63,417 nucleotides of DNA from Deltaproteobacteria bacterium (lineage in GTDB: Bacteria > CG2-30-53-67). The stretch lies in contig JAADIO010000011.1 of assembly GCA_013151235.1 (NCBI GenBank), positions 1-63,417 on the forward strand, read 5' to 3'. The notes beneath the pieces are model-generated. The model was given only the letters and a program-made list of their open reading frames with translations, was not told the DNA's origin and made no database searches. Below, in pieces: positions 1 through 63,417 of this stretch. The translations under genes and the position numbers were made by a program. Each line of letters opens with the position of its first letter. Within the stretch, counting starts at the first letter, position 1.

Positions 1-30
1 CCCGAAGGGCGAAGCCGGGCGGAATATCCA

Positions 31-68
31 AGAGGCTTTGACCATTCGGTTGAAGCCTCTCTTTTTTG
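31..68 (+). terminator. Rho-independent terminator of an upstream plus-strand gene
   Basis: Positions 31-43 and 48-60 form a 13-bp stem (two G-U wobbles) around an ATTC loop, followed directly by CTTTTTT. The T tract lies on the plus-strand side only, so it should end a gene lying left of the window. An open frame from the left edge stops with TGA at 39-41 inside the stem and could be the tail of that gene; this cannot be verified. Confidence 0.6.
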
Positions 69-121
69 TTCACACACGGGATCGCACCGACTGCATTTAT
101 CCTCGGCGTGGTTGGGTCCGT

Positions 122-1945
122 TCAGCCCTGCTCCTCCTTTTTCAATGCACCGAGCGCCCGCAGGGCCGCGGTAATCTCTGCGATGGCCTCCTCCTGTTTC
201 AGAAGCTCTTCAATCTCCCCTGCAACCCGGTCCCGGCCCTCTTTCCGACGTTCACGCCCATGGAGGATCGCATTCCGGGTCCCTTCAATCGTCCGCTTCA
301 GGTGCTCGTCTAATTGGGAAACAAACCGACGGAAGGTCCGGTCGATATTCTGCAGGGTCGCCCAGCGGAGGTTCTCCACATTGTGCATCAGAAGGTCCTC
401 CACCTCGGCAAGGATCCGTTTTCGGACCTGTTTGGTAAGGACTGGACGGGGAAGTACCCAGTCGAGCATCCCCGTCGGGATGGAACTTAAACGGTTGCTC
501 CAACGATGGGTTACCCAGTAAGGTTTTCGAACACGGTCGGGGGTCCCCTTCTCTTTCAGCGGGGTATAGGCAAGATCAAAAAGCTCGCAGGCCGTACGGT
601 GGACCGTATCGAGGAGTTCATTCGCCCGGCCCTGGTGCAGGTTGACAAGATCACCGATCCGCTTCTCCATGTCCCGAGACAACTCGCCGAGATGTTTTTC
701 AAAGAACAGCGGAATATTTTTCTCGATCGCCTTCTTCGCCCGTTCCTCCAGACCGGCACGGCTCGGAACATCCGACAGCTCTCTGCTGACCAGAGTATTA
801 AAATAGCTCCGGGCCTCCTCCCGGAGGTCCCCCGACTGTTCCTCCAGAAATTCGACCACCCGTTTCCGGTCCCCGGCCAGCAGGTCCCCCGCCGTCCGGC
901 GCATCCCCTCGGCCTCTTCCACCTGTCGGTTGAAAAGGGCAAGTTTCTCCTCCAGTACCTCGAGGGGGGTCTCAAGGGACCGCCGCCGCAAACGGACGCG
1001 CCCCCCCAGGTCGTCCAGCAAGTCCCCCGCCTTTGCAGCAATCGCCTGCCGAAGGATTGCACCCTTTTCCGTTTTCAGGAATCCGGTGAGACAGGTTTCG
1101 ACCGCTTCCATTCCACTCTCCCTCCATCCCTGTTCGTCGTCGGCGGTCCGGGCCGCAAGACCGTCGCGTCCCGAAACGGGAAAGATCTCGGGAACCTCTT
1201 GTATGGAAAGTTGTTTCCGGATCACATCTTTCAGAAAGTTCGCACACCGCTTCCGCTCGTCCGAAGAGAGATAATCGATCTTGTTGAGGATAAAGAAGAG
1301 ATGTTTCACATGCCCCTGAACGGCTCGGAGAAATTCCACCTCCACCTCCGTAATCGGCGGGTCGGCCGAAACAATAAAAAAGGCGGCATCACACTGGGAA
1401 AGAAAGTTGATCGTCGACTCGGTATTGTGACGAAAGGTGGAACCGATCCCGGGGGTATCAATGAGGACGACCCCATGCGAAAGGAGACCCGAGGGATGCT
1501 CCACATCCACCTGAGTGACGCCAAGACGATTCTCGGGGTTCCGCTCCTCCGTAACATGGCGTTCCAAAAGTTCAACCAGGGCATCATGGGGACAGCCGAC
1601 GCACTCTTCCCGCTCCCCGTCCTCAAAGGAGACCCAAACCGACCTTTTCGGACCGTACCGGAGAAAGGTCGGGATCGCGGTCAAGGGAACGACGGCCGTC
1701 GGCAGAAGAGGCTCCCCCAGGAGGGCATTCAGGAAAGTGCTTTTCCCCCGTTTGAACTGCCCCAGCACAGCCAGATGGAACCGGTCTCCTTCGAGCCGTT
1801 CCCTGAGTTGAGCCAGGCGTTCTTCGTCAGGCAGAAAATCATCCCCCAGTTTTTCTATGAGTTCGGCGGATCGTTCAAAAAGGGTAATAAGGTCAGGGGC
1901 TGCAACAGGGGTGACGGACGGGGTTCCTTCATTGAAGGAATCCAT
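122..1945 (-). CDS. Bacterial dynamin-like GTPase
   Basis: A 607-residue large GTPase of the dynamin superfamily. The N-terminal GTPase domain shows the P-loop GQFKRGKST (residues 62-70), the G3 motif DTPG (163-166) followed by GIGST, and the G4 motif NKID (221-224). The rest is charged and predicted largely helical, as expected for the stalk of bacterial dynamin-like proteins, which bind or remodel membranes. I see no clear transmembrane paddle near the C-terminus, so it may act as a soluble or peripheral membrane protein. A good promoter lies about 155 bases upstream at 2100-2128. The gene stands alone and has no second dynamin-like partner next to it, unlike many bacterial tandem pairs. 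The family call is firm; the cellular role is unknown. Confidence 0.85.
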   Translation of the reverse strand: MDSFNEGTPSVTPVAAPDLITLFERSAELIEKLGDDFLPDEERLAQLRERLEGDRFHLAVLGQFKRGKSTFLNALLGEPLLPTAVVPLTAIPTFLRYGPKRSVWVSFEDGEREECVGCPHDALVELLERHVTEERNPENRLGVTQVDVEHPSGLLSHGVVLIDTPGIGSTFRHNTESTINFLSQCDAAFFIVSADPPITEVEVEFLRAVQGHVKHLFFILNKIDYLSSDERKRCANFLKDVIRKQLSIQEVPEIFPVSGRDGLAARTADDEQGWRESGMEAVETCLTGFLKTEKGAILRQAIAAKAGDLLDDLGGRVRLRRRSLETPLEVLEEKLALFNRQVEEAEGMRRTAGDLLAGDRKRVVEFLEEQSGDLREEARSYFNTLVSRELSDVPSRAGLEERAKKAIEKNIPLFFEKHLGELSRDMEKRIGDLVNLHQGRANELLDTVHRTACELFDLAYTPLKEKGTPDRVRKPYWVTHRWSNRLSSIPTGMLDWVLPRPVLTKQVRKRILAEVEDLLMHNVENLRWATLQNIDRTFRRFVSQLDEHLKRTIEGTRNAILHGRERRKEGRDRVAGEIEELLKQEEAIAEITAALRALGALKKEEQG

Positions 1946-2099
1946 AAAAGAACCTCCTCTCCCAGGGGGATTGCGGGAAGGAGGCAGTAAAGACCGTTGC
2001 CTTTCTGCAAACTCCCACCCTGATTCAAAACTTCCGAGCAGGAGTCATCAGTCGGGAAAATCCGACATTTTCCGGGCGGACTCCATCGCCTTCTTGAAA

Positions 2100-2128
2100 T
2101 TTATATCGTTCAGGCAGGAATCTGTCAA
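2100..2128 (-). promoter_or_regulatory. Sigma-70-type promoter of the dynamin-like gene
   Basis: On the minus strand a perfect TTGACA (2128-2123) is followed after 17 bases by TATAAA (2105-2100). Transcription would start near 2093, leaving a leader of about 150 bases before the start codon at 1945. A perfect palindrome CCCGGGTTAACCCGGG lies upstream at 2148-2163 and might be an operator, although it is also close to the end of the response-regulator gene. Confidence 0.65.
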
Positions 2129-2195
2129 GAATTATTCCGGATGGAATCCCGGGTTAACCCGGGAAGGTCCCGATTTGAACACCGGCGGACCGGCA

Positions 2196-2618
2196 TCAAG
2201 AAGCCTTTGCCTGCAAGAGGGGGGGTGAGCAAGGCAGGACCCGCCCGCCAAGCAGATGATCCACTCGCCGCACCAGCAGGCGGATATCATAGGGCTTGTA
2301 AAGGATATCAAGGCAACCGTACTTCATAAGCCGCCTTGACGTCACCGGTTCATGGTCGGCCGTAACAAAGATGCTTGGAATCGAGAATCCATCTTTCTGA
2401 AGGCGCCGGATCAGATCGTCACCGTCAAGTTTCGGCATATGAATCTCCGAGATCAGAAGATCAAAGGGCAACCCTTCCACTTCCGCCTCGGTAATCATTG
2501 ACAGGGCTTCCAAACCATCTTGCGCTTCCTGAACCTCGTAGCCCTTCATCCGCAGGGCAAAGGCGATGGTATAACGCACGGCAGGTGCATGATCGGCAAC
2601 CACTATTTTTCGACTCAT
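2196..2618 (-). CDS. Single-domain response regulator with Glu at the phospho-acceptor site
   Basis: A 140-residue receiver (CheY-like) domain without an output domain. The fold signature is complete: KIVVADH near the N-terminus, LLISEIHMPKLDG in the middle, FVTADHE (Thr86) and LYKPYD (Lys108). Two key acidic residues are changed. The phospho-acceptor Asp is Glu58 (codon GAG), and the first Asp of the usual DD pair is Ala8, while Asp9 is kept. A Glu here can mimic the phosphorylated state, so the protein may be locked on or act as a pseudo-receiver. The start has a strong GGAGG ribosome site. The last residues (LPCSPPLLQAKAS) are not part of the domain. No kinase gene is adjacent, so the partner is unknown. 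Confidence 0.85.
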   Translation of the reverse strand: MSRKIVVADHAPAVRYTIAFALRMKGYEVQEAQDGLEALSMITEAEVEGLPFDLLISEIHMPKLDGDDLIRRLQKDGFSIPSIFVTADHEPVTSRRLMKYGCLDILYKPYDIRLLVRRVDHLLGGRVLPCSPPLLQAKAS

Positions 2619-2671
2619 TTTCCCCTCCCTCCTTCGAACAGACAGAAAGATCTCACGGTTTTTCAGGATTC

Positions 2672-2887
2672 GTAACTGCTCAGGTTGCTTCTATTTTCCC
2701 GCAGGACAAAGCGTGAGGAGCGCGGACACCTTCGGCGTATTTTTCATACGTTGAGGATTTGAGCACCGCAACACCCCAAGATCCCTTATTCATCAGGGCC
2801 GCTGAAAGCGACAAAGATAAACTAAGGCGGGGCACGCCGAAGGCGTAACCAGTCATACGGAAAAAGAGTGGTGACCTGAGTAGTTAC
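2672..2887. repeat. 216-bp intergenic element with terminal inverted repeats
   Basis: The ends are inverted 14-mers matching at 13 of 14 positions: GTAACTGCTCAGGT at 2672-2685 and ACCTGAGTAGTTAC at 2874-2887. Inside is a second inverted pair, CCTTCGGCGT at 2729-2738 and ACGCCGAAGG at 2834-2843. No reading frame of substance is present. The right end overlaps the 3' end of the zinc-ribbon gene, whose TAA stop (2886-2884) lies in the terminal repeat. It looks like a non-autonomous, MITE-like or REP-like module; copy number cannot be judged from one window. Confidence 0.5.
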
Positions 2888-3102
2888 CAGGATTCCTCCC
2901 AGGTCCCGTTACAGACCTGGCCATGAATGAATCTTTTTTCGGGGAAACCGATATCCCGATGGAGAAACACAACCTTGCCGCAGATCCGGCAATGATAACT
3001 CTCTCCATCGTAGAGGAACCCCCCTTCGTTGTTTTCCCGGTTGAAGTAAACCGGACGGTTCCACTGCATCTTCCCGGCACCGCATTTCGGGCAATTCATC
3101 AT
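2884..3102 (-). CDS. Small zinc-ribbon protein
   Basis: A 72-residue protein with two CxxC knuckles, CPKCG near residue 4 and CRICG near residue 38, which should bind one zinc ion. The residues between them are polar (RENNEGGFLYDGE), and no other domain is visible. It resembles the many short rubredoxin-like or zinc-ribbon proteins of unknown role in anaerobes. A GGAGGTGCC ribosome site precedes the ATG. Its stop codon lies within the terminal repeat of the neighbouring 216-bp element, so the last few residues may have been set by insertion of that element. Function is unknown. Confidence 0.7.
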   Translation of the reverse strand: MMNCPKCGAGKMQWNRPVYFNRENNEGGFLYDGESYHCRICGKVVFLHRDIGFPEKRFIHGQVCNGTWEESW

Positions 3103-3331
3103 GGCACCTCCTTCCCCTCGCCTGCATTTTTTAAGATTGAAATGAGGAAGATCTTACGAAACAAAAATATTGCAAATTGAATGCCAAAGATACGACCGGA
3201 GTCACACGGAAAAACCAATGTAAGTTCAACCGGTTAGAAAACCGTAGAAAAGGAAGGAGCTGCAAAAAAAGACAAAACTGTCACAGTCAAGACCTTTCTG
3301 CGACAATCCTGTCATCGAGAAATTTCGCGGA

Positions 3332-3988
3332 TTACAGCGATTTGATCCGCTCCAGGTCGCTGTTCCTGCCGAGAACAACCATCATCTCACTGTCTTTGAG
3401 TACCTTTTCCGGATCGATAATCAACTCTACTTTGTTCTCGATGACATCCTTGATGGCAATAATCTGCAGACCGAATTTCCGCCGGAAGTCGAGGTCCCGG
3501 ATCTTCTGTCCGACAATCTTCTTCGAGGGTGCCACCTCCTGTATACTGTACCCCTCGACGAAGGGGATATAATCGATAATATTCTTCGTGCTGATCCTTC
3601 GGGCAAGCCGGATTGCGACATCCTTCTCCGGGAAGACCACCTCCGATGCGCCGAGGGTGGAAAGGATCTTCCCATGGTCCTCTTCGTTGGCCTTGGCGAT
3701 GATCTGCCGGACCCCTAACTCCTTGAGGAATAGGGTGGCCAGAATACTCGATTCCAGGGATTCACCCATGGCAATAATGACAATGTCGTCCGGGTCCAGT
3801 CCAAGGGATTTCAGGAACTCCTTGTTGGTAACGTCGGCCACCATCGCCCTGGAGGCATGGTCTTTCGCTCTCTGTACGGCATCCCGGTCCCGGTCGAGGG
3901 CCACCACATCGGCACCCGCTTCGTAAAGGGTCCTGGCCACATGACTTCCGAACATTCCCAATCCGATAACGACATATTGCTGTTTCAT
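3332..3988 (-). CDS. ktrA: Potassium uptake regulatory subunit, TrkA/KtrA type
   Basis: A 218-residue cytosolic gating subunit of a Trk/Ktr potassium channel. Residues 1-130 are an RCK/TrkA-N Rossmann domain with the dinucleotide motif GLGMFGSHVA and the acidic residue of VALDRD at the end of the second strand. Residues 140-218 match a TrkA-C domain. The length is that of KtrA (about 220), half of the tandem TrkA of E. coli. It lies 74 bases behind the membrane subunit on the same strand, so the two probably form one transcript and one complex. Nucleotide binding to this ring controls opening of the channel subunit. Confidence 0.9.
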   Translation of the reverse strand: MKQQYVVIGLGMFGSHVARTLYEAGADVVALDRDRDAVQRAKDHASRAMVADVTNKEFLKSLGLDPDDIVIIAMGESLESSILATLFLKELGVRQIIAKANEEDHGKILSTLGASEVVFPEKDVAIRLARRISTKNIIDYIPFVEGYSIQEVAPSKKIVGQKIRDLDFRRKFGLQIIAIKDVIENKVELIIDPEKVLKDSEMMVVLGRNSDLERIKSL

Positions 3989-4062
3989 CTCCGCACCTTT
4001 AAAAAGTCAGGGTTGATAAACTCGTTAAAAAGCAGACGGACTTTATGACAAAGCCGTCCCGG

Positions 4063-5442
4063 TCAGCCTACCATAATGTTTTCTTCCGGGTAAGAAAAGA
4101 GTTCTTCCTTCCGTTCCCCGGAAATCGCCAAGGCAACGGTGATCGGGCCCACTCTTCCGACAAACATCAGGATCATCAGGATGATCTTGCCTGCCGCCGA
4201 AAGGGTCGGCGTGACTCCGGTGGACAGTCCTACCGTACCAAAAGCGGAAACGGTCTCAAAGAGATACTCTAAAAAAAGCCCGCGGCTCGCCGGATGAGGG
4301 ATATCCCCCAACTCCGTAATCATCAGGGCCATCGTCCCGAGCAGGATCAACAGCAGGGAAAGAAGAATAATGGAGATGGCTCTCGCCACCGTCTCGGAAG
4401 GGACGGTCCTTCGAAAGAGGACCGTATCTTCCCGGGCCTTCCATTTTGAATGGGCCATGGCCAGAAGTACGGCAAAGGAGGTCGTCTTGATCCCGCCGCC
4501 GGTTGAACCGGGAGAGGCCCCGATAAACATGAGAATGATCGTGAAGAGGAGGGTCCCGTTTGTCAGCAGATGGTAATCGACGGTATTGAATCCGGCCGTC
4601 CGGGGTGTAATCGACTGGAAGAGGGCCATGAGCCCCTTTTCGCCGAAAGAGGCACCGGCCAGAGCATTCTTCCATTCCAGCACCAGAAACCCCGCGGCAC
4701 CGGCAATGATGAGAAGACCCGTCATGACGAGGACCGTTCGGGTATGGGTGGAGATGGAGATCCTCTTCTTCTGCAGGAATTTCGCCGCCGTAAATTTCTG
4801 AAGCTCCCGCAGGACCAGGAAACCGAGACCCCCGGCAATGATCAGGACAAGGATGACGCCGTTCACCCAGGGATCGCCCCTGTAATCGACAAGGCTTCGG
4901 GAGAAGAGGGAAAATCCGGCATTGCAAAAGGCCGATACGGAATGGAAAAGGGCTTGGAAAAAGGCCTCCTTTAACGGGAAGAGGGTCCGCCACCGAAAAA
5001 AGAGGAGCGCCCATCCCACCCCTTCAAAAAGGAGGGTCATGATAAAGACGTTCTTCACCAGGGTGGAGACGGAAAGATCGGTCTTGTGGGAGAGGGTTCC
5101 CTGTACGAGTTCCCGACCTTTGAAGGTCAGCCGTCTGCCCAGGACCAAGATCACCACCGTTGAGTAGGTCATGATTCCCAAGCCCCCCATCTGGATCAGC
5201 AGAAGCAGAATCCCCTGACCGGTGGTGGAAAAACGACTCCCGGTATCGACCACGGTCAAACCCGTCACACAGACGGCGGAGGTCGCCGTAAAGAGGGCGT
5301 CGAGGAAGGAGACGGGACCGCCCGCCAGGGAAAAACGGGCGTGGAGGAACACGGCCCCGACCAGAATCGCCAGGGCAAAGCTGCCGATGAGGAGCGTATT
5401 GGGGTGCAAACGTTTGATCCGTCCGAGCATATGATTCGCCAT
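4063..5442 (-). CDS. ktrB: Potassium transporter membrane subunit, TrkH/KtrB type
   Basis: A 459-residue integral membrane protein of the TrkH/KtrB superfamily. Four selectivity-filter segments can be read in order: AVCVTGLTVVDTG, SAFCNAGFSLF, TPRTAGFNTVD and SAFGTVGLSTGVTP, each after a pore helix between hydrophobic segments. The length fits KtrB (about 450) better than TrkH (about 480). A GAGGGG ribosome site precedes the ATG. With the RCK subunit downstream it forms a potassium uptake system used in osmotic and membrane-potential control. It is divergent from mqnA; the 147-base gap must carry both promoters. A weak minus-strand candidate is TTGACC at 5516-5511. Confidence 0.92.
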   Translation of the reverse strand: MANHMLGRIKRLHPNTLLIGSFALAILVGAVFLHARFSLAGGPVSFLDALFTATSAVCVTGLTVVDTGSRFSTTGQGILLLLIQMGGLGIMTYSTVVILVLGRRLTFKGRELVQGTLSHKTDLSVSTLVKNVFIMTLLFEGVGWALLFFRWRTLFPLKEAFFQALFHSVSAFCNAGFSLFSRSLVDYRGDPWVNGVILVLIIAGGLGFLVLRELQKFTAAKFLQKKRISISTHTRTVLVMTGLLIIAGAAGFLVLEWKNALAGASFGEKGLMALFQSITPRTAGFNTVDYHLLTNGTLLFTIILMFIGASPGSTGGGIKTTSFAVLLAMAHSKWKAREDTVLFRRTVPSETVARAISIILLSLLLILLGTMALMITELGDIPHPASRGLFLEYLFETVSAFGTVGLSTGVTPTLSAAGKIILMILMFVGRVGPITVALAISGERKEELFSYPEENIMVG

Positions 5443-5538
5443 CGGGTATCCCCTCTTTGCCGATCAGCGGAAACTCAAAATAGAAAATACTTACACCATC
5501 CGGGGAAAGGGGTCAAGGCAGAATCCGCTTTCTCTTCC

Positions 5539-5567
5539 TTGACAGCCATGCGGCAAACTTTTATCAT
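5539..5567 (+). promoter_or_regulatory. Sigma-70-type promoter of mqnA
   Basis: TTGACA at 5539-5544, a 17-base spacer and TATCAT at 5562-5567. Transcription should begin near 5574, just ahead of the AGGAG ribosome site and the ATG at 5590. This rules out the in-frame start codons further upstream. Confidence 0.65.
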
Positions 5568-5589
5568 GGGCTGCCTTTCAGGAGATTCC

Positions 5590-6423
5590 ATGATCCGAAT
5601 TGGAGAAATTCCTTACGCCAACTGTACCCCCCTTTTCCATTCCCTGCGAAAAACCGGGGCCGGAAAAAACCTTACCTTTGTTCAGGGAGAACCGGCAACA
5701 TTGAACCGGATGCTCTTTGCAGGAGAGATCGACCTCGCCCCCTCTTCCTCCTTCGAATACGGGCTCCATCCGGACCGCTATCTCCTCATGCCGGATCTCT
5801 CCATCTCCTCCGGCCGGGAGATACAAAGTGTTCTTCTTCTCTCCACCGTTCCTATCGAAAAATTAGGAGGGAAAACATTGGAACTCTCTCCGGCCTCGGC
5901 CACCTCGAATGCACTCCTGCGGATCCTTCTTCACAAGCAATACCGTATCGATTGCCATTATCACCTCACGGAGGGGAAAGCCCATGCTGCAGCCGATGTG
6001 GCCGCCCGGCTTGATATCGGGAACTCGGCGCTCAAGGCCCATCTGCAAAAGAAGGAAGAGGGATTCGTCTATGATCTCGCCGTCCTCTGGAGGGATTTTA
6101 CAGGTCTTCCCTTCGTTTTTGCCCTCTGGATGATCCGGCGGGAAATCGTCGCAACAAAGAAGGAGGAGATCATGCGTCTCGCAGGAACGCTCCGGGAAGC
6201 CCGAAAATACGCGGAAGGCCATTACCCGGAAATCGCCCGGGCGGCAAAGAGCGCCGTCGGCATCGATGCGGACGACCTTGTCCGCTACTGGCAGACCCTC
6301 TCCTACAATCTCGATGACAAAAAGATCGAGAGTCTGGAACGCTATCTCGATTACGCCTGCGAACTCGGCCTCATCCCGGAAAGCCCTTCCCTGAACTTTC
6401 TTCCCTTTTTGCCTTCCAAATGA
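5590..6423 (+). CDS. mqnA: Chorismate dehydratase of the futalosine menaquinone pathway
   Basis: A 277-residue protein of the MqnA/MqnD periplasmic-binding-protein-like fold. It starts MIRIGEIPYANCTPLF, the typical MqnA opening, followed by the conserved DLAPSSSFEYG segment near residue 55. MqnA removes water from chorismate to give 3-[(1-carboxyvinyl)oxy]benzoate, the first step of menaquinone synthesis through futalosine. The start is set by the AGGAG at about 5579-5583 and by the promoter at 5539-5567, although the frame stays open further upstream. No other mqn gene is in the window. It implies that the organism respires with menaquinone made by the futalosine route. Confidence 0.88.
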   Translation: MIRIGEIPYANCTPLFHSLRKTGAGKNLTFVQGEPATLNRMLFAGEIDLAPSSSFEYGLHPDRYLLMPDLSISSGREIQSVLLLSTVPIEKLGGKTLELSPASATSNALLRILLHKQYRIDCHYHLTEGKAHAAADVAARLDIGNSALKAHLQKKEEGFVYDLAVLWRDFTGLPFVFALWMIRREIVATKKEEIMRLAGTLREARKYAEGHYPEIARAAKSAVGIDADDLVRYWQTLSYNLDDKKIESLERYLDYACELGLIPESPSLNFLPFLPSK

Positions 6424-6603
6424 TGCGCTTGGCCGGCAGATGTGCCGTCCGCACTTCTGTGGTATCATGGGGCCACAGCAGAGAGTAACGCCGGGGTTTG
6501 TCCCCGACGTAAGTAGCATCCCGGGATATTCTTTTTGCTTGCCCCGTTTGGGGATTCTGTTATATCTTCCCGTTTCAAAATCAACCCAAAAGAAAGGTCA
6601 TCA

Positions 6604-7149
6604 ATGAATCGAGTCCCGAAAAAGATCTTTTTTACCAACGGTGTGGGCATTCACAAGGAAGAACTTCAATCCTTCGAACTGTCCCTGCGGGATGCCGGAA
6701 TCGAAAAGTGCAACCTCGTCACCGTCTCCAGCATCCTTCCGCCGGGGTGCAGACGGATCTCCCGAAAGGAAGGGTTGAAACTCCTCCACCCCGGAGAGAT
6801 CACCTACTGCGTCCTGGCCCGCTGTGCCTCCAATGAACCTCGCAGACTCCTGGCCGCCTCCGTGGGATGCGCCATCCCCATGGACAAGCGGATGTACGGC
6901 TACCTCAGCGAACACCACGCTTTCGGTATGACCGACAGAACCGCCGGCGATTACGCCGAGGACCTGGCGGCGGCCATGCTCGCCTCGACCCTGGGAATCG
7001 AATTCGATGAAGAAAAGAGCTGGGACGAAAAACGGGAGATCTGGAAGATCAGCGGGAAGATCGTCCGGACGAGCAACATCACCCAGTCGGCGATCGTCAA
7101 GAAGGGGTTCTACACCTCCGTCGTAGCGGCGGCGGTCTTTATCTTATAA
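6604..7149 (+). CDS. pdaD: Pyruvoyl-dependent arginine decarboxylase
   Basis: A 181-residue PvlArgDC-family protein. The segment [11 protein letters not shown] contains the self-cleavage Ser42-Ser43 pair; the proenzyme splits here and Ser43 becomes the pyruvoyl cofactor. Further family marks are [11 protein letters not shown] and the conserved [10 protein letters not shown] stretch. The enzyme turns arginine into agmatine for polyamine synthesis or acid resistance. The ATG at 6604 follows GAAAGG. The 180-base leader contains GC-rich hairpins (for example CGGGG-TTTGT-CCCCG near 6492-6506) but no T tract. The TAA stop sits directly beside the stop of the convergent zinc-finger gene, so the two coding regions overlap by 6 bases. 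No agmatinase or spermidine synthase is nearby. Confidence 0.9.
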
Positions 7150-7497
7150 CCCCACATACCGCCGAAGGGTTTCGGCATCAAGCCAGCCGCCACGGCATTT
7201 CACGCATTGCAGAACCGCCCCCCCCTGAAAGGGAACCTTCCGGAGGGAAGCACCGCAATGCGGGCAGGCAGGAGACAATCCGATTTCTTCCGTGCCCATT
7301 TCTCCTTTGGATCCTCTCTTTTTCTCCAACCATTCCCGGTGCTTCTTCAGGAAGTAATCCTCTTCTTTCCCTTTTTCCACCTCGTCCCATTTGTCTTTCT
7401 TTTTCACGGCTCCCTCCCATGTTTCATCTTTCAGAAGAGGATAAACCTTTCCGGAAAGTGAGGTCAAGGAAGAATTCTCAGGAGTTTCCCTCTCCAT
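7144..7497 (-). CDS. Zinc-ribbon protein, TFIIB-type zf domain
   Basis: A 117-residue protein. The C-terminal 40 residues form a zf-TFIIB-like ribbon: [12 protein letters not shown], then [19 protein letters not shown]. The Gly-Gly-Trp-Leu-Asp after the second knuckle is typical of this family. Residues 25-70 are highly charged ([22 protein letters not shown]) and probably helical. The start at 7497 is preferred; the frame stays open to 7545, but that would overlap the divergent methyltransferase start. Its stop overlaps that of the arginine decarboxylase gene on the other strand. Function unknown; it may bind nucleic acid or act as a small metal-binding adaptor. Confidence 0.7.
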
Positions 7498-7544
7498 TAT
7501 GGTATATTGGTGTTCGATAATGAGGCGAAGAAGAGGTAGAACCA

Positions 7545-8195
7545 ATGGGAAAGACCAAGACGCTCATAGCAAAGAGTGTCGCCACTCATTTGATCGGATT
7601 TTCCTTCATCCTGCCGGGGACTCTGCAACGGCGCGGTTTTCTTCGGGCCATGGACCGGATCTTTTCCGGGATGGCCCCTTCCTACGACCGGGCCTGGGAG
7701 AAAATGGGAACATCCGTCGTCCTTGCTCCTCTGGATCGGGCGGCAGGGGAGATCCCCAAACCACCGGCACGGATCGCCGATCTTGCCTGCGGCACGGGTC
7801 CGGCCGCTTTCCGGCTGGCCGACACTTTCCCGGAGGCCCGGATCACCGGGGCCGATATCTCCCGGGCCATGATCGAAACATTCCGGAAAAAGATCCCCCC
7901 GGCAAAAAGGGAGCGGATCTCGGCCCTTGTCTCTCCCTCCGGCCGTCTCCCCTTTGCCGACAACACCTTCGACCTCGTCCTGACCCAGAACGCGCCCCCA
8001 TATCCCGAGGAGATGATCCGCGTCCTCCGTCCCGGCGGCTTCCTCTTCTTTCTCTACTCCTTCGCCTTCATCGCCCCCGTCCGGAGGATCGTTCGGCGAA
8101 GACTTGTCCCCCTCAACCTGTGCGATATCACAATCCGGCGGGCAGGAGAAGGAATGGCGGTCACGGCCGTTAAAGGAAAGAAGGGAAGGGCCTGA
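7545..8195 (+). CDS. Class I SAM-dependent methyltransferase, UbiE-like
   Basis: A 216-residue protein with the SAM-binding motif I DLACGTGPAAFRLA near residue 80, the acidic residue of TGADIS at the end of strand 2, and the later motif MIRVLRPGGFLFF. This is the Methyltransf_11/UbiE type, usually acting on small molecules or quinones. The first 40 residues contain a hydrophobic stretch (THLIGFSFILPGT) that could touch the membrane. AGAGGTAG precedes the ATG. The TGA stop overlaps the ATG of the next gene by one base, so the two are probably coupled. Substrate unknown; with mqnA about 1 kb upstream a quinone role is possible but unproven. Confidence 0.75.
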   Translation: MGKTKTLIAKSVATHLIGFSFILPGTLQRRGFLRAMDRIFSGMAPSYDRAWEKMGTSVVLAPLDRAAGEIPKPPARIADLACGTGPAAFRLADTFPEARITGADISRAMIETFRKKIPPAKRERISALVSPSGRLPFADNTFDLVLTQNAPPYPEEMIRVLRPGGFLFFLYSFAFIAPVRRIVRRRLVPLNLCDITIRRAGEGMAVTAVKGKKGRA

Positions 8196-9409
8196 TGGAG
8201 TCCCGAATTGAGTCGATGGCACCCGGCGGCTTTGGTATCGCCCGGATCGAAGGACGTGTCCACTTCGTCCCGGAGACCGTCACGGGGGACGTCGTTGAGA
8301 TCGAAGAGGTGTCGAAGAAGCGACACCACACCTTCTCCCGCCTCGTCCGGATTCTGGAGCCCTCCCCCTCTCGCAGGAATCCCTTCTGCCCCTGGTACGG
8401 GGCGTGCGGGGGATGCGACTTCCAGCACATCACCTACCCCGAACAGCTTCGGATCAAGCAGGAGATTTTCCGCAATCAAATGCAAAGGATCGGGAAGTTT
8501 GAAGATCCGGAAACACCGGAGATCCTCGGTTCCAAGTCAAAAAGAGTCCGGATGCGATTTCAGATCGGAAACGGGGAGGTCGGGCTCTTCCGGCGCAGGA
8601 CGAACCGGATCTGTGCCATGACGGAATGCGCCGTCGCAGATCCGACGATCAACAAAGCACTTCAGGTGATCCGTAAGGGGGTAAAGGAAGCACCGGGAAG
8701 ATCCGCTTTGGAGGGAGAGGTCACTATCATTGCGGCCGGGGGCAAGGCCCACCTGTTCCTTGACCTTCCCTTGCAGCAGGCCATGGCCCTGAGTGAGTCG
8801 ATGAGACCACCCGTCGTCGGCTGCATCCTCGGGAAAAGGGAGATGCGCCGGATCACGGGCAAGCCGTCAATCCCACTCAAAACCGGAGGCGTTCAAATCG
8901 ATCTTCCCGCCGACGTCTTCGTCCAGGCAAACCGCGAGATCAACGAAGCGATCCTCCCGGAGATCCGGGCCTTCATGGAGGGAACAAATAAGGTCGTCGA
9001 TCTCTACTGCGGTTGCGGCAATTTCACCTTCCCTCTCTCCCGGGCATGCGGTGAAGTCACCGGGATCGAAACATCACCGGCCGCCGTCGAATCCGCACGC
9101 AAGGCCGCCCTTCGGGCGAAGATCGGGAACCTCTCCTTTTTCTGCCGGCCCGCCGCCGAAGCAGATCTCTCAGGCACCGGCGGGATCGTCCTCGATCCGC
9201 CCCGGCCGGGACTTTCCAGCGGTCTGATCAAAAAGATACTCCGGGCCCTCCCCCGCCGGATCGCCTATCTCTCCTGTAACCCGGCGACCCAGGCCAGGGA
9301 CCTGCGCCTCCTCGTCGACGGCGGATACACAATAGAATCCATCCGCCTATTCGACATGTTTCCCGAGACCCACCATATCGAGTCCCTGGCGCTGATGAGA
9401 CTGAAATAA
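8195..9409 (+). CDS. RNA uracil-C5 methyltransferase, TrmA/RlmD family
   Basis: A 404-residue protein with three parts: an N-terminal TRAM-like domain (residues 1-60, MAPGGFGIARIEG), a [4Fe-4S] cluster motif CPWYGACGGCDFQH near residues 66-79, and a C-terminal methyltransferase domain. The latter has the SAM motif DLYCGCGNFTF, the catalytic region VLDPPRPG and the nucleophile Cys in YLSCNPATQARDL. The family places 5-methyluridine in 23S rRNA (positions 747 or 1939 in E. coli) or tRNA. Which site is methylated here cannot be told from sequence alone. It follows the preceding methyltransferase with a one-base overlap. Confidence 0.88.
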   Translation: MESRIESMAPGGFGIARIEGRVHFVPETVTGDVVEIEEVSKKRHHTFSRLVRILEPSPSRRNPFCPWYGACGGCDFQHITYPEQLRIKQEIFRNQMQRIGKFEDPETPEILGSKSKRVRMRFQIGNGEVGLFRRRTNRICAMTECAVADPTINKALQVIRKGVKEAPGRSALEGEVTIIAAGGKAHLFLDLPLQQAMALSESMRPPVVGCILGKREMRRITGKPSIPLKTGGVQIDLPADVFVQANREINEAILPEIRAFMEGTNKVVDLYCGCGNFTFPLSRACGEVTGIETSPAAVESARKAALRAKIGNLSFFCRPAAEADLSGTGGIVLDPPRPGLSSGLIKKILRALPRRIAYLSCNPATQARDLRLLVDGGYTIESIRLFDMFPETHHIESLALMRLK

Positions 9410-9416
9410 TTTCCGT

Positions 9417-10655
9417 TCAGACACCGATCCCGATCCTGCCGTAAACTCCGTCGTAGCCCGGCTCGATCTCCACTCTTCCTTCCCGTACCCGGCCGACCGC
9501 CTCGGCCAGAAGGGATGATCCCTCCTCCGCCAGCGCGGCGAGAGAGGTCTTCGTCAGGACCGTATATTCGTCCCCAAAGACGGAGAGAAGACGCCGGTAC
9601 TCCCGGTCCACCCTCTTGCTCCCGACACCGACGCAGAGAATCCCGGAGAGGATCTCCGCCAGCGGGATCAGGGACTGAAAGCCCGTCCCATCGGCAGGAC
9701 CTGCCGGATGATCCCGGTCGGCCAGTTCCTCCACCCGGTGCAGGACCCCGAGAGTAAGCCTCTTTCCACAGACGGGGCAGAGTCCCTTGTGCTTTCTCGT
9801 CTCCGCCGGGGAAAGGCAGATCCCGCATTTCCGGTGTCCATCGAAATGGTACTTCCCCTCCTCCGGGAAGAACTCGACCGTCCCGCCCAGTCCCTTCTCC
9901 CAGCCTCCCCGGAGGGCCTCCCGCACGGCGGGATAGGAAAGGCCCGTCTCGAAGATTGTCGCCTCCCGCATCAGTTTCGGCAGGGAGTGGGCATCGGAGT
10001 TGGAGATCAGGCGTATTCCATCCAGCTGTGTCAGACGCCGGTTCATCGGAGGATCGGAGGAAAGCCCCGTTTCGATCGCCGGGATCTGTGATGCCGGTTC
10101 CCCGTAACATTCCTCAAGAGAGGAAAAGGAAGAAAAAGCGCCGAAGACGGAGAAGTGGGGCGTCCAGGCATGGGCCGGGATCAGGATATTTTCGGGATGG
10201 CTTTCGAGAACGATCCTGAGCAGATCCCGGGAATCGAGTCCGAGGATCGGGCGGCCGTCCGATTCGAGATTCCCGATCCGGGCCAGGGCGCGGTTGATCC
10301 GGGCAACAGAAGAAAGGTCCCGGGCCAGCAGGAGGTGATGAACCTTCCGTGTCCTTCCTTCACGGGAATAGATCGTCGATATCTCGGCGGAAAGGAGGAA
10401 ACGGATCTTCCGTCGGCAGCGTTGAGGAACCTCTCCATCGTTGATGAAGGGCTTTTTCAACCGGTAGAGTCCGGGTTCCGCCGGGGCCAGTTTTTTCCTG
10501 ATTTCAGCCAGCCGCACCGGATGAGTGAAATCGCCCGTCCCCAGGAGGGTCACTCCCTTGAGCTGTGCCCAAAGATGAAGGTTTTCCAGGGTCATGGCCG
10601 GGCTGGTCGAACGGGAGGCGGGGGAGTGGAGATGGAGATCGGCCAGGAATCTCAC
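9417..10655 (-). CDS. Endonuclease Q-like PHP-domain protein
   Basis: A 412-residue protein of the TIGR00375 / Endonuclease Q family. The PHP metal site is visible: FLADLHLHSPAS at the N-terminus, GTGDFTHP, SAEISTIY, then IPAHAWTP and SNSDAHS further on. A C-terminal zinc finger follows (CGICLSP ... CPVCGKRL), as in archaeal EndoQ, which nicks 5' of deoxyuracil, hypoxanthine or abasic sites. The start is a GTG at 10655 whose GTGA overlaps the stop of the upstream permease gene by 4 bases; GGAGG lies 4-5 bases before it. An earlier ATG at 10730 would overlap that gene by 79 bases and adds a non-conserved tail. Activity on deaminated DNA is inferred from family. Confidence 0.8.
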   Translation of the reverse strand: MRFLADLHLHSPASRSTSPAMTLENLHLWAQLKGVTLLGTGDFTHPVRLAEIRKKLAPAEPGLYRLKKPFINDGEVPQRCRRKIRFLLSAEISTIYSREGRTRKVHHLLLARDLSSVARINRALARIGNLESDGRPILGLDSRDLLRIVLESHPENILIPAHAWTPHFSVFGAFSSFSSLEECYGEPASQIPAIETGLSSDPPMNRRLTQLDGIRLISNSDAHSLPKLMREATIFETGLSYPAVREALRGGWEKGLGGTVEFFPEEGKYHFDGHRKCGICLSPAETRKHKGLCPVCGKRLTLGVLHRVEELADRDHPAGPADGTGFQSLIPLAEILSGILCVGVGSKRVDREYRRLLSVFGDEYTVLTKTSLAALAEEGSSLLAEAVGRVREGRVEIEPGYDGVYGRIGIGV

Positions 10656-11779
10656 GACCCCTCCGACTCTCCGGCCGGGACCTCCGCAGGGCCGAGCAGG
10701 AATCTCTGATAATAGGCAAGGAGGAGACAAGTCATGGGGAGGGCAATGATCAGGCCGAAGATCCCCAGGAGTTTCCCCCAGATCGAAAGGGACAAAAGGA
10801 TCATGGCCGGACTCAACCCGGTCACCTTTCCCATCAGCCTCGGCACGAGGATCGTATCCTGGATTAACTGGACCCCAACGAATACCAACCCCGTCAGCGC
10901 CAGGGTCACGGGGAGGCTCCCTCCCGTCTCCAGGGCATGGATCACGGCGAGGAGAAAAGCGGGAATCAGCCCGATCAGCTGGAGATAGGGGATCATGTTC
11001 AGAAGGCCGATGAAAAGGCCGAGCAGGATCCCCAACGGAAGGCCGATGAGGGTGAACCCCGTGGCAAAGAGGACCCCGACCAGGGCCGCTACGGCCGCCT
11101 GGGCCCGGAAATAACGGTTCATGGCGGCATCGAAATCATGAACGAACGCCACCACCTGTTCCCGATAACCCGGGGGGATCATCGACTTCCACCCCTCCCG
11201 GACCCTCGGAAAATCGATGAGAAGAAAGATCAGGTAGAGGAGGATCACCACCAACCCCGCCAGGCCGAGGAGAAAGCTCGCCGTCCCGGTAATGAGCCCC
11301 CAGATCCCCGGCAGGACCTTCCGGACCGTTTCGACGGCAATCTTCCAGAGATTCGCCGTATTGAAGAGGTCCTGGATCTCCTTTTGGGAAGCGTATTCCC
11401 GCACCGCCTTCCAGAGATCGGGCGGAAGCTCTTTCGATGCCCGTTCGGCAATATCGGAATTGTTCACCAAGCCGGAGAGAAGGCTCCCCATATGAGAGAT
11501 CTCTTTCGTCACCATGGGGGTAAGCCATGCCGCAAGGAGTCCCGAGAAAAGGAGGATGAGAATGAGGCTTACAACCACCGCCGTACCGCGGTGAGAGATC
11601 TTCCGCTGGACCCGGACCACGAGGGGATTGATCAGGTAGGCCAGCAGGAGCGCCACGGCAAAAGGGATCAGGACATCGCTGAGAAGGCCGAGGAGGCGGA
11701 TACCACCCCAGAGAAGTCCTGCGGCAAGGACGATCCGGACCACCCGGTCGAAGGTGTAGGGACTTTTGCCAAGGTTCAT
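10652..11779 (-). CDS. AI-2E family membrane permease
   Basis: A 375-residue inner-membrane protein of the AI-2E transporter (PF01594, YhhT/PerM) family. Hydrophobic segments are spread over the whole length, with one pair at residues 10-60, one near 60-85, a long extracytoplasmic stretch around 85-150 and a C-terminal bundle. The family motif region LIQDTILVPRLMGK is followed by the final helices. Members export small molecules or act as sodium/proton antiporters; the substrate here is unknown. The ATG at 11779 is preferred because AAAGGAG stands 8-9 bases before it; an ATG at 11803 overlaps the preceding gene. It lies second to last in a four-gene minus-strand operon. Confidence 0.82.
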   Translation of the reverse strand: MNLGKSPYTFDRVVRIVLAAGLLWGGIRLLGLLSDVLIPFAVALLLAYLINPLVVRVQRKISHRGTAVVVSLILILLFSGLLAAWLTPMVTKEISHMGSLLSGLVNNSDIAERASKELPPDLWKAVREYASQKEIQDLFNTANLWKIAVETVRKVLPGIWGLITGTASFLLGLAGLVVILLYLIFLLIDFPRVREGWKSMIPPGYREQVVAFVHDFDAAMNRYFRAQAAVAALVGVLFATGFTLIGLPLGILLGLFIGLLNMIPYLQLIGLIPAFLLAVIHALETGGSLPVTLALTGLVFVGVQLIQDTILVPRLMGKVTGLSPAMILLSLSIWGKLLGIFGLIIALPMTCLLLAYYQRFLLGPAEVPAGESEGS

Positions 11780-11792
11780 CGCCGGCACTCCT

Positions 11793-12395
11793 TTATGATT
11801 CAATAATATAACGACCTTCCAACAACTCTACCGGATCGATGAAAACCACATCGTCCCGCAGGGTCAGCCGCTCCCAACACAGCTCCTCTTGGGAAATCGA
11901 TCGGGGAATTAGGGCAACGGAGAGATGAAGATGGGGAAGAAGCCCCGGCACCGGATTTCTCACTTCGGCCAGCGTCGCCATTACTTCCCCTGCCTGAAGG
12001 AAACAGCCGGGGACGACCCCCGGATAAGGCCGGGTATGGCCATAGAGAGTAAACAGCCGTACATCTTCTTCATCATACTGAACATGGTGGACAAAAATCG
12101 ACCGCCCCAGGAAATCTTTTATAACAGCGACAACCTCTCCCGCTGCCGCAACGGGAATCCGGGTCCTCCCCTTCAGAGAAACAGTTTTACCACGACAGTC
12201 CCGGTAGAGGGCAAGATCGATCCCCTCATGGGGAAGTGGGCGGCATCTCCCCTCCCCCCACCATTCCTCTTCCGCACCGAATAACATGCCGGATATCAGG
12301 ACCCACTCTACAAAGTCAAGATGGTTTGTCGAAATCAGTTCTTGTCCAAAACTCCTAAGCATCAGAAAGTCTTTCCGACGGGAGTTCTTCTTCAT
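11793..12395 (-). CDS. M23/LytM-like peptidase domain protein
   Basis: A 200-residue protein with the LytM metal-site pattern: PHEGIDLALY (HxxxD) near residue 55, LYGHTRPYPGV, and LPHLHLSVAL (HxH) near residue 155. In active M23 peptidases these residues bind zinc and cut peptidoglycan cross-links. No convincing signal peptide is present (the start is MKKNSRRKDFLMLRSFG), so export is uncertain and the protein could be cytosolic or use a non-classical route. Its ATG overlaps the stop of the FAH gene by 4 bases (ATGA). Fold call is good; activity is uncertain. Confidence 0.7.
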   Translation of the reverse strand: MKKNSRRKDFLMLRSFGQELISTNHLDFVEWVLISGMLFGAEEEWWGEGRCRPLPHEGIDLALYRDCRGKTVSLKGRTRIPVAAAGEVVAVIKDFLGRSIFVHHVQYDEEDVRLFTLYGHTRPYPGVVPGCFLQAGEVMATLAEVRNPVPGLLPHLHLSVALIPRSISQEELCWERLTLRDDVVFIDPVELLEGRYIIES

Positions 12396-13195
12396 ACTTT
12401 CACCACAGGATTCTTCAGTATCCCGATCTCCTCGATGGTCATCTCGATGAGATCCCCCGGCGAGAGAAAGACCGGCGGCGTCCTGGCGAATCCGACGCCG
12501 GACGGCGTCCCCGTAAGGATCACCGTTCCCGGCAGCAGCGTCGTCCCCTCGGAAAGATAGGCAATCAGTTCACGAACGGGATAGATCATGTCGGAAGTGT
12601 GGCCCTCCTGCATGGTCTTCCCATTGATGGTGCAGCGAAGGGAGAGATCCTGTGGATCGGGGATCTCGTCGGCCGTTACCAGGGCCGGTCCCAAGGGGCA
12701 GAAGGTGTCGAAGCTCTTCCCCCGAACCCACTGTCCGCCCCCGCCCTCCTTCTGCCAGATACGGGCCGAGACATCGTTACCGATGGTATAACCGAAGACA
12801 TATTCAAGGGCGGAATCAACCGGAACGTCTTTCACCGCCCGGCCGATCACCACGGCTAACTCCATCTCATAATCGACCTGCGGCGGATCAAGACAGGACG
12901 ACGGCAGGACGACCGGATCGCCGGGATGGACGACGCTGGCCGGATTCTTCATGAAAAGGATCGGATGAGACGGCAGCGGCAATCCGAACTCCTCGGCATG
13001 GCAATGATAGTTGAGCCCGACACAAAGGATGGCCGACGGATTGACAGGCGCGAGGAGTTTTCCGACCCGGACGGTTCTGCCGACCGAATTGAAGCCGGAA
13101 GCAAGATCCCCCGTCACTACATCGGCAACACCTTCCTCCCGGGGCAACCCGTAACAGACACAGCCCTTCTCATCAAGAAAACGGATGATTCGCAT
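12392..13195 (-). CDS. Fumarylacetoacetate hydrolase family protein
   Basis: A 267-residue FAH-fold protein. Typical marks are LCVGLNYHCHAEE near residue 58, the metal-binding acidic residues in VDYEMELAVVIG, the GNDVSAR motif and the C-terminal ILTGTPSGVG. The family cuts C-C bonds or decarboxylates or tautomerises diketo acids, for example acylpyruvase or oxaloacetate decarboxylase activity. The particular substrate cannot be read from the sequence. It is the first gene of a minus-strand operon with the M23-like, AI-2E and EndoQ-like genes, a mix without an obvious shared pathway. Confidence 0.85.
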   Translation of the reverse strand: MRIIRFLDEKGCVCYGLPREEGVADVVTGDLASGFNSVGRTVRVGKLLAPVNPSAILCVGLNYHCHAEEFGLPLPSHPILFMKNPASVVHPGDPVVLPSSCLDPPQVDYEMELAVVIGRAVKDVPVDSALEYVFGYTIGNDVSARIWQKEGGGGQWVRGKSFDTFCPLGPALVTADEIPDPQDLSLRCTINGKTMQEGHTSDMIYPVRELIAYLSEGTTLLPGTVILTGTPSGVGFARTPPVFLSPGDLIEMTIEEIGILKNPVVKV

Positions 13196-13230
13196 GGTAC
13201 AAACTTTATGCTATCCGGCAGTGGGATGTC

Positions 13231-13321
13231 AACCCCAAAAGGGGTCAAGTCTGCTCTTGGCTCTTATTGAAAAAGATGCTAACTAAAAAAGCCAAGAGCA
13301 GACTTGACCCCTTTTGGGGTT
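13231..13321. repeat. Perfect 32-bp inverted repeat (REP/RAYT-like or MITE-like hairpin)
   Basis: Arms 13231-13262 and 13290-13321 are exact reverse complements, 32 bp each, around a 27-base AT-rich loop. Each arm starts AACCCCAAAAGGGGTCAAG and ends CTCTTGGCT. The element fills the 142-base gap between the hybrid kinase stop and the FAH gene start. It could fold into a very strong RNA hairpin and act as a transcription barrier in either direction. The core (GTCAAGTCTGCTCTTGG) resembles, from memory, sequences near REP-associated tyrosine transposases; this is unchecked. Confidence 0.75.
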
Positions 13322-13337
13322 GCTTTGGGTTAAGAAC

Positions 13338-15266
13338 CTACTGTTTCCCGTAGTCCAACGTATCCGGTTTCTGATTTTCCCCGAGGACTCTCCGAAGAGT
13401 ATCGCGCAGCAGCACTCTTCCGTAGGGTTTTCGGAGTACTCCCATAAAACCGTAGGCACGGTAATCGGAGAGGACAGGACTGTCGGAATAGCCGCTGGAG
13501 ACGATCCCCCGCACGGAGGGATCAAGGGCACGAAGCTCCCGAATCGTTTCCTCCCCTCCCATCCCGCCTAAAACGGTCAGGTCAAGGATCACAGCATCAA
13601 ACGGACGGCCTTCTTCCAGGGCTTCACGATAGATCTGCATCGCCTCCCGACCATCGGCGGCAAATTCCGCCTCGAAATGCTCATAACGAAGTAGCATCCC
13701 CGTCACAGAACGAACTCCCTCGTCATCGTCCATCACAAGGATTCTCCTCCTCCCTTCCCGAACATGAGCAAAAGATCCCGGGGCTGAAGCGGTTAATTTC
13801 GGAAATGGTTCCTCCCTGAAGGCAGGGATATAGATGGTAAAACAGCTCCCTTTTCCAAGCTCCGATTCAACGGTAATCGTTCCACCGTGTTTCGCTATAA
13901 TGGAATAGCTGATCACCAAACCCAACCCCATTCCTTTCCTGGATCCTTTCGGCTTGGTCGAGAAGTAGGGATCAAAAATCATGGGCAGATCCTTGCGGGA
14001 GATTCCGGGTCCTTCGTCACGAACGGTGACGCGAACATAATCGCCCCCGGGAAGGGGAGAAACATCATTTTCTTTAAGGAAAACATTCTCTCCTTCAACA
14101 TACACATCTCCCCCCTTCGGCATTGCCTCGCAGGCGTTCTGAATAAGATTTCTGATGGCCTGACCCACTTGGTGGGGGTCGACGAAGACGGGGGCAAGCC
14201 CCTCGGAGAATCGGTAGCGCCCCCGAACCGGTCCGTCCTCAAGGACCGAGGAACAGGCCTCGGTCAGGAACATCGGCAGGGAGACTTCCTCCTTGACGGG
14301 AGCACCGCCGGCGGAAAAGGTGAGAAATCGGTCGGCAAGATCCTTGATCTGGTAGGCGGCCCCTTCGGCATATTTGAGCAGATCATTGACCTCCGCCCCG
14401 GCGGGAAGGAGGGTGCGGACAAAAGAAAGATTACCGATGATCGGGGTCAGTAGATTATTAATATCATGGGCAATTCCTCCGGCGAGGTGCCCGAGCGACT
14501 CGAGATTCCTGCACTTCAGCGTTTCCGCCTCCATCCTCTTCCGGAGTGTAAGATCTTTGGCAACATAAACGGAGGCGGACATTTCTCCTCCCGACCCCCG
14601 GATCGGAGAGGAGGTTACCAGGAGCGGGAGACCCATGTGGCTGTTTTCCAACTCGGCGGTGACCGTCTCCCCTCGCTCCAGCATCTCTTTGTGAGGGCAA
14701 CCTTCAAAAGGCTCCGACAACCCGTGATAGATCTCGTAACAGTATCGGCCGACGATTTCCTCCGGCCTTTCACCCAGAAAATCGGCCAGCGCCTTGTTCA
14801 CCCGGACGATACGACAGGACGGGTCCTGTATCGAGACAAAATCAGGAATCGCATCAAAGGTTTCCCGCCACTCCGAGGCAGCGCGTTCCAGATCGGTTTC
14901 CATCTCCTTTCGTTCCGTTATATCCCGGAAACTTTCAAGAATTCCGAGGAATCTCCCAACCTCGTCATGGAGAGGAGAAGCGATCAACTCGCAGATACGT
15001 TCTCTACCATCTTCCCGAAGATGGCGATGTTCCATCCGAACCGGCCCCCCCTCTTCCCGGACTGATTTGATCGGACACGGGCCATCCACCCCGACACAGC
15101 AATCTTTCGAACCATGAAGAACCGAGTGACAGTAATCACCTTCACGCCCGGCACCTGTAAAGATTCGGGCGGCCCGGTTCATCATTCGGACCCGATGATC
15201 GGAGCCGATCATCAGGACCGGTTCGTCAAGACCGTCAAGGATGGTCCGGAGTGGAATTCCCTCCAT
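13338..15266 (-). CDS. Hybrid sensor histidine kinase with two PAS domains and a receiver
   Basis: A 642-residue cytosolic protein without clear membrane segments. In order: PAS 1 (residues 1-120), PAS 2 (130-245), the dimerisation/phosphoacceptor region with His267 in GGIAHDINNLLTP, the HATPase domain (N box IRNLIQNACEAM around 371-382, DEGPGIS, GMGLGLVIS) and a C-terminal receiver (VMDDDEG at 511-517, phospho-acceptor Asp562 in VILDLTV, Lys in LRKPYG). Both PAS domains carry a Cys-His pattern (CHSVLHG ... CP and CYEIYHG ... CP) that may bind a metal or cofactor for redox or gas sensing. GGAGAA precedes the ATG. It is an orphan with no regulator gene alongside. Confidence 0.9.
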   Translation of the reverse strand: MEGIPLRTILDGLDEPVLMIGSDHRVRMMNRAARIFTGAGREGDYCHSVLHGSKDCCVGVDGPCPIKSVREEGGPVRMEHRHLREDGRERICELIASPLHDEVGRFLGILESFRDITERKEMETDLERAASEWRETFDAIPDFVSIQDPSCRIVRVNKALADFLGERPEEIVGRYCYEIYHGLSEPFEGCPHKEMLERGETVTAELENSHMGLPLLVTSSPIRGSGGEMSASVYVAKDLTLRKRMEAETLKCRNLESLGHLAGGIAHDINNLLTPIIGNLSFVRTLLPAGAEVNDLLKYAEGAAYQIKDLADRFLTFSAGGAPVKEEVSLPMFLTEACSSVLEDGPVRGRYRFSEGLAPVFVDPHQVGQAIRNLIQNACEAMPKGGDVYVEGENVFLKENDVSPLPGGDYVRVTVRDEGPGISRKDLPMIFDPYFSTKPKGSRKGMGLGLVISYSIIAKHGGTITVESELGKGSCFTIYIPAFREEPFPKLTASAPGSFAHVREGRRRILVMDDDEGVRSVTGMLLRYEHFEAEFAADGREAMQIYREALEEGRPFDAVILDLTVLGGMGGEETIRELRALDPSVRGIVSSGYSDSPVLSDYRAYGFMGVLRKPYGRVLLRDTLRRVLGENQKPDTLDYGKQ

Positions 15267-15388
15267 TTCAAGAATTCTCCTTCCATGGTATCTGTTTGAA
15301 AAGTAACGAAGATTCCAGATCTTCGCAAGACTTGGTCAACAAACAACTCTTAACGGGTATTTATCAGCCAAGGGACTCTTTTCTGAGA

Positions 15389-15418
15389 TTGCTTTTTTAA
15401 TTGAGATGAAATTATGAA
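15389..15418 (+). promoter_or_regulatory. Possible promoter of ychF
   Basis: TTGCTT at 15389-15394 and TATGAA at 15413-15418 with an 18-base spacer, in an AT-rich stretch between the divergent kinase and ychF genes. The match is only moderate. Confidence 0.35.
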
Positions 15419-15471
15419 TCAGTTAAGATGATCCAGTTTATTCACTTTATTGGTTTTTCCTTGGAGCAAAA

Positions 15472-16572
15472 ATGATTATCGGAATCGTCGGCCTTCCCAA
15501 CTGCGGCAAGACCACCCTCTTCAACGCGCTGACGAAGGGAGAGGCCGAGACCGCTCCCTATCACCAGGCCGGTGCGGAGGCCAATATCGGGATCGTCAAG
15601 GTTCCGGATGCCCGGGTCGACCGGCTGAGCGAAATTTTCAAGCCGAAGAAGACGACCCATGCCACGGTAGAATTCGTCGATCTTCCGGGGCTCCCCCGGG
15701 GAAGCGTGGCCGAAGGAACAAAGGTTACCGACTTTCTGAAGCGGGCCCGGGAGGTAGACGCCCTGGTTCATGTGGTCCGGGCCTTTGAAGACGACACCGT
15801 CCCCCATCCGGCGGGCTCGGTCGATCCCCTCCGGGACGTGGAAGATCTTGAGGTGGAGCTGATCCTGAGTGACCTGGCCATTATCGAAAAGCGGTTGGAG
15901 CGGGTAGAGGCGGCCCTGAAAAAAGGGGTGGAAAAGGGCAAACACGAAAAGGAGAAGGCGATCCTCGACCGCTTTCGTACGGCACTGGAGGAGGAAAAAC
16001 CGCTCCGAAATATCGTCATCGAAGAGGCGGAGGAAAAACTGATCCGGGGCTACCGCTTCCTGACTCTTCAGCCCCTCATTATCGTACTCAACGTCGGGGA
16101 GGGGGAGATCGGATCGGAAAAGGCCGATCTTCTTGCAAAGGATGTAGCCTCCCGCTTTCCAGGTGAAAAGAGCCGGGTCGAACTTCTTTCCGCAAAGATC
16201 GAGATGGAGATGGGGCAGCTTCCCGCCGACGAGGCAACTCTCTTTATGGAGGACCTGGGTTTGACCGAGTCGGCGATGGAGCGGCTGATCCATACCTGTT
16301 ACGATCTTTTAGGACGGATCTCCTTCCTCACCGCCGGGGAGGATGAGGTCCGGGCCTGGACAATCCCCAAAGAAACCCCGGCCGTTCAGGCCGCCGGTGC
16401 GATCCACTCCGACATCGAGCGGGGTTTCATCAAGGCGGAGGCGATCACATTCAACGACTTCATCGCCGTCGGTTCCTTTGCCAAGGCTCGGGAGGCAGGG
16501 ACGCTCCGTCTCGAGGGGAGGGACTACATCGTCCGGGACGGAGAGATCGTCCATTTCAAGTTCAATGTATAA
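15472..16572 (+). CDS. ychF: Obg-related GTPase/ATPase YchF
   Basis: A 366-residue YchF/OLA1 protein. The P-loop is GLPNCGKTTLFNAL (residues 7-20), G3 lies in VDLPGLPRG near residue 67, and the usual NKxD is replaced by the divergent NVGEGE near residue 207, which is why this family prefers ATP over GTP. A coiled region sits around residues 125-180, and the C-terminal TGS domain ends in the conserved GRDYIVRDGEIVHFKFNV. YchF binds ribosomes and affects stress responses. GGAG precedes the ATG. pepF follows after 18 bases on the same strand. Confidence 0.95.
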   Translation: MIIGIVGLPNCGKTTLFNALTKGEAETAPYHQAGAEANIGIVKVPDARVDRLSEIFKPKKTTHATVEFVDLPGLPRGSVAEGTKVTDFLKRAREVDALVHVVRAFEDDTVPHPAGSVDPLRDVEDLEVELILSDLAIIEKRLERVEAALKKGVEKGKHEKEKAILDRFRTALEEEKPLRNIVIEEAEEKLIRGYRFLTLQPLIIVLNVGEGEIGSEKADLLAKDVASRFPGEKSRVELLSAKIEMEMGQLPADEATLFMEDLGLTESAMERLIHTCYDLLGRISFLTAGEDEVRAWTIPKETPAVQAAGAIHSDIERGFIKAEAITFNDFIAVGSFAKAREAGTLRLEGRDYIVRDGEIVHFKFNV

Positions 16573-16590
16573 ATCGGAACCGAGGAGACT

Positions 16591-18381
16591 ATGACCGACA
16601 AATCAGAGAACATTCGCTGGAACCTGACGAGACTCTACGCCTCACCGACCGACCCCGCCATTGATCGCGATATGGAAGAAGCGAAAAAGGGGGTCCGCTC
16701 TTTCCGGGAGAGCTACCACGGCAAAATCGCCGCCGAGGGATTTACCTCGCAGGAACTGCTCGACTCGGTACAACAGATCGAGGCGATCCAGGAACAGGCA
16801 CTGAAACCCTACGGGTACGCCCAGCTCCTCTTCGCCGCCGACACGGAGACCGCCGTTCATAAAGAGCTGGTCCAGAAGTGCCGGGAGTTCTTCGCCGCCC
16901 TCAGAAACGAGATTCTCTTTTTCGAACTGGAGATCATCGCCATCCCCAATGACCGCTTCGAAAAATTGGTGGGGGGTGATCTCCTGTCGGAATACCGGCA
17001 CTACCTCCGCCATCTCCGGATTTTCAAGCCCTACACCCTTTCCGAGAAGGAAGAGCAAGTGATCAACCTGAAGGACGTCACCGGCAAGGAGGCCTTCTCG
17101 CAGCTCTTTGAGGAGTTGACTGCCTCCTTCCGCTACCGCCTGAACCTCGAAGGAGAAGAGCGGGAGTACACCGGCGAGGAGCTTCTGTCCATGCTCCACC
17201 GTCCCGAGGCCGAACTTCGGGAGCAGGCCTTTACCGCCTTTCTCGAACGGCACGGGGAAAACAGCCTGGTTCTCTCGTCGGTCTTCAATAACATCTTCCT
17301 CGATCACGGCGGGGAGTGCAATCTCCGGGGTTACGACTCCCCCATCACGGCCACGCACCTCACAAATGAGTTGAGTGACGAGACCATCGAATCGATGATG
17401 TCGGTCACTGAAGAGAATTACCCCCTGGCCCGGGAATATTTCCGTCTGAAGGCCGAACTGTTGGGAATAAAAAAACTGAAAAACTGCGATGTCTATGCGC
17501 CGGTGGCCGAGGTCAACCGGAACTATACCTTTCCCGAAGCCCGGGAGATGGTCCTTGCGGCCTTTGAGACCTTCGATCCTCAGATGAAACGGATCGCCAA
17601 GGGATTTTTCGACGAGGCCCGCATCGATTCCGCCATACGCCCGGGGAAGACGGGCGGCGCCTTCTGCGCCGGGCTGACCCCGACGCTCCCCCCCTATGTC
17701 CTGCTGAACTTTACCGGGAATCTCCGGGACGTGGCGACCCTGGCCCACGAATTAGGACACGGGATCCATTTCACCCTCGCCGGGAGACAGCGGCTGATGA
17801 ATTACGACGCCGTTCTCCCCATGGCCGAGACGGCCTCCGTCTTCGGTGAGATGCTCCTGACGAAACGGCTCCTCTCACAGGAAAAAGACCCGGCGGTCCG
17901 AACGGCCATTCTCTGTGCGAGGATCGAGGACATTATCGCCACCACCTTCCGCCAGAATGTCCTCACCCGTTTCGAACAGAAGACCCACGACAAACGGAGC
18001 GAGAAGCTCCTCAGTCCCGAGGAATTCTGCGATTTCTGGTGGGAGGAAAACGGCCGTCTCTTCGGCGATACCGTGGAGATGATCCCCGCCTACCGATGGG
18101 GATGGAGCTACATCAGCCACTTCATCCACGCCCGTTTCTACTGCTATAGCTACGTCTTCGGCGAACTGCTCGTCCTCTCCCTCTACAGAAAATACCAGGA
18201 AGAGGGAACGGCCTTCGTCCCCCGCTATCTCGACCTCCTCGCCTCCGGAGGCTCCGACAGCCCGCCGAACCTGCTGGCAAAAATCGGGATCGATGTGAAC
18301 GACCGGGCCTTCTGGAAGATGGGTTACGATCTCGTCCGGGACCTGCTGGAGGAATTAAAAACAACCCTCCGGGACCGGTAG
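16591..18381 (+). CDS. pepF: Oligoendopeptidase F, M3 family
   Basis: A 596-residue zinc metallopeptidase of the M3B/PepF clade. The catalytic motif HELGHGIHF is at about residue 388, with the third zinc ligand Glu in the MAETASVFGE segment some 25 residues later. The N-terminal half is the expected helical domain. It degrades short peptides in the cytosol. Length and motifs fit the family fully. It is the second gene of the ychF-pepF-NYN-rluD run. Confidence 0.93.
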   Translation: MTDKSENIRWNLTRLYASPTDPAIDRDMEEAKKGVRSFRESYHGKIAAEGFTSQELLDSVQQIEAIQEQALKPYGYAQLLFAADTETAVHKELVQKCREFFAALRNEILFFELEIIAIPNDRFEKLVGGDLLSEYRHYLRHLRIFKPYTLSEKEEQVINLKDVTGKEAFSQLFEELTASFRYRLNLEGEEREYTGEELLSMLHRPEAELREQAFTAFLERHGENSLVLSSVFNNIFLDHGGECNLRGYDSPITATHLTNELSDETIESMMSVTEENYPLAREYFRLKAELLGIKKLKNCDVYAPVAEVNRNYTFPEAREMVLAAFETFDPQMKRIAKGFFDEARIDSAIRPGKTGGAFCAGLTPTLPPYVLLNFTGNLRDVATLAHELGHGIHFTLAGRQRLMNYDAVLPMAETASVFGEMLLTKRLLSQEKDPAVRTAILCARIEDIIATTFRQNVLTRFEQKTHDKRSEKLLSPEEFCDFWWEENGRLFGDTVEMIPAYRWGWSYISHFIHARFYCYSYVFGELLVLSLYRKYQEEGTAFVPRYLDLLASGGSDSPPNLLAKIGIDVNDRAFWKMGYDLVRDLLEELKTTLRDR

Positions 18382-18412
18382 AGGAGACCGAACCGGCCCA
18401 CCGGGAGATGCC

Positions 18413-18919
18413 ATGTCGCGGCTTTTAATCGACGGCTACAACCTGCTCCATACCTCCCCCTCCGGTACGCAGAAACGAGAGGAAACGGAGGTCCTGCTGG
18501 AAAAACTCCGCCGCTACAAACGGTACCGAGGGCACCGTATCACCGTGGTCTTCGACGGCTACGAGGGGGGGATGCCGCTGGAAGGGAAAGAACGAATCAA
18601 GGGAATCACCGTCATCTACTCGAAGTTGGGGGAGAAGGCCGACCAGGTCATTATGCGGATCGCCCGGGAATGGGGCGGCTCCTGCGTGGTGGTCACCTCC
18701 GACCGGGAGGTCGCCGATGACGTGGAACGCTCCGGCGCCGCGGTGATCGGCTCTCCCGATTTCATGGAGCGACTGGAGATGGTGGAATATCTTACCCTGA
18801 AGGGAGGAGCGGAGGCAGAGGAACAAGAGGGGGGAAGACTCAATACGCGAAAGAAGGGAAATCCCCGCCGCCGGTCGAAGCGGGAGCGGGCGAAGGCACG
18901 CAGGCTGAAAAAACTATGA
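18413..18919 (+). CDS. NYN-domain RNase-like protein, YacP/Rae1 family
   Basis: A 168-residue protein opening with LLIDGYNLLH, the PIN-like NYN start, and having VVFDGYEGG near residue 45 and VVTSDREVADDV near residue 101 as further acidic active-site positions. The last 35 residues are a very basic tail (RKKGNPRRRSKRERAKARRLKK), likely to bind RNA. The B. subtilis relative Rae1 cuts mRNA on the ribosome. GGGAG precedes the ATG. The stop overlaps the rluD start by 4 bases (ATGA), linking it to an rRNA modification gene. Confidence 0.83.
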   Translation: MSRLLIDGYNLLHTSPSGTQKREETEVLLEKLRRYKRYRGHRITVVFDGYEGGMPLEGKERIKGITVIYSKLGEKADQVIMRIAREWGGSCVVVTSDREVADDVERSGAAVIGSPDFMERLEMVEYLTLKGGAEAEEQEGGRLNTRKKGNPRRRSKRERAKARRLKKL

Positions 18920-19911
18920 CATCGGCAGACCCCCGCAAGGAAGGAGAAAAAAGTACCGTGCCGCAGGAGATAACCTTCCGTATCCCTCCGGAGGGGAAGG
19001 GACAGCGAATCGACCTCTTCCTCTCTCGATTCGAGCCAACGGCGGAACTCTCCCGCTCCCGGATCCAGGAACTGATCGGAAGCGGGCATATCCTCGTAAA
19101 CGGGTCCCCCGTGAAGAGCCATGCAAGACTCGCGGGCGGCGAGACCATCCACGTTACCTTGCCGGAACCCCGGCCCCTTGATCTCCTTCCCGAAGCGATC
19201 CCCCTCGAGATCCTGTATGAAGACGCCGACCTGATCGTCCTGGACAAACCGGCAGGAATGGTCGTCCACCCCGCACCCGGAAACCCCTGCGGAACCCTGG
19301 TCAACGCCCTGCTCCATCACTGCAGCGATCTCTCCGGAATCGGGGGCGTGGAACGGCCGGGGATTGTCCATCGTCTCGACCGAGAAACCTCGGGAATTAT
19401 GGTGGTTGCCAAAAACGATCCGACCCACCGGAATCTTTCGGCCCAGCTCAAGAACCGGCAGGTGAAGAAGATCTATCTCGCTATCGTCCGGGGGAATGTC
19501 CGGAGTGACTCCGGGAAGATTGAGGAACCGATCGGCCGCCACGACCATCACCGGAAGAAGATGACCGTTCATCCATCGCATGGACGAACGGCGCTGACCC
19601 TCTACCGGGTGGAGAAACGTTTCGACGGATTCACCCTCCTTTCGCTCCGTCTTAAAACCGGCCGGACCCACCAGATCCGGGTCCACCTCTCCCATCTCCA
19701 CTATCCCATCGTCGGTGATTCCGTTTACGGCGGGAAAAATGCCGGAAGAGTCCGCATGGGGAACCTGGAGATCGCCGTCTCCCGGCAGATGCTTCATGCC
19801 CATATACTCGGGTTTACCCACCCCACGACGGGAGAATACCGGGAATTCGCCGCACCAATCCCGCCGGACATGGAGGAGATTCTTCTCTTTCTCCGGCAGG
19901 GAACGATTTGA
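18916..19911 (+). CDS. rluD: 23S rRNA pseudouridine synthase, RluD family
   Basis: A 331-residue RluA-family synthase. An N-terminal S4 RNA-binding domain (residues 25-90) is followed by the catalytic domain with the motif GIVHRLDRETSG, in which the Asp is the nucleophile, and the C-terminal GRTHQIRVHLSH. RluD makes pseudouridines in helix 69 of 23S rRNA; assignment to RluD rather than RluC is based on the S4 domain and overall style. A GTG at 18958 with AAGGAG upstream is an alternative start giving a more typical N-terminus. The chosen ATG overlaps the preceding stop. Confidence 0.88.
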   Translation: MTSADPRKEGEKSTVPQEITFRIPPEGKGQRIDLFLSRFEPTAELSRSRIQELIGSGHILVNGSPVKSHARLAGGETIHVTLPEPRPLDLLPEAIPLEILYEDADLIVLDKPAGMVVHPAPGNPCGTLVNALLHHCSDLSGIGGVERPGIVHRLDRETSGIMVVAKNDPTHRNLSAQLKNRQVKKIYLAIVRGNVRSDSGKIEEPIGRHDHHRKKMTVHPSHGRTALTLYRVEKRFDGFTLLSLRLKTGRTHQIRVHLSHLHYPIVGDSVYGGKNAGRVRMGNLEIAVSRQMLHAHILGFTHPTTGEYREFAAPIPPDMEEILLFLRQGTI

Positions 19912-19913
19912 CC

Positions 19914-19943
19914 TTGACACCTCCCCCGCTCCTATTATATATT
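19914..19943 (+). promoter_or_regulatory. Sigma-70-type promoter of rplI
   Basis: A perfect TTGACA at 19914-19919, an 18-base C-rich spacer and TATATT at 19938-19943, placed just after the rluD stop and 34 bases before the rplI ATG. GAAGGAG provides the ribosome site. Confidence 0.65.
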
Positions 19944-19977
19944 TCATCAAAATTTTTTTCGTGAAGGAGCAGGACAG

Positions 19978-20424
19978 ATGAATGTGATTTTAAGAGAAAA
20001 TGTGGACAACCTTGGCAAGATCGGCGATATGGTCAAGGTAAAACCCGGTTATGCCAGGAATTATCTGATTCCATCCAAAAAGGCCATTGAAGCCACGGTC
20101 CGGAACGTCAAACAGTTGGAACACCAGAAAAAAATGGTACAGGACCGGGTTTACAAAAACCTCAAGGACGCCGAAGTGGTCGCAAAACGGATTGAGGCGC
20201 TCTCTGTGACCCTCTCGCAGCGGGTGGGCGAAAACGACCGTCTCTTCGGCTCGGTCACCTCGATGAATATCGCCGCCGCCCTGCAGGAAGAAGGGCTTGA
20301 GATCGACAAGAGGCAGATTCAGTTAGAGGAACAGATCAAACAGCTGGGTGTTTACACGGTCCCCATTAAACTGCATTCCGAGGTCACCGCCAATCTGAAA
20401 GTCTGGGTTGTGGAAGAGAAGTGA
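19978..20424 (+). CDS. rplI: Ribosomal protein bL9
   Basis: A 148-residue full-length bL9. The N-terminal domain shows NVDNLGKIGDMVKVKPGYARNYLIP in pieces typical of the family (GDMVKVKPGYARNYL), followed by the long connecting helix and the C-terminal rRNA-binding domain. It belongs to the large subunit near the L1 stalk. It has its own promoter. The usual neighbours rpsF and rpsR are not present upstream, but the common rplI-dnaB order is kept. Confidence 0.97.
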   Translation: MNVILRENVDNLGKIGDMVKVKPGYARNYLIPSKKAIEATVRNVKQLEHQKKMVQDRVYKNLKDAEVVAKRIEALSVTLSQRVGENDRLFGSVTSMNIAAALQEEGLEIDKRQIQLEEQIKQLGVYTVPIKLHSEVTANLKVWVVEEK

Positions 20425-20506
20425 TCTGAAACACCTTCGTCACCGGCAATCAATATTTCTTGACAAAGCGCTTTCTTTCCGGATTGCGCTGAATAAGATC
20501 TAAGTG

Positions 20507-20608
20507 GTCCTGTCCGTAAATGCTGTGACGCACCGAGAGGGTTGCAGGACAGTCTCATCAAGGCGTGCGACTGAGGCGTACCCCCTGTGCTACGGTGCAG
20601 GGAGCACA
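20507..20608 (+). other. Structured untranslated region between rplI and dnaB
   Basis: The 201-base gap contains two potential hairpins: CTGTCC (20510-20515) with GGACAG (20547-20552), where GTCCTG/CAGGAC can also pair as an alternative, and TGTGCT (20586-20591) with AGCACA (20603-20608). The second ends close to the dnaB ribosome site. A TTGACA at 20460-20465 has no convincing -10 at normal distance. It could be a leader structure or an interspersed repeat; no known riboswitch class is recognised. Confidence 0.35.
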
Positions 20609-20625
20609 ACTGTGAGGGAAAAGGT

Positions 20626-23271
20626 ATGCTCCCGTCCGGCAAAATCCTTGAAAAAGTCCCCCCCCAGAACATCGAGGCGGAACAGGCCATCCTGGGGGCT
20701 ATTCTGCTTCAGAACTCCTCGCTGAACAAGGCGATGGAGGTCATCCGGGACGACGATTTCTACAAAACCGCCCATCGGAAGATCTTTGCCGCCATGGTGG
20801 AGATGAGTAAGGCCGGTGAGGCGATCGACCTGGTGACTCTGCGGGACTATCTTCTTCGCACGGAGCACATTGATGCCGTCGGCGGGGCGGCCTACCTGGG
20901 ACAGCTCACCGATGTCGTCCCGACCGCAGCGAACGTTCTCCACTATATCCGGATCGTCAAGGAAAAGTCCCTCTCCCGAAAACTGATCAGTACCGCGACG
21001 GAAATCGTTCAGGAAGGATTCAAGGAAGAACTGTCCGTGGAAGAACTCCTCGAGATGGCGGAAAAGAGGATCTTTGAGATCACCGGGGAGAAGGTCCGCC
21101 AGGGGTTTGTCGACATCCGAACGATCGTCAATGACAGTTTTGAAGTCATCGAAAAGCTCTACGCCAAGAAGGAACTCGTCACCGGCGTCCCCACCGGATT
21201 CACCGATCTCGACACCAAAACATCAGGCTTTCAACCTTCCGATCTCATTATTGTGGCGGGCCGACCTTCCATGGGAAAGACCGCCTTGTGCCTGAACATC
21301 GCCCAGCACGTGGGAATCAAAAAGAAACAGCCCGTGGCCATTTTTTCTCTGGAAATGTCCAAAGAGCAGCTCGTGATTCGCATGCTCTGCGCCGAAGCCC
21401 GGGTGGATGCCCACCGGCTCCGGACGGGGCAGCTCGGCAAGACCGACTGGCCGAAACTGACCACCGCAGCGGGGGAACTCTCGGAGGCCCCGATCTATAT
21501 CGACGACACCCCGGCCATCTCCGTTCTTGAAATGCGGGCCAAAAGCCGCAGGCTCATGCTCGAACACGGCCTGTCGATGATCATGGTCGATTATCTTCAG
21601 TTGATGCGCGGGCAGGCCGGCGCCGAACGCAGGGAACAGGAAATCTCCGAAATCTCCCGTTCTCTGAAGGCGCTGGCCAAGGAACTGAACGTTCCGGTCA
21701 TCGCGTTGTCCCAGTTGAACCGGAGCGTGGAATCCCGTACGGATAAGCGTCCCATGCTCGCAGATCTCAGAGAGTGCGTCACGGGGGATACGCTCGTACT
21801 CCTGAAGAACGGCGAACGAGTACCCATCCGGGAACTTGTCGGAACCCGCCCGGAGGTCATCACCATGGATGAAGAGGGGCATTTCCGGTCGGCACAAAGC
21901 GAAATCGTCTGGAAGGTCGGCGTCCGCAAGGTCTATGCCCTTCATCTCTCGAGCGGCCGAACTATCCGGGTCACGGCAGACCACCGTCTTTTAGGGGTGG
22001 ACGGATGGAAACGGACGGCGGAATTGAATGTGGGTGACCGGTTGGCGATGGCCCACCGTCTACCTGTCCCTCCGGTCACGGAACATTGGCCCGATAACCA
22101 TGTCATCCTCCTGGGACAGCTCATCGGTGATGGAAGCTATCTGAAGGGGCAGCCGATCCGATACACCACAAACTCCGAAGAGAACAGCCGCACTGTCGAA
22201 GGGGCTGCTGCCGAGGCATTCGGGATGACAGTCCGTCGCTATCCGGGAAAGGGATCCCGGCATCAACTGCTCCTCTCCGGCAATGGAAACCGTTGGCATC
22301 CCGGCGGCGTAAACAAGTGGTTGCACGAATTAGGGGTCTTTAATCAACGCTCACATGAAAAAAGGATTCCCCGCAAAGTGTTTCGTCTCGGCAACCGCCA
22401 ACTGGCTCTCCTGCTGAGCCATATGTGGGCAACAGATGGGACGATCTACACCCGGAAACCGGGACAGCGGGGGGGAAATGCCATTCATTACAGCACGAAC
22501 AGTCCGGATCTTGCCGCAGATGTTGCAGCTCTTCTTCTGCGGCTCGGCATCGTCGCACGGATCCAGAAGGTTCAAAAAGGGAACTATCGGCCCACCTACA
22601 TGGTACAGATTACCGGAGTTGAAGCCCAGAAGGCTTTTCTCTCTCTTGTGGAACCGGTCGGTCCTCGCAAGGTTCAGGCGGAAAGACTCCGGAAGGTTCT
22701 GGAGGAAGTCCGGCCCAACCCGAACGTAGACACCCTGCCGAATGAACTCTTCGGACGGGTCAGGAGACTCATGAAAGAACAGGGCATTTCCCAGCGCACC
22801 ATGGCAAAGATGCGGGGCACTTCTTACGGAGGCGCCTCTCATTTCAGGTTCGCACCCTCCCGTTCCACCTTGTCCGACTATGCCGAGATTCTCGATGATG
22901 ACCTCTTACGGAACCACTGTACCAATGACCTTTTTTGGGACCGCATCGCCTCGATCCGGCCGGAAAGGGAAGAGGAGGTCTACGATTTGACTGTGCCGAA
23001 GTATTCAACATGGCTGGCGGACGGGATCGTGAGTCATAACTCGGGCGCCATCGAGCAGGACGCGGACGTCATTCTCTTCGTTTACCGCGAAGAGGCCTAC
23101 AAAGAATCGGAGGAGAACCGGGGCAAGGCGGAAATCATCATCGGAAAACAGCGAAACGGCCCTACCGGAATGGTTCCTCTTCATTTCGAAAAGAGATACA
23201 CGCTCTTCCAGAACTTCAGCCCCCGTGACCAGGAAAGTGTCTATGCCGATTCAGCGCCCTACCACAGCTAA
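20626..23271 (+). CDS. dnaB: Replicative DNA helicase DnaB with an intein
   Basis: An 881-residue precursor: extein residues 1-383 and 806-881 (459 residues after splicing, normal for DnaB) around a 422-residue intein. The N-terminal helicase domain opens VPPQNIEAEQAILGAIL; the Walker A motif is GRPSMGKT (about 212-219), and MVDYLQLM marks Walker B. The intein sits in the conserved LRE/SGAIEQDADVI region, so the helicase cannot work until it is removed. The ATG at 20626 is preceded by GAGGGAAAAGG; the frame stays open a little further upstream. The last 29 bases overlap alr. It unwinds DNA at the replication fork and is expected to be essential. Confidence 0.95.
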   Translation: MLPSGKILEKVPPQNIEAEQAILGAILLQNSSLNKAMEVIRDDDFYKTAHRKIFAAMVEMSKAGEAIDLVTLRDYLLRTEHIDAVGGAAYLGQLTDVVPTAANVLHYIRIVKEKSLSRKLISTATEIVQEGFKEELSVEELLEMAEKRIFEITGEKVRQGFVDIRTIVNDSFEVIEKLYAKKELVTGVPTGFTDLDTKTSGFQPSDLIIVAGRPSMGKTALCLNIAQHVGIKKKQPVAIFSLEMSKEQLVIRMLCAEARVDAHRLRTGQLGKTDWPKLTTAAGELSEAPIYIDDTPAISVLEMRAKSRRLMLEHGLSMIMVDYLQLMRGQAGAERREQEISEISRSLKALAKELNVPVIALSQLNRSVESRTDKRPMLADLRECVTGDTLVLLKNGERVPIRELVGTRPEVITMDEEGHFRSAQSEIVWKVGVRKVYALHLSSGRTIRVTADHRLLGVDGWKRTAELNVGDRLAMAHRLPVPPVTEHWPDNHVILLGQLIGDGSYLKGQPIRYTTNSEENSRTVEGAAAEAFGMTVRRYPGKGSRHQLLLSGNGNRWHPGGVNKWLHELGVFNQRSHEKRIPRKVFRLGNRQLALLLSHMWATDGTIYTRKPGQRGGNAIHYSTNSPDLAADVAALLLRLGIVARIQKVQKGNYRPTYMVQITGVEAQKAFLSLVEPVGPRKVQAERLRKVLEEVRPNPNVDTLPNELFGRVRRLMKEQGISQRTMAKMRGTSYGGASHFRFAPSRSTLSDYAEILDDDLLRNHCTNDLFWDRIASIRPEREEEVYDLTVPKYSTWLADGIVSHNSGAIEQDADVILFVYREEAYKESEENRGKAEIIIGKQRNGPTGMVPLHFEKRYTLFQNFSPRDQESVYADSAPYHS
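21775..23040 (+). mobile_element. DnaB intein with LAGLIDADG homing endonuclease
   Basis: A 422-residue in-frame insert from Cys384 to Asn805. Splicing blocks are intact: block A CVTGDTLV, block B GRTIRVTADHRLL (with the Thr and His), block F EEVYDLTVPKYSTW and block G VSHN followed by extein Ser. The central part has both endonuclease motifs, LLGQLIGDGSY (block C) and LLSHMWATDGTIY (block E), each with the catalytic Asp, plus a helix-turn-helix-like stretch (EQGISQRTMAKMRG) near the end. It therefore looks able both to splice and to home. The known Synechocystis DnaB intein lies at nearly the same place. Confidence 0.93.
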
Positions 23272-24385
23272 GATCAACCTCCAGGCCCTCCGCCGGAATC
23301 TGCAGACGGTACGAAATCGGATCGGCGAAACCAGGGAGATCTTTGCCGTCGTCAAGGCCAATGCCTACGGTCACGGAGCGATGGAGGTCGGACGAGTTCT
23401 GCAGTCGGAGGGAATCAGCCACTTCGGTGTGGCGACCTTGGAAGAGGGAACGGAACTCCGCCGGAACGGGATTACAGGCTCGATCACGATCTTAGGGGGA
23501 CTCCTTCCCGATCAGTTCGAGGGCCTGTTTGAATATGACCTGACCCCGGCCGTCTATAACATGGAATGGGCCGAACGCCTCTCCCGGAAGGCCGTCCGGC
23601 ACCGCAAGACAATTCCGGTACAGATCAAGGTGGACACCGGCATGGGGCGTCTCGGGTTTTCCGCCGGGGAGGCCCCGGAACGGATCGCCGCCATCACCGA
23701 CCTCCCCGGTCTGAAGATCATGGGGGTCTTCTCCCATTTTGCCTTTGCCGACCTGGACAATCCGGAATGCGTACAGGCGCAATCCGCAGCCCTTTCCCGG
23801 ATACAGAAAACGGTGGGGGAGAAGGGCATCTCCATCCCCTTCTGGCACCTCTCAAACAGCGGCGCCGTTCTGGCCTTTCCGTCCGCCCTGTTCAACATGG
23901 TCCGACCGGGAATCATGCTCTACGGAATCGCTCCTTCGGAAGACTTCTCTCTGCAAGAACCCCTTGCCCCGGTCCTCTCCTGGGAGACCCGGATCATCCA
24001 TCTCAAGGAGGTCCCGGCCGGGACTCCCCTGAGCTACGGTCACACCTTCGTCACCGGACGACCGAGCCGGATCGCCACACTCCCGGTCGGATATGCCGAC
24101 GGCTACCCCCGCCGCCTTTCCAACCGGGCACAGGTTCTTCTCCACGGCCACCGGGCCCCCGTGGTCGGCCGGGTCACCATGGACATGACCCTAATCGATG
24201 TAACCGGAATTCACGAAACAGCGCTGGGGGACCGTGTGACCCTCCTCGGAAAAGACGGTGGAGAGGAAATCACGGCCTGGGAGCTCGCCCGATGGAACGA
24301 CTCCATTGCCTATGAGATTCTCTGCGGTATCCGGCGCCGGGTCCCGCGTATCTATCATGATCCGTCGCCGGACCGTCCGGTCTGA
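23243..24385 (+). CDS. alr: Alanine racemase
   Basis: A 380-residue fold-type III PLP enzyme. The PLP lysine is in AVVKANAYGHG near residue 35, and the catalytic Tyr on the other face lies in the VGYADGYPRRLSN region near residue 275. It makes D-alanine for peptidoglycan, feeding Ddl, whose gene is at 43 kb. The ATG at 23243 is preceded by AGGAAAG and overlaps the end of dnaB by 29 bases; a start at 23225 is also open. Position between dnaB and the mla genes suggests one long transcript rplI-dnaB-alr-mlaEFD. Confidence 0.95.
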   Translation: MPIQRPTTAKINLQALRRNLQTVRNRIGETREIFAVVKANAYGHGAMEVGRVLQSEGISHFGVATLEEGTELRRNGITGSITILGGLLPDQFEGLFEYDLTPAVYNMEWAERLSRKAVRHRKTIPVQIKVDTGMGRLGFSAGEAPERIAAITDLPGLKIMGVFSHFAFADLDNPECVQAQSAALSRIQKTVGEKGISIPFWHLSNSGAVLAFPSALFNMVRPGIMLYGIAPSEDFSLQEPLAPVLSWETRIIHLKEVPAGTPLSYGHTFVTGRPSRIATLPVGYADGYPRRLSNRAQVLLHGHRAPVVGRVTMDMTLIDVTGIHETALGDRVTLLGKDGGEEITAWELARWNDSIAYEILCGIRRRVPRIYHDPSPDRPV

Positions 24386-24396
24386 AGGAGTTTTTC

Positions 24397-25167
24397 GTGC
24401 TGCATCTGCTTGAAATGCTGGGTCAACTGATCATGAGCTTTTTGGAAGAGACGGGGAAGGTTTTCCTCCTCTTCGGTCAGGCCCTGCGGTGGAGCCTTCG
24501 CCGCCCCCTTTACGCCCGGCTTATCATCCGGCAGATGTTGGAAGTGGGCGTTAATTCCATCCCGGTCGTTTTGATCACGGCCACCTTTACCGGGATGGTC
24601 CTGGCCCTGCAGACCCACACCGGCTTCCAGCGATTCAACGCGGAAAGCCTCGTGGGCACGGTCGTCGCCCTCTCCATGACCCGGGAATTAGGACCGGTGT
24701 TGACGGGGCTGATCGTTGCCGGACGGGCCGGTTCCGCCATGGCCGCGGAGCTGGGAACCATGCGGGTGACGGAACAAATCGACGCCCTCTACACCCTGGC
24801 GACGAACCCGGTCAAATACCTCGTGGTCCCCCGTCTCATCGCGGGAATCCTCATGCTGCCGGTGATGACCGTGCTGTCCGACATCGTCGGGATCTACGGC
24901 GGCTTCTTTGTCAGCGTCCGGGTTCTGGATGCCAACCGGACCATCTATCTGCGACGGACCTGGGACTTCCTGCAATTCAGCGACATCTACAGCGGTCTCG
25001 TCAAAGCAGCCTTCTTCGGTCTGGTCATTTCACTGATCGGATGTTATAAGGGATTTTACACCCGCGGCGGCGCAGAGGGGGTCGGACGGGCCACCACCGG
25101 TTCCGTGGTGATCTCCTCCATGGTGATCTTGATTTCCGACTACATCCTGACGGCCGTTCTCTTTTAA
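24397..25167 (+). CDS. mlaE: Lipid-transport ABC permease MlaE
   Basis: A 256-residue permease of the MlaE/YrbE family with several hydrophobic segments. Family marks are VVALSMTRELGPVLTGLIVAGR and the MAAELGTMRVTEQIDAL segment. It forms the membrane core of the Mla complex that moves phospholipids between inner and outer membrane. The start codon is GTG at 24397 with AAGGAG before it, 11 bases after the alr stop. mlaF and mlaD follow on the same strand. Confidence 0.93.
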   Translation: MLHLLEMLGQLIMSFLEETGKVFLLFGQALRWSLRRPLYARLIIRQMLEVGVNSIPVVLITATFTGMVLALQTHTGFQRFNAESLVGTVVALSMTRELGPVLTGLIVAGRAGSAMAAELGTMRVTEQIDALYTLATNPVKYLVVPRLIAGILMLPVMTVLSDIVGIYGGFFVSVRVLDANRTIYLRRTWDFLQFSDIYSGLVKAAFFGLVISLIGCYKGFYTRGGAEGVGRATTGSVVISSMVILISDYILTAVLF

Positions 25168-25195
25168 GGCCGAGGAAAAGGGACAGCGCGAACAA

Positions 25196-25975
25196 ATGAT
25201 CAAAATCGTCGATCTCTATAAATCTTTTCAGGCAAAACCGGTCCTGCAGGGTGTGAATCTCGACATCCGGGACGGCGAGAGCATGGTGATCATCGGCGGG
25301 AGCGGTACGGGAAAGAGCGTTCTCATCAAGCATATCATCGGGATTCTGCGTCCCGACAGCGGTCGGATCTATGTTACGGGAGACGAGGTCACCCTGATGA
25401 ACGAGCAGGAGCTGAACGACATGCGAAAAAAGTTCGGGATGCTCTTCCAGGGCGCCGCCCTCTTCGATTCGCTCAGTGTCTGGGAAAATGTCGGATTCGG
25501 ACTTAAGCAACATTCCGCACTATCGAATGATGAAATCTTTGAAATCGCCACGGAAAAGCTTGCCATGGTCGGGCTCTACGGGGTGGAGGAACTCCGTCCG
25601 TCGGAACTTTCCGGGGGGATGCAAAAAAGGGTCGGCCTGGCCCGCGCCATCGCCATGGAACCGGAGATCCTTCTCTACGACGAACCGACGACCGGACTCG
25701 ATCCGATTAACGCCGACATGATCAACAACCTGATCATCGAGATGCGGGAGAAATTAAAGGTCACCTCCGTGGCGATTACCCACGACATGGTCAGCGCCTA
25801 CAAGATCGCCGACCGGATCGCCATGATTCACCAGGGGAAAATTATTGAAGTGGGAACGCCCGAAGAGATCCGGACCACCGACAACCCCTACGTTCGTCAA
25901 TTCATTTCGGGCAACGCCGAGGGACCCATTACGGAAGATCTGGAAAAAGCACTGATGGAGAGGAGCGGCAAATGA
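25196..25975 (+). CDS. mlaF: Lipid-transport ABC ATPase MlaF
   Basis: A 259-residue ABC ATPase. Walker A is GGSGTGKSVL (near residue 38), the signature is LSGGMQKR, Walker B is ILLYDEPTTGLD, and the switch His is in AITHDM. The sequence is of the MlaF type. It drives the MlaE permease. Its stop overlaps the mlaD start by 4 bases (ATGA), so translation is likely coupled and subunit amounts balanced. Confidence 0.94.
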   Translation: MIKIVDLYKSFQAKPVLQGVNLDIRDGESMVIIGGSGTGKSVLIKHIIGILRPDSGRIYVTGDEVTLMNEQELNDMRKKFGMLFQGAALFDSLSVWENVGFGLKQHSALSNDEIFEIATEKLAMVGLYGVEELRPSELSGGMQKRVGLARAIAMEPEILLYDEPTTGLDPINADMINNLIIEMREKLKVTSVAITHDMVSAYKIADRIAMIHQGKIIEVGTPEEIRTTDNPYVRQFISGNAEGPITEDLEKALMERSGK

Positions 25976-27387
25976 AACTGACACCTGAAACCAAGGTGGG
26001 CATCATCGTATTTCTCGGGATCATGATTCTGACCTACATGTCCTTCCAGGTCGGGGAATTCCGGGTTTCCAAAAATGTCGGGAAATCGATTAACCTCATC
26101 TTCGACTCCGTGGCCGGGCTGAGCAAAGACGCCTCCGTGCAGGTCGCGGGCGTCGAGGTCGGCAAGGTATACAAGATCAGCCTCGTCAACGGAAAAGCTC
26201 ACGTCAATGTCCGGATTTATGCCGATCTCAATATCGACCGGAAATCCCGTGCCTATATCCGGTCGGTGGGACTTCTGGGCGACAAGTATATCGACATCGC
26301 CCTGGGAAATTCCGGAAGTTATCTGAAAGACGGCGGCACCCTCATCTCCCCGCCGGAGAGTGAAGACATCGGGAAACTCGTGGGCAAGCTCTCCTCCATC
26401 GCCGACGATTTCAAGGAGGTCTCTTCATCCTTGAGAAACACATTGGGCGGTACCGAAGGGGAGGCCTCCATCCGGCAGATCCTGAAAAATTTCCGGGACC
26501 TCGGCATCACCCTCAACCGCATGGTCGGCCGAAACGAAGAACGCTTCACCCACATTATGGAAAATATCGATCAATTAAGCGGAACGCTCAACCAAACCCT
26601 TGGAGCACACCGGGCGGACATCGATCAGACCCTCACCAACGCACGCTCGGCGAGCACCTCCCTGGACAGCATCTTCCGAAAGGTCGATGAGGGGCAGGGG
26701 ACGATGGGGAGACTCATCAACGAAGACGACCTCTCGGAGAACCTGAATCAGGCCCTCGTTTCCGCCAACGACGTACTGGGGGTCAAGAAGAAGTACCGCA
26801 CCTACGTCGGGCTACGGACGGAAGATCTGGTGGAGGCGAAAGACGCCAAGGGATATGTCTCGCTGGAGCTTCTCCCGAGGAAGGACAAGTTCTATCTTTT
26901 CGAGCTGGTCAGTCCCGAAGGGACCAAGGGAAATCGGTCGCAAAGCCGGACGGTAAGCCATATCACGAACAGCGGCCCCGGCGCCGGGTCCGCATTCTTC
27001 CCTGTTGACGTCACCCAAACCGTCGTAAAAGAAAAAACCTCAGACCGCCTCATGTACACGGCCATGTTCGGCAGGCGCTTCGGTCATACTTCGCTCAGGC
27101 TCGGTCTGGAGGAGAGTGCCGGCGGAATCGGAATCGACCACACCTTCTTCGGAAACCGGCTGGGACTCCACCTGGATCTCTGGGATTTTCAGGGAGATAA
27201 CAGCTTCGGCGGCAGCGCCCATGCCAAGGTCCGGGCCGACTTCAACTTCCTGAAATATTTCTACCTCAACGCCGGATACGACAACTTTCTGAACAACGAG
27301 GACTCCTCCCTCTTTTACGGGGCCGGGATCAAATTCAACGACGAGGATATCAAGGACCTTTTCAGCCTCCTCCCGCTCAAACGCTGA
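25972..27387 (+). CDS. mlaD: MCE-family lipid transporter subunit MlaD with a long C-terminal extension
   Basis: A 471-residue protein, much longer than E. coli MlaD (about 183). One N-terminal membrane anchor (VGIIVFLGIMILTYMSF, residues 9-25) is followed by the MCE domain (about 35-115, with VQVAGVEVGKV and IRSVGLLGDKYIDI). Residues 130-265 look helical, like the tunnel-forming helices of longer MCE proteins. Residues 270-471 are rich in short alternating strands with aromatic and Gly residues, ending in LYGAGIKFNDEDIKDLF, which resembles an outer-membrane barrel or its periplasmic mimic. This could bridge the periplasm without MlaC, whose gene is absent here. Confidence 0.88.
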   Translation: MKLTPETKVGIIVFLGIMILTYMSFQVGEFRVSKNVGKSINLIFDSVAGLSKDASVQVAGVEVGKVYKISLVNGKAHVNVRIYADLNIDRKSRAYIRSVGLLGDKYIDIALGNSGSYLKDGGTLISPPESEDIGKLVGKLSSIADDFKEVSSSLRNTLGGTEGEASIRQILKNFRDLGITLNRMVGRNEERFTHIMENIDQLSGTLNQTLGAHRADIDQTLTNARSASTSLDSIFRKVDEGQGTMGRLINEDDLSENLNQALVSANDVLGVKKKYRTYVGLRTEDLVEAKDAKGYVSLELLPRKDKFYLFELVSPEGTKGNRSQSRTVSHITNSGPGAGSAFFPVDVTQTVVKEKTSDRLMYTAMFGRRFGHTSLRLGLEESAGGIGIDHTFFGNRLGLHLDLWDFQGDNSFGGSAHAKVRADFNFLKYFYLNAGYDNFLNNEDSSLFYGAGIKFNDEDIKDLFSLLPLKR

Positions 27388-27399
27388 AAAGAAAGTAAC

Positions 27400-28317
27400 A
27401 TGGCAAACGAAAAATATACACAAAAAAGATCCGGTACCGGGACCAGCGCATTCGGGAGTCCGGGACGTATCAGTCACGATGCCACCAAATTTTATAAAAG
27501 CAGATTGTATGAAGGCTTACGTGATACCAAGAAGGTCCGATATATTGAAAACAAAATTCCTGCAAAAAACATCAACAAGATCTTCTGCAAATCCAGTGAA
27601 AAAATGGACGAGTTGCCTGATAACAGTATCCATTTAATGGTGACTTCACCTCCCTATAATGTATCCAAAGAATATGATGATAATTTGAGTTTGAACGAAC
27701 ACTTAAATTTACTCAATACTGTTTGGCGTGAAACGTATCGTGTTTTGGTTCCCGGCGGCCGTGCATGTATCAATGTTGCCAATCTTGGCAGAAAACCTTA
27801 CATCCCGCTTCATGGCTACATCATAGAAGGCATGCAAAAAATTGGTTATCTTATGCGTGGTGAAATCATATGGAACAAGGCTTCAAGCGCAAGTCCTTCA
27901 ACAGCTTGGGGAAGTTGGCTTTCCGCCGCGAATCCCGTGCTAAGGGATATTCACGAATATATTCTGGTTTTTTCCAAAAAAACATTTTCAAGAAAGAAAA
28001 ACGATCCGGAAAACACCATTAAAAAAGAAGAATTTCTTGAATGGACAAAAAGCGTATGGACCTTTCAGGCCGTTTCAGCAAGACAAATCGGACATCCGGC
28101 TCCCTTCCCTGAAGAATTGCCCCACCGACTGATTCAGTTATATACGTTCAAGGACGATGTTGTTTTGGATCCCTTTGTTGGAAGTGGATCAACCTGCCTT
28201 TCCGCGGTAAAAGACGAACGAAATTATGTGGGATACGATATCGATTCTGAATATGTAAAATCGGCGGAGAAAAGAATTGCCGACTATACCAATCAGTTAC
28301 AATCATCTCAACAATGA
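27400..28317 (+). CDS. Orphan site-specific DNA methyltransferase (class beta)
   Basis: A 305-residue amino-methyltransferase. Motif IV TSPPYN is at residues 82-87 and motif I DPFVGSGST at 257-265; the order IV, target recognition, I is class beta, which makes N4-methylcytosine or N6-methyladenine. The start region (SGTGTSAFGSPGR) is common in methyltransferases of type II systems. The gene is visibly AT-richer than its neighbours, with codons such as AAA, AAT and TTT in place of GC-ending ones. It is inserted between mlaD and radA and followed by a repeat element, so recent transfer is likely. No restriction enzyme gene is adjacent. Target sequence unknown. Confidence 0.85.
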   Translation: MANEKYTQKRSGTGTSAFGSPGRISHDATKFYKSRLYEGLRDTKKVRYIENKIPAKNINKIFCKSSEKMDELPDNSIHLMVTSPPYNVSKEYDDNLSLNEHLNLLNTVWRETYRVLVPGGRACINVANLGRKPYIPLHGYIIEGMQKIGYLMRGEIIWNKASSASPSTAWGSWLSAANPVLRDIHEYILVFSKKTFSRKKNDPENTIKKEEFLEWTKSVWTFQAVSARQIGHPAPFPEELPHRLIQLYTFKDDVVLDPFVGSGSTCLSAVKDERNYVGYDIDSEYVKSAEKRIADYTNQLQSSQQ

Positions 28318-28357
28318 CGTCGGATCTTATGGTTTATCAACAATAAAGGAAGATGGT

Positions 28358-28458
28358 GTCGTAAAAAGTCGTTTTCCGGATTCCGTTCGTCCTGAGCCGG
28401 CCGAAGGGCCTGTCCTGAGCCGGCCGAAGGGTCGAAGGGCTTCGCGACTTTTTACGAC
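28358..28458. repeat. Inverted-repeat element with an internal tandem 23-base repeat
   Basis: Outer arms GTCGTAAAAAGTCG (28358-28371) and CGACTTTTTACGAC (28445-28458) are exact reverse complements of 14 bases. Between them the 20-mer GTCCTGAGCCGGCCGAAGGG occurs twice, at 28389-28408 and 28412-28431, a period of 23 bases. The element fills most of the gap between the methyltransferase and radA. It looks like a dispersed palindromic repeat of the kind common in intergenic regions. Confidence 0.65.
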
Positions 28459-28477
28459 TTCATCAAGGAAATACCGG

Positions 28478-29845
28478 ATGTCCGCAAAAAAATCAAAAAC
28501 CGCCTATGTCTGTTCGGAGTGCGGCGCCGATCATCTGAAATGGGTCGGGCAGTGTACGAACTGCAACGGCTGGAACACACTGAAGGAGTTCCATCCCGGC
28601 GGCGGGAATGGTACGGAAAGAAGCTGGACCACGGGATACGCCGGCACCGAACCCAGGGTGGAAATCCTCAGTCAGGTCGGGGAACCGGACCATCTCCGGA
28701 TCACAAGCGGGATGGGGGAATTCGATCGCGTCATCGGCGGCGGGTTTATCCCGGGGGCGGTCATTCTGCTGGCCGGCGCTCCCGGCTCGGGCAAGAGTAC
28801 CGCCCTGCTGCAGATCCTGGCCCATGCCTCCCGCCAATACCGTACGCTCTATGTATCGGGAGAGGAATCGCTGGAACAGATTGCGGGCAGGGCCCGCCGG
28901 ATCGGCCTGCCGACGGAAAATCTCCGGATGCTTTCGGACACTTCCGCGGAGAGGATCTGTGAAATCGCAGACCGGGAGAAACCGGCGATCATGGTCATCG
29001 ACTCCATTCAGGTCATGTATCACGAGGGCGTCGATGCCGCCCCCGGCGGAGTCTCCCAGGTCCGGGAATGCACCGCCTTCCTGACCCGCTATGCCAAGGC
29101 AAACAATATGATTCTGCTTCTCATCGGGCACGTGACAAAGGACCAGAACCTTGCGGGGCCGATGACACTGAGTCATATCGTCGATACGCAGATCATGTTG
29201 TCCTCCACGGACGACTCACGCTTCAGGATCATGCGGGCCACGAAAAACCGTTTCGGGGCCGTCAATGAGGTCGGGCTTTTCGCCATGACCGGCAAGGGAC
29301 TAAAGGAAGTCAAGAATCCTTCGGCCATGTTTCTGAGCCGCTCCGATGATCCGAAACCGGGCAGTGTCGTCAATGTTCTCTGGGAGGGAAGTCGCCCCCT
29401 GTTGGTGGAGATCCAGGCCCTGGTCGTAGAATCACAGTACGGCAACGCCCGACGGCTCGGTGTAGGCGTGGAACAAAACCGGATCGCGATGCTGCTGGCG
29501 GTATTGACGAGGCATGGCGGACTCTCTACCGCGGACCAGGACGTCTTCGTGAATTGTGTGGGAGGCATTCGTGTCAGCGAAACAAGCGCCGATCTGGCCG
29601 TGATCTTGGGGATTGTTTCCAGCTACCGGGACGTGGCGATCCCTCATGACCTTTTCGTCTTCGGTGAGGTCGGTCTTTCCGGGGAGATCCGTCCGGTCCC
29701 GAACGGAGAGAGCCGGATCCATGAAGCCTGTAAACACGGCTTCAAAAAGGCGATCCTCCCGAAGGCCAATCTCCCGAAACGTCCCGGAGCCGACATGGAA
29801 ATCATCGGCGTCGGGAACATCTCAGAAGCACTTGACGCTCTGTAG
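28478..29845 (+). CDS. radA: DNA repair protein RadA/Sms
   Basis: A 455-residue RadA. The N-terminal zinc finger is CSECGADHLKWVGQC plus NCNG, then the RecA-like ATPase with Walker A GAPGSGKST and the RadA-specific KNRFG motif in TKNRFGAVNEVG. The C-terminal Lon-protease-like domain lacks protease function in this family. RadA helps branch migration in recombination. The ATG at 28478 is preceded by AAGGAA; the frame runs on further upstream into the repeat, but the conserved start MSAKKSKTAYVCSECG fixes it here. Confidence 0.95.
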   Translation: MSAKKSKTAYVCSECGADHLKWVGQCTNCNGWNTLKEFHPGGGNGTERSWTTGYAGTEPRVEILSQVGEPDHLRITSGMGEFDRVIGGGFIPGAVILLAGAPGSGKSTALLQILAHASRQYRTLYVSGEESLEQIAGRARRIGLPTENLRMLSDTSAERICEIADREKPAIMVIDSIQVMYHEGVDAAPGGVSQVRECTAFLTRYAKANNMILLLIGHVTKDQNLAGPMTLSHIVDTQIMLSSTDDSRFRIMRATKNRFGAVNEVGLFAMTGKGLKEVKNPSAMFLSRSDDPKPGSVVNVLWEGSRPLLVEIQALVVESQYGNARRLGVGVEQNRIAMLLAVLTRHGGLSTADQDVFVNCVGGIRVSETSADLAVILGIVSSYRDVAIPHDLFVFGEVGLSGEIRPVPNGESRIHEACKHGFKKAILPKANLPKRPGADMEIIGVGNISEALDAL

Positions 29846-29887
29846 TGTCGGCGCATCCGCCCGACGCTTCTCTTTCAAGGAGTACCG

Positions 29888-31588
29888 ATGCTGCGGGACC
29901 TGCGCATCCGTGACTTTGCCATTATCGAAGACCTCCTTTTGACCTTTGACGCCGGCCTCAATATTATCACCGGCGATACGGGAGCCGGGAAGTCGATCCT
30001 CATCGAGGCGCTCGGCCTGATCCTGGGAGGACGGGGATCCGTCGACATGATCCGCACCGGTGCGGAGGAGGCACGGATTACGGCCCGTTTCGATCTCTCA
30101 GGCCATCCGGAAAAGGCAGCATCCCTTGCCGCCCTCGGATTAGAAGTCGACGAAGATGAACTGATCATTCATCGAGCCTTGAGCCGAAACGGAAAGGGCC
30201 GTGTGGCCGTGAACGGGGACCCTGCCACGGTAAGGATGCTCACCCAAATCGGCGAAGGTCTCGTCGATATCCATGGCCAACATGAACATCACTCCCTCCT
30301 CAAACGGGAGAATCACCTGGCCCTTTTAGATGCCTTCGGCGGCAGCGGCGATCTTCGATCCGCATACCGCGCCGCCTATGACGAACTGACCGGATTGCAG
30401 AAGGAGCTGGAGAAACTCGATCAGGAGGAGCAAGACCGGGAACGCCGCATTGATTTCCTCCAATTCCAGATCGACGAGATCGATGCCGTGGCCCCGGTAC
30501 CGGAAGAGGACGAAGCTCTGGAAGAGGAGGTCCGCCTCCTCTCCCATGCCGAACGGATCACCGAACTGGCAGCGGAGTCCTACAGGCTCCTCTATGAAGA
30601 GGAAGACTCTCTGTACGACCGGGCAGGGAGGCTTTCGGCGCTGCTTTCGTCCCTCTCCGAGTTCGACGGACGGGCAAGCGGGATTGCCGATGCGTGCGAG
30701 GAGGTGAAGTTCCGCCTGGAAGATATGGCCCATTCCCTGCGGGACCATGCCGGGGGGATCGAGTCCGATCCGGCAAAACTGGCCGACCGGGAAGACCGAC
30801 TGGAGAAACTGAGAACGCTGAAACGGAAATACGGGGGGACGCTCGCCGAAGTCTTTGACTACCGGCGAAAAGCGGAAGAAGAACTCCACCGCCTGCACAG
30901 GGCCGGAGAAAACCGATCCCGCCTGGAAGAAGATTTCCGGAACCGGCTTGCCCGAACGGTCGACCTGGCCGGCAAACTCTCCGCCAAACGGCACCGGGCT
31001 TCACAACGACTGGAAGAACGTCTGGAACAGGAGCTGGCCGGTCTGGCCATGGCCGGGACCCGCTTCGCCGTCGAAATCGTTCCCGTAAAACCGGGAGGCA
31101 AGGACTTACAAGACGGGAAGGGAGGGACCCTGACCCCGACCGGATACGACCGGGTCGAATTTATGGTCTCACCAAACCCGGGAGAGGAGGCCAAGCCCCT
31201 GGTGCGGATTGCCTCCGGAGGAGAGCTTTCCAGGATCATGCTCTCCATCAAAACCGTCCTGGCCGGTGTGGATCGGGTCGGCGTCCTGATCTTCGACGAA
31301 GTCGATTCCGGTGTCGGAGGCGGAATTGCTGAAATCCTGGGAAAAAGGCTCCGGGAGGTCGCCGAAGGACGACAGGTCATCTGCATCACCCATATCCCCC
31401 AGGTCGCAAGCCAGGGACAGCATCACACCCATATCGCAAAAGAGGTCATTCGAGGGAGAACCTCCGTCTCGGCACACCCCCTGACGCAAGAAGAACGGGT
31501 CCGGGAGATCGCACGAATGCTGGGCGGAGTCGAAATCACGGAGACTACGATCCGTCATGCTGAAGAGATGCTCAACCGGACCGCATGA
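29888..31588 (+). CDS. recN: DNA repair protein RecN
   Basis: A 566-residue SMC-like ATPase. The N-terminal Walker A is GDTGAGKSILIEAL (near residue 36), a coiled-coil region spans about residues 150-370, and the C-terminal half has the signature ASGGELSRIMLSIKTVL and Walker B LIFDEVDSGVGG. RecN holds broken DNA ends in double-strand break repair. AAGGAG precedes the ATG. It follows radA by 42 bases, forming a repair pair. No SOS box can be claimed upstream. Confidence 0.95.
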   Translation: MLRDLRIRDFAIIEDLLLTFDAGLNIITGDTGAGKSILIEALGLILGGRGSVDMIRTGAEEARITARFDLSGHPEKAASLAALGLEVDEDELIIHRALSRNGKGRVAVNGDPATVRMLTQIGEGLVDIHGQHEHHSLLKRENHLALLDAFGGSGDLRSAYRAAYDELTGLQKELEKLDQEEQDRERRIDFLQFQIDEIDAVAPVPEEDEALEEEVRLLSHAERITELAAESYRLLYEEEDSLYDRAGRLSALLSSLSEFDGRASGIADACEEVKFRLEDMAHSLRDHAGGIESDPAKLADREDRLEKLRTLKRKYGGTLAEVFDYRRKAEEELHRLHRAGENRSRLEEDFRNRLARTVDLAGKLSAKRHRASQRLEERLEQELAGLAMAGTRFAVEIVPVKPGGKDLQDGKGGTLTPTGYDRVEFMVSPNPGEEAKPLVRIASGGELSRIMLSIKTVLAGVDRVGVLIFDEVDSGVGGGIAEILGKRLREVAEGRQVICITHIPQVASQGQHHTHIAKEVIRGRTSVSAHPLTQEERVREIARMLGGVEITETTIRHAEEMLNRTA

Positions 31589-31624
31589 TCTCCCGTCCTG
31601 GAACCAGTCAAAAAGAAGAGGGCA

Positions 31625-32347
31625 ATGGCCTACGAAGCTCGGGACTACAGAAACCGGATGGAAACGAAAGACCTGGTCTCTTTCCAGGTAATGATCAAGG
31701 AGACCGATCTTGCAATCTCGGCCGTCTCGGACCTGAGCGAAGAGGCCCACCGACACCTCCGGGAGATTCGCAGGGGGCTGGAGCAGTATCTCCGGAAACA
31801 TCCGGAATTTCTCTCCGCCATGGAACCTTTGACCGTAAACCCGGATGCACCTCCCCTGATCCGGGAGATGGCCAAAGCGGGAGAGGCGGCCGGTGTCGGT
31901 CCCATGGCCGCCGTCGCCGGAGCCGTGGCCGAGGCCGTCGGGCGGAAACTGCTGGCGCAAAGCCCTGAGGTCATCGTGGAAAACGGGGGGGACATCTTTC
32001 TTGTTTCGAAACGGGAACGGATCATCTCGATTGAGGCCGGGGATTCCCCCTTCAGCCGACACATCGGGATCCGGATCGGGAAGGCCTCTCCCCTTGGAAT
32101 CTGTACATCCTCCGGGACCGTCGGCCATTCCATCAGCTTCGGAAAGAGTGACGCCGTCTGTGTCCTCGCCCCGTCGGCAGCCCTGGCCGACGCAGCGGCG
32201 ACCGCCGCCGGAAACCGCGTACAGGGACCGGGGGATCTCCGGGAAGCCCTCGATTTTCTCGCACAGATCCCGGGGATCTCCGGCGGACTCATTGTTTTCG
32301 GAAAAAAAATGGGGGCATGGGGAGAGGTGGAACTGGTCAAACTCTGA
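31625..32347 (+). CDS. UPF0280 family protein, ApbE-like fold
   Basis: A 240-residue protein of the UPF0280 family, a branch of the ApbE (flavin transferase) fold. Visible marks are MAAVAGAVAEAVGRKLL near residue 100, VIVENGGDIFLVS near residue 116 and GICTSSGTVGHS near residue 160, all of which are ApbE-like positions. True ApbE moves FMN onto proteins; members of UPF0280 have no firmly known reaction and are best known from methanogens and some anaerobes. GAAGAGG precedes the ATG. It follows recN by 36 bases. Confidence 0.78.
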   Translation: MAYEARDYRNRMETKDLVSFQVMIKETDLAISAVSDLSEEAHRHLREIRRGLEQYLRKHPEFLSAMEPLTVNPDAPPLIREMAKAGEAAGVGPMAAVAGAVAEAVGRKLLAQSPEVIVENGGDIFLVSKRERIISIEAGDSPFSRHIGIRIGKASPLGICTSSGTVGHSISFGKSDAVCVLAPSAALADAAATAAGNRVQGPGDLREALDFLAQIPGISGGLIVFGKKMGAWGEVELVKL

Positions 32348-32661
32348 GCAACAGGGAACCTTCGCGGAGTTTCGGAAGGAAGAAAATCCCTACGAAAAAA
32401 AAAGAGTTGACAAGATCAAATCCGAGTGTGTATAGTGGAGGTATACCTGATCCGATAAATCCTTAGAATCATAACTTTTCCGTCTGCCGGATCTACCGAA
32501 CAAGTCCAAGAGGTTTCCAAACTTCCACAAACTCATTCTTGAACGTCCATCATTCAAACCGAAGTTTAGTATACCGCCTCAACGATTGCCGGAAGGAACT
32601 TACATAAAAACAGAATTTTTTTTAATATCCGCTTCACGCACAACCTTTTGGAGGAGTATGC
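32348..32661 (+). other. Leader region of rho, C-rich and G-poor
   Basis: This 314-base gap carries no gene. It holds a promoter (32407-32436) and a long leader of about 215 bases. The stretch 32514-32560 has 16 C but only 2 G in 47 bases and is free of strong hairpins, the composition expected for a Rho utilisation (rut) site. A self-limiting loop in which Rho ends its own transcription early is therefore plausible, as known for E. coli rho. Confidence 0.5.
32407..32436 (+). promoter_or_regulatory. Sigma-70-type promoter of rho
   Basis: TTGACA at 32407-32412, an 18-base spacer and TATAGT at 32431-32436. The start of transcription would be near 32443, about 220 bases ahead of the rho ATG. 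Confidence 0.7.
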
Positions 32662-34098
32662 ATGTCGATTAAAGAGAAAAGCGTAAGGAGAAGGATCAAG
32701 GTCGATCCGGACAAAGGGAAAGAAGTCGCAGATGTGCCGAAAAATACGGATGCCGATCCGGAAGAGGAATCTTCTCCCCCCGAAATTGTCCGGCCTCCCG
32801 AGAAACGGAGCAACGGATCGAAACGGGATATTGTCTTCAACGAGAACAGCCTGAACATCGTGGCCTTGAAAGAAAAGAGTATCGCCGACCTCAACAAGGT
32901 TGCCAAGAGCATGAAGGTCGAAGGGGCCAGCGGAATGCGGAAGCAGGAGTTGATCTTTGCGATCCTTCAGGCACAGACGGAAAAGAGCGGCTTCATCTTC
33001 GGCGAAGGGGTCCTGGAAACCCTGCCCGACGGTTTCGGATTCCTCCGGTCCCAGGACTACAACTACCTGCCGGGCCCCGACGATATCTATGTCTCGCCTT
33101 CCCAGATCCGGCGGTTTAATCTCCGGACGGGAGATACCATCTCCGGCCAGATCCGGCCACCCAAGGAGACGGAGCGTTATTTCGCCCTCCTCAAGGTCGA
33201 GGCCGTTAACTATGAAGACCCGGAACGGGCCAAGGACAAGATCCTGTTCGACAACCTGACCCCGCTCTATCCGGATGAACGCCTTACCCTGGAACGGGAG
33301 AGTGAAGAACCCTCCACCCGGGTGGTCGATCTTCTGGCTCCCATCGGCAAGGGACAAAGAGGCCTGATCGTCTCTCCGCCGAAGGCCGGCAAGACCATGC
33401 TCCTTCAGAATATCGCCAACTCGATTACACAGAACCATCCCGAATGTGTTCTGATCGTACTTCTCATCGACGAACGGCCGGAGGAAGTGACGGACATGGC
33501 CCGCAGCGTCCAGGGCGAGGTGGTCAGTTCCACCTTCGATGAGCCGGCCCAGCGCCATGTGCAGGTGGCCGAAATGGTAAGCGAGAAAGCAAAGCGCCTC
33601 GTGGAACATAACAAGGATGTCGTCATCCTTCTCGACAGCATTACCCGCCTGGCCCGAGCCTATAACACCGTCGTTCCTTCAAGCGGGAAGATTCTTTCCG
33701 GCGGGGTCGACTCCAACGCCCTTCACAAACCGAAGCGTTTTTTCGGCGCCGCCCGGAATATCGAAGGGGGCGGCAGTCTCACCATCATTGCGACGGCCCT
33801 CATCGATACGGGAAGCCGGATGGACGACATTATCTACGAAGAGTTCAAAGGGACCGGGAACATGGAGATTCATCTGGAGCGGAAACTCCTGGAAAAACGG
33901 ATCTTCCCGGCCATCGACATTCCCCGCTCGGGAACCCGGAAAGAGGAACTCCTGGTTGACAAGGACGATCTCAACCGGATCTGGATCCTGCGGAAGCTCC
34001 TTCACCCCATGGGTGTCGTAGAAAGCATGGAATTTCTTCTCGACAAGCTGAAGGGAACCAAGGACAACAAGGAATTCCTGGCCGCCATGAACCAGTAA
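32662..34098 (+). CDS. rho: Transcription termination factor Rho
   Basis: A 478-residue Rho. The first 55 residues are a charged, probably disordered extension ([20 protein letters not shown]). The helical N-domain and the cold-shock-like RNA-binding fold ([20 protein letters not shown]) follow. The ATPase has Walker [11 protein letters not shown], Walker [14 protein letters not shown] and the conserved [20 protein letters not shown]. The hexamer moves on RNA and ends transcription. GGAGGAG precedes the ATG. The gene converges on the dcw supercluster with only 19 bases between stop codons, so Rho itself may separate the two transcripts. Confidence 0.97.
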
Positions 34099-34117
34099 CA
34101 ACCGGCGGGACATTGAC

Positions 34118-34408
34118 TCAGGGAAGGAGTTTTTCCAAGTCGTCGGAAGAGATGCCGTTGATTCGGAGGACTTTCACTCTCGAGTGTTCTCCCTTGAGGA
34201 GGGTAATCTTTGACTTGGCGATACGGAGTTTCTTGGCAAGGAATTTGATGCACTGCCGGTTGGCGGCCCCCTCCACGGGGGGCGCGGTAATTCGCAGTCG
34301 AAGGACGGCTTCCGCAACGCCCACAACCTGATCCCGCGAGGCGCCGGGCTGGATCCGGACCCGCAGCGTCATCCCCTCCGGATCTTCTTTCATCACACAA
34401 TCCAGCAT
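34118..34408 (-). CDS. yggU: DUF167/YggU family protein
   Basis: A 96-residue protein with the DUF167 pattern LRVRIQPGASRDQVVG, LRLRITAPPVEGAANRQC and the basic KITLLKGEHSRVKVL. Structures of the family are known, but the biochemical role is not. The ATG overlaps the divIVA stop by one base (TGATG), so it is the last gene of the dcw-linked run. Gene order yggT-divIVA-yggU is seen in many bacteria near division genes. Confidence 0.88.
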   Translation of the reverse strand: MLDCVMKEDPEGMTLRVRIQPGASRDQVVGVAEAVLRLRITAPPVEGAANRQCIKFLAKKLRIAKSKITLLKGEHSRVKVLRINGISSDDLEKLLP

Positions 34409-34917
34409 CAGATCATCCGGACATCGCTGTCGATACGCAGTTCCTCCTCGATGACCTTCTGGTCCTGATCGAGGATCTTCTTGTAGGAATCAACAAGACT
34501 CCCCACTTTGGCAAGGAATTCCCGACGTATCCGTTTGAGGTGATCGATCCCGTTTTTCAAGGCGGCCTCCTCCTCCCGTGCCCCCTGGAGGATCTCCGCG
34601 GCCTTGAGTTCCGCCTCCCGGACGATCTGCCTCCCCTTTTCTTCAGCCCGTTTCCGTTCTTCCTCGAGGAGTTGTTGCAACCCCTCCAAGGTCTTGCGCA
34701 TGGAGTCCTCCCGCTCCTTGATCTCCGAGAACTCCCGTTCCTTCTTTTCCAGAGCCTCCTTCAGGGAATTTTTCTTGATGATCAGTCCCTCCATCTCCAA
34801 CGTGATCATCTCCAGAAAGGTCTCCACCTCTTTCACATCGAAACCGCGGAAGGCCGTGGAAAACTGTTTCTTTTTGATCTCGAGGGGACTTAGGCTCGTA
34901 AGGTTTTCTGCCGACAT
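34408..34917 (-). CDS. divIVA: DivIVA-domain protein
   Basis: A 169-residue coiled-coil protein. The N-terminal lipid-binding domain shows LSPLEIKKKQFSTAF and RGFDVKEVETFLEMI, with Arg and Phe positions typical of the membrane-bending loop. Residues 60-150 are a long heptad-like helix rich in Glu, Lys and Arg. DivIVA-type proteins find curved membrane at septa and poles. GGAGG precedes the ATG. Its presence directly downstream of yggT and the ftsZ cluster points to a role in division or polar growth in this diderm organism. Confidence 0.87.
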   Translation of the reverse strand: MSAENLTSLSPLEIKKKQFSTAFRGFDVKEVETFLEMITLEMEGLIIKKNSLKEALEKKEREFSEIKEREDSMRKTLEGLQQLLEEERKRAEEKGRQIVREAELKAAEILQGAREEEAALKNGIDHLKRIRREFLAKVGSLVDSYKKILDQDQKVIEEELRIDSDVRMI

Positions 34918-34938
34918 AGAAACCTCCTCTTGTGCCGC

Positions 34939-35235
34939 CTACCGTATCCGGAAGGCGATTTCACTCAAGGTTTTCACAACAAAAAGATCCACAAAATAGA
35001 GCAACAGGATCAGGACAAAAGGAGAAAAATCAATCCCGCCGGCCATGGGAAGATAGCGCCGGATCCGGTAAAGTGCCGGTTCCGTCGCCCCCCGCAGAAA
35101 GCGGATGATCGGATTGTAGGGATCCGGATTCACCCAGGTAACCAGCGCGGCAATAATCACAATCCAGATATAGGCTTGAAGGATCATATGGAGGATCTGG
35201 GCAAATGCGCCCAGAAAATTACCGAAGACAAACAT
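34939..35235 (-). CDS. yggT: YggT family membrane protein
   Basis: A 98-residue membrane protein with two hydrophobic segments, one near residues 3-30 (LGAFAQILHMILQAYIWIVIIAA in part) and one near residues 68-88 (FSPFVLILLLYFVDLFVV). The linker has the family motif WVNPDPYNPIIRFL and the basic TEPALYRIRRYLP. Homologues (YlmG in Gram-positives and chloroplasts) affect nucleoid and division placement. Its ATG abuts the proC stop (TAGATG). Confidence 0.9.
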   Translation of the reverse strand: MFVFGNFLGAFAQILHMILQAYIWIVIIAALVTWVNPDPYNPIIRFLRGATEPALYRIRRYLPMAGGIDFSPFVLILLLYFVDLFVVKTLSEIAFRIR

Positions 35236-36054
35236 CTATTTCTTCTCCTTTCCCAGTTCGATTGACCGTTGCGTCGCCGCCGCCACCGCATTGGAGAGAA
35301 CCGCACGGAATTTTCCCTTCTCCAACGCATGGAGCCCCGCGATCGTGGTCCCCCCCGGCGACGTCACCATGTCTTTGAGTTCACCGGGATGACGCCCGCT
35401 TTGAAGGGCCATTCCCGCCGCCCCCCGGACGGTCCAGACGGCCAGTCGGTTTGCCGTCTCCCTGGGGAGTCCCTGCCGCACACCGGCATCGGAAAGGGCC
35501 TCCAAAAGGACGAAGACATAGGCCGGTCCCGAACCGGAAAGACCGGTCACCGCATCAATCATCTTTTCGGGGACTTCCACCGTCTCACCGACGGCATCGA
35601 GCAGTTGCAGGGCCGTCTTCTTCCCGGCGCTCTTGACCCGACCGTTATAGGCCAGTGCCGAAACTCCCTCTCCGATCAGGGCCGGGGTATTCGGCATCAC
35701 CCGCACAACAGAGACCGGACTTGCCAATTCTTCCTCTATCCGTGCGATGGGAACGCCGGCGGCAATGGAAATGACCAGTTTTTTCGCCGTCACCGCCGGG
35801 GCAATCTCGCGAAGCACGGCATCGATTACCTGGGGTTTGACGGCCAGGACAACGACATCGGCCCAGGCCGTCAGTTCCACATTGTCTTTCGCGGCCTTGA
35901 CCTTGAATCCGCCCGTCGTGGCCCGAAGTTTTTCCGGATCCGGATCATGGACCCGGATATCGCCGGCAGAAGCAACCTTCGCCGAAAGCCACCCTGCGAG
36001 GAGGGCACCTCCCATATTGCCGGTCCCGATCAATCCGATCTTCGTTTTTTTCAT
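35236..36054 (-). CDS. proC: Pyrroline-5-carboxylate reductase
   Basis: A 272-residue enzyme with the NADPH-binding motif GLIGTGNMGGALLAGWL at the N-terminus and the conserved C-terminal region TGLSGSGPAYVF, then DMVTSPGGTTIAGL. It makes proline from pyrroline-5-carboxylate. It lies between yggS and yggT, a widespread arrangement whose logic is not clear. Confidence 0.95.
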   Translation of the reverse strand: MKKTKIGLIGTGNMGGALLAGWLSAKVASAGDIRVHDPDPEKLRATTGGFKVKAAKDNVELTAWADVVVLAVKPQVIDAVLREIAPAVTAKKLVISIAAGVPIARIEEELASPVSVVRVMPNTPALIGEGVSALAYNGRVKSAGKKTALQLLDAVGETVEVPEKMIDAVTGLSGSGPAYVFVLLEALSDAGVRQGLPRETANRLAVWTVRGAAGMALQSGRHPGELKDMVTSPGGTTIAGLHALEKGKFRAVLSNAVAAATQRSIELGKEKK

Positions 36055-36093
36055 CTTCGTCTCATCTCCACCGGAGCCGGGAACTCCGGCCGG

Positions 36094-36780
36094 TCAGCGG
36101 CGTTCACCAAAGAGAAGGGTTCCCACACGAACCATCGTTGCCCCCTCTTCTACGGCGACTTCAAAATCGTGGCTCATCCCCATGGAGAGATGCGTCATGG
36201 GCGTCCCGATAAGTCCTTCGGCATTGACCCGGTCCCGGAGTTCCCGGAGCCGCCGATAAATCGGCCTTCCTGATTCAGGGTCAGCGGAATACGGAGGAAT
36301 GGTCATCAACCCCTGAAGCTGAAGATGCGGCATCCCGGCAACCGCTTCAATCAGATCCGGCGCCTCGTCCGCCGCCACACCCGACTTACTCGTTTCTCCC
36401 GAGATATTGACCTGCACCAGGACGGGAAGACGCTTCTCCCGCTTGCCGGCCTCCCGTTCCAGTGCCTCCGCTACACGCAGACTATCGACGGATTGGACCA
36501 TTTCAAAAAGGGACACGGCCAGGGAGGCCTTATTGGTCTGAAGGTGGCCGATCAGATGCCAGGGGATTTTCTTCCCGATTGATGCGATTTTTTGCCGAGC
36601 CTCCTGGACCCGGTTCTCCCCCAGGACCTCAACTCCCGCGGCAATCGCCTCCTCTATGCGGGAGACCGGGACGGTCTTGCTGACCGCGACAAGGGTCACC
36701 GAATCGGGGTTGCAACCGACCTTCCGGGACGCCCGGAAAATCCGGGTTTGAATCTCTTCCAGATTGCGGACAATCGACAA
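36094..36780 (-). CDS. yggS: PLP homeostasis protein YggS
   Basis: A 228-residue PLP-binding protein of the YggS/PROSC family. The PLP lysine is in TLVAVSKTVP (about residue 35), followed by LGENRVQEARQK and WHLIGHLQTNK, and by the C-terminal LSMGMSHDFEVAVEEGATMVR. The start codon is TTG at 36780 with GAAAGG upstream; no ATG fits the conserved N-terminus. It controls free PLP and amino-acid pools. It forms part of the yfiH-yggS-proC-yggT run. Confidence 0.93.
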   Translation of the reverse strand: MSIVRNLEEIQTRIFRASRKVGCNPDSVTLVAVSKTVPVSRIEEAIAAGVEVLGENRVQEARQKIASIGKKIPWHLIGHLQTNKASLAVSLFEMVQSVDSLRVAEALEREAGKREKRLPVLVQVNISGETSKSGVAADEAPDLIEAVAGMPHLQLQGLMTIPPYSADPESGRPIYRRLRELRDRVNAEGLIGTPMTHLSMGMSHDFEVAVEEGATMVRVGTLLFGERR

Positions 36781-36811
36781 GGGTTCGCCTTTCTTCCCCC
36801 GGGGGAGTCAA

Positions 36812-37627
36812 CTACTCCTCTTCCCGGAGCATGATCAAGGCCATCATCCGACCGGTCTCCCCTCCCCCGTTTTTCCGGTAGGAATAAAAGGTCCGTGGAT
36901 GACAGGCGGTACAGAGATCGACATGAAAGATACGGTCTTCCTCCAGCCCGCTTCCGAGCAACGCAAGGTGATTCATTTTCCGCAGATCGAGATAGACGGA
37001 ACCCTTCCTGCGGGACAGAACCTCCCCGGCCTCCGGCAAAAGGTGTTCCACCTCTTCTGCAATCTCCTCTCCCACTTCGTAACAGTCCCGTTCAATGGCC
37101 GGGCCGACGGCTGCATAAAGTTCCGCCGGCAAGGAGTGGAAGTCTCCGGCCATCCGCCGGACCACATGAGACAGGATCGATCGAAGACTCCCTGCCCGCC
37201 CTGCGTGGACCGCAGCGATGACCCGATGGACCGGATCGTAAAGAAGGACCGGAACACAATCGGCCGTGAGTACCCCGACGGCCACTCCCGGCTGGTCCGT
37301 TACGATGGCATCCGCTTCCGCCTGCCGGAATTCCACGGCGGGCGTCTCCTTTCGTTCAATCCGGATCACCCGGCTGCCATGAACCTGTTTCACCGTGTAG
37401 ACCTCCGGATTCCCCGCTTCGAGTGCCTTGATAAACACGCACCGGTTGATCTCCACCAGGTCCGGATCCTCCCCGACATTGAGGCTCAGGTTCATGGTCC
37501 CGTAGGCCCCCGCGCTGACACCTCCGATGCGGGTGCTGAAGCCGTGACGGATCTCCGGCAACGCCTCCAGGACCGGAACGGAATAGAACTTCACACCTTC
37601 ATGCACATGAACATTGTATTGCTTCAT
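36812..37627 (-). CDS. yfiH: YfiH/LACC1-family purine nucleoside phosphorylase-like protein
   Basis: A 271-residue protein of the multicopper polyphenol oxidase/LACC1 family. Marks are VKQVHGSRV (His), the metal-site segment LTADCVPVLLYDP and VIAAVHAGRAG, and C-terminal CTACHPRTFYSYR. Family members have been shown to cleave purine nucleosides with phosphate; E. coli YfiH has also been linked to peptidoglycan precursor proofreading. The usual HAGWRG is HAGRAG here, a small deviation. The ATG at 37627 overlaps the preceding stop by 4 bases; an earlier in-frame start would lie deep in the radical SAM gene. Confidence 0.88.
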   Translation of the reverse strand: MKQYNVHVHEGVKFYSVPVLEALPEIRHGFSTRIGGVSAGAYGTMNLSLNVGEDPDLVEINRCVFIKALEAGNPEVYTVKQVHGSRVIRIERKETPAVEFRQAEADAIVTDQPGVAVGVLTADCVPVLLYDPVHRVIAAVHAGRAGSLRSILSHVVRRMAGDFHSLPAELYAAVGPAIERDCYEVGEEIAEEVEHLLPEAGEVLSRRKGSVYLDLRKMNHLALLGSGLEEDRIFHVDLCTACHPRTFYSYRKNGGGETGRMMALIMLREEE

Positions 37628-39399
37628 TCTTCCGCTTCCGTTTCTTCCGGTCCCCGGCAGACACCGCAACGCCCGCAACGCAGGTCCTCCGGACAGGGTG
37701 GCGTATAACTGCCCGTATTCGCCCTTTCGTACTCGCGAAAGAGGTAGTCTCTCCGGCACCCCTCCCCGACAATATCCCAGGGAAAAATCTCCTCCCGCTC
37801 TCTCGGCCGGAAGGGCCAGTCCCCGGCCCCCAAGGGATCCCGGCGGAGAACCCGGCTCCAGTTTCCCCGGTCCCGAACCACGGACAAGATCAGTGCCGAG
37901 AGCCTTCGATCTCCACGCGCAAACATCCCCTGGATGATCGCCCATTTCGGGAGATCATGAATCACCGTAATATTCCCTTCACGGCGCAGATTTTTTTTAA
38001 TATATCCTATTTTATTCGTCAATGCATCTTTTTTATTCATGGGAAACCACTGGAATGGAGTGGCCGGCTTCGGCACGAAACAGTTCAGACTCACCGTAAT
38101 CCTGCCGATCCGCCCCCGGGGTTTCCCTTCATCAAGCTGGACCTTCTTCATCTTCCGCACCAGTTCGACAATGGCATGGATGTCCGATTCTTCCTCAAAA
38201 GGGAGCCCCACCATGAAGTAAAGCTTGAGATTCAGGACCCCCGCAGCAAAGACCCGTTTTGCCGCACCGAGGATCGTCTCCTCCGTCAGGTCCTTGTTCA
38301 TCCGGTCCCGCATCCGCCGGCTCCCCCCTTCCGGCGCCAGCGTAACGGTCTTGTGCCCACTCTCCACCAGTGCATCAAGAAGGGTCGGGGTCAGTGAATC
38401 GGCACGGAGGGAGGAGACGGAAATTCCCGCCCCCTGCCGCCGCAGGCTTTTGAGCAGACCCTCCATGTACGGATAATCGGAAACCGCCGTACCGACGAGG
38501 CCGATCCGGTCGGAAAGTGTCAACCCGGCCCGAACCGACTCGAGGACGGCGGAAAGTGGTCGGAAACGGGGAGGGCGATAGAGATACCCTGCGGCACAGA
38601 AACGGCAGTGCCGGCCGCACCCCCGGTCGAGTTCGATCAGGAACATATCGTTCAGTTCCGTTTCGGGAGTGAGAATCCTGGAAACCGTGGGAAAACGGGA
38701 AAGGTCTGTAATCCGGCGGCGGGAAATCCGCTCCGGGAAACCGGGCGACGGTTCAACCCTGCTTATCCGACCGTAAGAATCAAAATTAAAGGTATAGGCA
38801 GAAGGAATGTAGACCCCGGGAAGATTTCGTAAAACGGGAAAAATTTCATCCGTGGGGGGAAACGAGGATGCGGAAACTCCGGCAATCCGGTCCAGCACTT
38901 CCGGAAGAAGTTCTTCTCCTTCTCCCACGAAGATCAGATCGGCAAAATCGGCTATCGGTTCCGGGTTAAGGGTCACGGCCACGCCGCCGATCCAGACCTG
39001 CGGATCGCGGCCGGGGCGTCTCTCCTCCCGGAGCGGCGGGACTGCGCCCCCCACCAGAATCTCCGCCAGGTGAACGTAATCGAGCTCGAAAGAGACGGAA
39101 AAGGCCAGGACATCAAAGGAGGCAAGGAGACTTCCCGATTCAAGGGACCGGTACAGCTCCCGTACATTTCCGGTTTTCTCCCTCTCTTCCCGGTCCGGCA
39201 GAAAAACCCGCTCACAGGAAATATCGGACCGCAGATTCAGCAGATGATAAATCGTCTGGAATCCGAGGTTGGACATCCCCACAGGATAGGTGTTCGGATA
39301 GACCAGGGCCACGCGGAGCCCGCCCGGCACGGGGTTCCATCTCTCGCCGTATTCGGAGGCAAGGCGTCCTCTCCGTTTCTCCTCAAAGGTACGAAACAT
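37624..39399 (-). CDS. Radical SAM protein, TIGR03960 type
   Basis: A 591-residue protein with an N-terminal B12-binding-like domain (VALVYPNTYPVGMSNLG, residues 31-47) and a radical SAM core whose cluster motif is CGRHCRFC near residue 264. The C-terminus ends in a Cys-rich patch (CPEDLRCGRCGVC) that may hold a second metal site. It matches the TIGR03960 family, which is often fused or adjacent to a DUF2344 domain; no such domain is in this window. The reaction is unknown. It sits between ftsZ and yfiH and shares a 4-base overlap with yfiH. Confidence 0.85.
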   Translation of the reverse strand: MFRTFEEKRRGRLASEYGERWNPVPGGLRVALVYPNTYPVGMSNLGFQTIYHLLNLRSDISCERVFLPDREEREKTGNVRELYRSLESGSLLASFDVLAFSVSFELDYVHLAEILVGGAVPPLREERRPGRDPQVWIGGVAVTLNPEPIADFADLIFVGEGEELLPEVLDRIAGVSASSFPPTDEIFPVLRNLPGVYIPSAYTFNFDSYGRISRVEPSPGFPERISRRRITDLSRFPTVSRILTPETELNDMFLIELDRGCGRHCRFCAAGYLYRPPRFRPLSAVLESVRAGLTLSDRIGLVGTAVSDYPYMEGLLKSLRRQGAGISVSSLRADSLTPTLLDALVESGHKTVTLAPEGGSRRMRDRMNKDLTEETILGAAKRVFAAGVLNLKLYFMVGLPFEEESDIHAIVELVRKMKKVQLDEGKPRGRIGRITVSLNCFVPKPATPFQWFPMNKKDALTNKIGYIKKNLRREGNITVIHDLPKWAIIQGMFARGDRRLSALILSVVRDRGNWSRVLRRDPLGAGDWPFRPREREEIFPWDIVGEGCRRDYLFREYERANTGSYTPPCPEDLRCGRCGVCRGPEETEAEE

Positions 39400-39436
39400 G
39401 CTTCACGGCCGGATTCATTGCATTGCAACCATGCAA

Positions 39437-40582
39437 TCAATCCAGCTGCTTTCTCAGAAAAGTGGGGACATCCAGGTCATTCGCATCATAATTCCCCCGC
39501 GTGTCCAGGTCCAGGTTCAATCTCCCTTTTCGCAGGTAGGTCGGTGTCTCGACGGCCTTTCCGCCGGCGAAGGTTTCAAAGTTGACCGCCTTCTTCAATA
39601 CCGTCTCCTCCGCATCCGCCGGAGCTTCCTCGAAACCGGTGGCGATCACCGTCACCTTCAGGGAATCCCCCAGGTTCGGGTTGATGGCGGAGCCGAAGAT
39701 GATGTTGGCTTCTTCATGGGCCTCTTCCTGGATAATACTGGTTGCCTCATTGATCTCATAGAGGGTCATCTCTTCCGTCCCGGTGATATTGATGAGGACC
39801 CGACGGGCCCCGTCCATGGAACCGTCTTCAAGGAGGGGCGAAGAGATCGCCTTGTGCGATGCCTCGACGGCCCGCCCTTCGCCGGTGGCAATCCCCGTCC
39901 CCATGACGGCACGGCCCCGGCCGGTCATGATGGCCCGGACATCGGCGAAGTCGACATTCACCAGCCCCGGCGTGGTGATCAGGTCCGAGATCCCCTGCAC
40001 CGCCTGGCAAAGGACGTCATCGGCGATCTTGAAGGCATCAAAGAGGGGGGTGGTCTTGTCGATGATCCCCAACAGACGCTGGTTCGGAATGACAATCACC
40101 GTATCGACGACCTCCTTCAGGTCGGCCAATCCCTGTTCGGCCTGGAGTGCCCGCTTCTTCCCCTCGAAGTTGAAGGGCTTCGTCACCACACCAACGGTCA
40201 GCGCCCCGGCCTCCCGCGCCAGCCGCCCGATCACCGGCGCGGCGCCCGTGCCGGTCCCCCCTCCCAGACCCGCGGTGATGAAGACCATGTCCGCGTCCTG
40301 GACACACTCCTTAATCCGCTCCTGATCCTCCAGCGCCGCCTGGCGGCCGATCTCCGGGTTCGCCCCGGCCCCCAGCCCCTTGGTCACCTTCGCACCGATC
40401 TGGAGTTTCAACGGTGCCAGATTGCTTCCCAGTACCTGGGAATCGGTGTTCACCGCGACAAAATCGACCCCCTCCAGTGCGGAGTGAATCATGGTGTTGA
40501 CGGCATTGTTCCCGCCGCCTCCCGCCCCGATGACGGTGATTTGTGCCTGCCGCATCACTTCTTCCGCAAATTCAAACTTCAT
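39437..40582 (-). CDS. ftsZ: Cell division protein FtsZ
   Basis: A 381-residue tubulin homologue. The GTP-binding motif is [14 protein letters not shown] (near residue 104), preceded by [14 protein letters not shown], and the T7 loop region [11 protein letters not shown] is present. The short variable linker ends in the conserved peptide [13 protein letters not shown], which binds FtsA and other partners. FtsZ forms the division ring. GGGGGAG precedes the ATG. A hairpin followed by seven T bases lies in the gap from ftsA and could set ftsZ levels. Confidence 0.97.
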
Positions 40583-40621
40583 CGGCTCTCCCCCTTTCTA
40601 TAAAGTTAAAAAAATCATTCC

Positions 40622-40657
40622 CGGCGGAGCCCCCGCTCAACGGGTGCTTCTCCGCCG
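40622..40657 (-). promoter_or_regulatory. Hairpin with downstream T tract between ftsA and ftsZ
   Basis: On the minus strand CGGCGGAG (40657-40650) pairs with CTCCGCCG (40629-40622), with an inner CCCG/CGGG pair. Seven T bases follow after a gap of about seven bases, so it is not a standard terminator. It may act as an attenuator or as an RNA-stability element for the ftsZ message. Confidence 0.35.
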
Positions 40658-40663
40658 ACCCTT

Positions 40664-41893
40664 TCAGAAGAATTCCCCCAGCCATCGTTTCATTCGTACC
40701 CAGGTCTTATTGAACAGGCCTTCGCCGGAAGGGGACAGGGCCGAATCGGCCAGGTTTTCAAACCCATACTGCACCAGCCCGATCGCCGTCGCGTACATAG
40801 GGCTGGAAATCACATCCACCAGCCCGCCGATGTCCCGGGGTTTCCCCAGGCGCGCCGGCAACTGCATGACCTCTTCGGCGATCTCCACGACCCCCTCCAG
40901 GAGGGCCGTTCCCCCCGTCACAACAAGGCCGGAGGCAATCATGTCTTCATATCCGGTTTTGACGATTTCCCGCTTGATCAGGCTGAACAGTTCTTCCACA
41001 CGGGGTTCAATGATCTCGCTCAAAATTTGTCGGGAGAGGATGCGAGGATCCCGTCCCCCGACACTGGGCACCTCAATCGTCTCGTCATCCCGGACCAGAG
41101 CGGTCTTGGCACAGCCGTATTTGATCTTGATCCGTTCGGCCTCACTGATCGGCGTCCGGATCCCGACGGAGATGTCATTGGAAACATTGTTCCCGCCGAG
41201 GGAGAGGACCGACGTATGCCAGATACTCCCGTCGAGGAAGATCACCATGTCCGATGTCCCGCCTCCTAAATCGACGAGGGCCACCCCTAATTCCTGCTCC
41301 TCCGGTGTTAAAACGGCAAGGCTTGAGGCAAAGGGTTCCAGCACAATACCCTTGACCTCCAACCCCGCCCGGTTGCAGCTCTTAATAATGTTGTGGACCG
41401 ACGCAACGGCTCCGGTGACGATATGGACCTCCGCCTCCAGCCGGACACCGGAGATCCCGACGGGGTCCTTGATCCCGTCCTGGTCGTCGACAATATATTC
41501 CTGGGGGAAGACATGGAGGACCTCACGATCGAGAGGAATGGAGATGGCCCGGGCCGCATCGATCACGCGGGCTACATCCCCGCGGCTGACCTCCCGGTCC
41601 TTCACGGCCACCACACCCCGGCTGTTCAAACCTTTGATATGCCCGCCGGCGATCCCGGCATAAACGGAATTGATCTCCGTTCCCGCCATCAGTTCCGCCT
41701 CTTCGACGGCCCGCTTGATCGTCTCGACCGTGCTGTCGATATTAACGACGACCCCCTTCCGCAAGCCCTTGGAGGGGCTGGTCCCCAGCCCGATGATCTC
41801 AATCTTCCCTTCGGCGTTTTTTTCACCGATCATCGCACAGACCTTGGTGGTCCCGATGTCAAGCCCTACGACGAGGCGATCCTTCTTCGGCAA
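40664..41893 (-). CDS. ftsA: Cell division protein FtsA
   Basis: A 409-residue actin-like ATPase. Phosphate-binding motifs are VGLDIGTTKVCA near the N-terminus, ALVDLGGGTSDM near residue 205 and VVTGGTALLEGV near residue 325. The 1C domain occupies about residues 85-165. The C-terminal WVRMKRWLGEFF is an amphipathic membrane-targeting helix. FtsA anchors FtsZ to the membrane. The start codon is TTG at 41893 behind AGGAAGAG; no ATG fits. The long N-terminal half is close in style to deltaproteobacterial FtsA. Confidence 0.96.
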   Translation of the reverse strand: MPKKDRLVVGLDIGTTKVCAMIGEKNAEGKIEIIGLGTSPSKGLRKGVVVNIDSTVETIKRAVEEAELMAGTEINSVYAGIAGGHIKGLNSRGVVAVKDREVSRGDVARVIDAARAISIPLDREVLHVFPQEYIVDDQDGIKDPVGISGVRLEAEVHIVTGAVASVHNIIKSCNRAGLEVKGIVLEPFASSLAVLTPEEQELGVALVDLGGGTSDMVIFLDGSIWHTSVLSLGGNNVSNDISVGIRTPISEAERIKIKYGCAKTALVRDDETIEVPSVGGRDPRILSRQILSEIIEPRVEELFSLIKREIVKTGYEDMIASGLVVTGGTALLEGVVEIAEEVMQLPARLGKPRDIGGLVDVISSPMYATAIGLVQYGFENLADSALSPSGEGLFNKTWVRMKRWLGEFF

Positions 41894-41962
41894 TGTCTCT
41901 TCCTCCCTACGGGGTCACAACTTCCCCGTCCCTTCTCTTTCCAGTTTGGAACGGCCATTCCT

Positions 41963-42808
41963 TCATGAGGCCACCTTTCGGACAACCCGGACCGGTCTTG
42001 CCGTTCGGACCACCACCTGATTCCGGAAACGGAGATCAATCGACTTGACCTTCCATTTGCGGTCCGCCAGGTCTTCCACGACCCGTTTCAGCCGGACAAG
42101 CTTCTGCAGAAAATCCTCCGATCCGCAGCAGATCTCAAAACCACCGGTCGAGGGATGGAGAATGAGCCCCCGGCGGGAGGACAATTCGATCTCCCCGATC
42201 TCCGACGGCGGAGGGTAACCGAAATTCTCCATGGTCTCCACCAGACACAGGGCCGCCCGCAACTCTTCCGTTGACGGTTTCCCTTTCTCCCGGACATGGA
42301 GCAACGGAAGAGGGGAACTCCTTTTCCCCCGGATACGCTCCAGGACCCGGCCTTCCCGGTCAACCAGCCGGTCACCTTCCGCGGTCCGGAGGCGGGCAAA
42401 GGGACGCCTTTCCCAAATCTTCAGATAGACATGATCCGGCAGTTCCCGCCGCAGGAAGGCCTCTTTTACGTAAGGCTCACGTTCGAGGTCCTGCTGCACC
42501 TGCCGCAGAGGGAGCCGAAAGATATTGGTCTTCAGGCGCCTTTCATAACGCCGGGCCACCTCTTCCGGCAAGTGATGATCGCCCACGATGGTAATCTCTT
42601 TCACTTCAAAATAAGGCGAGGTCAGCAGAGCATGAACGCCCGCGGCAAAAACCGAAAGGACCAGCAGAGCCGACAGGACCTTGCCCCCCTGCACCCCCCA
42701 TCGCCACAATGTTTCGCGACGTTTATTTTGACCCGTCTTCTGTTTGCGGACCTTCCGGAGAAGGAGTCTTCTTGAATTCCGGATCCGCTTGGTATGATAA
42801 TCTCTCAT
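41963..42808 (-). CDS. ftsQ: Cell division protein FtsQ/DivIB
   Basis: A 281-residue bitopic protein. A very basic cytosolic tail (residues 1-38) is followed by one membrane helix (VLSALLVLSVFAAGVHALL, about 48-66) and the POTRA domain beginning FEVKEITIVGDHHLP. The later FtsQ beta domain ends in a basic tail. It joins FtsL and FtsB-like partners in the divisome. The ribosome site is weak. Confidence 0.92.
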   Translation of the reverse strand: MRDYHTKRIRNSRRLLLRKVRKQKTGQNKRRETLWRWGVQGGKVLSALLVLSVFAAGVHALLTSPYFEVKEITIVGDHHLPEEVARRYERRLKTNIFRLPLRQVQQDLEREPYVKEAFLRRELPDHVYLKIWERRPFARLRTAEGDRLVDREGRVLERIRGKRSSPLPLLHVREKGKPSTEELRAALCLVETMENFGYPPPSEIGEIELSSRRGLILHPSTGGFEICCGSEDFLQKLVRLKRVVEDLADRKWKVKSIDLRFRNQVVVRTARPVRVVRKVAS

Positions 42809-42918
42809 CGCAACGTACCATTTCGGTGATCCGGTTTATTATAGTGATTACTTTTCGTCTTTAACCTTGCCTTTTCCATGCCTTGCTTTTCTCCATGTTC
42901 CTCATGGTGAATCCCTTT

Positions 42919-43875
42919 TTATTTTTCCTTTGACTCCCCGCCGGCCTTATTCCCGCGCAACGCTGTTTCTAAAATCCGCTCCACCAATTCCCCGAAAGGG
43001 ATCCCCGCCGCCTGCGCCGCCTTGGGCAGCAGACTGGTCGCCGTCATCCCGGGGATGGTGTTGACCTCAAGGACGGAAGGCCGCATCCCTTTGGCCAGGA
43101 TCAGGTCGACCCGGCTTACGCCCGAACAGCCGATCAGGCGATGAACCCGAAGAGCCGCCTGCTGAACCTTCCGGGTCACCGCCGGGGAGAGGGGCGCCGG
43201 AACCAGGTATTCCGTATCCCCCGATTCATACTTGGCGGCAAAATCATAAAAGCCTCCTGCGGGCCGGACCTCCACCACCGGCAGGGGGGTCTGGTCAAGA
43301 ATCCCGACCGTCACCTCCCGTCCGGGGACATATTGTTCCACCAGGACCTGATCGGAATAGGCCAGCGCCTGCCCGACAGCCTCCTGCAATTCACGGAAGG
43401 TTGCAACCCGGGCGATTCCGATGGTCGATCCTTCGTCGGCCGGTTTCACGACGGCCGGATAGGGGATACCGGAATAACGCTTCCTCCGCTCCTCGATGAC
43501 AACGAAATCGGGCGTAGGGATCCCGTGATAACGGAGGAGCTTCTTTGTAAGGATCTTGTCCATGGCAACGGCGCTGGATTTCACGCCGGAGCCGGTATAA
43601 GGAATGCCCAGGACTTCGAGAAGCCCCTGCACGGTCCCGTCCTCTCCCGCCTTCCCGTGGAGGCAGATAAAGGCAACCTCAATGCCGTGCCGCCGGATCA
43701 GCGAGACAAGATTTTCGGCCGCATCGAGGGAAACGGCTTTGTAACCCTTTTTCCGCAAGGCTTGAAGGACGGCCGTACCGCTCTTCAGGGAGACCTCCCG
43801 CTCCGACGAGGCCCCGCCCATCAGGACACCGACCTGCATCGATTTCAGGCTGCGCTTTTTCCGCTTTGCTTTCAC
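42919..43875 (-). CDS. ddl: D-alanine-D-alanine ligase
   Basis: A 318-residue ATP-grasp ligase. The N-terminal VGVLMGGASSEREVSLKSG is the family mark; FICLHGKAGEDGTVQGLLE and the C-terminal SRVDLI and LEVNTIPGMT complete the active site. It makes the D-Ala-D-Ala dipeptide. The Tyr in IPYTGSG is present. The start is a GTG at 43875 with GAGGG upstream; an internal ATG at 43839 lacks a ribosome site. Confidence 0.96.
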   Translation of the reverse strand: MKAKRKKRSLKSMQVGVLMGGASSEREVSLKSGTAVLQALRKKGYKAVSLDAAENLVSLIRRHGIEVAFICLHGKAGEDGTVQGLLEVLGIPYTGSGVKSSAVAMDKILTKKLLRYHGIPTPDFVVIEERRKRYSGIPYPAVVKPADEGSTIGIARVATFRELQEAVGQALAYSDQVLVEQYVPGREVTVGILDQTPLPVVEVRPAGGFYDFAAKYESGDTEYLVPAPLSPAVTRKVQQAALRVHRLIGCSGVSRVDLILAKGMRPSVLEVNTIPGMTATSLLPKAAQAAGIPFGELVERILETALRGNKAGGESKEK

Positions 43876-43885
43876 AAAAGGTCCC

Positions 43886-44773
43886 TCATTCCTGACAACA
43901 CCCGCCGGGGGGAAAATCTCCTACCAGACGGATCTCCGGTTTCAGCACAATGCCGAAGCGCCCCTTCACTTTTTCCCGTACCTTCCCGATCAATTCCAGC
44001 ACATCCACGGCCCGGGCATGACCCCGGTTGACAATGAAATTGGCATGAACCTCCGAGACCTCGGCATCCCCCACCCGAACCCCCTTCATTCCGCAGAGAT
44101 CAATCAACCGTCCCGCCGTCTTGCCGGGGGGGTTTTTAAAGACACAGCCGGCCGAGGGGAGCGAAAGGGGCTGCTTCTTCTTTCGTTCGGCCCAAAGTTT
44201 TCGGATCGTCCTGAGAATCACGCCGGGGTCCCCTTGTTCCAGAATCAATTCCGCCTCCACGATCAGGCGGTCGTCCGGGAGTCCCGACTTGCGATATCCG
44301 AAGTCGATCCGGTCGGCCTCCCATCGTTCGAGCCGACCGTTCCGGTCCATCATCGTGACCGCCGTCAGGCGATCCGAGATCGACCCGTCACCTGTTCCGG
44401 CATTCATCCGGACGGCCCCCCCGACCGTCCCGGGGATCCCGGCAAGAAACTCCAGCCCCCCCCATCCCTCCCGGGCCAGGGACTGCAGAAGTTCCGGCAG
44501 AAGCATCCCGGCGCCGACCCGAAGATTCTCTCCTTCACGGTCCATTGCCTTCAAGGCACGCATCATAATCACCCTCCCCCGGATCCCGGCATCGGCCACA
44601 AGCAGGTTGCTCCCCCCGCCGACAACGACGATCTCCTCCCCCGGCGGGAGCCCGCGAAGAAGTTCGGCAAGATCCGAAATCGCGGCGGGGCGGTGGAAAC
44701 GATCGGCCGGCCCCCCGATTCTCCAGGTCGTATGCCATGCCATCGGCTCATCAAAAAGGATCTCCCCGCTCAC
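43886..44773 (-). CDS. murB: UDP-N-acetylenolpyruvoylglucosamine reductase
   Basis: A 295-residue FAD enzyme. The FAD-binding parts [13 protein letters not shown] and [18 protein letters not shown] are clear, and the catalytic Ser lies in [10 protein letters not shown] with the Glu in [11 protein letters not shown]. This is a short type IIb-like MurB. It completes UDP-MurNAc. The start is GTG at 44773 in a GTGA overlap with the end of murC. Confidence 0.95.
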
Positions 44774-46149
44774 GCCTCGCCCAATCTCCGCAGCAATTCC
44801 TCTCCAACCTTATAGATATCGCCGGCCCCCAGGGTCAAGACAAGGTCTCCCGGCTGCAGACGGGAAAGAAGGTGATCCACGATCTCCTCCTTCTTCGGGA
44901 TCAAGGTCACATCCCGGTGCCCATGTCCCTGGATCCCCCGCATCAGTCCCTCGGCGGTCACACCGGGAATCGGGGTCTCTCCCGCCGCATAGATTTCCGT
45001 CAGCACGAGAAGATCGGTCTGATTGAAGGCGGTGGCAAACTCTTCGAGGTGGTCCCGTGTCCGGGTGTAGCGATGCGGCTGAAAAATCGTGACCACGCGA
45101 CCGGCCTGCATTCCTCTCGCCACCGACAGGGTCGCCTGAATCTCCGTAGGGTGGTGACCGTAATCATCGACGATCCGGATCCCTCCGGCCTCTCCGACAA
45201 GCGTGAAGCGGCGCTGCACACCGGCATAGGTCGTGAGTCCCTCCCGGATCACGTCCGGGGTCAGCCCCAGTTCCACCCCTACGGCAATGGCCGCCAAGGC
45301 GTTGAGAACGTTGTGGAGTCCGGGGGCTCCCAGTTCGAATTCTCCGATTGATTTCCCGCACAAGGTCACTTCAAAAAAACTTTTCAAACCGTTCTGACGG
45401 ATACGGGAAGCCCTCAGATCAACCTGGGCGGATGTGCCGTAGGTAAAGAACCGCTTCTTCACGCCGGGGATCAGCCCCTGTACGTGCAGGTCGTCGACGC
45501 AGAGTATGGAGAGCCCGTAAAAAGGGACCTTGTTGATAAATTCAAGAAAGGTACTTTCGATCTTCTCCAGGCTCCCGTAAAAATCGAGATGCTCCGCATC
45601 GATGTTGGTCACCACGGCGACGGTGGGAGAAAGCTGCAGGAAAGAGCCGTCCGACTCGTCGGCCTCGGCGACCAGAAAATCGCTCTGCCCGAGCCGTGCG
45701 TTGCTTCCGAGACTGTTCAGCCGTCCGCCGATTACGATGGTCGGGTCGATCCCCCCGTATCCGAGGACCGTCGCAATCATGGAGGTCGTCGTCGTCTTTC
45801 CATGGGCGCCGGCCACGGCAATCCCGTATTTCATCCGCATCAGCTCCGCCAACATCTCCGCCCGGCGGATGACCGGGATTAACCGGGCCTCGGCCGACCG
45901 AACCTCCGGATTGTCCCGGGAGACCGCCGAAGAGATCACCACCACGTCCACATCCTTGACATTGGCCTCACAATGGCCGAGATAAACCTGTGCCCCCAGA
46001 TCCCGGAGCCGCTCCGTCACCGCCGTCTCCTTGAGATCGGACCCGCTGACACGGTGTCCCAGATTGATCAGCACCTCGGCGATTCCGTTCATTCCCGAGC
46101 CGCCGATCCCGACGAAATGGACTTTCCGGGCCTTCTTGTATCGGTTCAT
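44770..46149 (-). CDS. murC: UDP-N-acetylmuramate-L-alanine ligase
   Basis: A 459-residue Mur ligase. The N-terminal [18 protein letters not shown], the ATP P-loop [11 protein letters not shown] (near residue 114) and the [10 protein letters not shown] motif of MurC are all present. It adds L-Ala to UDP-MurNAc. It follows murG by 59 bases and is coupled to murB by overlap. Confidence 0.97.
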
Positions 46150-46208
46150 CTACACTCCCAAAACCTTTTTCCCGTTTTTGAAACGTCCGCCTTCCCGGCT
46201 CATTCCAT

Positions 46209-47309
46209 TCATCGTTCCTCTGCCATCATCCGTTCCAGATCGTCCACCAGATCTTTTGCAGCCGCAGGCCGCGCACACTGCCGGGCAGCATTGCTCATCC
46301 GGGCCAGCACCTCCCGGTTTCCCAGCAACTCCCGAACTTCGGCAGACAAGCGCTCCGGGGCCAACTCCTCCTCGGCAATCAGCCTGGCGGCACCGGCCTC
46401 TTCCAGCACCCGGGCGTTCTTGAACTGATGATCGTCGGCCGCATAAGGAAAGGGGATCAGTACCGCAGGAAGTCCCGCCGCACACAGTTCGGAAAGAGCG
46501 ATCGCCCCGGCACGGGAGATGGCCAGATCCGCCGCCTGATAGGCCGGCGCCATTTCGTAGAGATAAGCTTTCACCACCGCCCGGACTCCGGCCTCCCGGT
46601 AAGCCTGTCCTGCCGCTTCCGCATCGGCATCCCCGGTCTGATGGAGGAACTGAATCTCCGGATCGTTTCCTTTCATTTTCCGCACCATCTCCATCACCGC
46701 CGTGTTCACTGCATGCGCTCCCCGGCTTCCGCCGATGACCAGGACCAAGGGAAGTTCCGGGTCCAGACCGAAGAAGGTTCTGGCCGATCCGGAGTCCCCT
46801 TCCCATTGAAGCGATCGGATCGGATTGCCGAGCTTCCGCACCTTCCGCTTCGGAAAAGATTCCGCCGCTTCGTCGTAGGCGGTATAAACCCGGTCTGCAA
46901 TCCATCCCAGGAGGCGGTTCGTCAAACCGGGGACACTGTTCTGTTCCTGAAGAACGATCCTCCGGCCGGACAAAAACCCCCCGAAAGCCAGAGGACCCGA
47001 GGCATACCCGCCGACGCCGACCACCACATCGGGCCGGAAGGACCTCAGGATCGACAGGGAACGGAGAAGGGCAAAGGGAAGTTGCAGAAACGCCCGCAGC
47101 TGTTCCCCTTTTCTCTTTCCCTTCAGACCACTCACGGGAATCGTTTCCAAATCAAACCCCTCTTTCGGGAGGATCCGGGTTTCCAGTCCTCCCTCCGTAC
47201 CGACAAAAAGGATCGCACCTTCGGGATCCCGGCGGAGGATCTCCCGGGCCAGCGTGATCCCCGGATAGAGATGACCTCCCGTTCCCCCGCCGGCAATAAC
47301 GGCCCTCAT
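46209..47309 (-). CDS. murG: UDP-GlcNAc transferase MurG
   Basis: A 366-residue GT28 glycosyltransferase. The N-terminal AGGGTGGHLYPGITLA and the later VVVGVGGYASGPL are the two Gly-rich lipid-II loops; LVIGGSRGAHAVN opens the C-terminal domain. It makes lipid II from lipid I at the inner membrane. The ATG at 47309 overlaps the ftsW stop by 4 bases; the same frame stays open far upstream across ftsW, which is a shadow. Confidence 0.96.
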   Translation of the reverse strand: MRAVIAGGGTGGHLYPGITLAREILRRDPEGAILFVGTEGGLETRILPKEGFDLETIPVSGLKGKRKGEQLRAFLQLPFALLRSLSILRSFRPDVVVGVGGYASGPLAFGGFLSGRRIVLQEQNSVPGLTNRLLGWIADRVYTAYDEAAESFPKRKVRKLGNPIRSLQWEGDSGSARTFFGLDPELPLVLVIGGSRGAHAVNTAVMEMVRKMKGNDPEIQFLHQTGDADAEAAGQAYREAGVRAVVKAYLYEMAPAYQAADLAISRAGAIALSELCAAGLPAVLIPFPYAADDHQFKNARVLEEAGAARLIAEEELAPERLSAEVRELLGNREVLARMSNAARQCARPAAAKDLVDDLERMMAEER

Positions 47310-48400
47310 CTTTCCCGCGTCCACTTCGAGATATTCAAAAGAATCCCGACTCCGATAAAGGTCATGAGGAGCGAAGATCCTCCATAACTGAGCAGCGGCA
47401 GGGTCAACCCCTTCGTCGGCAGCAGGCCGACAACCACGCTCAGGTTTAACAGTGCCTGGATGGAAACCATCCCCGTCAACCCAAGGGCGAGATAGCGGCC
47501 GAAGGGGTCGACGGACCGAAGGGCGATCAGCATCCCCCGGTACAAAAAGATCGCAAAGGCCGCCACCACGATGACCGCCCCGATAAAGCCGAGTTCCTCT
47601 CCGATGATGGCAAAGATGAAATCGGTGTGCGGCTCCGGCAGGAACAGTCGTTCCTGATGTCCCTGGGCAAGACCTGTCCCGATCACCCCCCCGCTGCCGA
47701 TGGCGAGAAAGGACTGGATAATCTGGAACCCCGCACCGGCGGCATCCTTCCAGGGATGCAGAAAGGCCATGAAACGGCGGCGCCGGTAGGCCGCTCCCAT
47801 GATCAGAACATAGAGGAGAGGAATCGACACGAGAACGAGCGAAAAGAGGTAGCGAAGCCGCGTCCCCGCCATGAAGAGCATCAGCATGACCACCGCAGCA
47901 AGACTGACGGCCGTCCCGAGATCGGGCTGCAAAAGCATGAGCATGAAAAAGACTCCCAGGATGACCACGTAGGGGGTAAAACCGTAGGCGAAGTCCTTGA
48001 TCTTTCCCTCCTTTTTCTTCAGGGAATGCGCCATGTAGAGGATCAAGCCCAGCTTGGTCATCTCCGACGGCTGGAACTTCACCCCGCCGACCTGCAGCCA
48101 CCGCTGGGCTCCGCCGACCTTGACCCCGATGCCGGGGATCAGGACCAGGATCATCAGGAACAGACAGAGTCCCAGAAAGGGAAAAACGAAATAACGAAGA
48201 TGGACATAGTTGAAATTTGCAGCGAGGAACATCCCGCAAAGCCCGAGGAGTGCGAAGATCATCTCCCGCTTCAGAAAAAAGTATTCATCGTGGTAGAGGT
48301 CCATGGCCATGTAGGCGCTGGCTGAATAGACCATGACCACCCCCAGAACACAGAGGAAGAGAACATCGGCCATGAGAATCTTGTCAAAGGACTTCTTCAT
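47306..48400 (-). CDS. ftsW: Peptidoglycan polymerase FtsW
   Basis: A 364-residue SEDS-family membrane protein with about ten hydrophobic segments. Family marks are GVGVKVGGAQRWL near residue 92, GLAQGHQERLFLPEPHTDFIF near residue 240 (partial) and SYGGSSLLMTF near the C-terminus. It links glycan strands with the cognate transpeptidase FtsI, whose gene lies upstream. The ATG overlaps the murD stop by 4 bases. Confidence 0.95.
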   Translation of the reverse strand: MKKSFDKILMADVLFLCVLGVVMVYSASAYMAMDLYHDEYFFLKREMIFALLGLCGMFLAANFNYVHLRYFVFPFLGLCLFLMILVLIPGIGVKVGGAQRWLQVGGVKFQPSEMTKLGLILYMAHSLKKKEGKIKDFAYGFTPYVVILGVFFMLMLLQPDLGTAVSLAAVVMLMLFMAGTRLRYLFSLVLVSIPLLYVLIMGAAYRRRRFMAFLHPWKDAAGAGFQIIQSFLAIGSGGVIGTGLAQGHQERLFLPEPHTDFIFAIIGEELGFIGAVIVVAAFAIFLYRGMLIALRSVDPFGRYLALGLTGMVSIQALLNLSVVVGLLPTKGLTLPLLSYGGSSLLMTFIGVGILLNISKWTRER

Positions 48401-49752
48401 TGTTCACCCTTCAAGCGCGCGACCTCGGCGCAGAAAACCGCTCCCCGTTCCTCGAAATCGGTGAACATGTCAAAACTGGCGCACCCCGGAGAAAGGAGAA
48501 CGACATCACCCGGATGGGCCGACTCAAAAGCTCTCCGCACGGCCTCTTCCATCGACGCCGCACGTTCAATCCTCGTCGTACCGGTCAGGTCCTGCTCCAT
48601 CCGGTTCGCCGCCTCCCCGATCAGAACGAGCGTCGCGACCCTTTCGGTTACGGCCGTCCGCAGATCCCGGTAATCGCTCCCCTTGCCCTGCCCCCCCGCA
48701 ATGAGGTGGACCGGGACCTTGATGCTCTCCAGGGAACGGACCACGGCGCCCACATTGGTCCCCTTGGAATCGTTGATGAACCGGACCCCCGCCACTTCCC
48801 CGACCGACTCCATCCGGTGGGGCAGACCCGGAAATTCCTGCAAAGCCGACCGGACCGCCGAAAGCGTGCAGCCGGAGACCAGGGCCGCGGCGGAAGCGGC
48901 CAGGGCATTCTCCAGGTTATGGAGACCGGGGATCCGGATCGCCTCAACGGGAAGGATCTCTCCCCGGAACAGCGGAAGTTCGGAGATCATTTTGCCTCCT
49001 GCGGCATAAACTCCCCCGGCAACTTCCCGCTGCCGGCTCACCGGCACAACCTGTGCCCGAAGGTCTCCGGCCAGAGCGACACAGCGGTCGTCATCAAAAT
49101 TCATCACGGCAAAGTCACCTTCCCCCTGATTCCTGAAGATGCGGGCCTTGGCGGCGGCATACTCTTCCATCCCTGGATAACGATTGAGATGGTCCGGCGA
49201 CAGGTTCAACAGGACCGCCACATGGGAACGGAAGGAGGCGATCCCTTCCAACTGAAAACTGCTCAGTTCAACCACCCGGTCGGGAGGCGCTCCCTCGTTC
49301 CCGACAAGACTCGTCAGGGGGGTCCCGATGTTCCCGCAAACGTCGACTTCGCGTCCATCCGCCCGCAGCATGGCGCCGATCAGCGAGGTCGTCGTCGATT
49401 TTCCGTTCGTGCCGGTCACCCCGATGTAGGTTCCCGGAAGGAGACGATAGCCAAGCTCAACCTCGCTGATGATCTCCACCCCTTTCTTTCGGGCTTCCAT
49501 GAGAGGGCCGGTTGACAGGGGAACGCCGGGACTTACCACGATCAGGTCCGCATCCATGAAGTCCGTCTCTCCGTGGCCGCCCGTCTCCACGGAAATACCC
49601 GGAGAAAGTTGCGCCAGAGCGGACGAAAGAAGATCCCTCGGTTTGGCATCGGTCACCCGGACGTGCGCACCTCGATCCAGAAGGACGTTGGCCGCGGCAA
49701 TCCCGGAACGGGCCAGCCCCACCACAACGATCTTCTTTTCCCGGACGTCCAT
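48397..49752 (-). CDS. murD: UDP-N-acetylmuramoylalanine-D-glutamate ligase
   Basis: A 451-residue Mur ligase. Marks are VVVGLARSGIAAANVL at the N-terminus, the P-loop GTNGKSTTTSLIG and RFINDSKGTNVGA in the last domain. It adds D-Glu. The ATG at 49752, with GGAAGG ten bases upstream, gives the usual N-terminus. A GTG at 49785 behind AGGAAG is an alternative adding 11 residues. Confidence 0.94.
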   Translation of the reverse strand: MDVREKKIVVVGLARSGIAAANVLLDRGAHVRVTDAKPRDLLSSALAQLSPGISVETGGHGETDFMDADLIVVSPGVPLSTGPLMEARKKGVEIISEVELGYRLLPGTYIGVTGTNGKSTTTSLIGAMLRADGREVDVCGNIGTPLTSLVGNEGAPPDRVVELSSFQLEGIASFRSHVAVLLNLSPDHLNRYPGMEEYAAAKARIFRNQGEGDFAVMNFDDDRCVALAGDLRAQVVPVSRQREVAGGVYAAGGKMISELPLFRGEILPVEAIRIPGLHNLENALAASAAALVSGCTLSAVRSALQEFPGLPHRMESVGEVAGVRFINDSKGTNVGAVVRSLESIKVPVHLIAGGQGKGSDYRDLRTAVTERVATLVLIGEAANRMEQDLTGTTRIERAASMEEAVRRAFESAHPGDVVLLSPGCASFDMFTDFEERGAVFCAEVARLKGEQ

Positions 49753-49812
49753 CTCCAATCGGCCTTCCACGTTTAAGGTCTGCACTTCGGTTCGTCTTCC
49801 TTATTCCGGCGG

Positions 49813-50895
49813 TTATCGCAGCTTCAGTGTTCCCAGGGCCATGAGGGCCAGGATGATCGAAATGATCCAGAACCGCACAATGATTTTCGGCTCCGCCCAT
49901 CCCTTCAGTTCATAGTGGTGATGGATCGGCGCCATTTTGAAGACCCGCCTGCCCGTCAGCTTAAAACTGGCCACCTGGATGATCACCGATAATGCCTCGA
50001 TCACAAAGATCCCGCCGATCAGGATCAACAGGATCTCATGCTTGCTGATCACCGCCACCGTACCGATCGCCGCGCCCAACGCAAGGGACCCGATATCCCC
50101 CATAAAAACCGAGGCGGGATAGGTATTGAACCAGAGAAAACCGAGACTGGCGCCGGTCATGGAAAAGCAGAAGAGGGTGAGTTCCCCCACCCCCTTGACA
50201 TAGGGGATCTGGAGATAATTGGCGAACTTCACATTCCCGGTGGCATAGACGATGACGGCATAGACGAGAGAGGCGATCATCACCGGCCCGATGGCAAGTC
50301 CGTCAAGTCCGTCGGTAAGATTCACGGCGTTGGACGTTCCCACAATAACGAACATGGCAAAGGGAAGATAGAACCATCCCAGGTCGGGCATCGCCTTCTT
50401 GAAAAACGGAAGAGGCAGGCTGGTGGTAATGGAGTCCTCCGGATAAAGGATCAGGATCAGGCAGATCACAAAGGAGAGAACAATCTGAAGGGCGAACTTC
50501 TCCCGGGGGCGAAGACCTTCGGAACGATTCTTCGCAAGTTTGATGGAATCGTCGAGTAAACCGATCAGCCCGAATCCGAGAGTGGCCGTCAGGACCAACC
50601 AGACATACCGGTTGGTCAGATCCGCCCAGAGGAGCATCGAGACAAAAATGGAGATCAGGATCAGCAGTCCCCCCATGGTCGGGGTCCCCGATTTTTTCTG
50701 ATGGTTCTGCGGACCGAGCATCCGGATCTTCTGCCCGACATGATACTGTTTCAGACGATTGATCAGGAAGGGACCGACGGCCAGGCTGACCAGCAGAGAG
50801 GTCAGGGCCGCAACAACGGTCCGGAAGGTGATATACCGGAAGACGTTGAAAATCTTAATCGATTCATGTAATGGATAGAGGAGATGATAGAGCAT
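49813..50895 (-). CDS. mraY: Phospho-N-acetylmuramoyl-pentapeptide transferase
   Basis: A 360-residue membrane enzyme with about ten hydrophobic segments. It shows the family marks [19 protein letters not shown] (the Asp pair), [13 protein letters not shown] and [12 protein letters not shown]. It makes lipid I from UDP-MurNAc-pentapeptide and undecaprenyl phosphate. It follows murF after 89 bases. Confidence 0.97.
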
Positions 50896-50984
50896 TTCTG
50901 TTTCTCAACCCTTCCGGATGCACACAAAAAGAGGACAAAACACCGCCTCCCGGCGCTGCCCCTCCCGGTTCCCGAACAATTGCC

Positions 50985-52388
50985 TTACTCCGTATTTCTC
51001 AATTCTTCCACAATCTTTTCCAACCCCACTCCCCGGGAGGCCTTGATCAGGACCCGGTCCCGGGTTTCCAGGATCTTCACCAGATTATCAAAGGCTTCCC
51101 GTGCATCCGCACAGCATGCCACATGATGTTCATCCATCCCGCAGCGTTGCGCCTCGTCGGCAATCCATCGGGCCTGCGTCCCCACGGCAATGAGACGGGC
51201 AATCGGACCTTCGGCGATCATCCGGCCGACCGTCCGGTGTGCCGTTTCACTGAAGTCACCTAATTCCAGCATGTCGCCCAAGACGGCGATATTTCTCCGG
51301 TTCCCGCCAAGGTCCGCCACGGTCTGCAGGGCCGCCGTCACCGAAGCCGGATTGGCATTGTAGGCATCGTTGATCACTTCGGTTCCTCCGGGCAGGAGGA
51401 AGGATTCCCACCGCATCCCGGGGAGAGTACAGTCAGCAAGCCCTTGTTGGATCTCGGGAAGTGGGACTCCTGCAACCAGCGAGGCGGCGGCCGCAGCCAG
51501 AGCGTTACCGACCTGGTGCCGTCCCGGTTTCGACAGCCGAACGGCAACCTCTTCCCCTTGATAAGAGAGTCGAAAATGAACCGCCCCTCCCTCTCCGGAG
51601 GTAATCTCCGCCGCCCTTACATCCGATGAAGGATGGATCCCGAAAGTGATCACCCGTCCCCGAACCTTCTCCGCCAGGGCATAAACCCTGGGATCGTCCC
51701 GGTTCAGGACCGCCCAGCCATCTTCGGGAAGATCATCGAGGATCTCCGCCTTGGCCCGGGCAATCTCCTCAACGTTTTTCAGGATCATCAGGTGCGCCGC
51801 CGAAACGTTGGTAATCACCACAATGTTGGGCCGGGCGATCTCCCGAAGACGAGTAATCTCTCCGCTCCCGCTCATCCCGAATTCCACTACCGCCGCCCGG
51901 GTTTCCGGCCCGAGGCCGAAAAGACTCAAGGGAACCCCGATATGATTGTTCAGGTTCCCCAGGGAACGGTGGGTCTTACGGCCGATCCTGAGGATGGAGT
52001 AGATCATCTCTTTGGTTGAGGTCTTGCCGTTGGTCCCCGTGACCGCCACCAAGGGGAGCGAAAACTGCATCCGGTGATAATGGGCCAGGTCCTGCAGCGC
52101 CCGCAGCGTGTCGGGAACGGCAATCAGGCTCGCTTCGCTGAGGGAGGCATGCTCCGGGTCCGGCGCCTCCGGCGCCCACCCCTCCCGCACGATCCGGCCC
52201 AGTGCCCCCTTCTTCAGGGCCTCCCCGGAAAAATCATGGCCGTCAAAACGTTCCCCGCGAATCGCGACGAAGAGTTCACCGCCCCGGATGGTCCTCGAGT
52301 TGATCTCCACGCCGGTGAAACGGAGATCCTTCCCTCCCCGGAGGAGCTTTCCGCCCGTCGCCTTCAGGACATCCGCCGTCGTCAGCAA
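50985..52388 (-). CDS. murF: UDP-MurNAc-tripeptide-D-Ala-D-Ala ligase
   Basis: A 467-residue Mur ligase. The P-loop is TGTNGKTSTKEMI, and DAYNANPASVTAAL marks the last domain. It adds the D-Ala-D-Ala made by Ddl. The best start is a TTG at 52388, 10 bases after the murE stop with GAGGAA in between, giving a typical N-terminus (LLTTADVLKATGG). A start at 52433 would overlap murE by 35 bases. Confidence 0.93.
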   Translation of the reverse strand: MLTTADVLKATGGKLLRGGKDLRFTGVEINSRTIRGGELFVAIRGERFDGHDFSGEALKKGALGRIVREGWAPEAPDPEHASLSEASLIAVPDTLRALQDLAHYHRMQFSLPLVAVTGTNGKTSTKEMIYSILRIGRKTHRSLGNLNNHIGVPLSLFGLGPETRAAVVEFGMSGSGEITRLREIARPNIVVITNVSAAHLMILKNVEEIARAKAEILDDLPEDGWAVLNRDDPRVYALAEKVRGRVITFGIHPSSDVRAAEITSGEGGAVHFRLSYQGEEVAVRLSKPGRHQVGNALAAAAASLVAGVPLPEIQQGLADCTLPGMRWESFLLPGGTEVINDAYNANPASVTAALQTVADLGGNRRNIAVLGDMLELGDFSETAHRTVGRMIAEGPIARLIAVGTQARWIADEAQRCGMDEHHVACCADAREAFDNLVKILETRDRVLIKASRGVGLEKIVEELRNTE

Positions 52389-52398
52389 CTTTCGTTCC

Positions 52399-53880
52399 TC
52401 ATAACGTAAACCTGCATCCGTAATCTTGTGCAATGACTTTTCTCACCTCTTCCCGATCGTCAAAATGAAACCGCTTCTCCCCGATAATCTGGTAGTCTTC
52501 ATGCCCCTTCCCGGCCACGACCACGATGTCCCCCGCTTCCGCCGACGAGACTCCCTGCCGAATCGCCTCCCGACGGTCCCCGATCACCTCCACGGCAGAT
52601 CGTCGATCTTCTCCGATCCCGGTGAGGATCTCCCCAAGAATGGCGCCGGGGTCCTCGGTCCTCGGATTATCGGACGTCACGATCACCCGGTCGGAGAGCC
52701 GGGCGGCTACCGCTCCCATGAGAGGCCGCTTCCCCCGGTCCCGGTCCCCGCCGCACCCGAAGACGGTAATCACCCGACCCCGGCAGACTTCCCGAACCGT
52801 CTTCAACAAATTCCGCAGGGCATCGTCGGTATGGGCATAGTCCACCACCACCGTAAAACCCGCCCCGGAAATCTTTTCAAACCTCCCCGGCACGACGGAA
52901 AGACCGGCAATCCCTTCCTGCAGGATCTTCGCCGGAAGACCGAGAGTCACACCGGCTGCCACCGCAGCCAACAGGTTGGCAACATTGTAACTCCCGCTCA
53001 GAGTCGATTCGATTGCGATCGTACCGACCGGCGTTTTGACCGTCAGGGTCAGGCCATCGATGGTATTGTGAAACTGCTCAACCTGGAAATCCGCCTTCTC
53101 GTACAAGGCAAAGGTCCGGACCTCTCCTTTCGTCTCCTGCACCAGCCGACGTCCCCAGGGATCATCAACATTGATCAGGGAGACCGTCTCTTCCTTGACA
53201 TAGGTTTCCGTGAAAAGTTCAGCCTTGGCATGATAGTAGTTCTCCATGGTTTCATGAAAGTCCAGGTGGTCCCGGGTCAGGTTCGTGAAGACCCGAAGAT
53301 CAAAACAACATTCCCGCACCCGTCCGATCGCCAGGGCATGGGAGGAGACCTCCAGAACAGCCGCCGTCATCCCCGTTTCCTTCATCCGGTGGAGCAACTG
53401 CTGCACCTGTAACGACCGGGGCGTGGTATTGGGGGCCGGCAGGGTCTTACCACCCACCTCGTAACGAAGCGTCCCGATCAACCCCGCCGGACGACCGGCG
53501 GCCTTCAGAATGCTCTGGATCAAGAGAGAGACCGTCGTTTTCCCGTTGGTCCCGGTAATCCCGACGGTGGTCAATTCCCGGGAAGGATATCCCCAGAAAG
53601 CCGCGGAAACCCGGGCCAGGGCATCGACCGTATCAGGGACACGGACGGCGGCAACGCGCTCTAAAGGTTTCGCTTCTTGCAGGATCACCGCCACAGCCCC
53701 TCTTTCAATCGCTTCCCCGATATGTGCATGTCCATCGGTATGCTCCCCTTTCACCGCCACAAAGAGATCGCCCGGCTCCACCTGCCGGGAGTCATCCCGG
53801 ATGGAAGAGATCTCAATGCCCTCCGCTTCGCCCTGAACCTCCGCACCCGGAAGCGCCTGCAGAAGATCCACTAACAGCAT
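52399..53880 (-). CDS. murE: UDP-MurNAc-L-Ala-D-Glu ligase for the third residue
   Basis: A 493-residue Mur ligase. Marks are DDSRQVEPGDLFVAVKG, the P-loop ITGTNGKTTVSLL, and VVDYAHTDDALRN. The segment TSDNPRTEDP contains the DNPR motif that selects meso-diaminopimelate, so the wall is probably DAP type. The ATG at 53880 shares one base with the ftsI stop (TGATG) and has GGGAG upstream; the frame stays open further up. Confidence 0.96.
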   Translation of the reverse strand: MLLVDLLQALPGAEVQGEAEGIEISSIRDDSRQVEPGDLFVAVKGEHTDGHAHIGEAIERGAVAVILQEAKPLERVAAVRVPDTVDALARVSAAFWGYPSRELTTVGITGTNGKTTVSLLIQSILKAAGRPAGLIGTLRYEVGGKTLPAPNTTPRSLQVQQLLHRMKETGMTAAVLEVSSHALAIGRVRECCFDLRVFTNLTRDHLDFHETMENYYHAKAELFTETYVKEETVSLINVDDPWGRRLVQETKGEVRTFALYEKADFQVEQFHNTIDGLTLTVKTPVGTIAIESTLSGSYNVANLLAAVAAGVTLGLPAKILQEGIAGLSVVPGRFEKISGAGFTVVVDYAHTDDALRNLLKTVREVCRGRVITVFGCGGDRDRGKRPLMGAVAARLSDRVIVTSDNPRTEDPGAILGEILTGIGEDRRSAVEVIGDRREAIRQGVSSAEAGDIVVVAGKGHEDYQIIGEKRFHFDDREEVRKVIAQDYGCRFTL

Positions 53881-55652
53881 CACCCGCTCCCATTGACCTG
53901 TGCCAAGGTTGCCTTCCGGTTGTTGCACCGAGTCAGGACCCATTCCGGTGATTGCGGCGGGACCACCCGGAGGTAACGGAGGGTCCGTTCCGCAATCCGC
54001 CGAAAAGCCGGCGCCGCCACAAGGCCGCCGTAGTAGTATCTTCCATGAGGTTCATTCACCACGACGATCAGTGCGAATTCCGGCCGGTCGACCGGGACAA
54101 AACCGACAAAGGAGCCGATATAATCCTTCCGGGAATACCGTCCCAGTTCGGGATCGAATTTCTGGGCCGTCCCCGTCTTCCCGGCCACCCGGAATCCCGG
54201 AACCCCGGCTTTCGGCGCCGTCCCCCCTTCCGAGACCACCGCCTCCATACACCGGATGAGGAAATCCGCCGTCTGACGCGAGATCACCCGCCGACGAACC
54301 TGGGGAGGGAATTTCCGCACGACGTTTCGGTCCTCGTCGATCACCCGTGAAACCACATAGGGCTGCATCCGGACCCCTTCGTTGGCAATGGTGGCCACGG
54401 CGGAAACAACCTGGAGCGCCGTCACCGAAAGCTCCTGCCCCATGGAAAGCGAGGCCTCGGAGAGTCCCGACCACTCTTTCGTGGGACGCACCATGCCGTT
54501 TGCCTCGCCGGGGAGATCGATCCCGGTCTTCTTCCCGAAACCGAAGTCGGTGATGTAACGGTAAAAATCCTTTTCATCAAGATGTTCTCCGATCTTGATC
54601 GCTCCGATGTTACTGCTCCGCTGGAGGATCTGCCGGACGGTGAGCCATCCATATTCATGGGTATCATGATAGATGGTGGTACGGAACCGATAGGCGCCGT
54701 TTTCGCAGTAAAAGATATCCTTCGGATGAATCACACCCCGGTCGAGAGCGGCAGCCAGTGTCACAAGTTTAAAGGTGGAACCGGGCTCGAAGTTTTCCTG
54801 GATCGCCAGATTTCTGCGATCCCGGGCAGAAGCTTCACAAAACTTGTTCGGGTCGAACCCGGGATAGCTCGCCATGGCGAGGATCTCGCCGGTTTGCGGA
54901 CGGATCATCACCGCCGTCCCGGAGAGGGCCTGGTTCTCTTCGACGGCATTTTTCAGTTCCTCCTCCGCAATGTGCTGGATCACCCGGTCGAGGGTCAGGA
55001 CCAGGTGATTCGCCCCTGCAGGTTTGATAAATCCTTCCCCTTCATCCATGATCTTCCGCCGCTTGGCATCCACACTGGCCAGAAAGTATCCCGGTTTCCC
55101 CTTGAGAAGGGCATCATACTTGTATTCGATCCCTTCGAGACCTTCATTGTCCATCCCGACAATCCCGAGGACGCCTGCGGCCATCGTGCGGTTGGGATAA
55201 AACCGCTTGCTTTCATAGAGGGCATGAATTCCGTTGAGGCCGGCCTGCCCCAATCTTTTCAGAATGGAGGGGTTACATTTCCGGGCGATCCATACAAACT
55301 GTTTCTTCTTCATCAGGCTTTTCAGGATCCGACGGCGGCGCTTCCCGGTCATACGCGCCAGGATCCGGGCGGCGGCCGGCTTGTTCCCGACCTGCGATGG
55401 AACGGCATAGAGGGAAACCGTATCCACACTGATGGCCAGTTCCCGCATCTCCCGGTCGTAGATCGTACCCCGCTTGGGCATGATCTTGACAATTCGCATC
55501 TGCTGTTTCTCCGCCCGTTCCCGTAACTTCCGGTGATCGCGAATCTGGAGAGCGTAAAGACGATAGACCACCAGGGCATATCCGACGGCAAAGAGAGCCA
55601 TCACGAGATACGCCTTGACTGGAAAATAATCTTTCGAGGCTTTTTTTCTCAT
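53880..55652 (-). CDS. ftsI: Septal peptidoglycan transpeptidase FtsI (PBP3)
   Basis: A 590-residue class B penicillin-binding protein. One N-terminal membrane helix (AYLVMALFAVGYALVVYRL) is followed by the dimerisation domain and the transpeptidase domain: SxxK in EPGSTFKLVTLA, SxN in QRSSNIGAIK, and KTG in VAGKTGTAQK. No PASTA repeats are seen. It cross-links septal wall with FtsW. The ATG at 55652 has GGGGAG upstream; a GTG at 55667 is less likely. Confidence 0.95.
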   Translation of the reverse strand: MRKKASKDYFPVKAYLVMALFAVGYALVVYRLYALQIRDHRKLRERAEKQQMRIVKIMPKRGTIYDREMRELAISVDTVSLYAVPSQVGNKPAAARILARMTGKRRRRILKSLMKKKQFVWIARKCNPSILKRLGQAGLNGIHALYESKRFYPNRTMAAGVLGIVGMDNEGLEGIEYKYDALLKGKPGYFLASVDAKRRKIMDEGEGFIKPAGANHLVLTLDRVIQHIAEEELKNAVEENQALSGTAVMIRPQTGEILAMASYPGFDPNKFCEASARDRRNLAIQENFEPGSTFKLVTLAAALDRGVIHPKDIFYCENGAYRFRTTIYHDTHEYGWLTVRQILQRSSNIGAIKIGEHLDEKDFYRYITDFGFGKKTGIDLPGEANGMVRPTKEWSGLSEASLSMGQELSVTALQVVSAVATIANEGVRMQPYVVSRVIDEDRNVVRKFPPQVRRRVISRQTADFLIRCMEAVVSEGGTAPKAGVPGFRVAGKTGTAQKFDPELGRYSRKDYIGSFVGFVPVDRPEFALIVVVNEPHGRYYYGGLVAAPAFRRIAERTLRYLRVVPPQSPEWVLTRCNNRKATLAQVNGSG

Positions 55653-55688
55653 CCTGACTCTCCCCACGGGATACGATCGGGGGTGCGG

Positions 55689-56024
55689 CTACTTGACATA
55701 CAGGATCTGCCCCTCTTCGGGCAGGTGCAGATGCAATTTCTTTCGGGCACGACTCTCCACCCGATCGAGTGAGATCGAAGTCGCATATTCCAGAAGCAGA
55801 TTGCGCTTCTCCTGTTTCAACTTCCGGTTCTGCTCTTTCAGACAGGCAATCTCATAACCAACCCGGACATACTGCGTCCGTTCCCAGACGGAACAAACCC
55901 CGACCAGAACACAGAAAAATACCACGAAGAGAATGGGAAGGCGCACCCGGAGCGGGGTACGGTCCCGCTTGGAAAGGATGTCGATTTTCTGGGTCCCCGT
56001 GAAAACCCTGGGGGCATAATTCAT
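55689..56024 (-). CDS. ftsL: Cell division protein FtsL
   Basis: A 111-residue bitopic protein. Basic residues 18-28 precede one membrane helix (LPILFVVFFCVLVGVCSVW, about 30-48), then a leucine-zipper-like coiled coil with an LKEQNRKLKQEKRNLLLEY stretch. Position between rsmH and ftsI is diagnostic. It links FtsQ to FtsW/FtsI. The start overlaps the rsmH stop by 4 bases (ATGA). Confidence 0.9.
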   Translation of the reverse strand: MNYAPRVFTGTQKIDILSKRDRTPLRVRLPILFVVFFCVLVGVCSVWERTQYVRVGYEIACLKEQNRKLKQEKRNLLLEYATSISLDRVESRARKKLHLHLPEEGQILYVK

Positions 56025-56968
56025 TTTTTCTTCCCTCTTTTTTCTGCAATCCGGAGCTTCGCGCTACGAGCGGAAAGGTTCTCCCGCACCTCTTCCTCGG
56101 TGGGGAGGATCGGTCGCCTTGTGACCCGCCGCAGGACCGGCTCTTCCTTACAGACACAGACCGGAAAATCGGGGGGACAGACACACCCCTTCGCCAGCCG
56201 ATGAAAAAACCGTTTTACAATCCGGTCCTCAAGAGAATGAAAGGAAATAACACAGAGCCTTCCACCCTCCCGAAGGAGATCGACGGCCCCGGCCAAACCC
56301 TCCTCCAGCGCCGCAAGCTCTCCATTGACGGCAATCCGCAGGGCCTGAAAGGTCCGGGTCGCCGGATGAATCCTGAACCGACGCGCCCCGGGCAGCGCCT
56401 TCTCCACCAGGTCCGCCAGCTCCTTTGTGGTCCGGATGGGATGATCCTCCCGGACCCGGCAGATAGCATCCACGATGGGACGCCACCGTCTCTCCTCACC
56501 GAAACGGATGAGAATCCCCTTCAGCGTATCCCGATCCTCCCGATTCACCAGATCGCAGGCGGTAGGGATTTCGGCCTGCTGGTCCATCCGCATATCGAGA
56601 GGCGCATCGTGAAGGAAGCTGAACCCCCGTTCCGGCGAAGCCAACTGAAAGGTGGAAACACCGAGGTCCATCAGGATCCCGTCGACAACTTCGATACCCA
56701 GGGTCTCCATCCGGGAGCGAATCTCCCGGAAATTTCCCTGAACCGGCGTAAATTGAGAACCGAACGGGGCAAGTCGTTCCGCAACCCGGACAACCGCCTC
56801 GGAATCGCTGTCGAAACCGACCAGCCGTCCCTCCGGGGAGAGCCGGTTGAGAATTCTCTCTGCATGGCCCCCGCCCCCCAGGGTGCAGTCGACATAGATC
56901 CCGTCCGGATCGATCCGCAAGCCCTCGATCGACTCCTTCCACAACACCGGCAGATGCTTCATGGGCAT
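56021..56968 (-). CDS. rsmH: 16S rRNA m4C1402 methyltransferase RsmH
   Basis: A 315-residue SAM methyltransferase, formerly MraW. Motif I is YVDCTLGGGGHAERIL near residue 25, followed by DGILMDLGVSTFQL and the C-terminal VISFHSLEDRIVKRFF. It methylates C1402 of 16S rRNA. It is separated from mraZ by a STAS gene, which is unusual since mraZ and rsmH are normally adjacent. Confidence 0.96.
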   Translation of the reverse strand: MPMKHLPVLWKESIEGLRIDPDGIYVDCTLGGGGHAERILNRLSPEGRLVGFDSDSEAVVRVAERLAPFGSQFTPVQGNFREIRSRMETLGIEVVDGILMDLGVSTFQLASPERGFSFLHDAPLDMRMDQQAEIPTACDLVNREDRDTLKGILIRFGEERRWRPIVDAICRVREDHPIRTTKELADLVEKALPGARRFRIHPATRTFQALRIAVNGELAALEEGLAGAVDLLREGGRLCVISFHSLEDRIVKRFFHRLAKGCVCPPDFPVCVCKEEPVLRRVTRRPILPTEEEVRENLSARSAKLRIAEKRGKKK

Positions 56969-57031
56969 TCGGCATGAAACGTTTTCGCTCCCTGTATCAT
57001 AAGGACCGCCAGGAACGATCGGTTTACCGGA

Positions 57032-57433
57032 CTAATAGATCGTTTGCAGGTTTTTGCCATGGATGACGGCTACATCAAGATCCGTTGCCAGTCGCTCTTT
57101 TTGGATCGCCTGGATACCCCGGCTGCAGTTGGAGAAGTATTTGAAGTCGCTGTAAACACCGACGATCTGGAAGATATTCTTCAGGTATCCACTCATACCG
57201 GAAAGAGCAAGACCCCCGCCGGCATCCTTCTGCTTGCCGGCGGTCTGCGACAATTGCTTCAGACTCAGGAAATTCACATGGCTCACAGCCCCGAGATCGA
57301 GAATGGAAAAGGCATACCCCCTCAAACGGTAACGATCAATAATGGAGCAAATCCTCTTCATGTCCTCTACGTCGATATCACGATCGAGCTTGAGGACCAT
57401 GACCTTCACCTTGTCCTGATTCAGGCTTCCCAT
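57032..57433 (-). CDS. STAS-domain protein inside the dcw cluster
   Basis: A 133-residue protein made up of a single STAS-like domain. It opens KVKVMVLKLDRDIDVEDM, has the central ILDLGAVSHVNFLSLKQL, and ends with a helix after NIFQIVGVYSDFKYFSNC. This is the pattern of anti-sigma-factor antagonists and related STAS modules. In SpoIIAA the phosphorylated Ser lies in DSSGL; here the matching segment is NFLSL, and the Ser position is Leu, so control by that phosphorylation seems lost. The ATG at 57433 is preferred because GGGAGG lies 8 bases ahead. It sits between mraZ and rsmH on the same strand. Function unknown; a link to stress control or division is possible. Confidence 0.75.
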   Translation of the reverse strand: MGSLNQDKVKVMVLKLDRDIDVEDMKRICSIIDRYRLRGYAFSILDLGAVSHVNFLSLKQLSQTAGKQKDAGGGLALSGMSGYLKNIFQIVGVYSDFKYFSNCSRGIQAIQKERLATDLDVAVIHGKNLQTIY

Positions 57434-57520
57434 TCCATCGCCCTCCCTGCCCGGATGCTTTCCGAACCGGACCATTCATCGTTCCATTCCGCAAGAAACC
57501 GACTTCCGCAGGAGCGTTCC

Positions 57521-57958
57521 CTACAACCCAAGCTGCTGCAGAGCCTCCTCCACGTTCAAGGTTTCCTGCACCCGGCCTTCCACTTCCTCCTCCCAACGCT
57601 GCCGGTTCCACACCTCGATCCTGTTCAACATCCCGACAACCACCGTCTCCCGGCTGAGGTCCGCATGGTTTCTCAGGTCTTGAGGAATCAGGATCCGTCC
57701 CTGCTTGTCAAAACCGCATTCCGCCATGGAACCCAAGACCCAGCGAAAAACGGCCTCCTGATCCGGGGTCCTGAACTGATTGAATTTTGTCTCTTCGAGG
57801 GTTTTCCAGACGGAGAGGGGATAGGCACGAAGACAGCGATTATGCTTGACAAGAATCAGTTTTTCTTCAAAATTATCGGCAAAGACTTCGCGGAACTTTG
57901 CCGGAAAATTGAGTCTTCCCTTGGCATCAATGTTGTGATTGAAGCGGCCTCTGAACAC
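57521..57958 (-). CDS. mraZ: Transcription regulator MraZ
   Basis: A 145-residue AbrB-fold regulator with two SpoVT/AbrB-like repeats: FRGRFNHNIDAKGRLNFPAKFRE and, near residue 80, CGFDKQGRILIPQDLR (fragments of each are conserved in all MraZ). It represses its own operon, the dcw cluster, by binding TGGGN repeats. The start is taken as GTG at 57958, giving the conserved (M)FRGRF opening. A GTG at 57979 is also open, but this would put the three binding boxes inside the coding region. Confidence 0.93.
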   Translation of the reverse strand: MFRGRFNHNIDAKGRLNFPAKFREVFADNFEEKLILVKHNRCLRAYPLSVWKTLEETKFNQFRTPDQEAVFRWVLGSMAECGFDKQGRILIPQDLRNHADLSRETVVVGMLNRIEVWNRQRWEEEVEGRVQETLNVEEALQQLGL

Positions 57959-57962
57959 TTTG

Positions 57963-57988
57963 TCCCCACTCTCTCCCACATTTACCCA
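57963..57988 (-). promoter_or_regulatory. Three MraZ boxes (operator of the dcw cluster)
   Basis: On the minus strand TGGGTA (57988-57983), TGGGAG (57978-57973) and TGGGGA (57968-57963) recur at an exact 10-base period, one helical turn. This is the known MraZ operator form, placed between the promoter and the mraZ start. Autoregulation of the whole cluster by MraZ is expected. Confidence 0.85.
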
Positions 57989-57999
57989 CTATGAGACAA

Positions 58000-58029
58000 A
58001 GTATAGCCACGGAAAAAACCAATTGTCAA
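58000..58029 (-). promoter_or_regulatory. Sigma-70-type promoter of the dcw cluster
   Basis: On the minus strand a perfect TTGACA (58029-58024), an 18-base spacer and TATACT (58005-58000). Transcription would start near 57993, just ahead of the MraZ boxes, so bound MraZ would cover the early transcribed region. Confidence 0.8.
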
Positions 58030-58179
58030 GGATAATATTGAATTTATCAAGAGTTATAATACATTTCCCCCCGATGAAAAAGATGGGCGTTTTGACAAAA
58101 AAACCTACCAATATGAATATTTTATTGTGAGTTTACCGGTATTCGGGGAGAGGAAGGGTCCGGAGTGGGGAAGAATCTT

Positions 58180-58944
58180 TCATGGAAGGTTGTTGCGTAT
58201 ACAATTCTCTACGTATTCCTTTGCGCCTCTTAAGGCCTCCGTCATGGAAGACCCCCGTGCCAGAGAAGCACAGAGAGCGGCGGAGAAGCGGCAGCCGCTT
58301 CCATGGAGATCCCCCGGCACGCGGGGAGAGGCAAAGGAGAAAAATTTCTTACCATTATAGAGAAGGTCGACGGGGTCCCCGGCAAGATGCCCTCCGGTGA
58401 TCACCACGTTTCTCGGCCCCAGGTCGTGAATCCTTCTGCACATCTCCCGCAGCCATTCACGCTCGGACGGACCCGCCCCGCGACTGACGGCGCTGAAGGC
58501 CTGCGCCTCCGCCAGATTCGGCGTCACGACCGTCGCCAGGGGGAAAAGCTCTTCCACCAGGGCCTTGCGTCCCTCCTCTTCCAGGAGAGGGATCCCGTTG
58601 GATGAGAAGAGGACCGGATCGATAACCACCACCGGCGGGGCGAAATGTTTCAGAAGACGGGCCAGAACCCGCACGTTTTCCTCCGTCAGGAGCATTCCCG
58701 TCTTGAGCCCGTCGATCCGCTCCCCCTGCAGGATCGTTTCCAGTTGCAGGGCAAAGGCCTCCGGCGCCACAGGAAAGGTCCCCCGAACCCCCTGACCATC
58801 CTGCGCCGTCAGGGCGGCGATCACGGAACGGCCGGACACGCCAAAACGATCAAAGGTTCGCAGATCGGACTGAATCCCCGCCCCACCCGTCGGATCGGCC
58901 CCGGCAACGGTCAACACCTTCAGGATCGGATCTTCACATATCAT
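58180..58944 (-). CDS. thiD: Hydroxymethylpyrimidine/phosphomethylpyrimidine kinase
   Basis: A 254-residue ribokinase-fold enzyme. Marks are AGADPTGGAGIQSDLRTF (N-terminus), DGLKTGMLLTEE and the C-terminal GSGCRFSAALCASLARG that holds the anion hole. It phosphorylates HMP twice for thiamine synthesis. No other thi gene is in the window. The 200-base gap to mraZ carries the dcw promoter. Confidence 0.93.
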   Translation of the reverse strand: MICEDPILKVLTVAGADPTGGAGIQSDLRTFDRFGVSGRSVIAALTAQDGQGVRGTFPVAPEAFALQLETILQGERIDGLKTGMLLTEENVRVLARLLKHFAPPVVVIDPVLFSSNGIPLLEEEGRKALVEELFPLATVVTPNLAEAQAFSAVSRGAGPSEREWLREMCRRIHDLGPRNVVITGGHLAGDPVDLLYNGKKFFSFASPRVPGDLHGSGCRFSAALCASLARGSSMTEALRGAKEYVENCIRNNLP

Positions 58945-58957
58945 TTAATACCCCCAT

Positions 58958-60322
58958 CTACACAACAAGGCTCCCGACGAAATCCGTTAACTGTTCCAGG
59001 GTCGCGCATTCTCTTAAATCATCACAATAGGGCTTGTACTGCATCACGACATTGGTGGCGGAATACCAGAACTCTTCTTCTTCCGGGTTAAGCCAGATGG
59101 TTCTCCGGACCCGCTCCGTGATCCTGCGGAAGGTCTCCACCTTCGGATCGTTCCAGTTGTTCTCTCCGTCACCCAGGACAATCAAGGTCGTATCCTTATC
59201 CAGCGCACTGGAGTATTTCTCGAGGAAGGTCTCAAATGCGATCCCGTAATTCGTGAGCTGCCCCAGACCGATACGGTGCTGCTTGACCGCCTTCTCAAAG
59301 GCCGTTTCTAGATTGTGTTCTTTGAAATAATAGGAAATCTCATGGGCGGTACGAACAAAGATGAAGGAGCGAATTTTGGAAAACCGGTCCTGCAATCGGT
59401 ATAACAGCAGAAGCATCAGATGGGCCTCGTAGGCCACGGACATCGAAATATCGCAAAGGGCGACGATCTTTCCTTTTTTGCGGCGGTGAACCCGCCGGCG
59501 AAGATCAAAGGGAACACCGTCATAGCGGAGGGAACTGCGAATCGTGTTCTTGATATCCAGACTGCCGTGATGCGCCCGCTTCTCCCGACGGATCAATGCG
59601 TCTTTCAGTTTCTGGGCAAGCTTCTCCACGGCTTCCTTTACCCGGGCATGTTCCTTGAGAGTCAGGCGGTCGAATTTAATCATCGAAATCGTCCGCTGCC
59701 GCTCCCAGGGAAGAAGCTTTTCCTGGGCGGGCCTTGCCGTCCTCTTCTCCTGCAACAGATCCTGCGCATCCTGCAAGCGCCTCCGCAGAAATTCGCTCAA
59801 TGCCTCCCGCTGATCCCGGGTCATCTGATAGGAAGCCTCCGTATAGGCCTCTCGTTTGTCCTGAATGACCCGGATCGCCTTGCGTACCTTTTCCCGTTTC
59901 GACTTCGAAAGCGGACGGTCCGACAACTCTCCTTCGCCGATCTCCACGGTGTCCTCTCCCCGGACCAGATCGAGAAGCCCATCCACCTCTCCCTCAATGT
60001 AGTCTGCAAGAAGTTTTTCCGTTTGGTCGCCCTCCCTGCGCAGCTCTCCCGCAAACTCCAGCGCCTCGAGCTTGACGACGGAATCGAGCTGCTCAAATTC
60101 CAGGGGAGAGTGATCTTCAAAAAACCGATGAAACAACCGGATGAATTTCGGCCGGTCCCTGCTCTGCTTGATAAAACAGCCCTGCAGGGCGAAGAGAAAT
60201 TGTTCACGGTCTAAAAGCTCAATCTCTTTCAGTGCCGTGACGGCATCGTGCAACGACGAAGTGGCGATGGGAAAACCATTGTACCGCAGAAAATTCGCGA
60301 ACTGGAGCAGGACGGAAGTCAC
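58958..60322 (-). CDS. CoxE-like VWA-domain protein
   Basis: A 454-residue protein with a helical N-terminal two-thirds and a C-terminal von Willebrand A domain. The MIDAS motif DISMSV (DxSxS) is in LCDISMSVAYEAH near residue 290, with later metal-site residues in LIVLGDGENNWND near 390. It matches the CoxE-like family that pairs with MoxR ATPases to insert cofactors or remodel protein complexes. The start is GTG at 60322 in a GTGA overlap with the MoxR stop, with GGGAG upstream. The client protein is unknown; no CO dehydrogenase or methanol dehydrogenase gene is near. Confidence 0.85.
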   Translation of the reverse strand: MTSVLLQFANFLRYNGFPIATSSLHDAVTALKEIELLDREQFLFALQGCFIKQSRDRPKFIRLFHRFFEDHSPLEFEQLDSVVKLEALEFAGELRREGDQTEKLLADYIEGEVDGLLDLVRGEDTVEIGEGELSDRPLSKSKREKVRKAIRVIQDKREAYTEASYQMTRDQREALSEFLRRRLQDAQDLLQEKRTARPAQEKLLPWERQRTISMIKFDRLTLKEHARVKEAVEKLAQKLKDALIRREKRAHHGSLDIKNTIRSSLRYDGVPFDLRRRVHRRKKGKIVALCDISMSVAYEAHLMLLLLYRLQDRFSKIRSFIFVRTAHEISYYFKEHNLETAFEKAVKQHRIGLGQLTNYGIAFETFLEKYSSALDKDTTLIVLGDGENNWNDPKVETFRRITERVRRTIWLNPEEEEFWYSATNVVMQYKPYCDDLRECATLEQLTDFVGSLVV

Positions 60323-61251
60323 CGGTCATCTCCCAGGATCCGGGCCGAGTTCTGCAGGATCGTATCCATATCGGTCTTGTACTTGCTGATAATCCCCAGC
60401 GTCTTCCGGAGCTCATCGGCTTCGAGATTCCGGATATTCAGAGTCAGCAACGATTCCGCCCAGTCGATGGTCTCGGAGATGGCCGGTTTTTTCTTGATGT
60501 CCAGGTCGCGGATGCGGTGGATAGAGCGGACTAATTTATTGATCAGCGACTTGTCCATATCGGGAAACCGGGAGGCCACGATCTTGCATTCCAGCTCCTG
60601 CGACGGATAGTCAATGAAGAGATGAAGGCACCGCCGCTTGAGGGCATCACTCAAATCCCGGTTGGCATTGGACGTCAGAAAGACCATGGGAATCACCCGG
60701 GGCTTCCGGGTCCCGAGTTCGGGGATCGTAATCTCATAATTGTTCAGCACCTCCAGCAGGTAGGCCTCAAACTCCGGGTCCGGCTTGTCCACTTCGTCGA
60801 TCAGCAGGACCGACTGCTCCTCCGAAGTGATGGCCCTCAGCAGGGGCCGCTGCAACAGGAAATGATCGGAGAAGAAGGCGTTTTCCAGTTCATCCAGGGA
60901 TTGGATCGCCTGAGAGAGATCACGGGCGGAGTCGACCAGCTCATGGATCTTCTCTTTCAGCAACTGCGTGTAGAGAAGCTGCTTGGCATACTCCCACTCA
61001 TAAATCGCCTTCGTCTCATCGATCCCCTCATAACATTGCAGATGGATCAACTCCCGGTGCATCGCCTTTGCCATGGCCCGGGCCAGCTCCGTCTTCCCGA
61101 CACCGGCCGGCCCTTCCACCAGGACGGGACGCTGCATCCGGATCCCTAAATAGACGATCGTTGCAATCTCTTTCGAGGCGATATACTTCTGCTTCTTCAA
61201 TGCCTTGGATACATCTTTGACGGATTTGATCGACACGGGTACACACTCCAT
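60319..61251 (-). CDS. MoxR-family AAA ATPase
   Basis: A 310-residue AAA ATPase. Walker A is EGPAGVGKTELARAMAKAM (near residue 36), Walker B VLLIDEVDKPDPEFEAYLLE (near 125), sensor 1 is in VFLTSNANRDLSDAL with the arginine finger region RRCLHLFIDYP. This is the MoxR/YeaC-type that works with a VWA partner, encoded just downstream with a 4-base overlap. The ATG at 61251 has a weak ribosome site; a GTG at 61236 with GGAG upstream is an alternative. The open frame running up to 61464 crosses an IS remnant and is not used. Confidence 0.9.
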   Translation of the reverse strand: MECVPVSIKSVKDVSKALKKQKYIASKEIATIVYLGIRMQRPVLVEGPAGVGKTELARAMAKAMHRELIHLQCYEGIDETKAIYEWEYAKQLLYTQLLKEKIHELVDSARDLSQAIQSLDELENAFFSDHFLLQRPLLRAITSEEQSVLLIDEVDKPDPEFEAYLLEVLNNYEITIPELGTRKPRVIPMVFLTSNANRDLSDALKRRCLHLFIDYPSQELECKIVASRFPDMDKSLINKLVRSIHRIRDLDIKKKPAISETIDWAESLLTLNIRNLEADELRKTLGIISKYKTDMDTILQNSARILGDDR

Positions 61252-61319
61252 TCTCATAAGACGCCCGGCCAACCCCGGGCATATTTTGAACAGCTTGTAA
61301 AAAGAAGTCGGATTGATGA

Positions 61320-61655
61320 CAACAATATTACATAGCAACAGAGCCGTCAAGGGCGATTGCCCGGCAACTCGGTCTGGATCGCAGAACGGTGGCAAGCTAC
61401 ATCCGGAACGGGGAATTCCCCCAATATCAGGTGGTGAATCGGCGGTCGGGATTGACCCTACCAATGATCAAGGATTGGCTCGGGCAAGAGGACTATCCGG
61501 CGGCCCCGGTACACGATCCGGTGCAACTCCAGGGCGATATGGGGCGTTGGGGGGGGCACACACATGACATTCTTGAGGTAAACTTTCAGGGAGCACCATC
61601 GGGGATAGTTAACTTACATTCAGCGGTTTACCCGGGGCGGCCACCCAAACAATGA
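61320..61655 (+). pseudogene. Transposase remnant (helix-turn-helix part)
   Basis: The plus-strand frame from 61320 reads RAIARQLGLDRRTVASYI followed by RNGEFPQY and a basic stretch, the helix-turn-helix segment typical of IS transposases of ISL3 or IS21 type. There is no start codon in normal context, no catalytic domain and no visible inverted repeats; the frame ends at 61655. It fills the 404-base gap between the MoxR gene and the delta-60 repeat protein and marks an old insertion or deletion event. Confidence 0.55.
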
Positions 61656-63206
61656 TTATGCCCTTCTCCTCTTTGCCAGGTAAATCAGCAGGAGGGGAAG
61701 AAGAAGGAAGACAAGATCCGGTCCGGCAGGGGCGCCCTGACGAAGGGCGCAGCCGCCCCCACCCCCTCCACCGCCACCGCTGCTGCCGGTGGAAAGGCCG
61801 CCGGCCTCCACGGCCGGTCCGCCGGCATCCGTGATGACACCGTCCGCCGTGAGGTCGTCGTCGCCCCGTTTCCCGTCCACGAAGTGGAGGGTGATGGTAT
61901 GCCCGCTGATCTCGGCCCCCGTGGTTCCGTCATAACTGAACTTGTACCAGTGATCACTTGTGTTATCCGGCGTCGGGCCGTACATGTAGTAGGCGTTGAC
62001 CGTCGTGTCGGACGGGAGATAGATCGTCACGGTCGTCCCCTGTCCGCTTCCGACCTTATTCACTTTGAAACTGAAGAGACCGTAGGGAAAGGTCGTGTTG
62101 CTGCTCGGGCCGCTTGCCGGCTTCGGCAGGGAGGTTGCGGCCGTGATCGTCTCCCCCGATCCCTTCGCCTTGAGCGTCACGGCGGCGTCACCTGCCGTGT
62201 AGAGGGAGGCGACACCCGGCTCATCGGCATCGGCCGTTCCGTCCCTGTCCCCGTCGTAATCTGCTGGAATCGGACCAAGCAATCGTGTCAGGACAATCCT
62301 TGAAGAATTATAATTATTGCCCTCATTCCCTACAAGAAGGATCCGTCCGTCCGGCAATTGCACAATATCACGATAACTTTCACCGTCATACTGGATCACC
62401 CCCTTTGTCCCGAAGGAGGTGTCGGGCGAGCCGTCACTGTTGTAGTAAAGGAGAAACGAGCCTTCAATAGGGGATGACGAACTCTTACATGCACCAAGGA
62501 CGTAGATTTTCCCGTCGGGCTGCAGAACGTGGTCAGAAACCCAGCATGAGTCGTAACTTCGATCATCAGTGTACGTTACGACGCCGTTTGTCCCAAAGGT
62601 CGTATCGAGGGTCCCGTCACTGTTGTACCGGAGGACAACGGCATCTCCCGTGGCAGAGGTCTCGCCATCCCCAACCAGAAGGATCTTGCCGCTATTCATG
62701 GGAAGGACGCTGCCCCCCGACATATCACTATTGCTTACGACGCCGTCCGTTCCGAAGGTGGTGTCAAGGGTCCCGTCACTCTTGTACCGAAGCAGGAAAG
62801 AGAAAACGCCGCCAGAGGAGGAGCAGTCCCCGGTAACAAGGATTTTGCCGCCTGAGTCTGTATGCATCTCATAGTCCTTGCAGGAGGAATTAGAAGCAGG
62901 TGAATAGGTTACCGTACCTCCCGATCCGAAGGATGTGTCTATTTTACCATCGGACGTGTAACGTTGTATGAATAATTTTGCCGAACCACCCGTAGCTGGA
63001 TAGGACCTCCAAACAACGAGGATCTTACCATCGGACTGTATGATCACATCATCAACATCATTATCCGTGCCTTGGCCATCATGACAGATGACGGAACCGT
63101 TCGTCCCGAAGGTGGTGTAAGCATCCCCCTCCGCGGCCGTTGCGGCCGGGATGCTTACTGAAAACAGGAAAAAGACGGAAAAGATAACAGCGGCGAATCT
63201 CTTCAT
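61656..63206 (-). CDS. Secreted delta-60 repeat protein with C-terminal sorting tail
   Basis: A 516-residue secreted protein. A signal peptide (residues 1-24, MKRFAAVIFSVFFLFSVSI then AATAA) is followed by five delta-60-type repeats with the pattern DG-LDTTFG-GV----DGKILLVG, likely to form a propeller-like surface. Next is an acidic calcium-like loop DYDGDRDGTADADEPG (near 310) and a domain like choice-of-anchor U, ending GDDDLTADGVITDAGGPA. The C-terminus is nine Gly, a Cys, one hydrophobic helix (VFLLLPLLLIYLA) and KRRRA, a three-part tail resembling sorting signals processed by dedicated proteases. AAGGAA precedes the ATG. Ligand unknown. Confidence 0.8.
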   Translation of the reverse strand: MKRFAAVIFSVFFLFSVSIPAATAAEGDAYTTFGTNGSVICHDGQGTDNDVDDVIIQSDGKILVVWRSYPATGGSAKLFIQRYTSDGKIDTSFGSGGTVTYSPASNSSCKDYEMHTDSGGKILVTGDCSSSGGVFSFLLRYKSDGTLDTTFGTDGVVSNSDMSGGSVLPMNSGKILLVGDGETSATGDAVVLRYNSDGTLDTTFGTNGVVTYTDDRSYDSCWVSDHVLQPDGKIYVLGACKSSSSPIEGSFLLYYNSDGSPDTSFGTKGVIQYDGESYRDIVQLPDGRILLVGNEGNNYNSSRIVLTRLLGPIPADYDGDRDGTADADEPGVASLYTAGDAAVTLKAKGSGETITAATSLPKPASGPSSNTTFPYGLFSFKVNKVGSGQGTTVTIYLPSDTTVNAYYMYGPTPDNTSDHWYKFSYDGTTGAEISGHTITLHFVDGKRGDDDLTADGVITDAGGPAVEAGGLSTGSSGGGGGGGGGCALRQGAPAGPDLVFLLLPLLLIYLAKRRRA

Positions 63207-63280
63207 GAAATTCCTTCTTATTCTGTGGATGTGATAAGAAAATATGAGTGCCGGAGATATACCAAGAAAGGCATATGGAA

Positions 63281-63310
63281 ATCATATGCACTCTGCAATA
63301 ATACTGTCAA
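63281..63310 (-). promoter_or_regulatory. Sigma-70-type promoter of the delta-60 repeat gene
   Basis: On the minus strand TTGACA (63310-63305), an 18-base spacer and TATGAT (63286-63281), about 75 bases before the start codon at 63206. Confidence 0.7.
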
Positions 63311-63367
63311 AAATAAAATCATACCGTGAATTTGTCTTTTAATTACAAGGTGCTATAGGATGTTTCC

Positions 63368-63417
63368 ATGAAAAGGCAGAACAGGGTCGGCAACAACATC
63401 CGAAGATTCAGGACCGG
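63368..63417 (+). CDS. Start of a possible HTH regulator (partial, cut by window end)
   Basis: An ATG at 63368 opens a frame reading MKRQNRVGNNIRRFRTG to the window edge. The GNNIRRFR pattern is common at the start of XRE-type helix-turn-helix proteins, but only 16 codons are seen. The upstream region has a weak promoter candidate (TTGTCT at 63332, TATAGG at 63354, spacer 16). Identity is a guess from the first residues. Confidence 0.35.
   Translation, partial: MKRQNRVGNNIRRFRT

Follow-up and report, generated by a model that had tools for sequence, protein, structure and literature searches.

Few bacterial transcription factors are as conserved as MraZ, and its own control is largely open. 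Its gene stands in the dcw cluster, in which mraZ, rsmH, ftsL, ftsI, murE, murF and mraY form the usual order. In E. coli, MraZ represses the cluster to which it belongs and is antagonistic to MraW (PMC8475190, citing Eraso 2014), and MraZ boxes lie upstream of the cluster (PMC8475190). The head of the dcw cluster in the window, by which we mean the whole 63,417-nucleotide stretch of DNA analyzed here, has this usual order and a three-repeat MraZ-type operator, but differs in that a further gene separates mraZ from rsmH.

The extra gene encodes a STAS-domain protein, and three kinds of described STAS protein can be compared with it. Like SpoIIAA and RsbV (PF01740, TIGR00377), the window protein consists of a STAS domain only, and SpoIIAA is its best solved-structure match; unlike them, it lacks the D-S-S-G loop and serine at both loop positions, and its gene belongs to a division cluster. 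STAS domains can also be non-switching adaptors, and the STAS protein MlaB binds its transporter. The window protein would share with MlaB-type proteins (STAS_2, PF13466) the use of a STAS fold as a non-switching subunit, but it scores 16 bits against a cut-off of 29.2 and has dcw neighbors and no mla transporter genes. The gene neighborhoods of SypA, BtrV, RbaV and HmpV contain kinase or phosphatase genes. These four are, like the window protein, small STAS proteins thought to act beyond a classical anti-sigma factor, and unlike it they are reported to carry a phosphorylatable serine or to take part in a phosphorylation cycle (PMC8256260). In titles and abstract openings of the open-licence literature we found no description of a STAS gene in the mraZ-rsmH interval, and in passages of the Verrucomicrobium dcw literature the string ‘stas’ occurs only inside other words.

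A STAS gene between mraZ and rsmH

The first-pass annotation of this DNA reported a 133-residue STAS protein between mraZ and rsmH, and our analysis agrees on the open reading frame, on the domain and, by profile, on both neighbors (Table 1). PF01740 matches the protein at 4e-7 over residues 10-102, with 30.2 bits against a gathering cut-off of 22.6, and it also matches all 22 aligned operon-linked members at E <= 0.01. We prefer the ATG start over a longer reading frame of 147 residues because a Shine-Dalgarno-like site, GGGAGGG, lies immediately upstream, and because, in the five family relatives whose sequence extends upstream, the corresponding codon is likewise an ATG preceded by a G-rich site. 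Compared with its congener, the gene shows 94% amino acid and 90% DNA identity (dN 0.028, dS 0.46, dN/dS about 0.06) and is under purifying selection. A spurious reading frame is ruled out by this ratio together with the Pfam match, and a defence gene by PADLOC, which gave no match. The gene is almost certainly a conserved dcw-linked STAS gene.

The sole structure model of the protein, made by AlphaFold from a 3-sequence alignment, is of low confidence (pLDDT 46), so the fold assignment rests on sequence profiles. At the C terminus, from about residue 118 to 133, lies a tail with the pattern D-L/I-D-x-A-V-I-x-G-K/R, which among the 22 aligned proteins is found in the window's family only. In genomes G002 and G004 this conserved tail is extended further.

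Table 1. Positions of the STAS gene, its neighbors and other features in the window.
Feature	Position	Strand	Details
STAS gene	57032..57433	-	ATG 57433, 133 aa; mraZ upstream, rsmH downstream
Codon of Leu56	57266..57268	-	aligned to SpoIIAA phosphorylatable Ser58
STAS C-terminal tail	57035-57082	-
mraZ	57521..57958	-	PF02381 4.1e-29; TIGR00242 120.2 bits over 98.35
rsmH (mraW), 16S rRNA m4C1402 methyltransferase	56021..56968	-	PF01795 3.2e-115; TIGR00006 354.6 bits over 154.3
ftsL, next cluster gene after rsmH	55689..56024	-	TIGR02209 44.4 over 42.45 bits
Putative MraZ operator, three direct repeats GTGGGNNNNN in 10-bp steps	57965..57989	-	immediately upstream of mraZ start
Sigma-70-type promoter, TTGACA-18-TATACT	58000..58029	-	11/12 consensus
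Weaker promoter site, overlapping the main one	58050-58022	-
VWA + AAA ATPase pair	58958-61464	-	upstream of thiD
Delta-60 repeat protein	61656-63206	-	secreted-looking

On the minus strand the order is thiD (TIGR00097 above cut-off), the promoter, mraZ, the STAS gene, rsmH and ftsL, followed by ftsI, murE, murF and mraY, which were named by eye; the order is alike in relatives. The triple repeat of GTGGGNNNNN is matched with zero mismatches and is the sole match in the window at up to 2 mismatches, where 0.38 would be expected by chance. We take these GTGGG-type repeats to resemble the MraZ boxes of E. coli. In all six genomes of the family the main promoter stands at the equivalent place, and mraZ is preceded by these repeats or by close variants; close variants also occur in both sister-family genomes. 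The longest mraZ reading frame begins at GTG 57979, which falls within the MraZ-type repeats. GTG 57958 is the probable start instead, because the codons ahead of it make up the repeats and in two relatives an ATG stands at that place.

We searched the same strand between mraZ and rsmH for promoter-like and terminator-like sites and found none. Since the promoter and the MraZ-type boxes lie ahead of mraZ and no such site intervenes before rsmH, it is very probable that the STAS gene is transcribed together with its neighbors under the control of MraZ. The placement inside the mraZ operon that the first-pass annotation assumed is thereby upheld by the promoter and the three GTGGG boxes upstream, with co-transcription as the inferred step.

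Occurrence of the gene within and beyond the phylum

Our sample of the phylum comprised eight genomes, six from the window's family and two from a sister family. The arrangement mraZ-STAS-rsmH on one strand is present in 6/6 genomes of the window's family, with STAS protein identities of 57-94%, and in both sister-family genomes mraZ adjoins rsmH with no gene between. A contig search returned two members only, both of the window's family. On a contig of 6,428 bases (C71, locus L036), genome G005 carries a second, different STAS-rsmH-ftsL-ftsI-murE-murF block, with the STAS gene at the contig edge; this block is possibly a contaminant or a second strain.

A search with the window protein alone matched five genomes outside the phylum, two of which likewise have their STAS gene in the mraZ-rsmH interval. 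For a survey independent of STAS, we located RsmH in 141 of 145 genomes and took up to 1.7 kb upstream of it for the 133 outside the phylum, one per family. By profile search, mraZ lies upstream of rsmH in 108 of the 133 (one match, G014, is weak at 4e-4). The STAS profile for this survey started from the window's family together with 18 further STAS proteins and was then iterated. With it, 12 of the 108 genomes show a STAS gene in the mraZ-rsmH interval, ten at E <= 1e-23 and two weakly (G037, 7.9e-7; G032, 9.4e-4), with some of these E-values partly given by construction because five seeds come from positive genomes (G031, G035, G071, G136 and G138). Most clusters, 96 of the 108, are without the gene. 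Gap reading frames of about 110-120 residues between mraZ and rsmH in two or three further genomes (L152 in G086, L186 in G058 and perhaps L177 in G056) look by eye like strongly diverged STAS domains. None matched at the survey profile threshold, those of G086 and G058 were again without a match, and all three are left uncounted.

A search of 386 genomes matched 130. From these, 30 loci were taken; six were the family genomes, and 15 of the other 24, which were read for linkage, are linked, nine of them from genomes outside the survey count. Lower-ranked STAS matches read as unlinked to mraZ-rsmH in 20 of 20 cases. Phylum-wide checks found the STAS gene in 3/3 genomes of one phylum and 10/10 of another. 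In a third phylum, many of whose genomes are of 9-13 Mb and which is probably Myxococcota, 82 of 146 genomes have a STAS match, and the best 30 of the 82, which were read, are all linked loci with the order mraZ-STAS-rsmH. The three phylum searches together give this order on one strand in 43 of 45 loci (37 of the 43 from genomes not counted before), and the two exceptions are D-S-S-G paralogues.

The STAS gene is kept in the mraZ operon in at least four phyla. The first-pass annotation treated the gene as a departure from the normal mraZ-rsmH neighborhood and proposed looking for it in the dcw cluster of relatives. There it is present, in 6/6 family genomes and in other phyla, so it is not missing from all relatives, the outcome named as speaking against that annotation, and the arrangement is not a local oddity. 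A chance insertion confined to the window is ruled out by the same occurrence in the family and across phyla.

The phospho-site loop

The leucine that the first-pass annotation noted at the likely phospho-serine position is Leu56, which aligns with the SpoIIAA phospho-site Ser58. The window loop reads N54-F55-L56-S57 in place of D-S-S-G. We compared this loop in 28 dcw-linked rows, seven of them from the window's own family, and 42 rows of other STAS proteins. At column 58, the operon-linked rows carry Arg in 11 cases, Leu in 5, Met in 4, Val in 2, Ser in 2, and Asn, Thr, Lys and Glu in 1 each. Ser or Thr thus occurs at this column in 3/28 operon-linked rows against 19/42 others; because 23 of the 42 ordinary STAS rows also lack Ser/Thr here, loss at column 58 alone is not special.

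Column 57 is the telling one. Ser or Thr stands there in none of the 28 operon-linked rows against 40 of the 42 others, and 20 of the 28 have Tyr or Phe. In the 43 linked loci of the phylum-wide checks, the loop reads NYRG in 26, DYRG in 9, NYKG in 4, NYMG in 2, and NYTG and DHRG in 1 each. The window leucine is thus one case of a widespread exchange of the phospho-site for an aromatic residue followed by one that is mostly bulky. Constitutive binding of a partner, which the first-pass annotation read from the leucine, is a fair deduction consistent with the near family-wide loss of Ser57-Ser58, and we keep it at that strength.

Relationships of the operon-linked STAS proteins

The STAS tree holds 26 operon-linked and 40 other proteins, found with related profiles, over 112 columns, and has many open forks and near-copies among its rows. 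Four short or weak rows, the dcw-linked L189 and L178 and the unlinked L212 and L224, were excluded from the tree and kept in the residue counts above. Over the 66 rows the labels linked and unlinked change 2 times, compared with a mean of 20.8 after shuffling, and 0 of 500 shuffles are as low. A branch with support 91/91 has 24 of the 26 linked rows on one side, and the linked rows of G008 and G047 fall among ordinary STAS proteins in an unresolved part of the tree. A single label change occurs in 0% of 200 bootstrap trees (range 2-4 changes). Placing all 26 linked rows in one clade costs 0.9 log units and is not rejected (p-AU 0.448). These results point to one main lineage of operon-linked STAS proteins, and not to repeated recruitment. 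The window protein lies inside a dcw-only set of 9 rows with support 98/92; by position, profile and tree it is a member of a widespread dcw-linked family of STAS-domain-only proteins, which we call dcw-STAS.

A tree of 142 RsmH rows has 9 of 139 branches well supported; on it, the presence of the STAS gene needs 13 changes against a shuffled mean of 18. Its presence is therefore patchy, and loss and transfer are indistinguishable on this tree. Over 23 loci, STAS distances correlate with those of RsmH at a partial r of 0.36 and with those of MraZ at a partial r of 0.20. Since they track RsmH better than MraZ, co-evolution does not mark out MraZ as the partner.

Kinases, phosphatases and the sigma-factor link

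According to the first-pass annotation, the gene could connect stress or sigma-factor control with wall synthesis. A SpoIIE-type (PP2C) phosphatase was found in 0/6 family genomes and in 1/8 genomes of the phylum sample. HATPase_c_2 scores above the Pfam cut-off in all eight phylum genomes, mostly weakly, and the weaker matches are presumably histidine kinases; at E < 1e-20 it is present in four of the six family genomes and missing in two. There were 23 other carriers or suspected carriers, 21 of them with a profile match and two, G058 and G086, judged STAS-like by eye alone. A HATPase_c_2 match at E <= 1e-10 was found in 19 of them and is missing in G037, G136, G273 and G316.

With TIGR00377 the window protein scores 22.2 bits, below the cut-off of 53.45. 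The same model matches 22/22 aligned members at E <= 0.001 (best 9.7e-20), the other members being judged by E-value and not against the cut-off, and a SpoIIAA model is matched by 17 of the 22. Against solved structures, SpoIIAA is matched at 6.5e-15 by the operon-linked profile of 22 proteins and at 1.6e-4 by the family profile of seven proteins.

In the window's own genome, at about 17,258-18,041 of contig C48 (L200/L217), the gene of a large protein, ATPase-like by eye, with a C-terminal HATPase_c_2 domain lies beside a second STAS gene, whose loop reads N-S-I-G and is also without Ser at position 58. Pairs of this HATPase_c_2 and STAS type are also present in G002, G003 and G005.

An ordinary RsbV is ruled out by the replaced loop, the missed TIGR00377 cut-off and the failure to find a SpoIIE phosphatase. 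Because the site is replaced and the phosphatase was not found, we infer that the window protein does not undergo RsbW/SpoIIE phosphorylation switching. The kinase and phosphatase pattern weakens the case for an anti-sigma target. With no SpoIIE phosphatase found in six of six family genomes, with gaps in HATPase_c_2, and with neighbors, mraZ and rsmH, that are neither sigma nor anti-sigma genes, the proposed link to stress or sigma-factor control is not supported.

Models for the function of the STAS protein

We tentatively favor a model in which the window protein is a constitutive, phosphorylation-independent adaptor that acts at the MraZ/RsmH step, its partner being presumed; we consider this model quite possible. 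The level of the STAS protein would be set by MraZ itself. Its target would be MraZ, or MraZ together with RsmH, the two being antagonists in E. coli, and by binding there it would modulate the cluster at its first point of regulation, such that repression of the division operon would be tuned in proportion to operon output. A broader and somewhat doubtful version of the model makes the protein a third, ancient and patchily kept component of mraZ-rsmH, a dedicated STAS protein, independent of phosphorylation, that would bind MraZ, or else mediate between it and RsmH, and provide proportional feedback on the expression of division genes.

The resemblance to SpoIIAA, the closest solved structure by sequence, and the match of 22/22 members to the antagonist superfamily model raise the alternative, in line with the first-pass annotation, of a constitutive anti-sigma antagonist, which would bind an RsbW-like factor while unphosphorylated and free a sigma factor when the division operon is expressed. 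HATPase_c_2 proteins, found on C48 in its own genome and in 19 of the 23 other carriers or suspected carriers, could supply such a factor. However, the strong match is missing in two of six family genomes and the match at E <= 1e-10 in four other carriers or suspected carriers, and the strong HATPase_c_2 protein of the window's own genome already has an adjoining STAS gene. The phospho-site loop has been exchanged, in most cases for an aromatic residue plus Arg, Met or Leu, the family is without a detected SpoIIE phosphatase, and the direct neighbors are mraZ and rsmH; we consider this explanation distinctly unlikely. It is rather unlikely that the protein is instead an adaptor for division or wall synthesis, binding a later cluster product (FtsL/FtsI or a Mur enzyme) or a membrane complex, with its position reflecting merely co-expression. 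It does share a strand and a probable transcript with ftsL, ftsI and the mur genes, STAS domains can act elsewhere as non-switching adaptors, and the MlaB model is weakly matched by 2/22 members. Yet the neighborhood read contains no transporter gene, and because an aromatic residue at column 57 occurs in 0/42 unlinked STAS rows, rows that were chosen by similarity, this type is met only beside mraZ and rsmH.

A partnership with RsmH, in which the protein would assist or regulate the 16S rRNA methyltransferase encoded directly downstream, seems to us very improbable. STAS distances track RsmH best, as given above, and in 8/12 survey cases the STAS stop and the beginning of the rsmH match are at most about 30 nt apart, but such tight spacing is ordinary in operons. 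Moreover, 0/25 survey genomes in which mraZ was not found upstream of rsmH carry the STAS gene, against 12/108 where it was, a difference that is not significant (Fisher p 0.07; two of the 25 had <0.9 kb of upstream sequence).

If the adaptor model for the MraZ/RsmH step is right, dcw-STAS would be a STAS adaptor that works without partner switching, outside both sigma-factor control and transporters. A STAS protein kept in the operon in at least four phyla, with its phospho-switch near-uniformly lost, is a candidate for the missing partner of MraZ, and the idea can be tested in any culturable carrier.

Other features of the window

Upstream of thiD lies a pair of genes for a VWA protein and an AAA ATPase, whose nearest models are MadC and MadB; the pair falls far below the cut-offs of both (132/600 and 326/475 bits). 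Elsewhere in the window, the delta-60 repeat protein has a choice-of-anchor U domain, and its tail (Gly-rich, Cys, hydrophobic, RRR) resembles by eye a C-terminal sorting signal.
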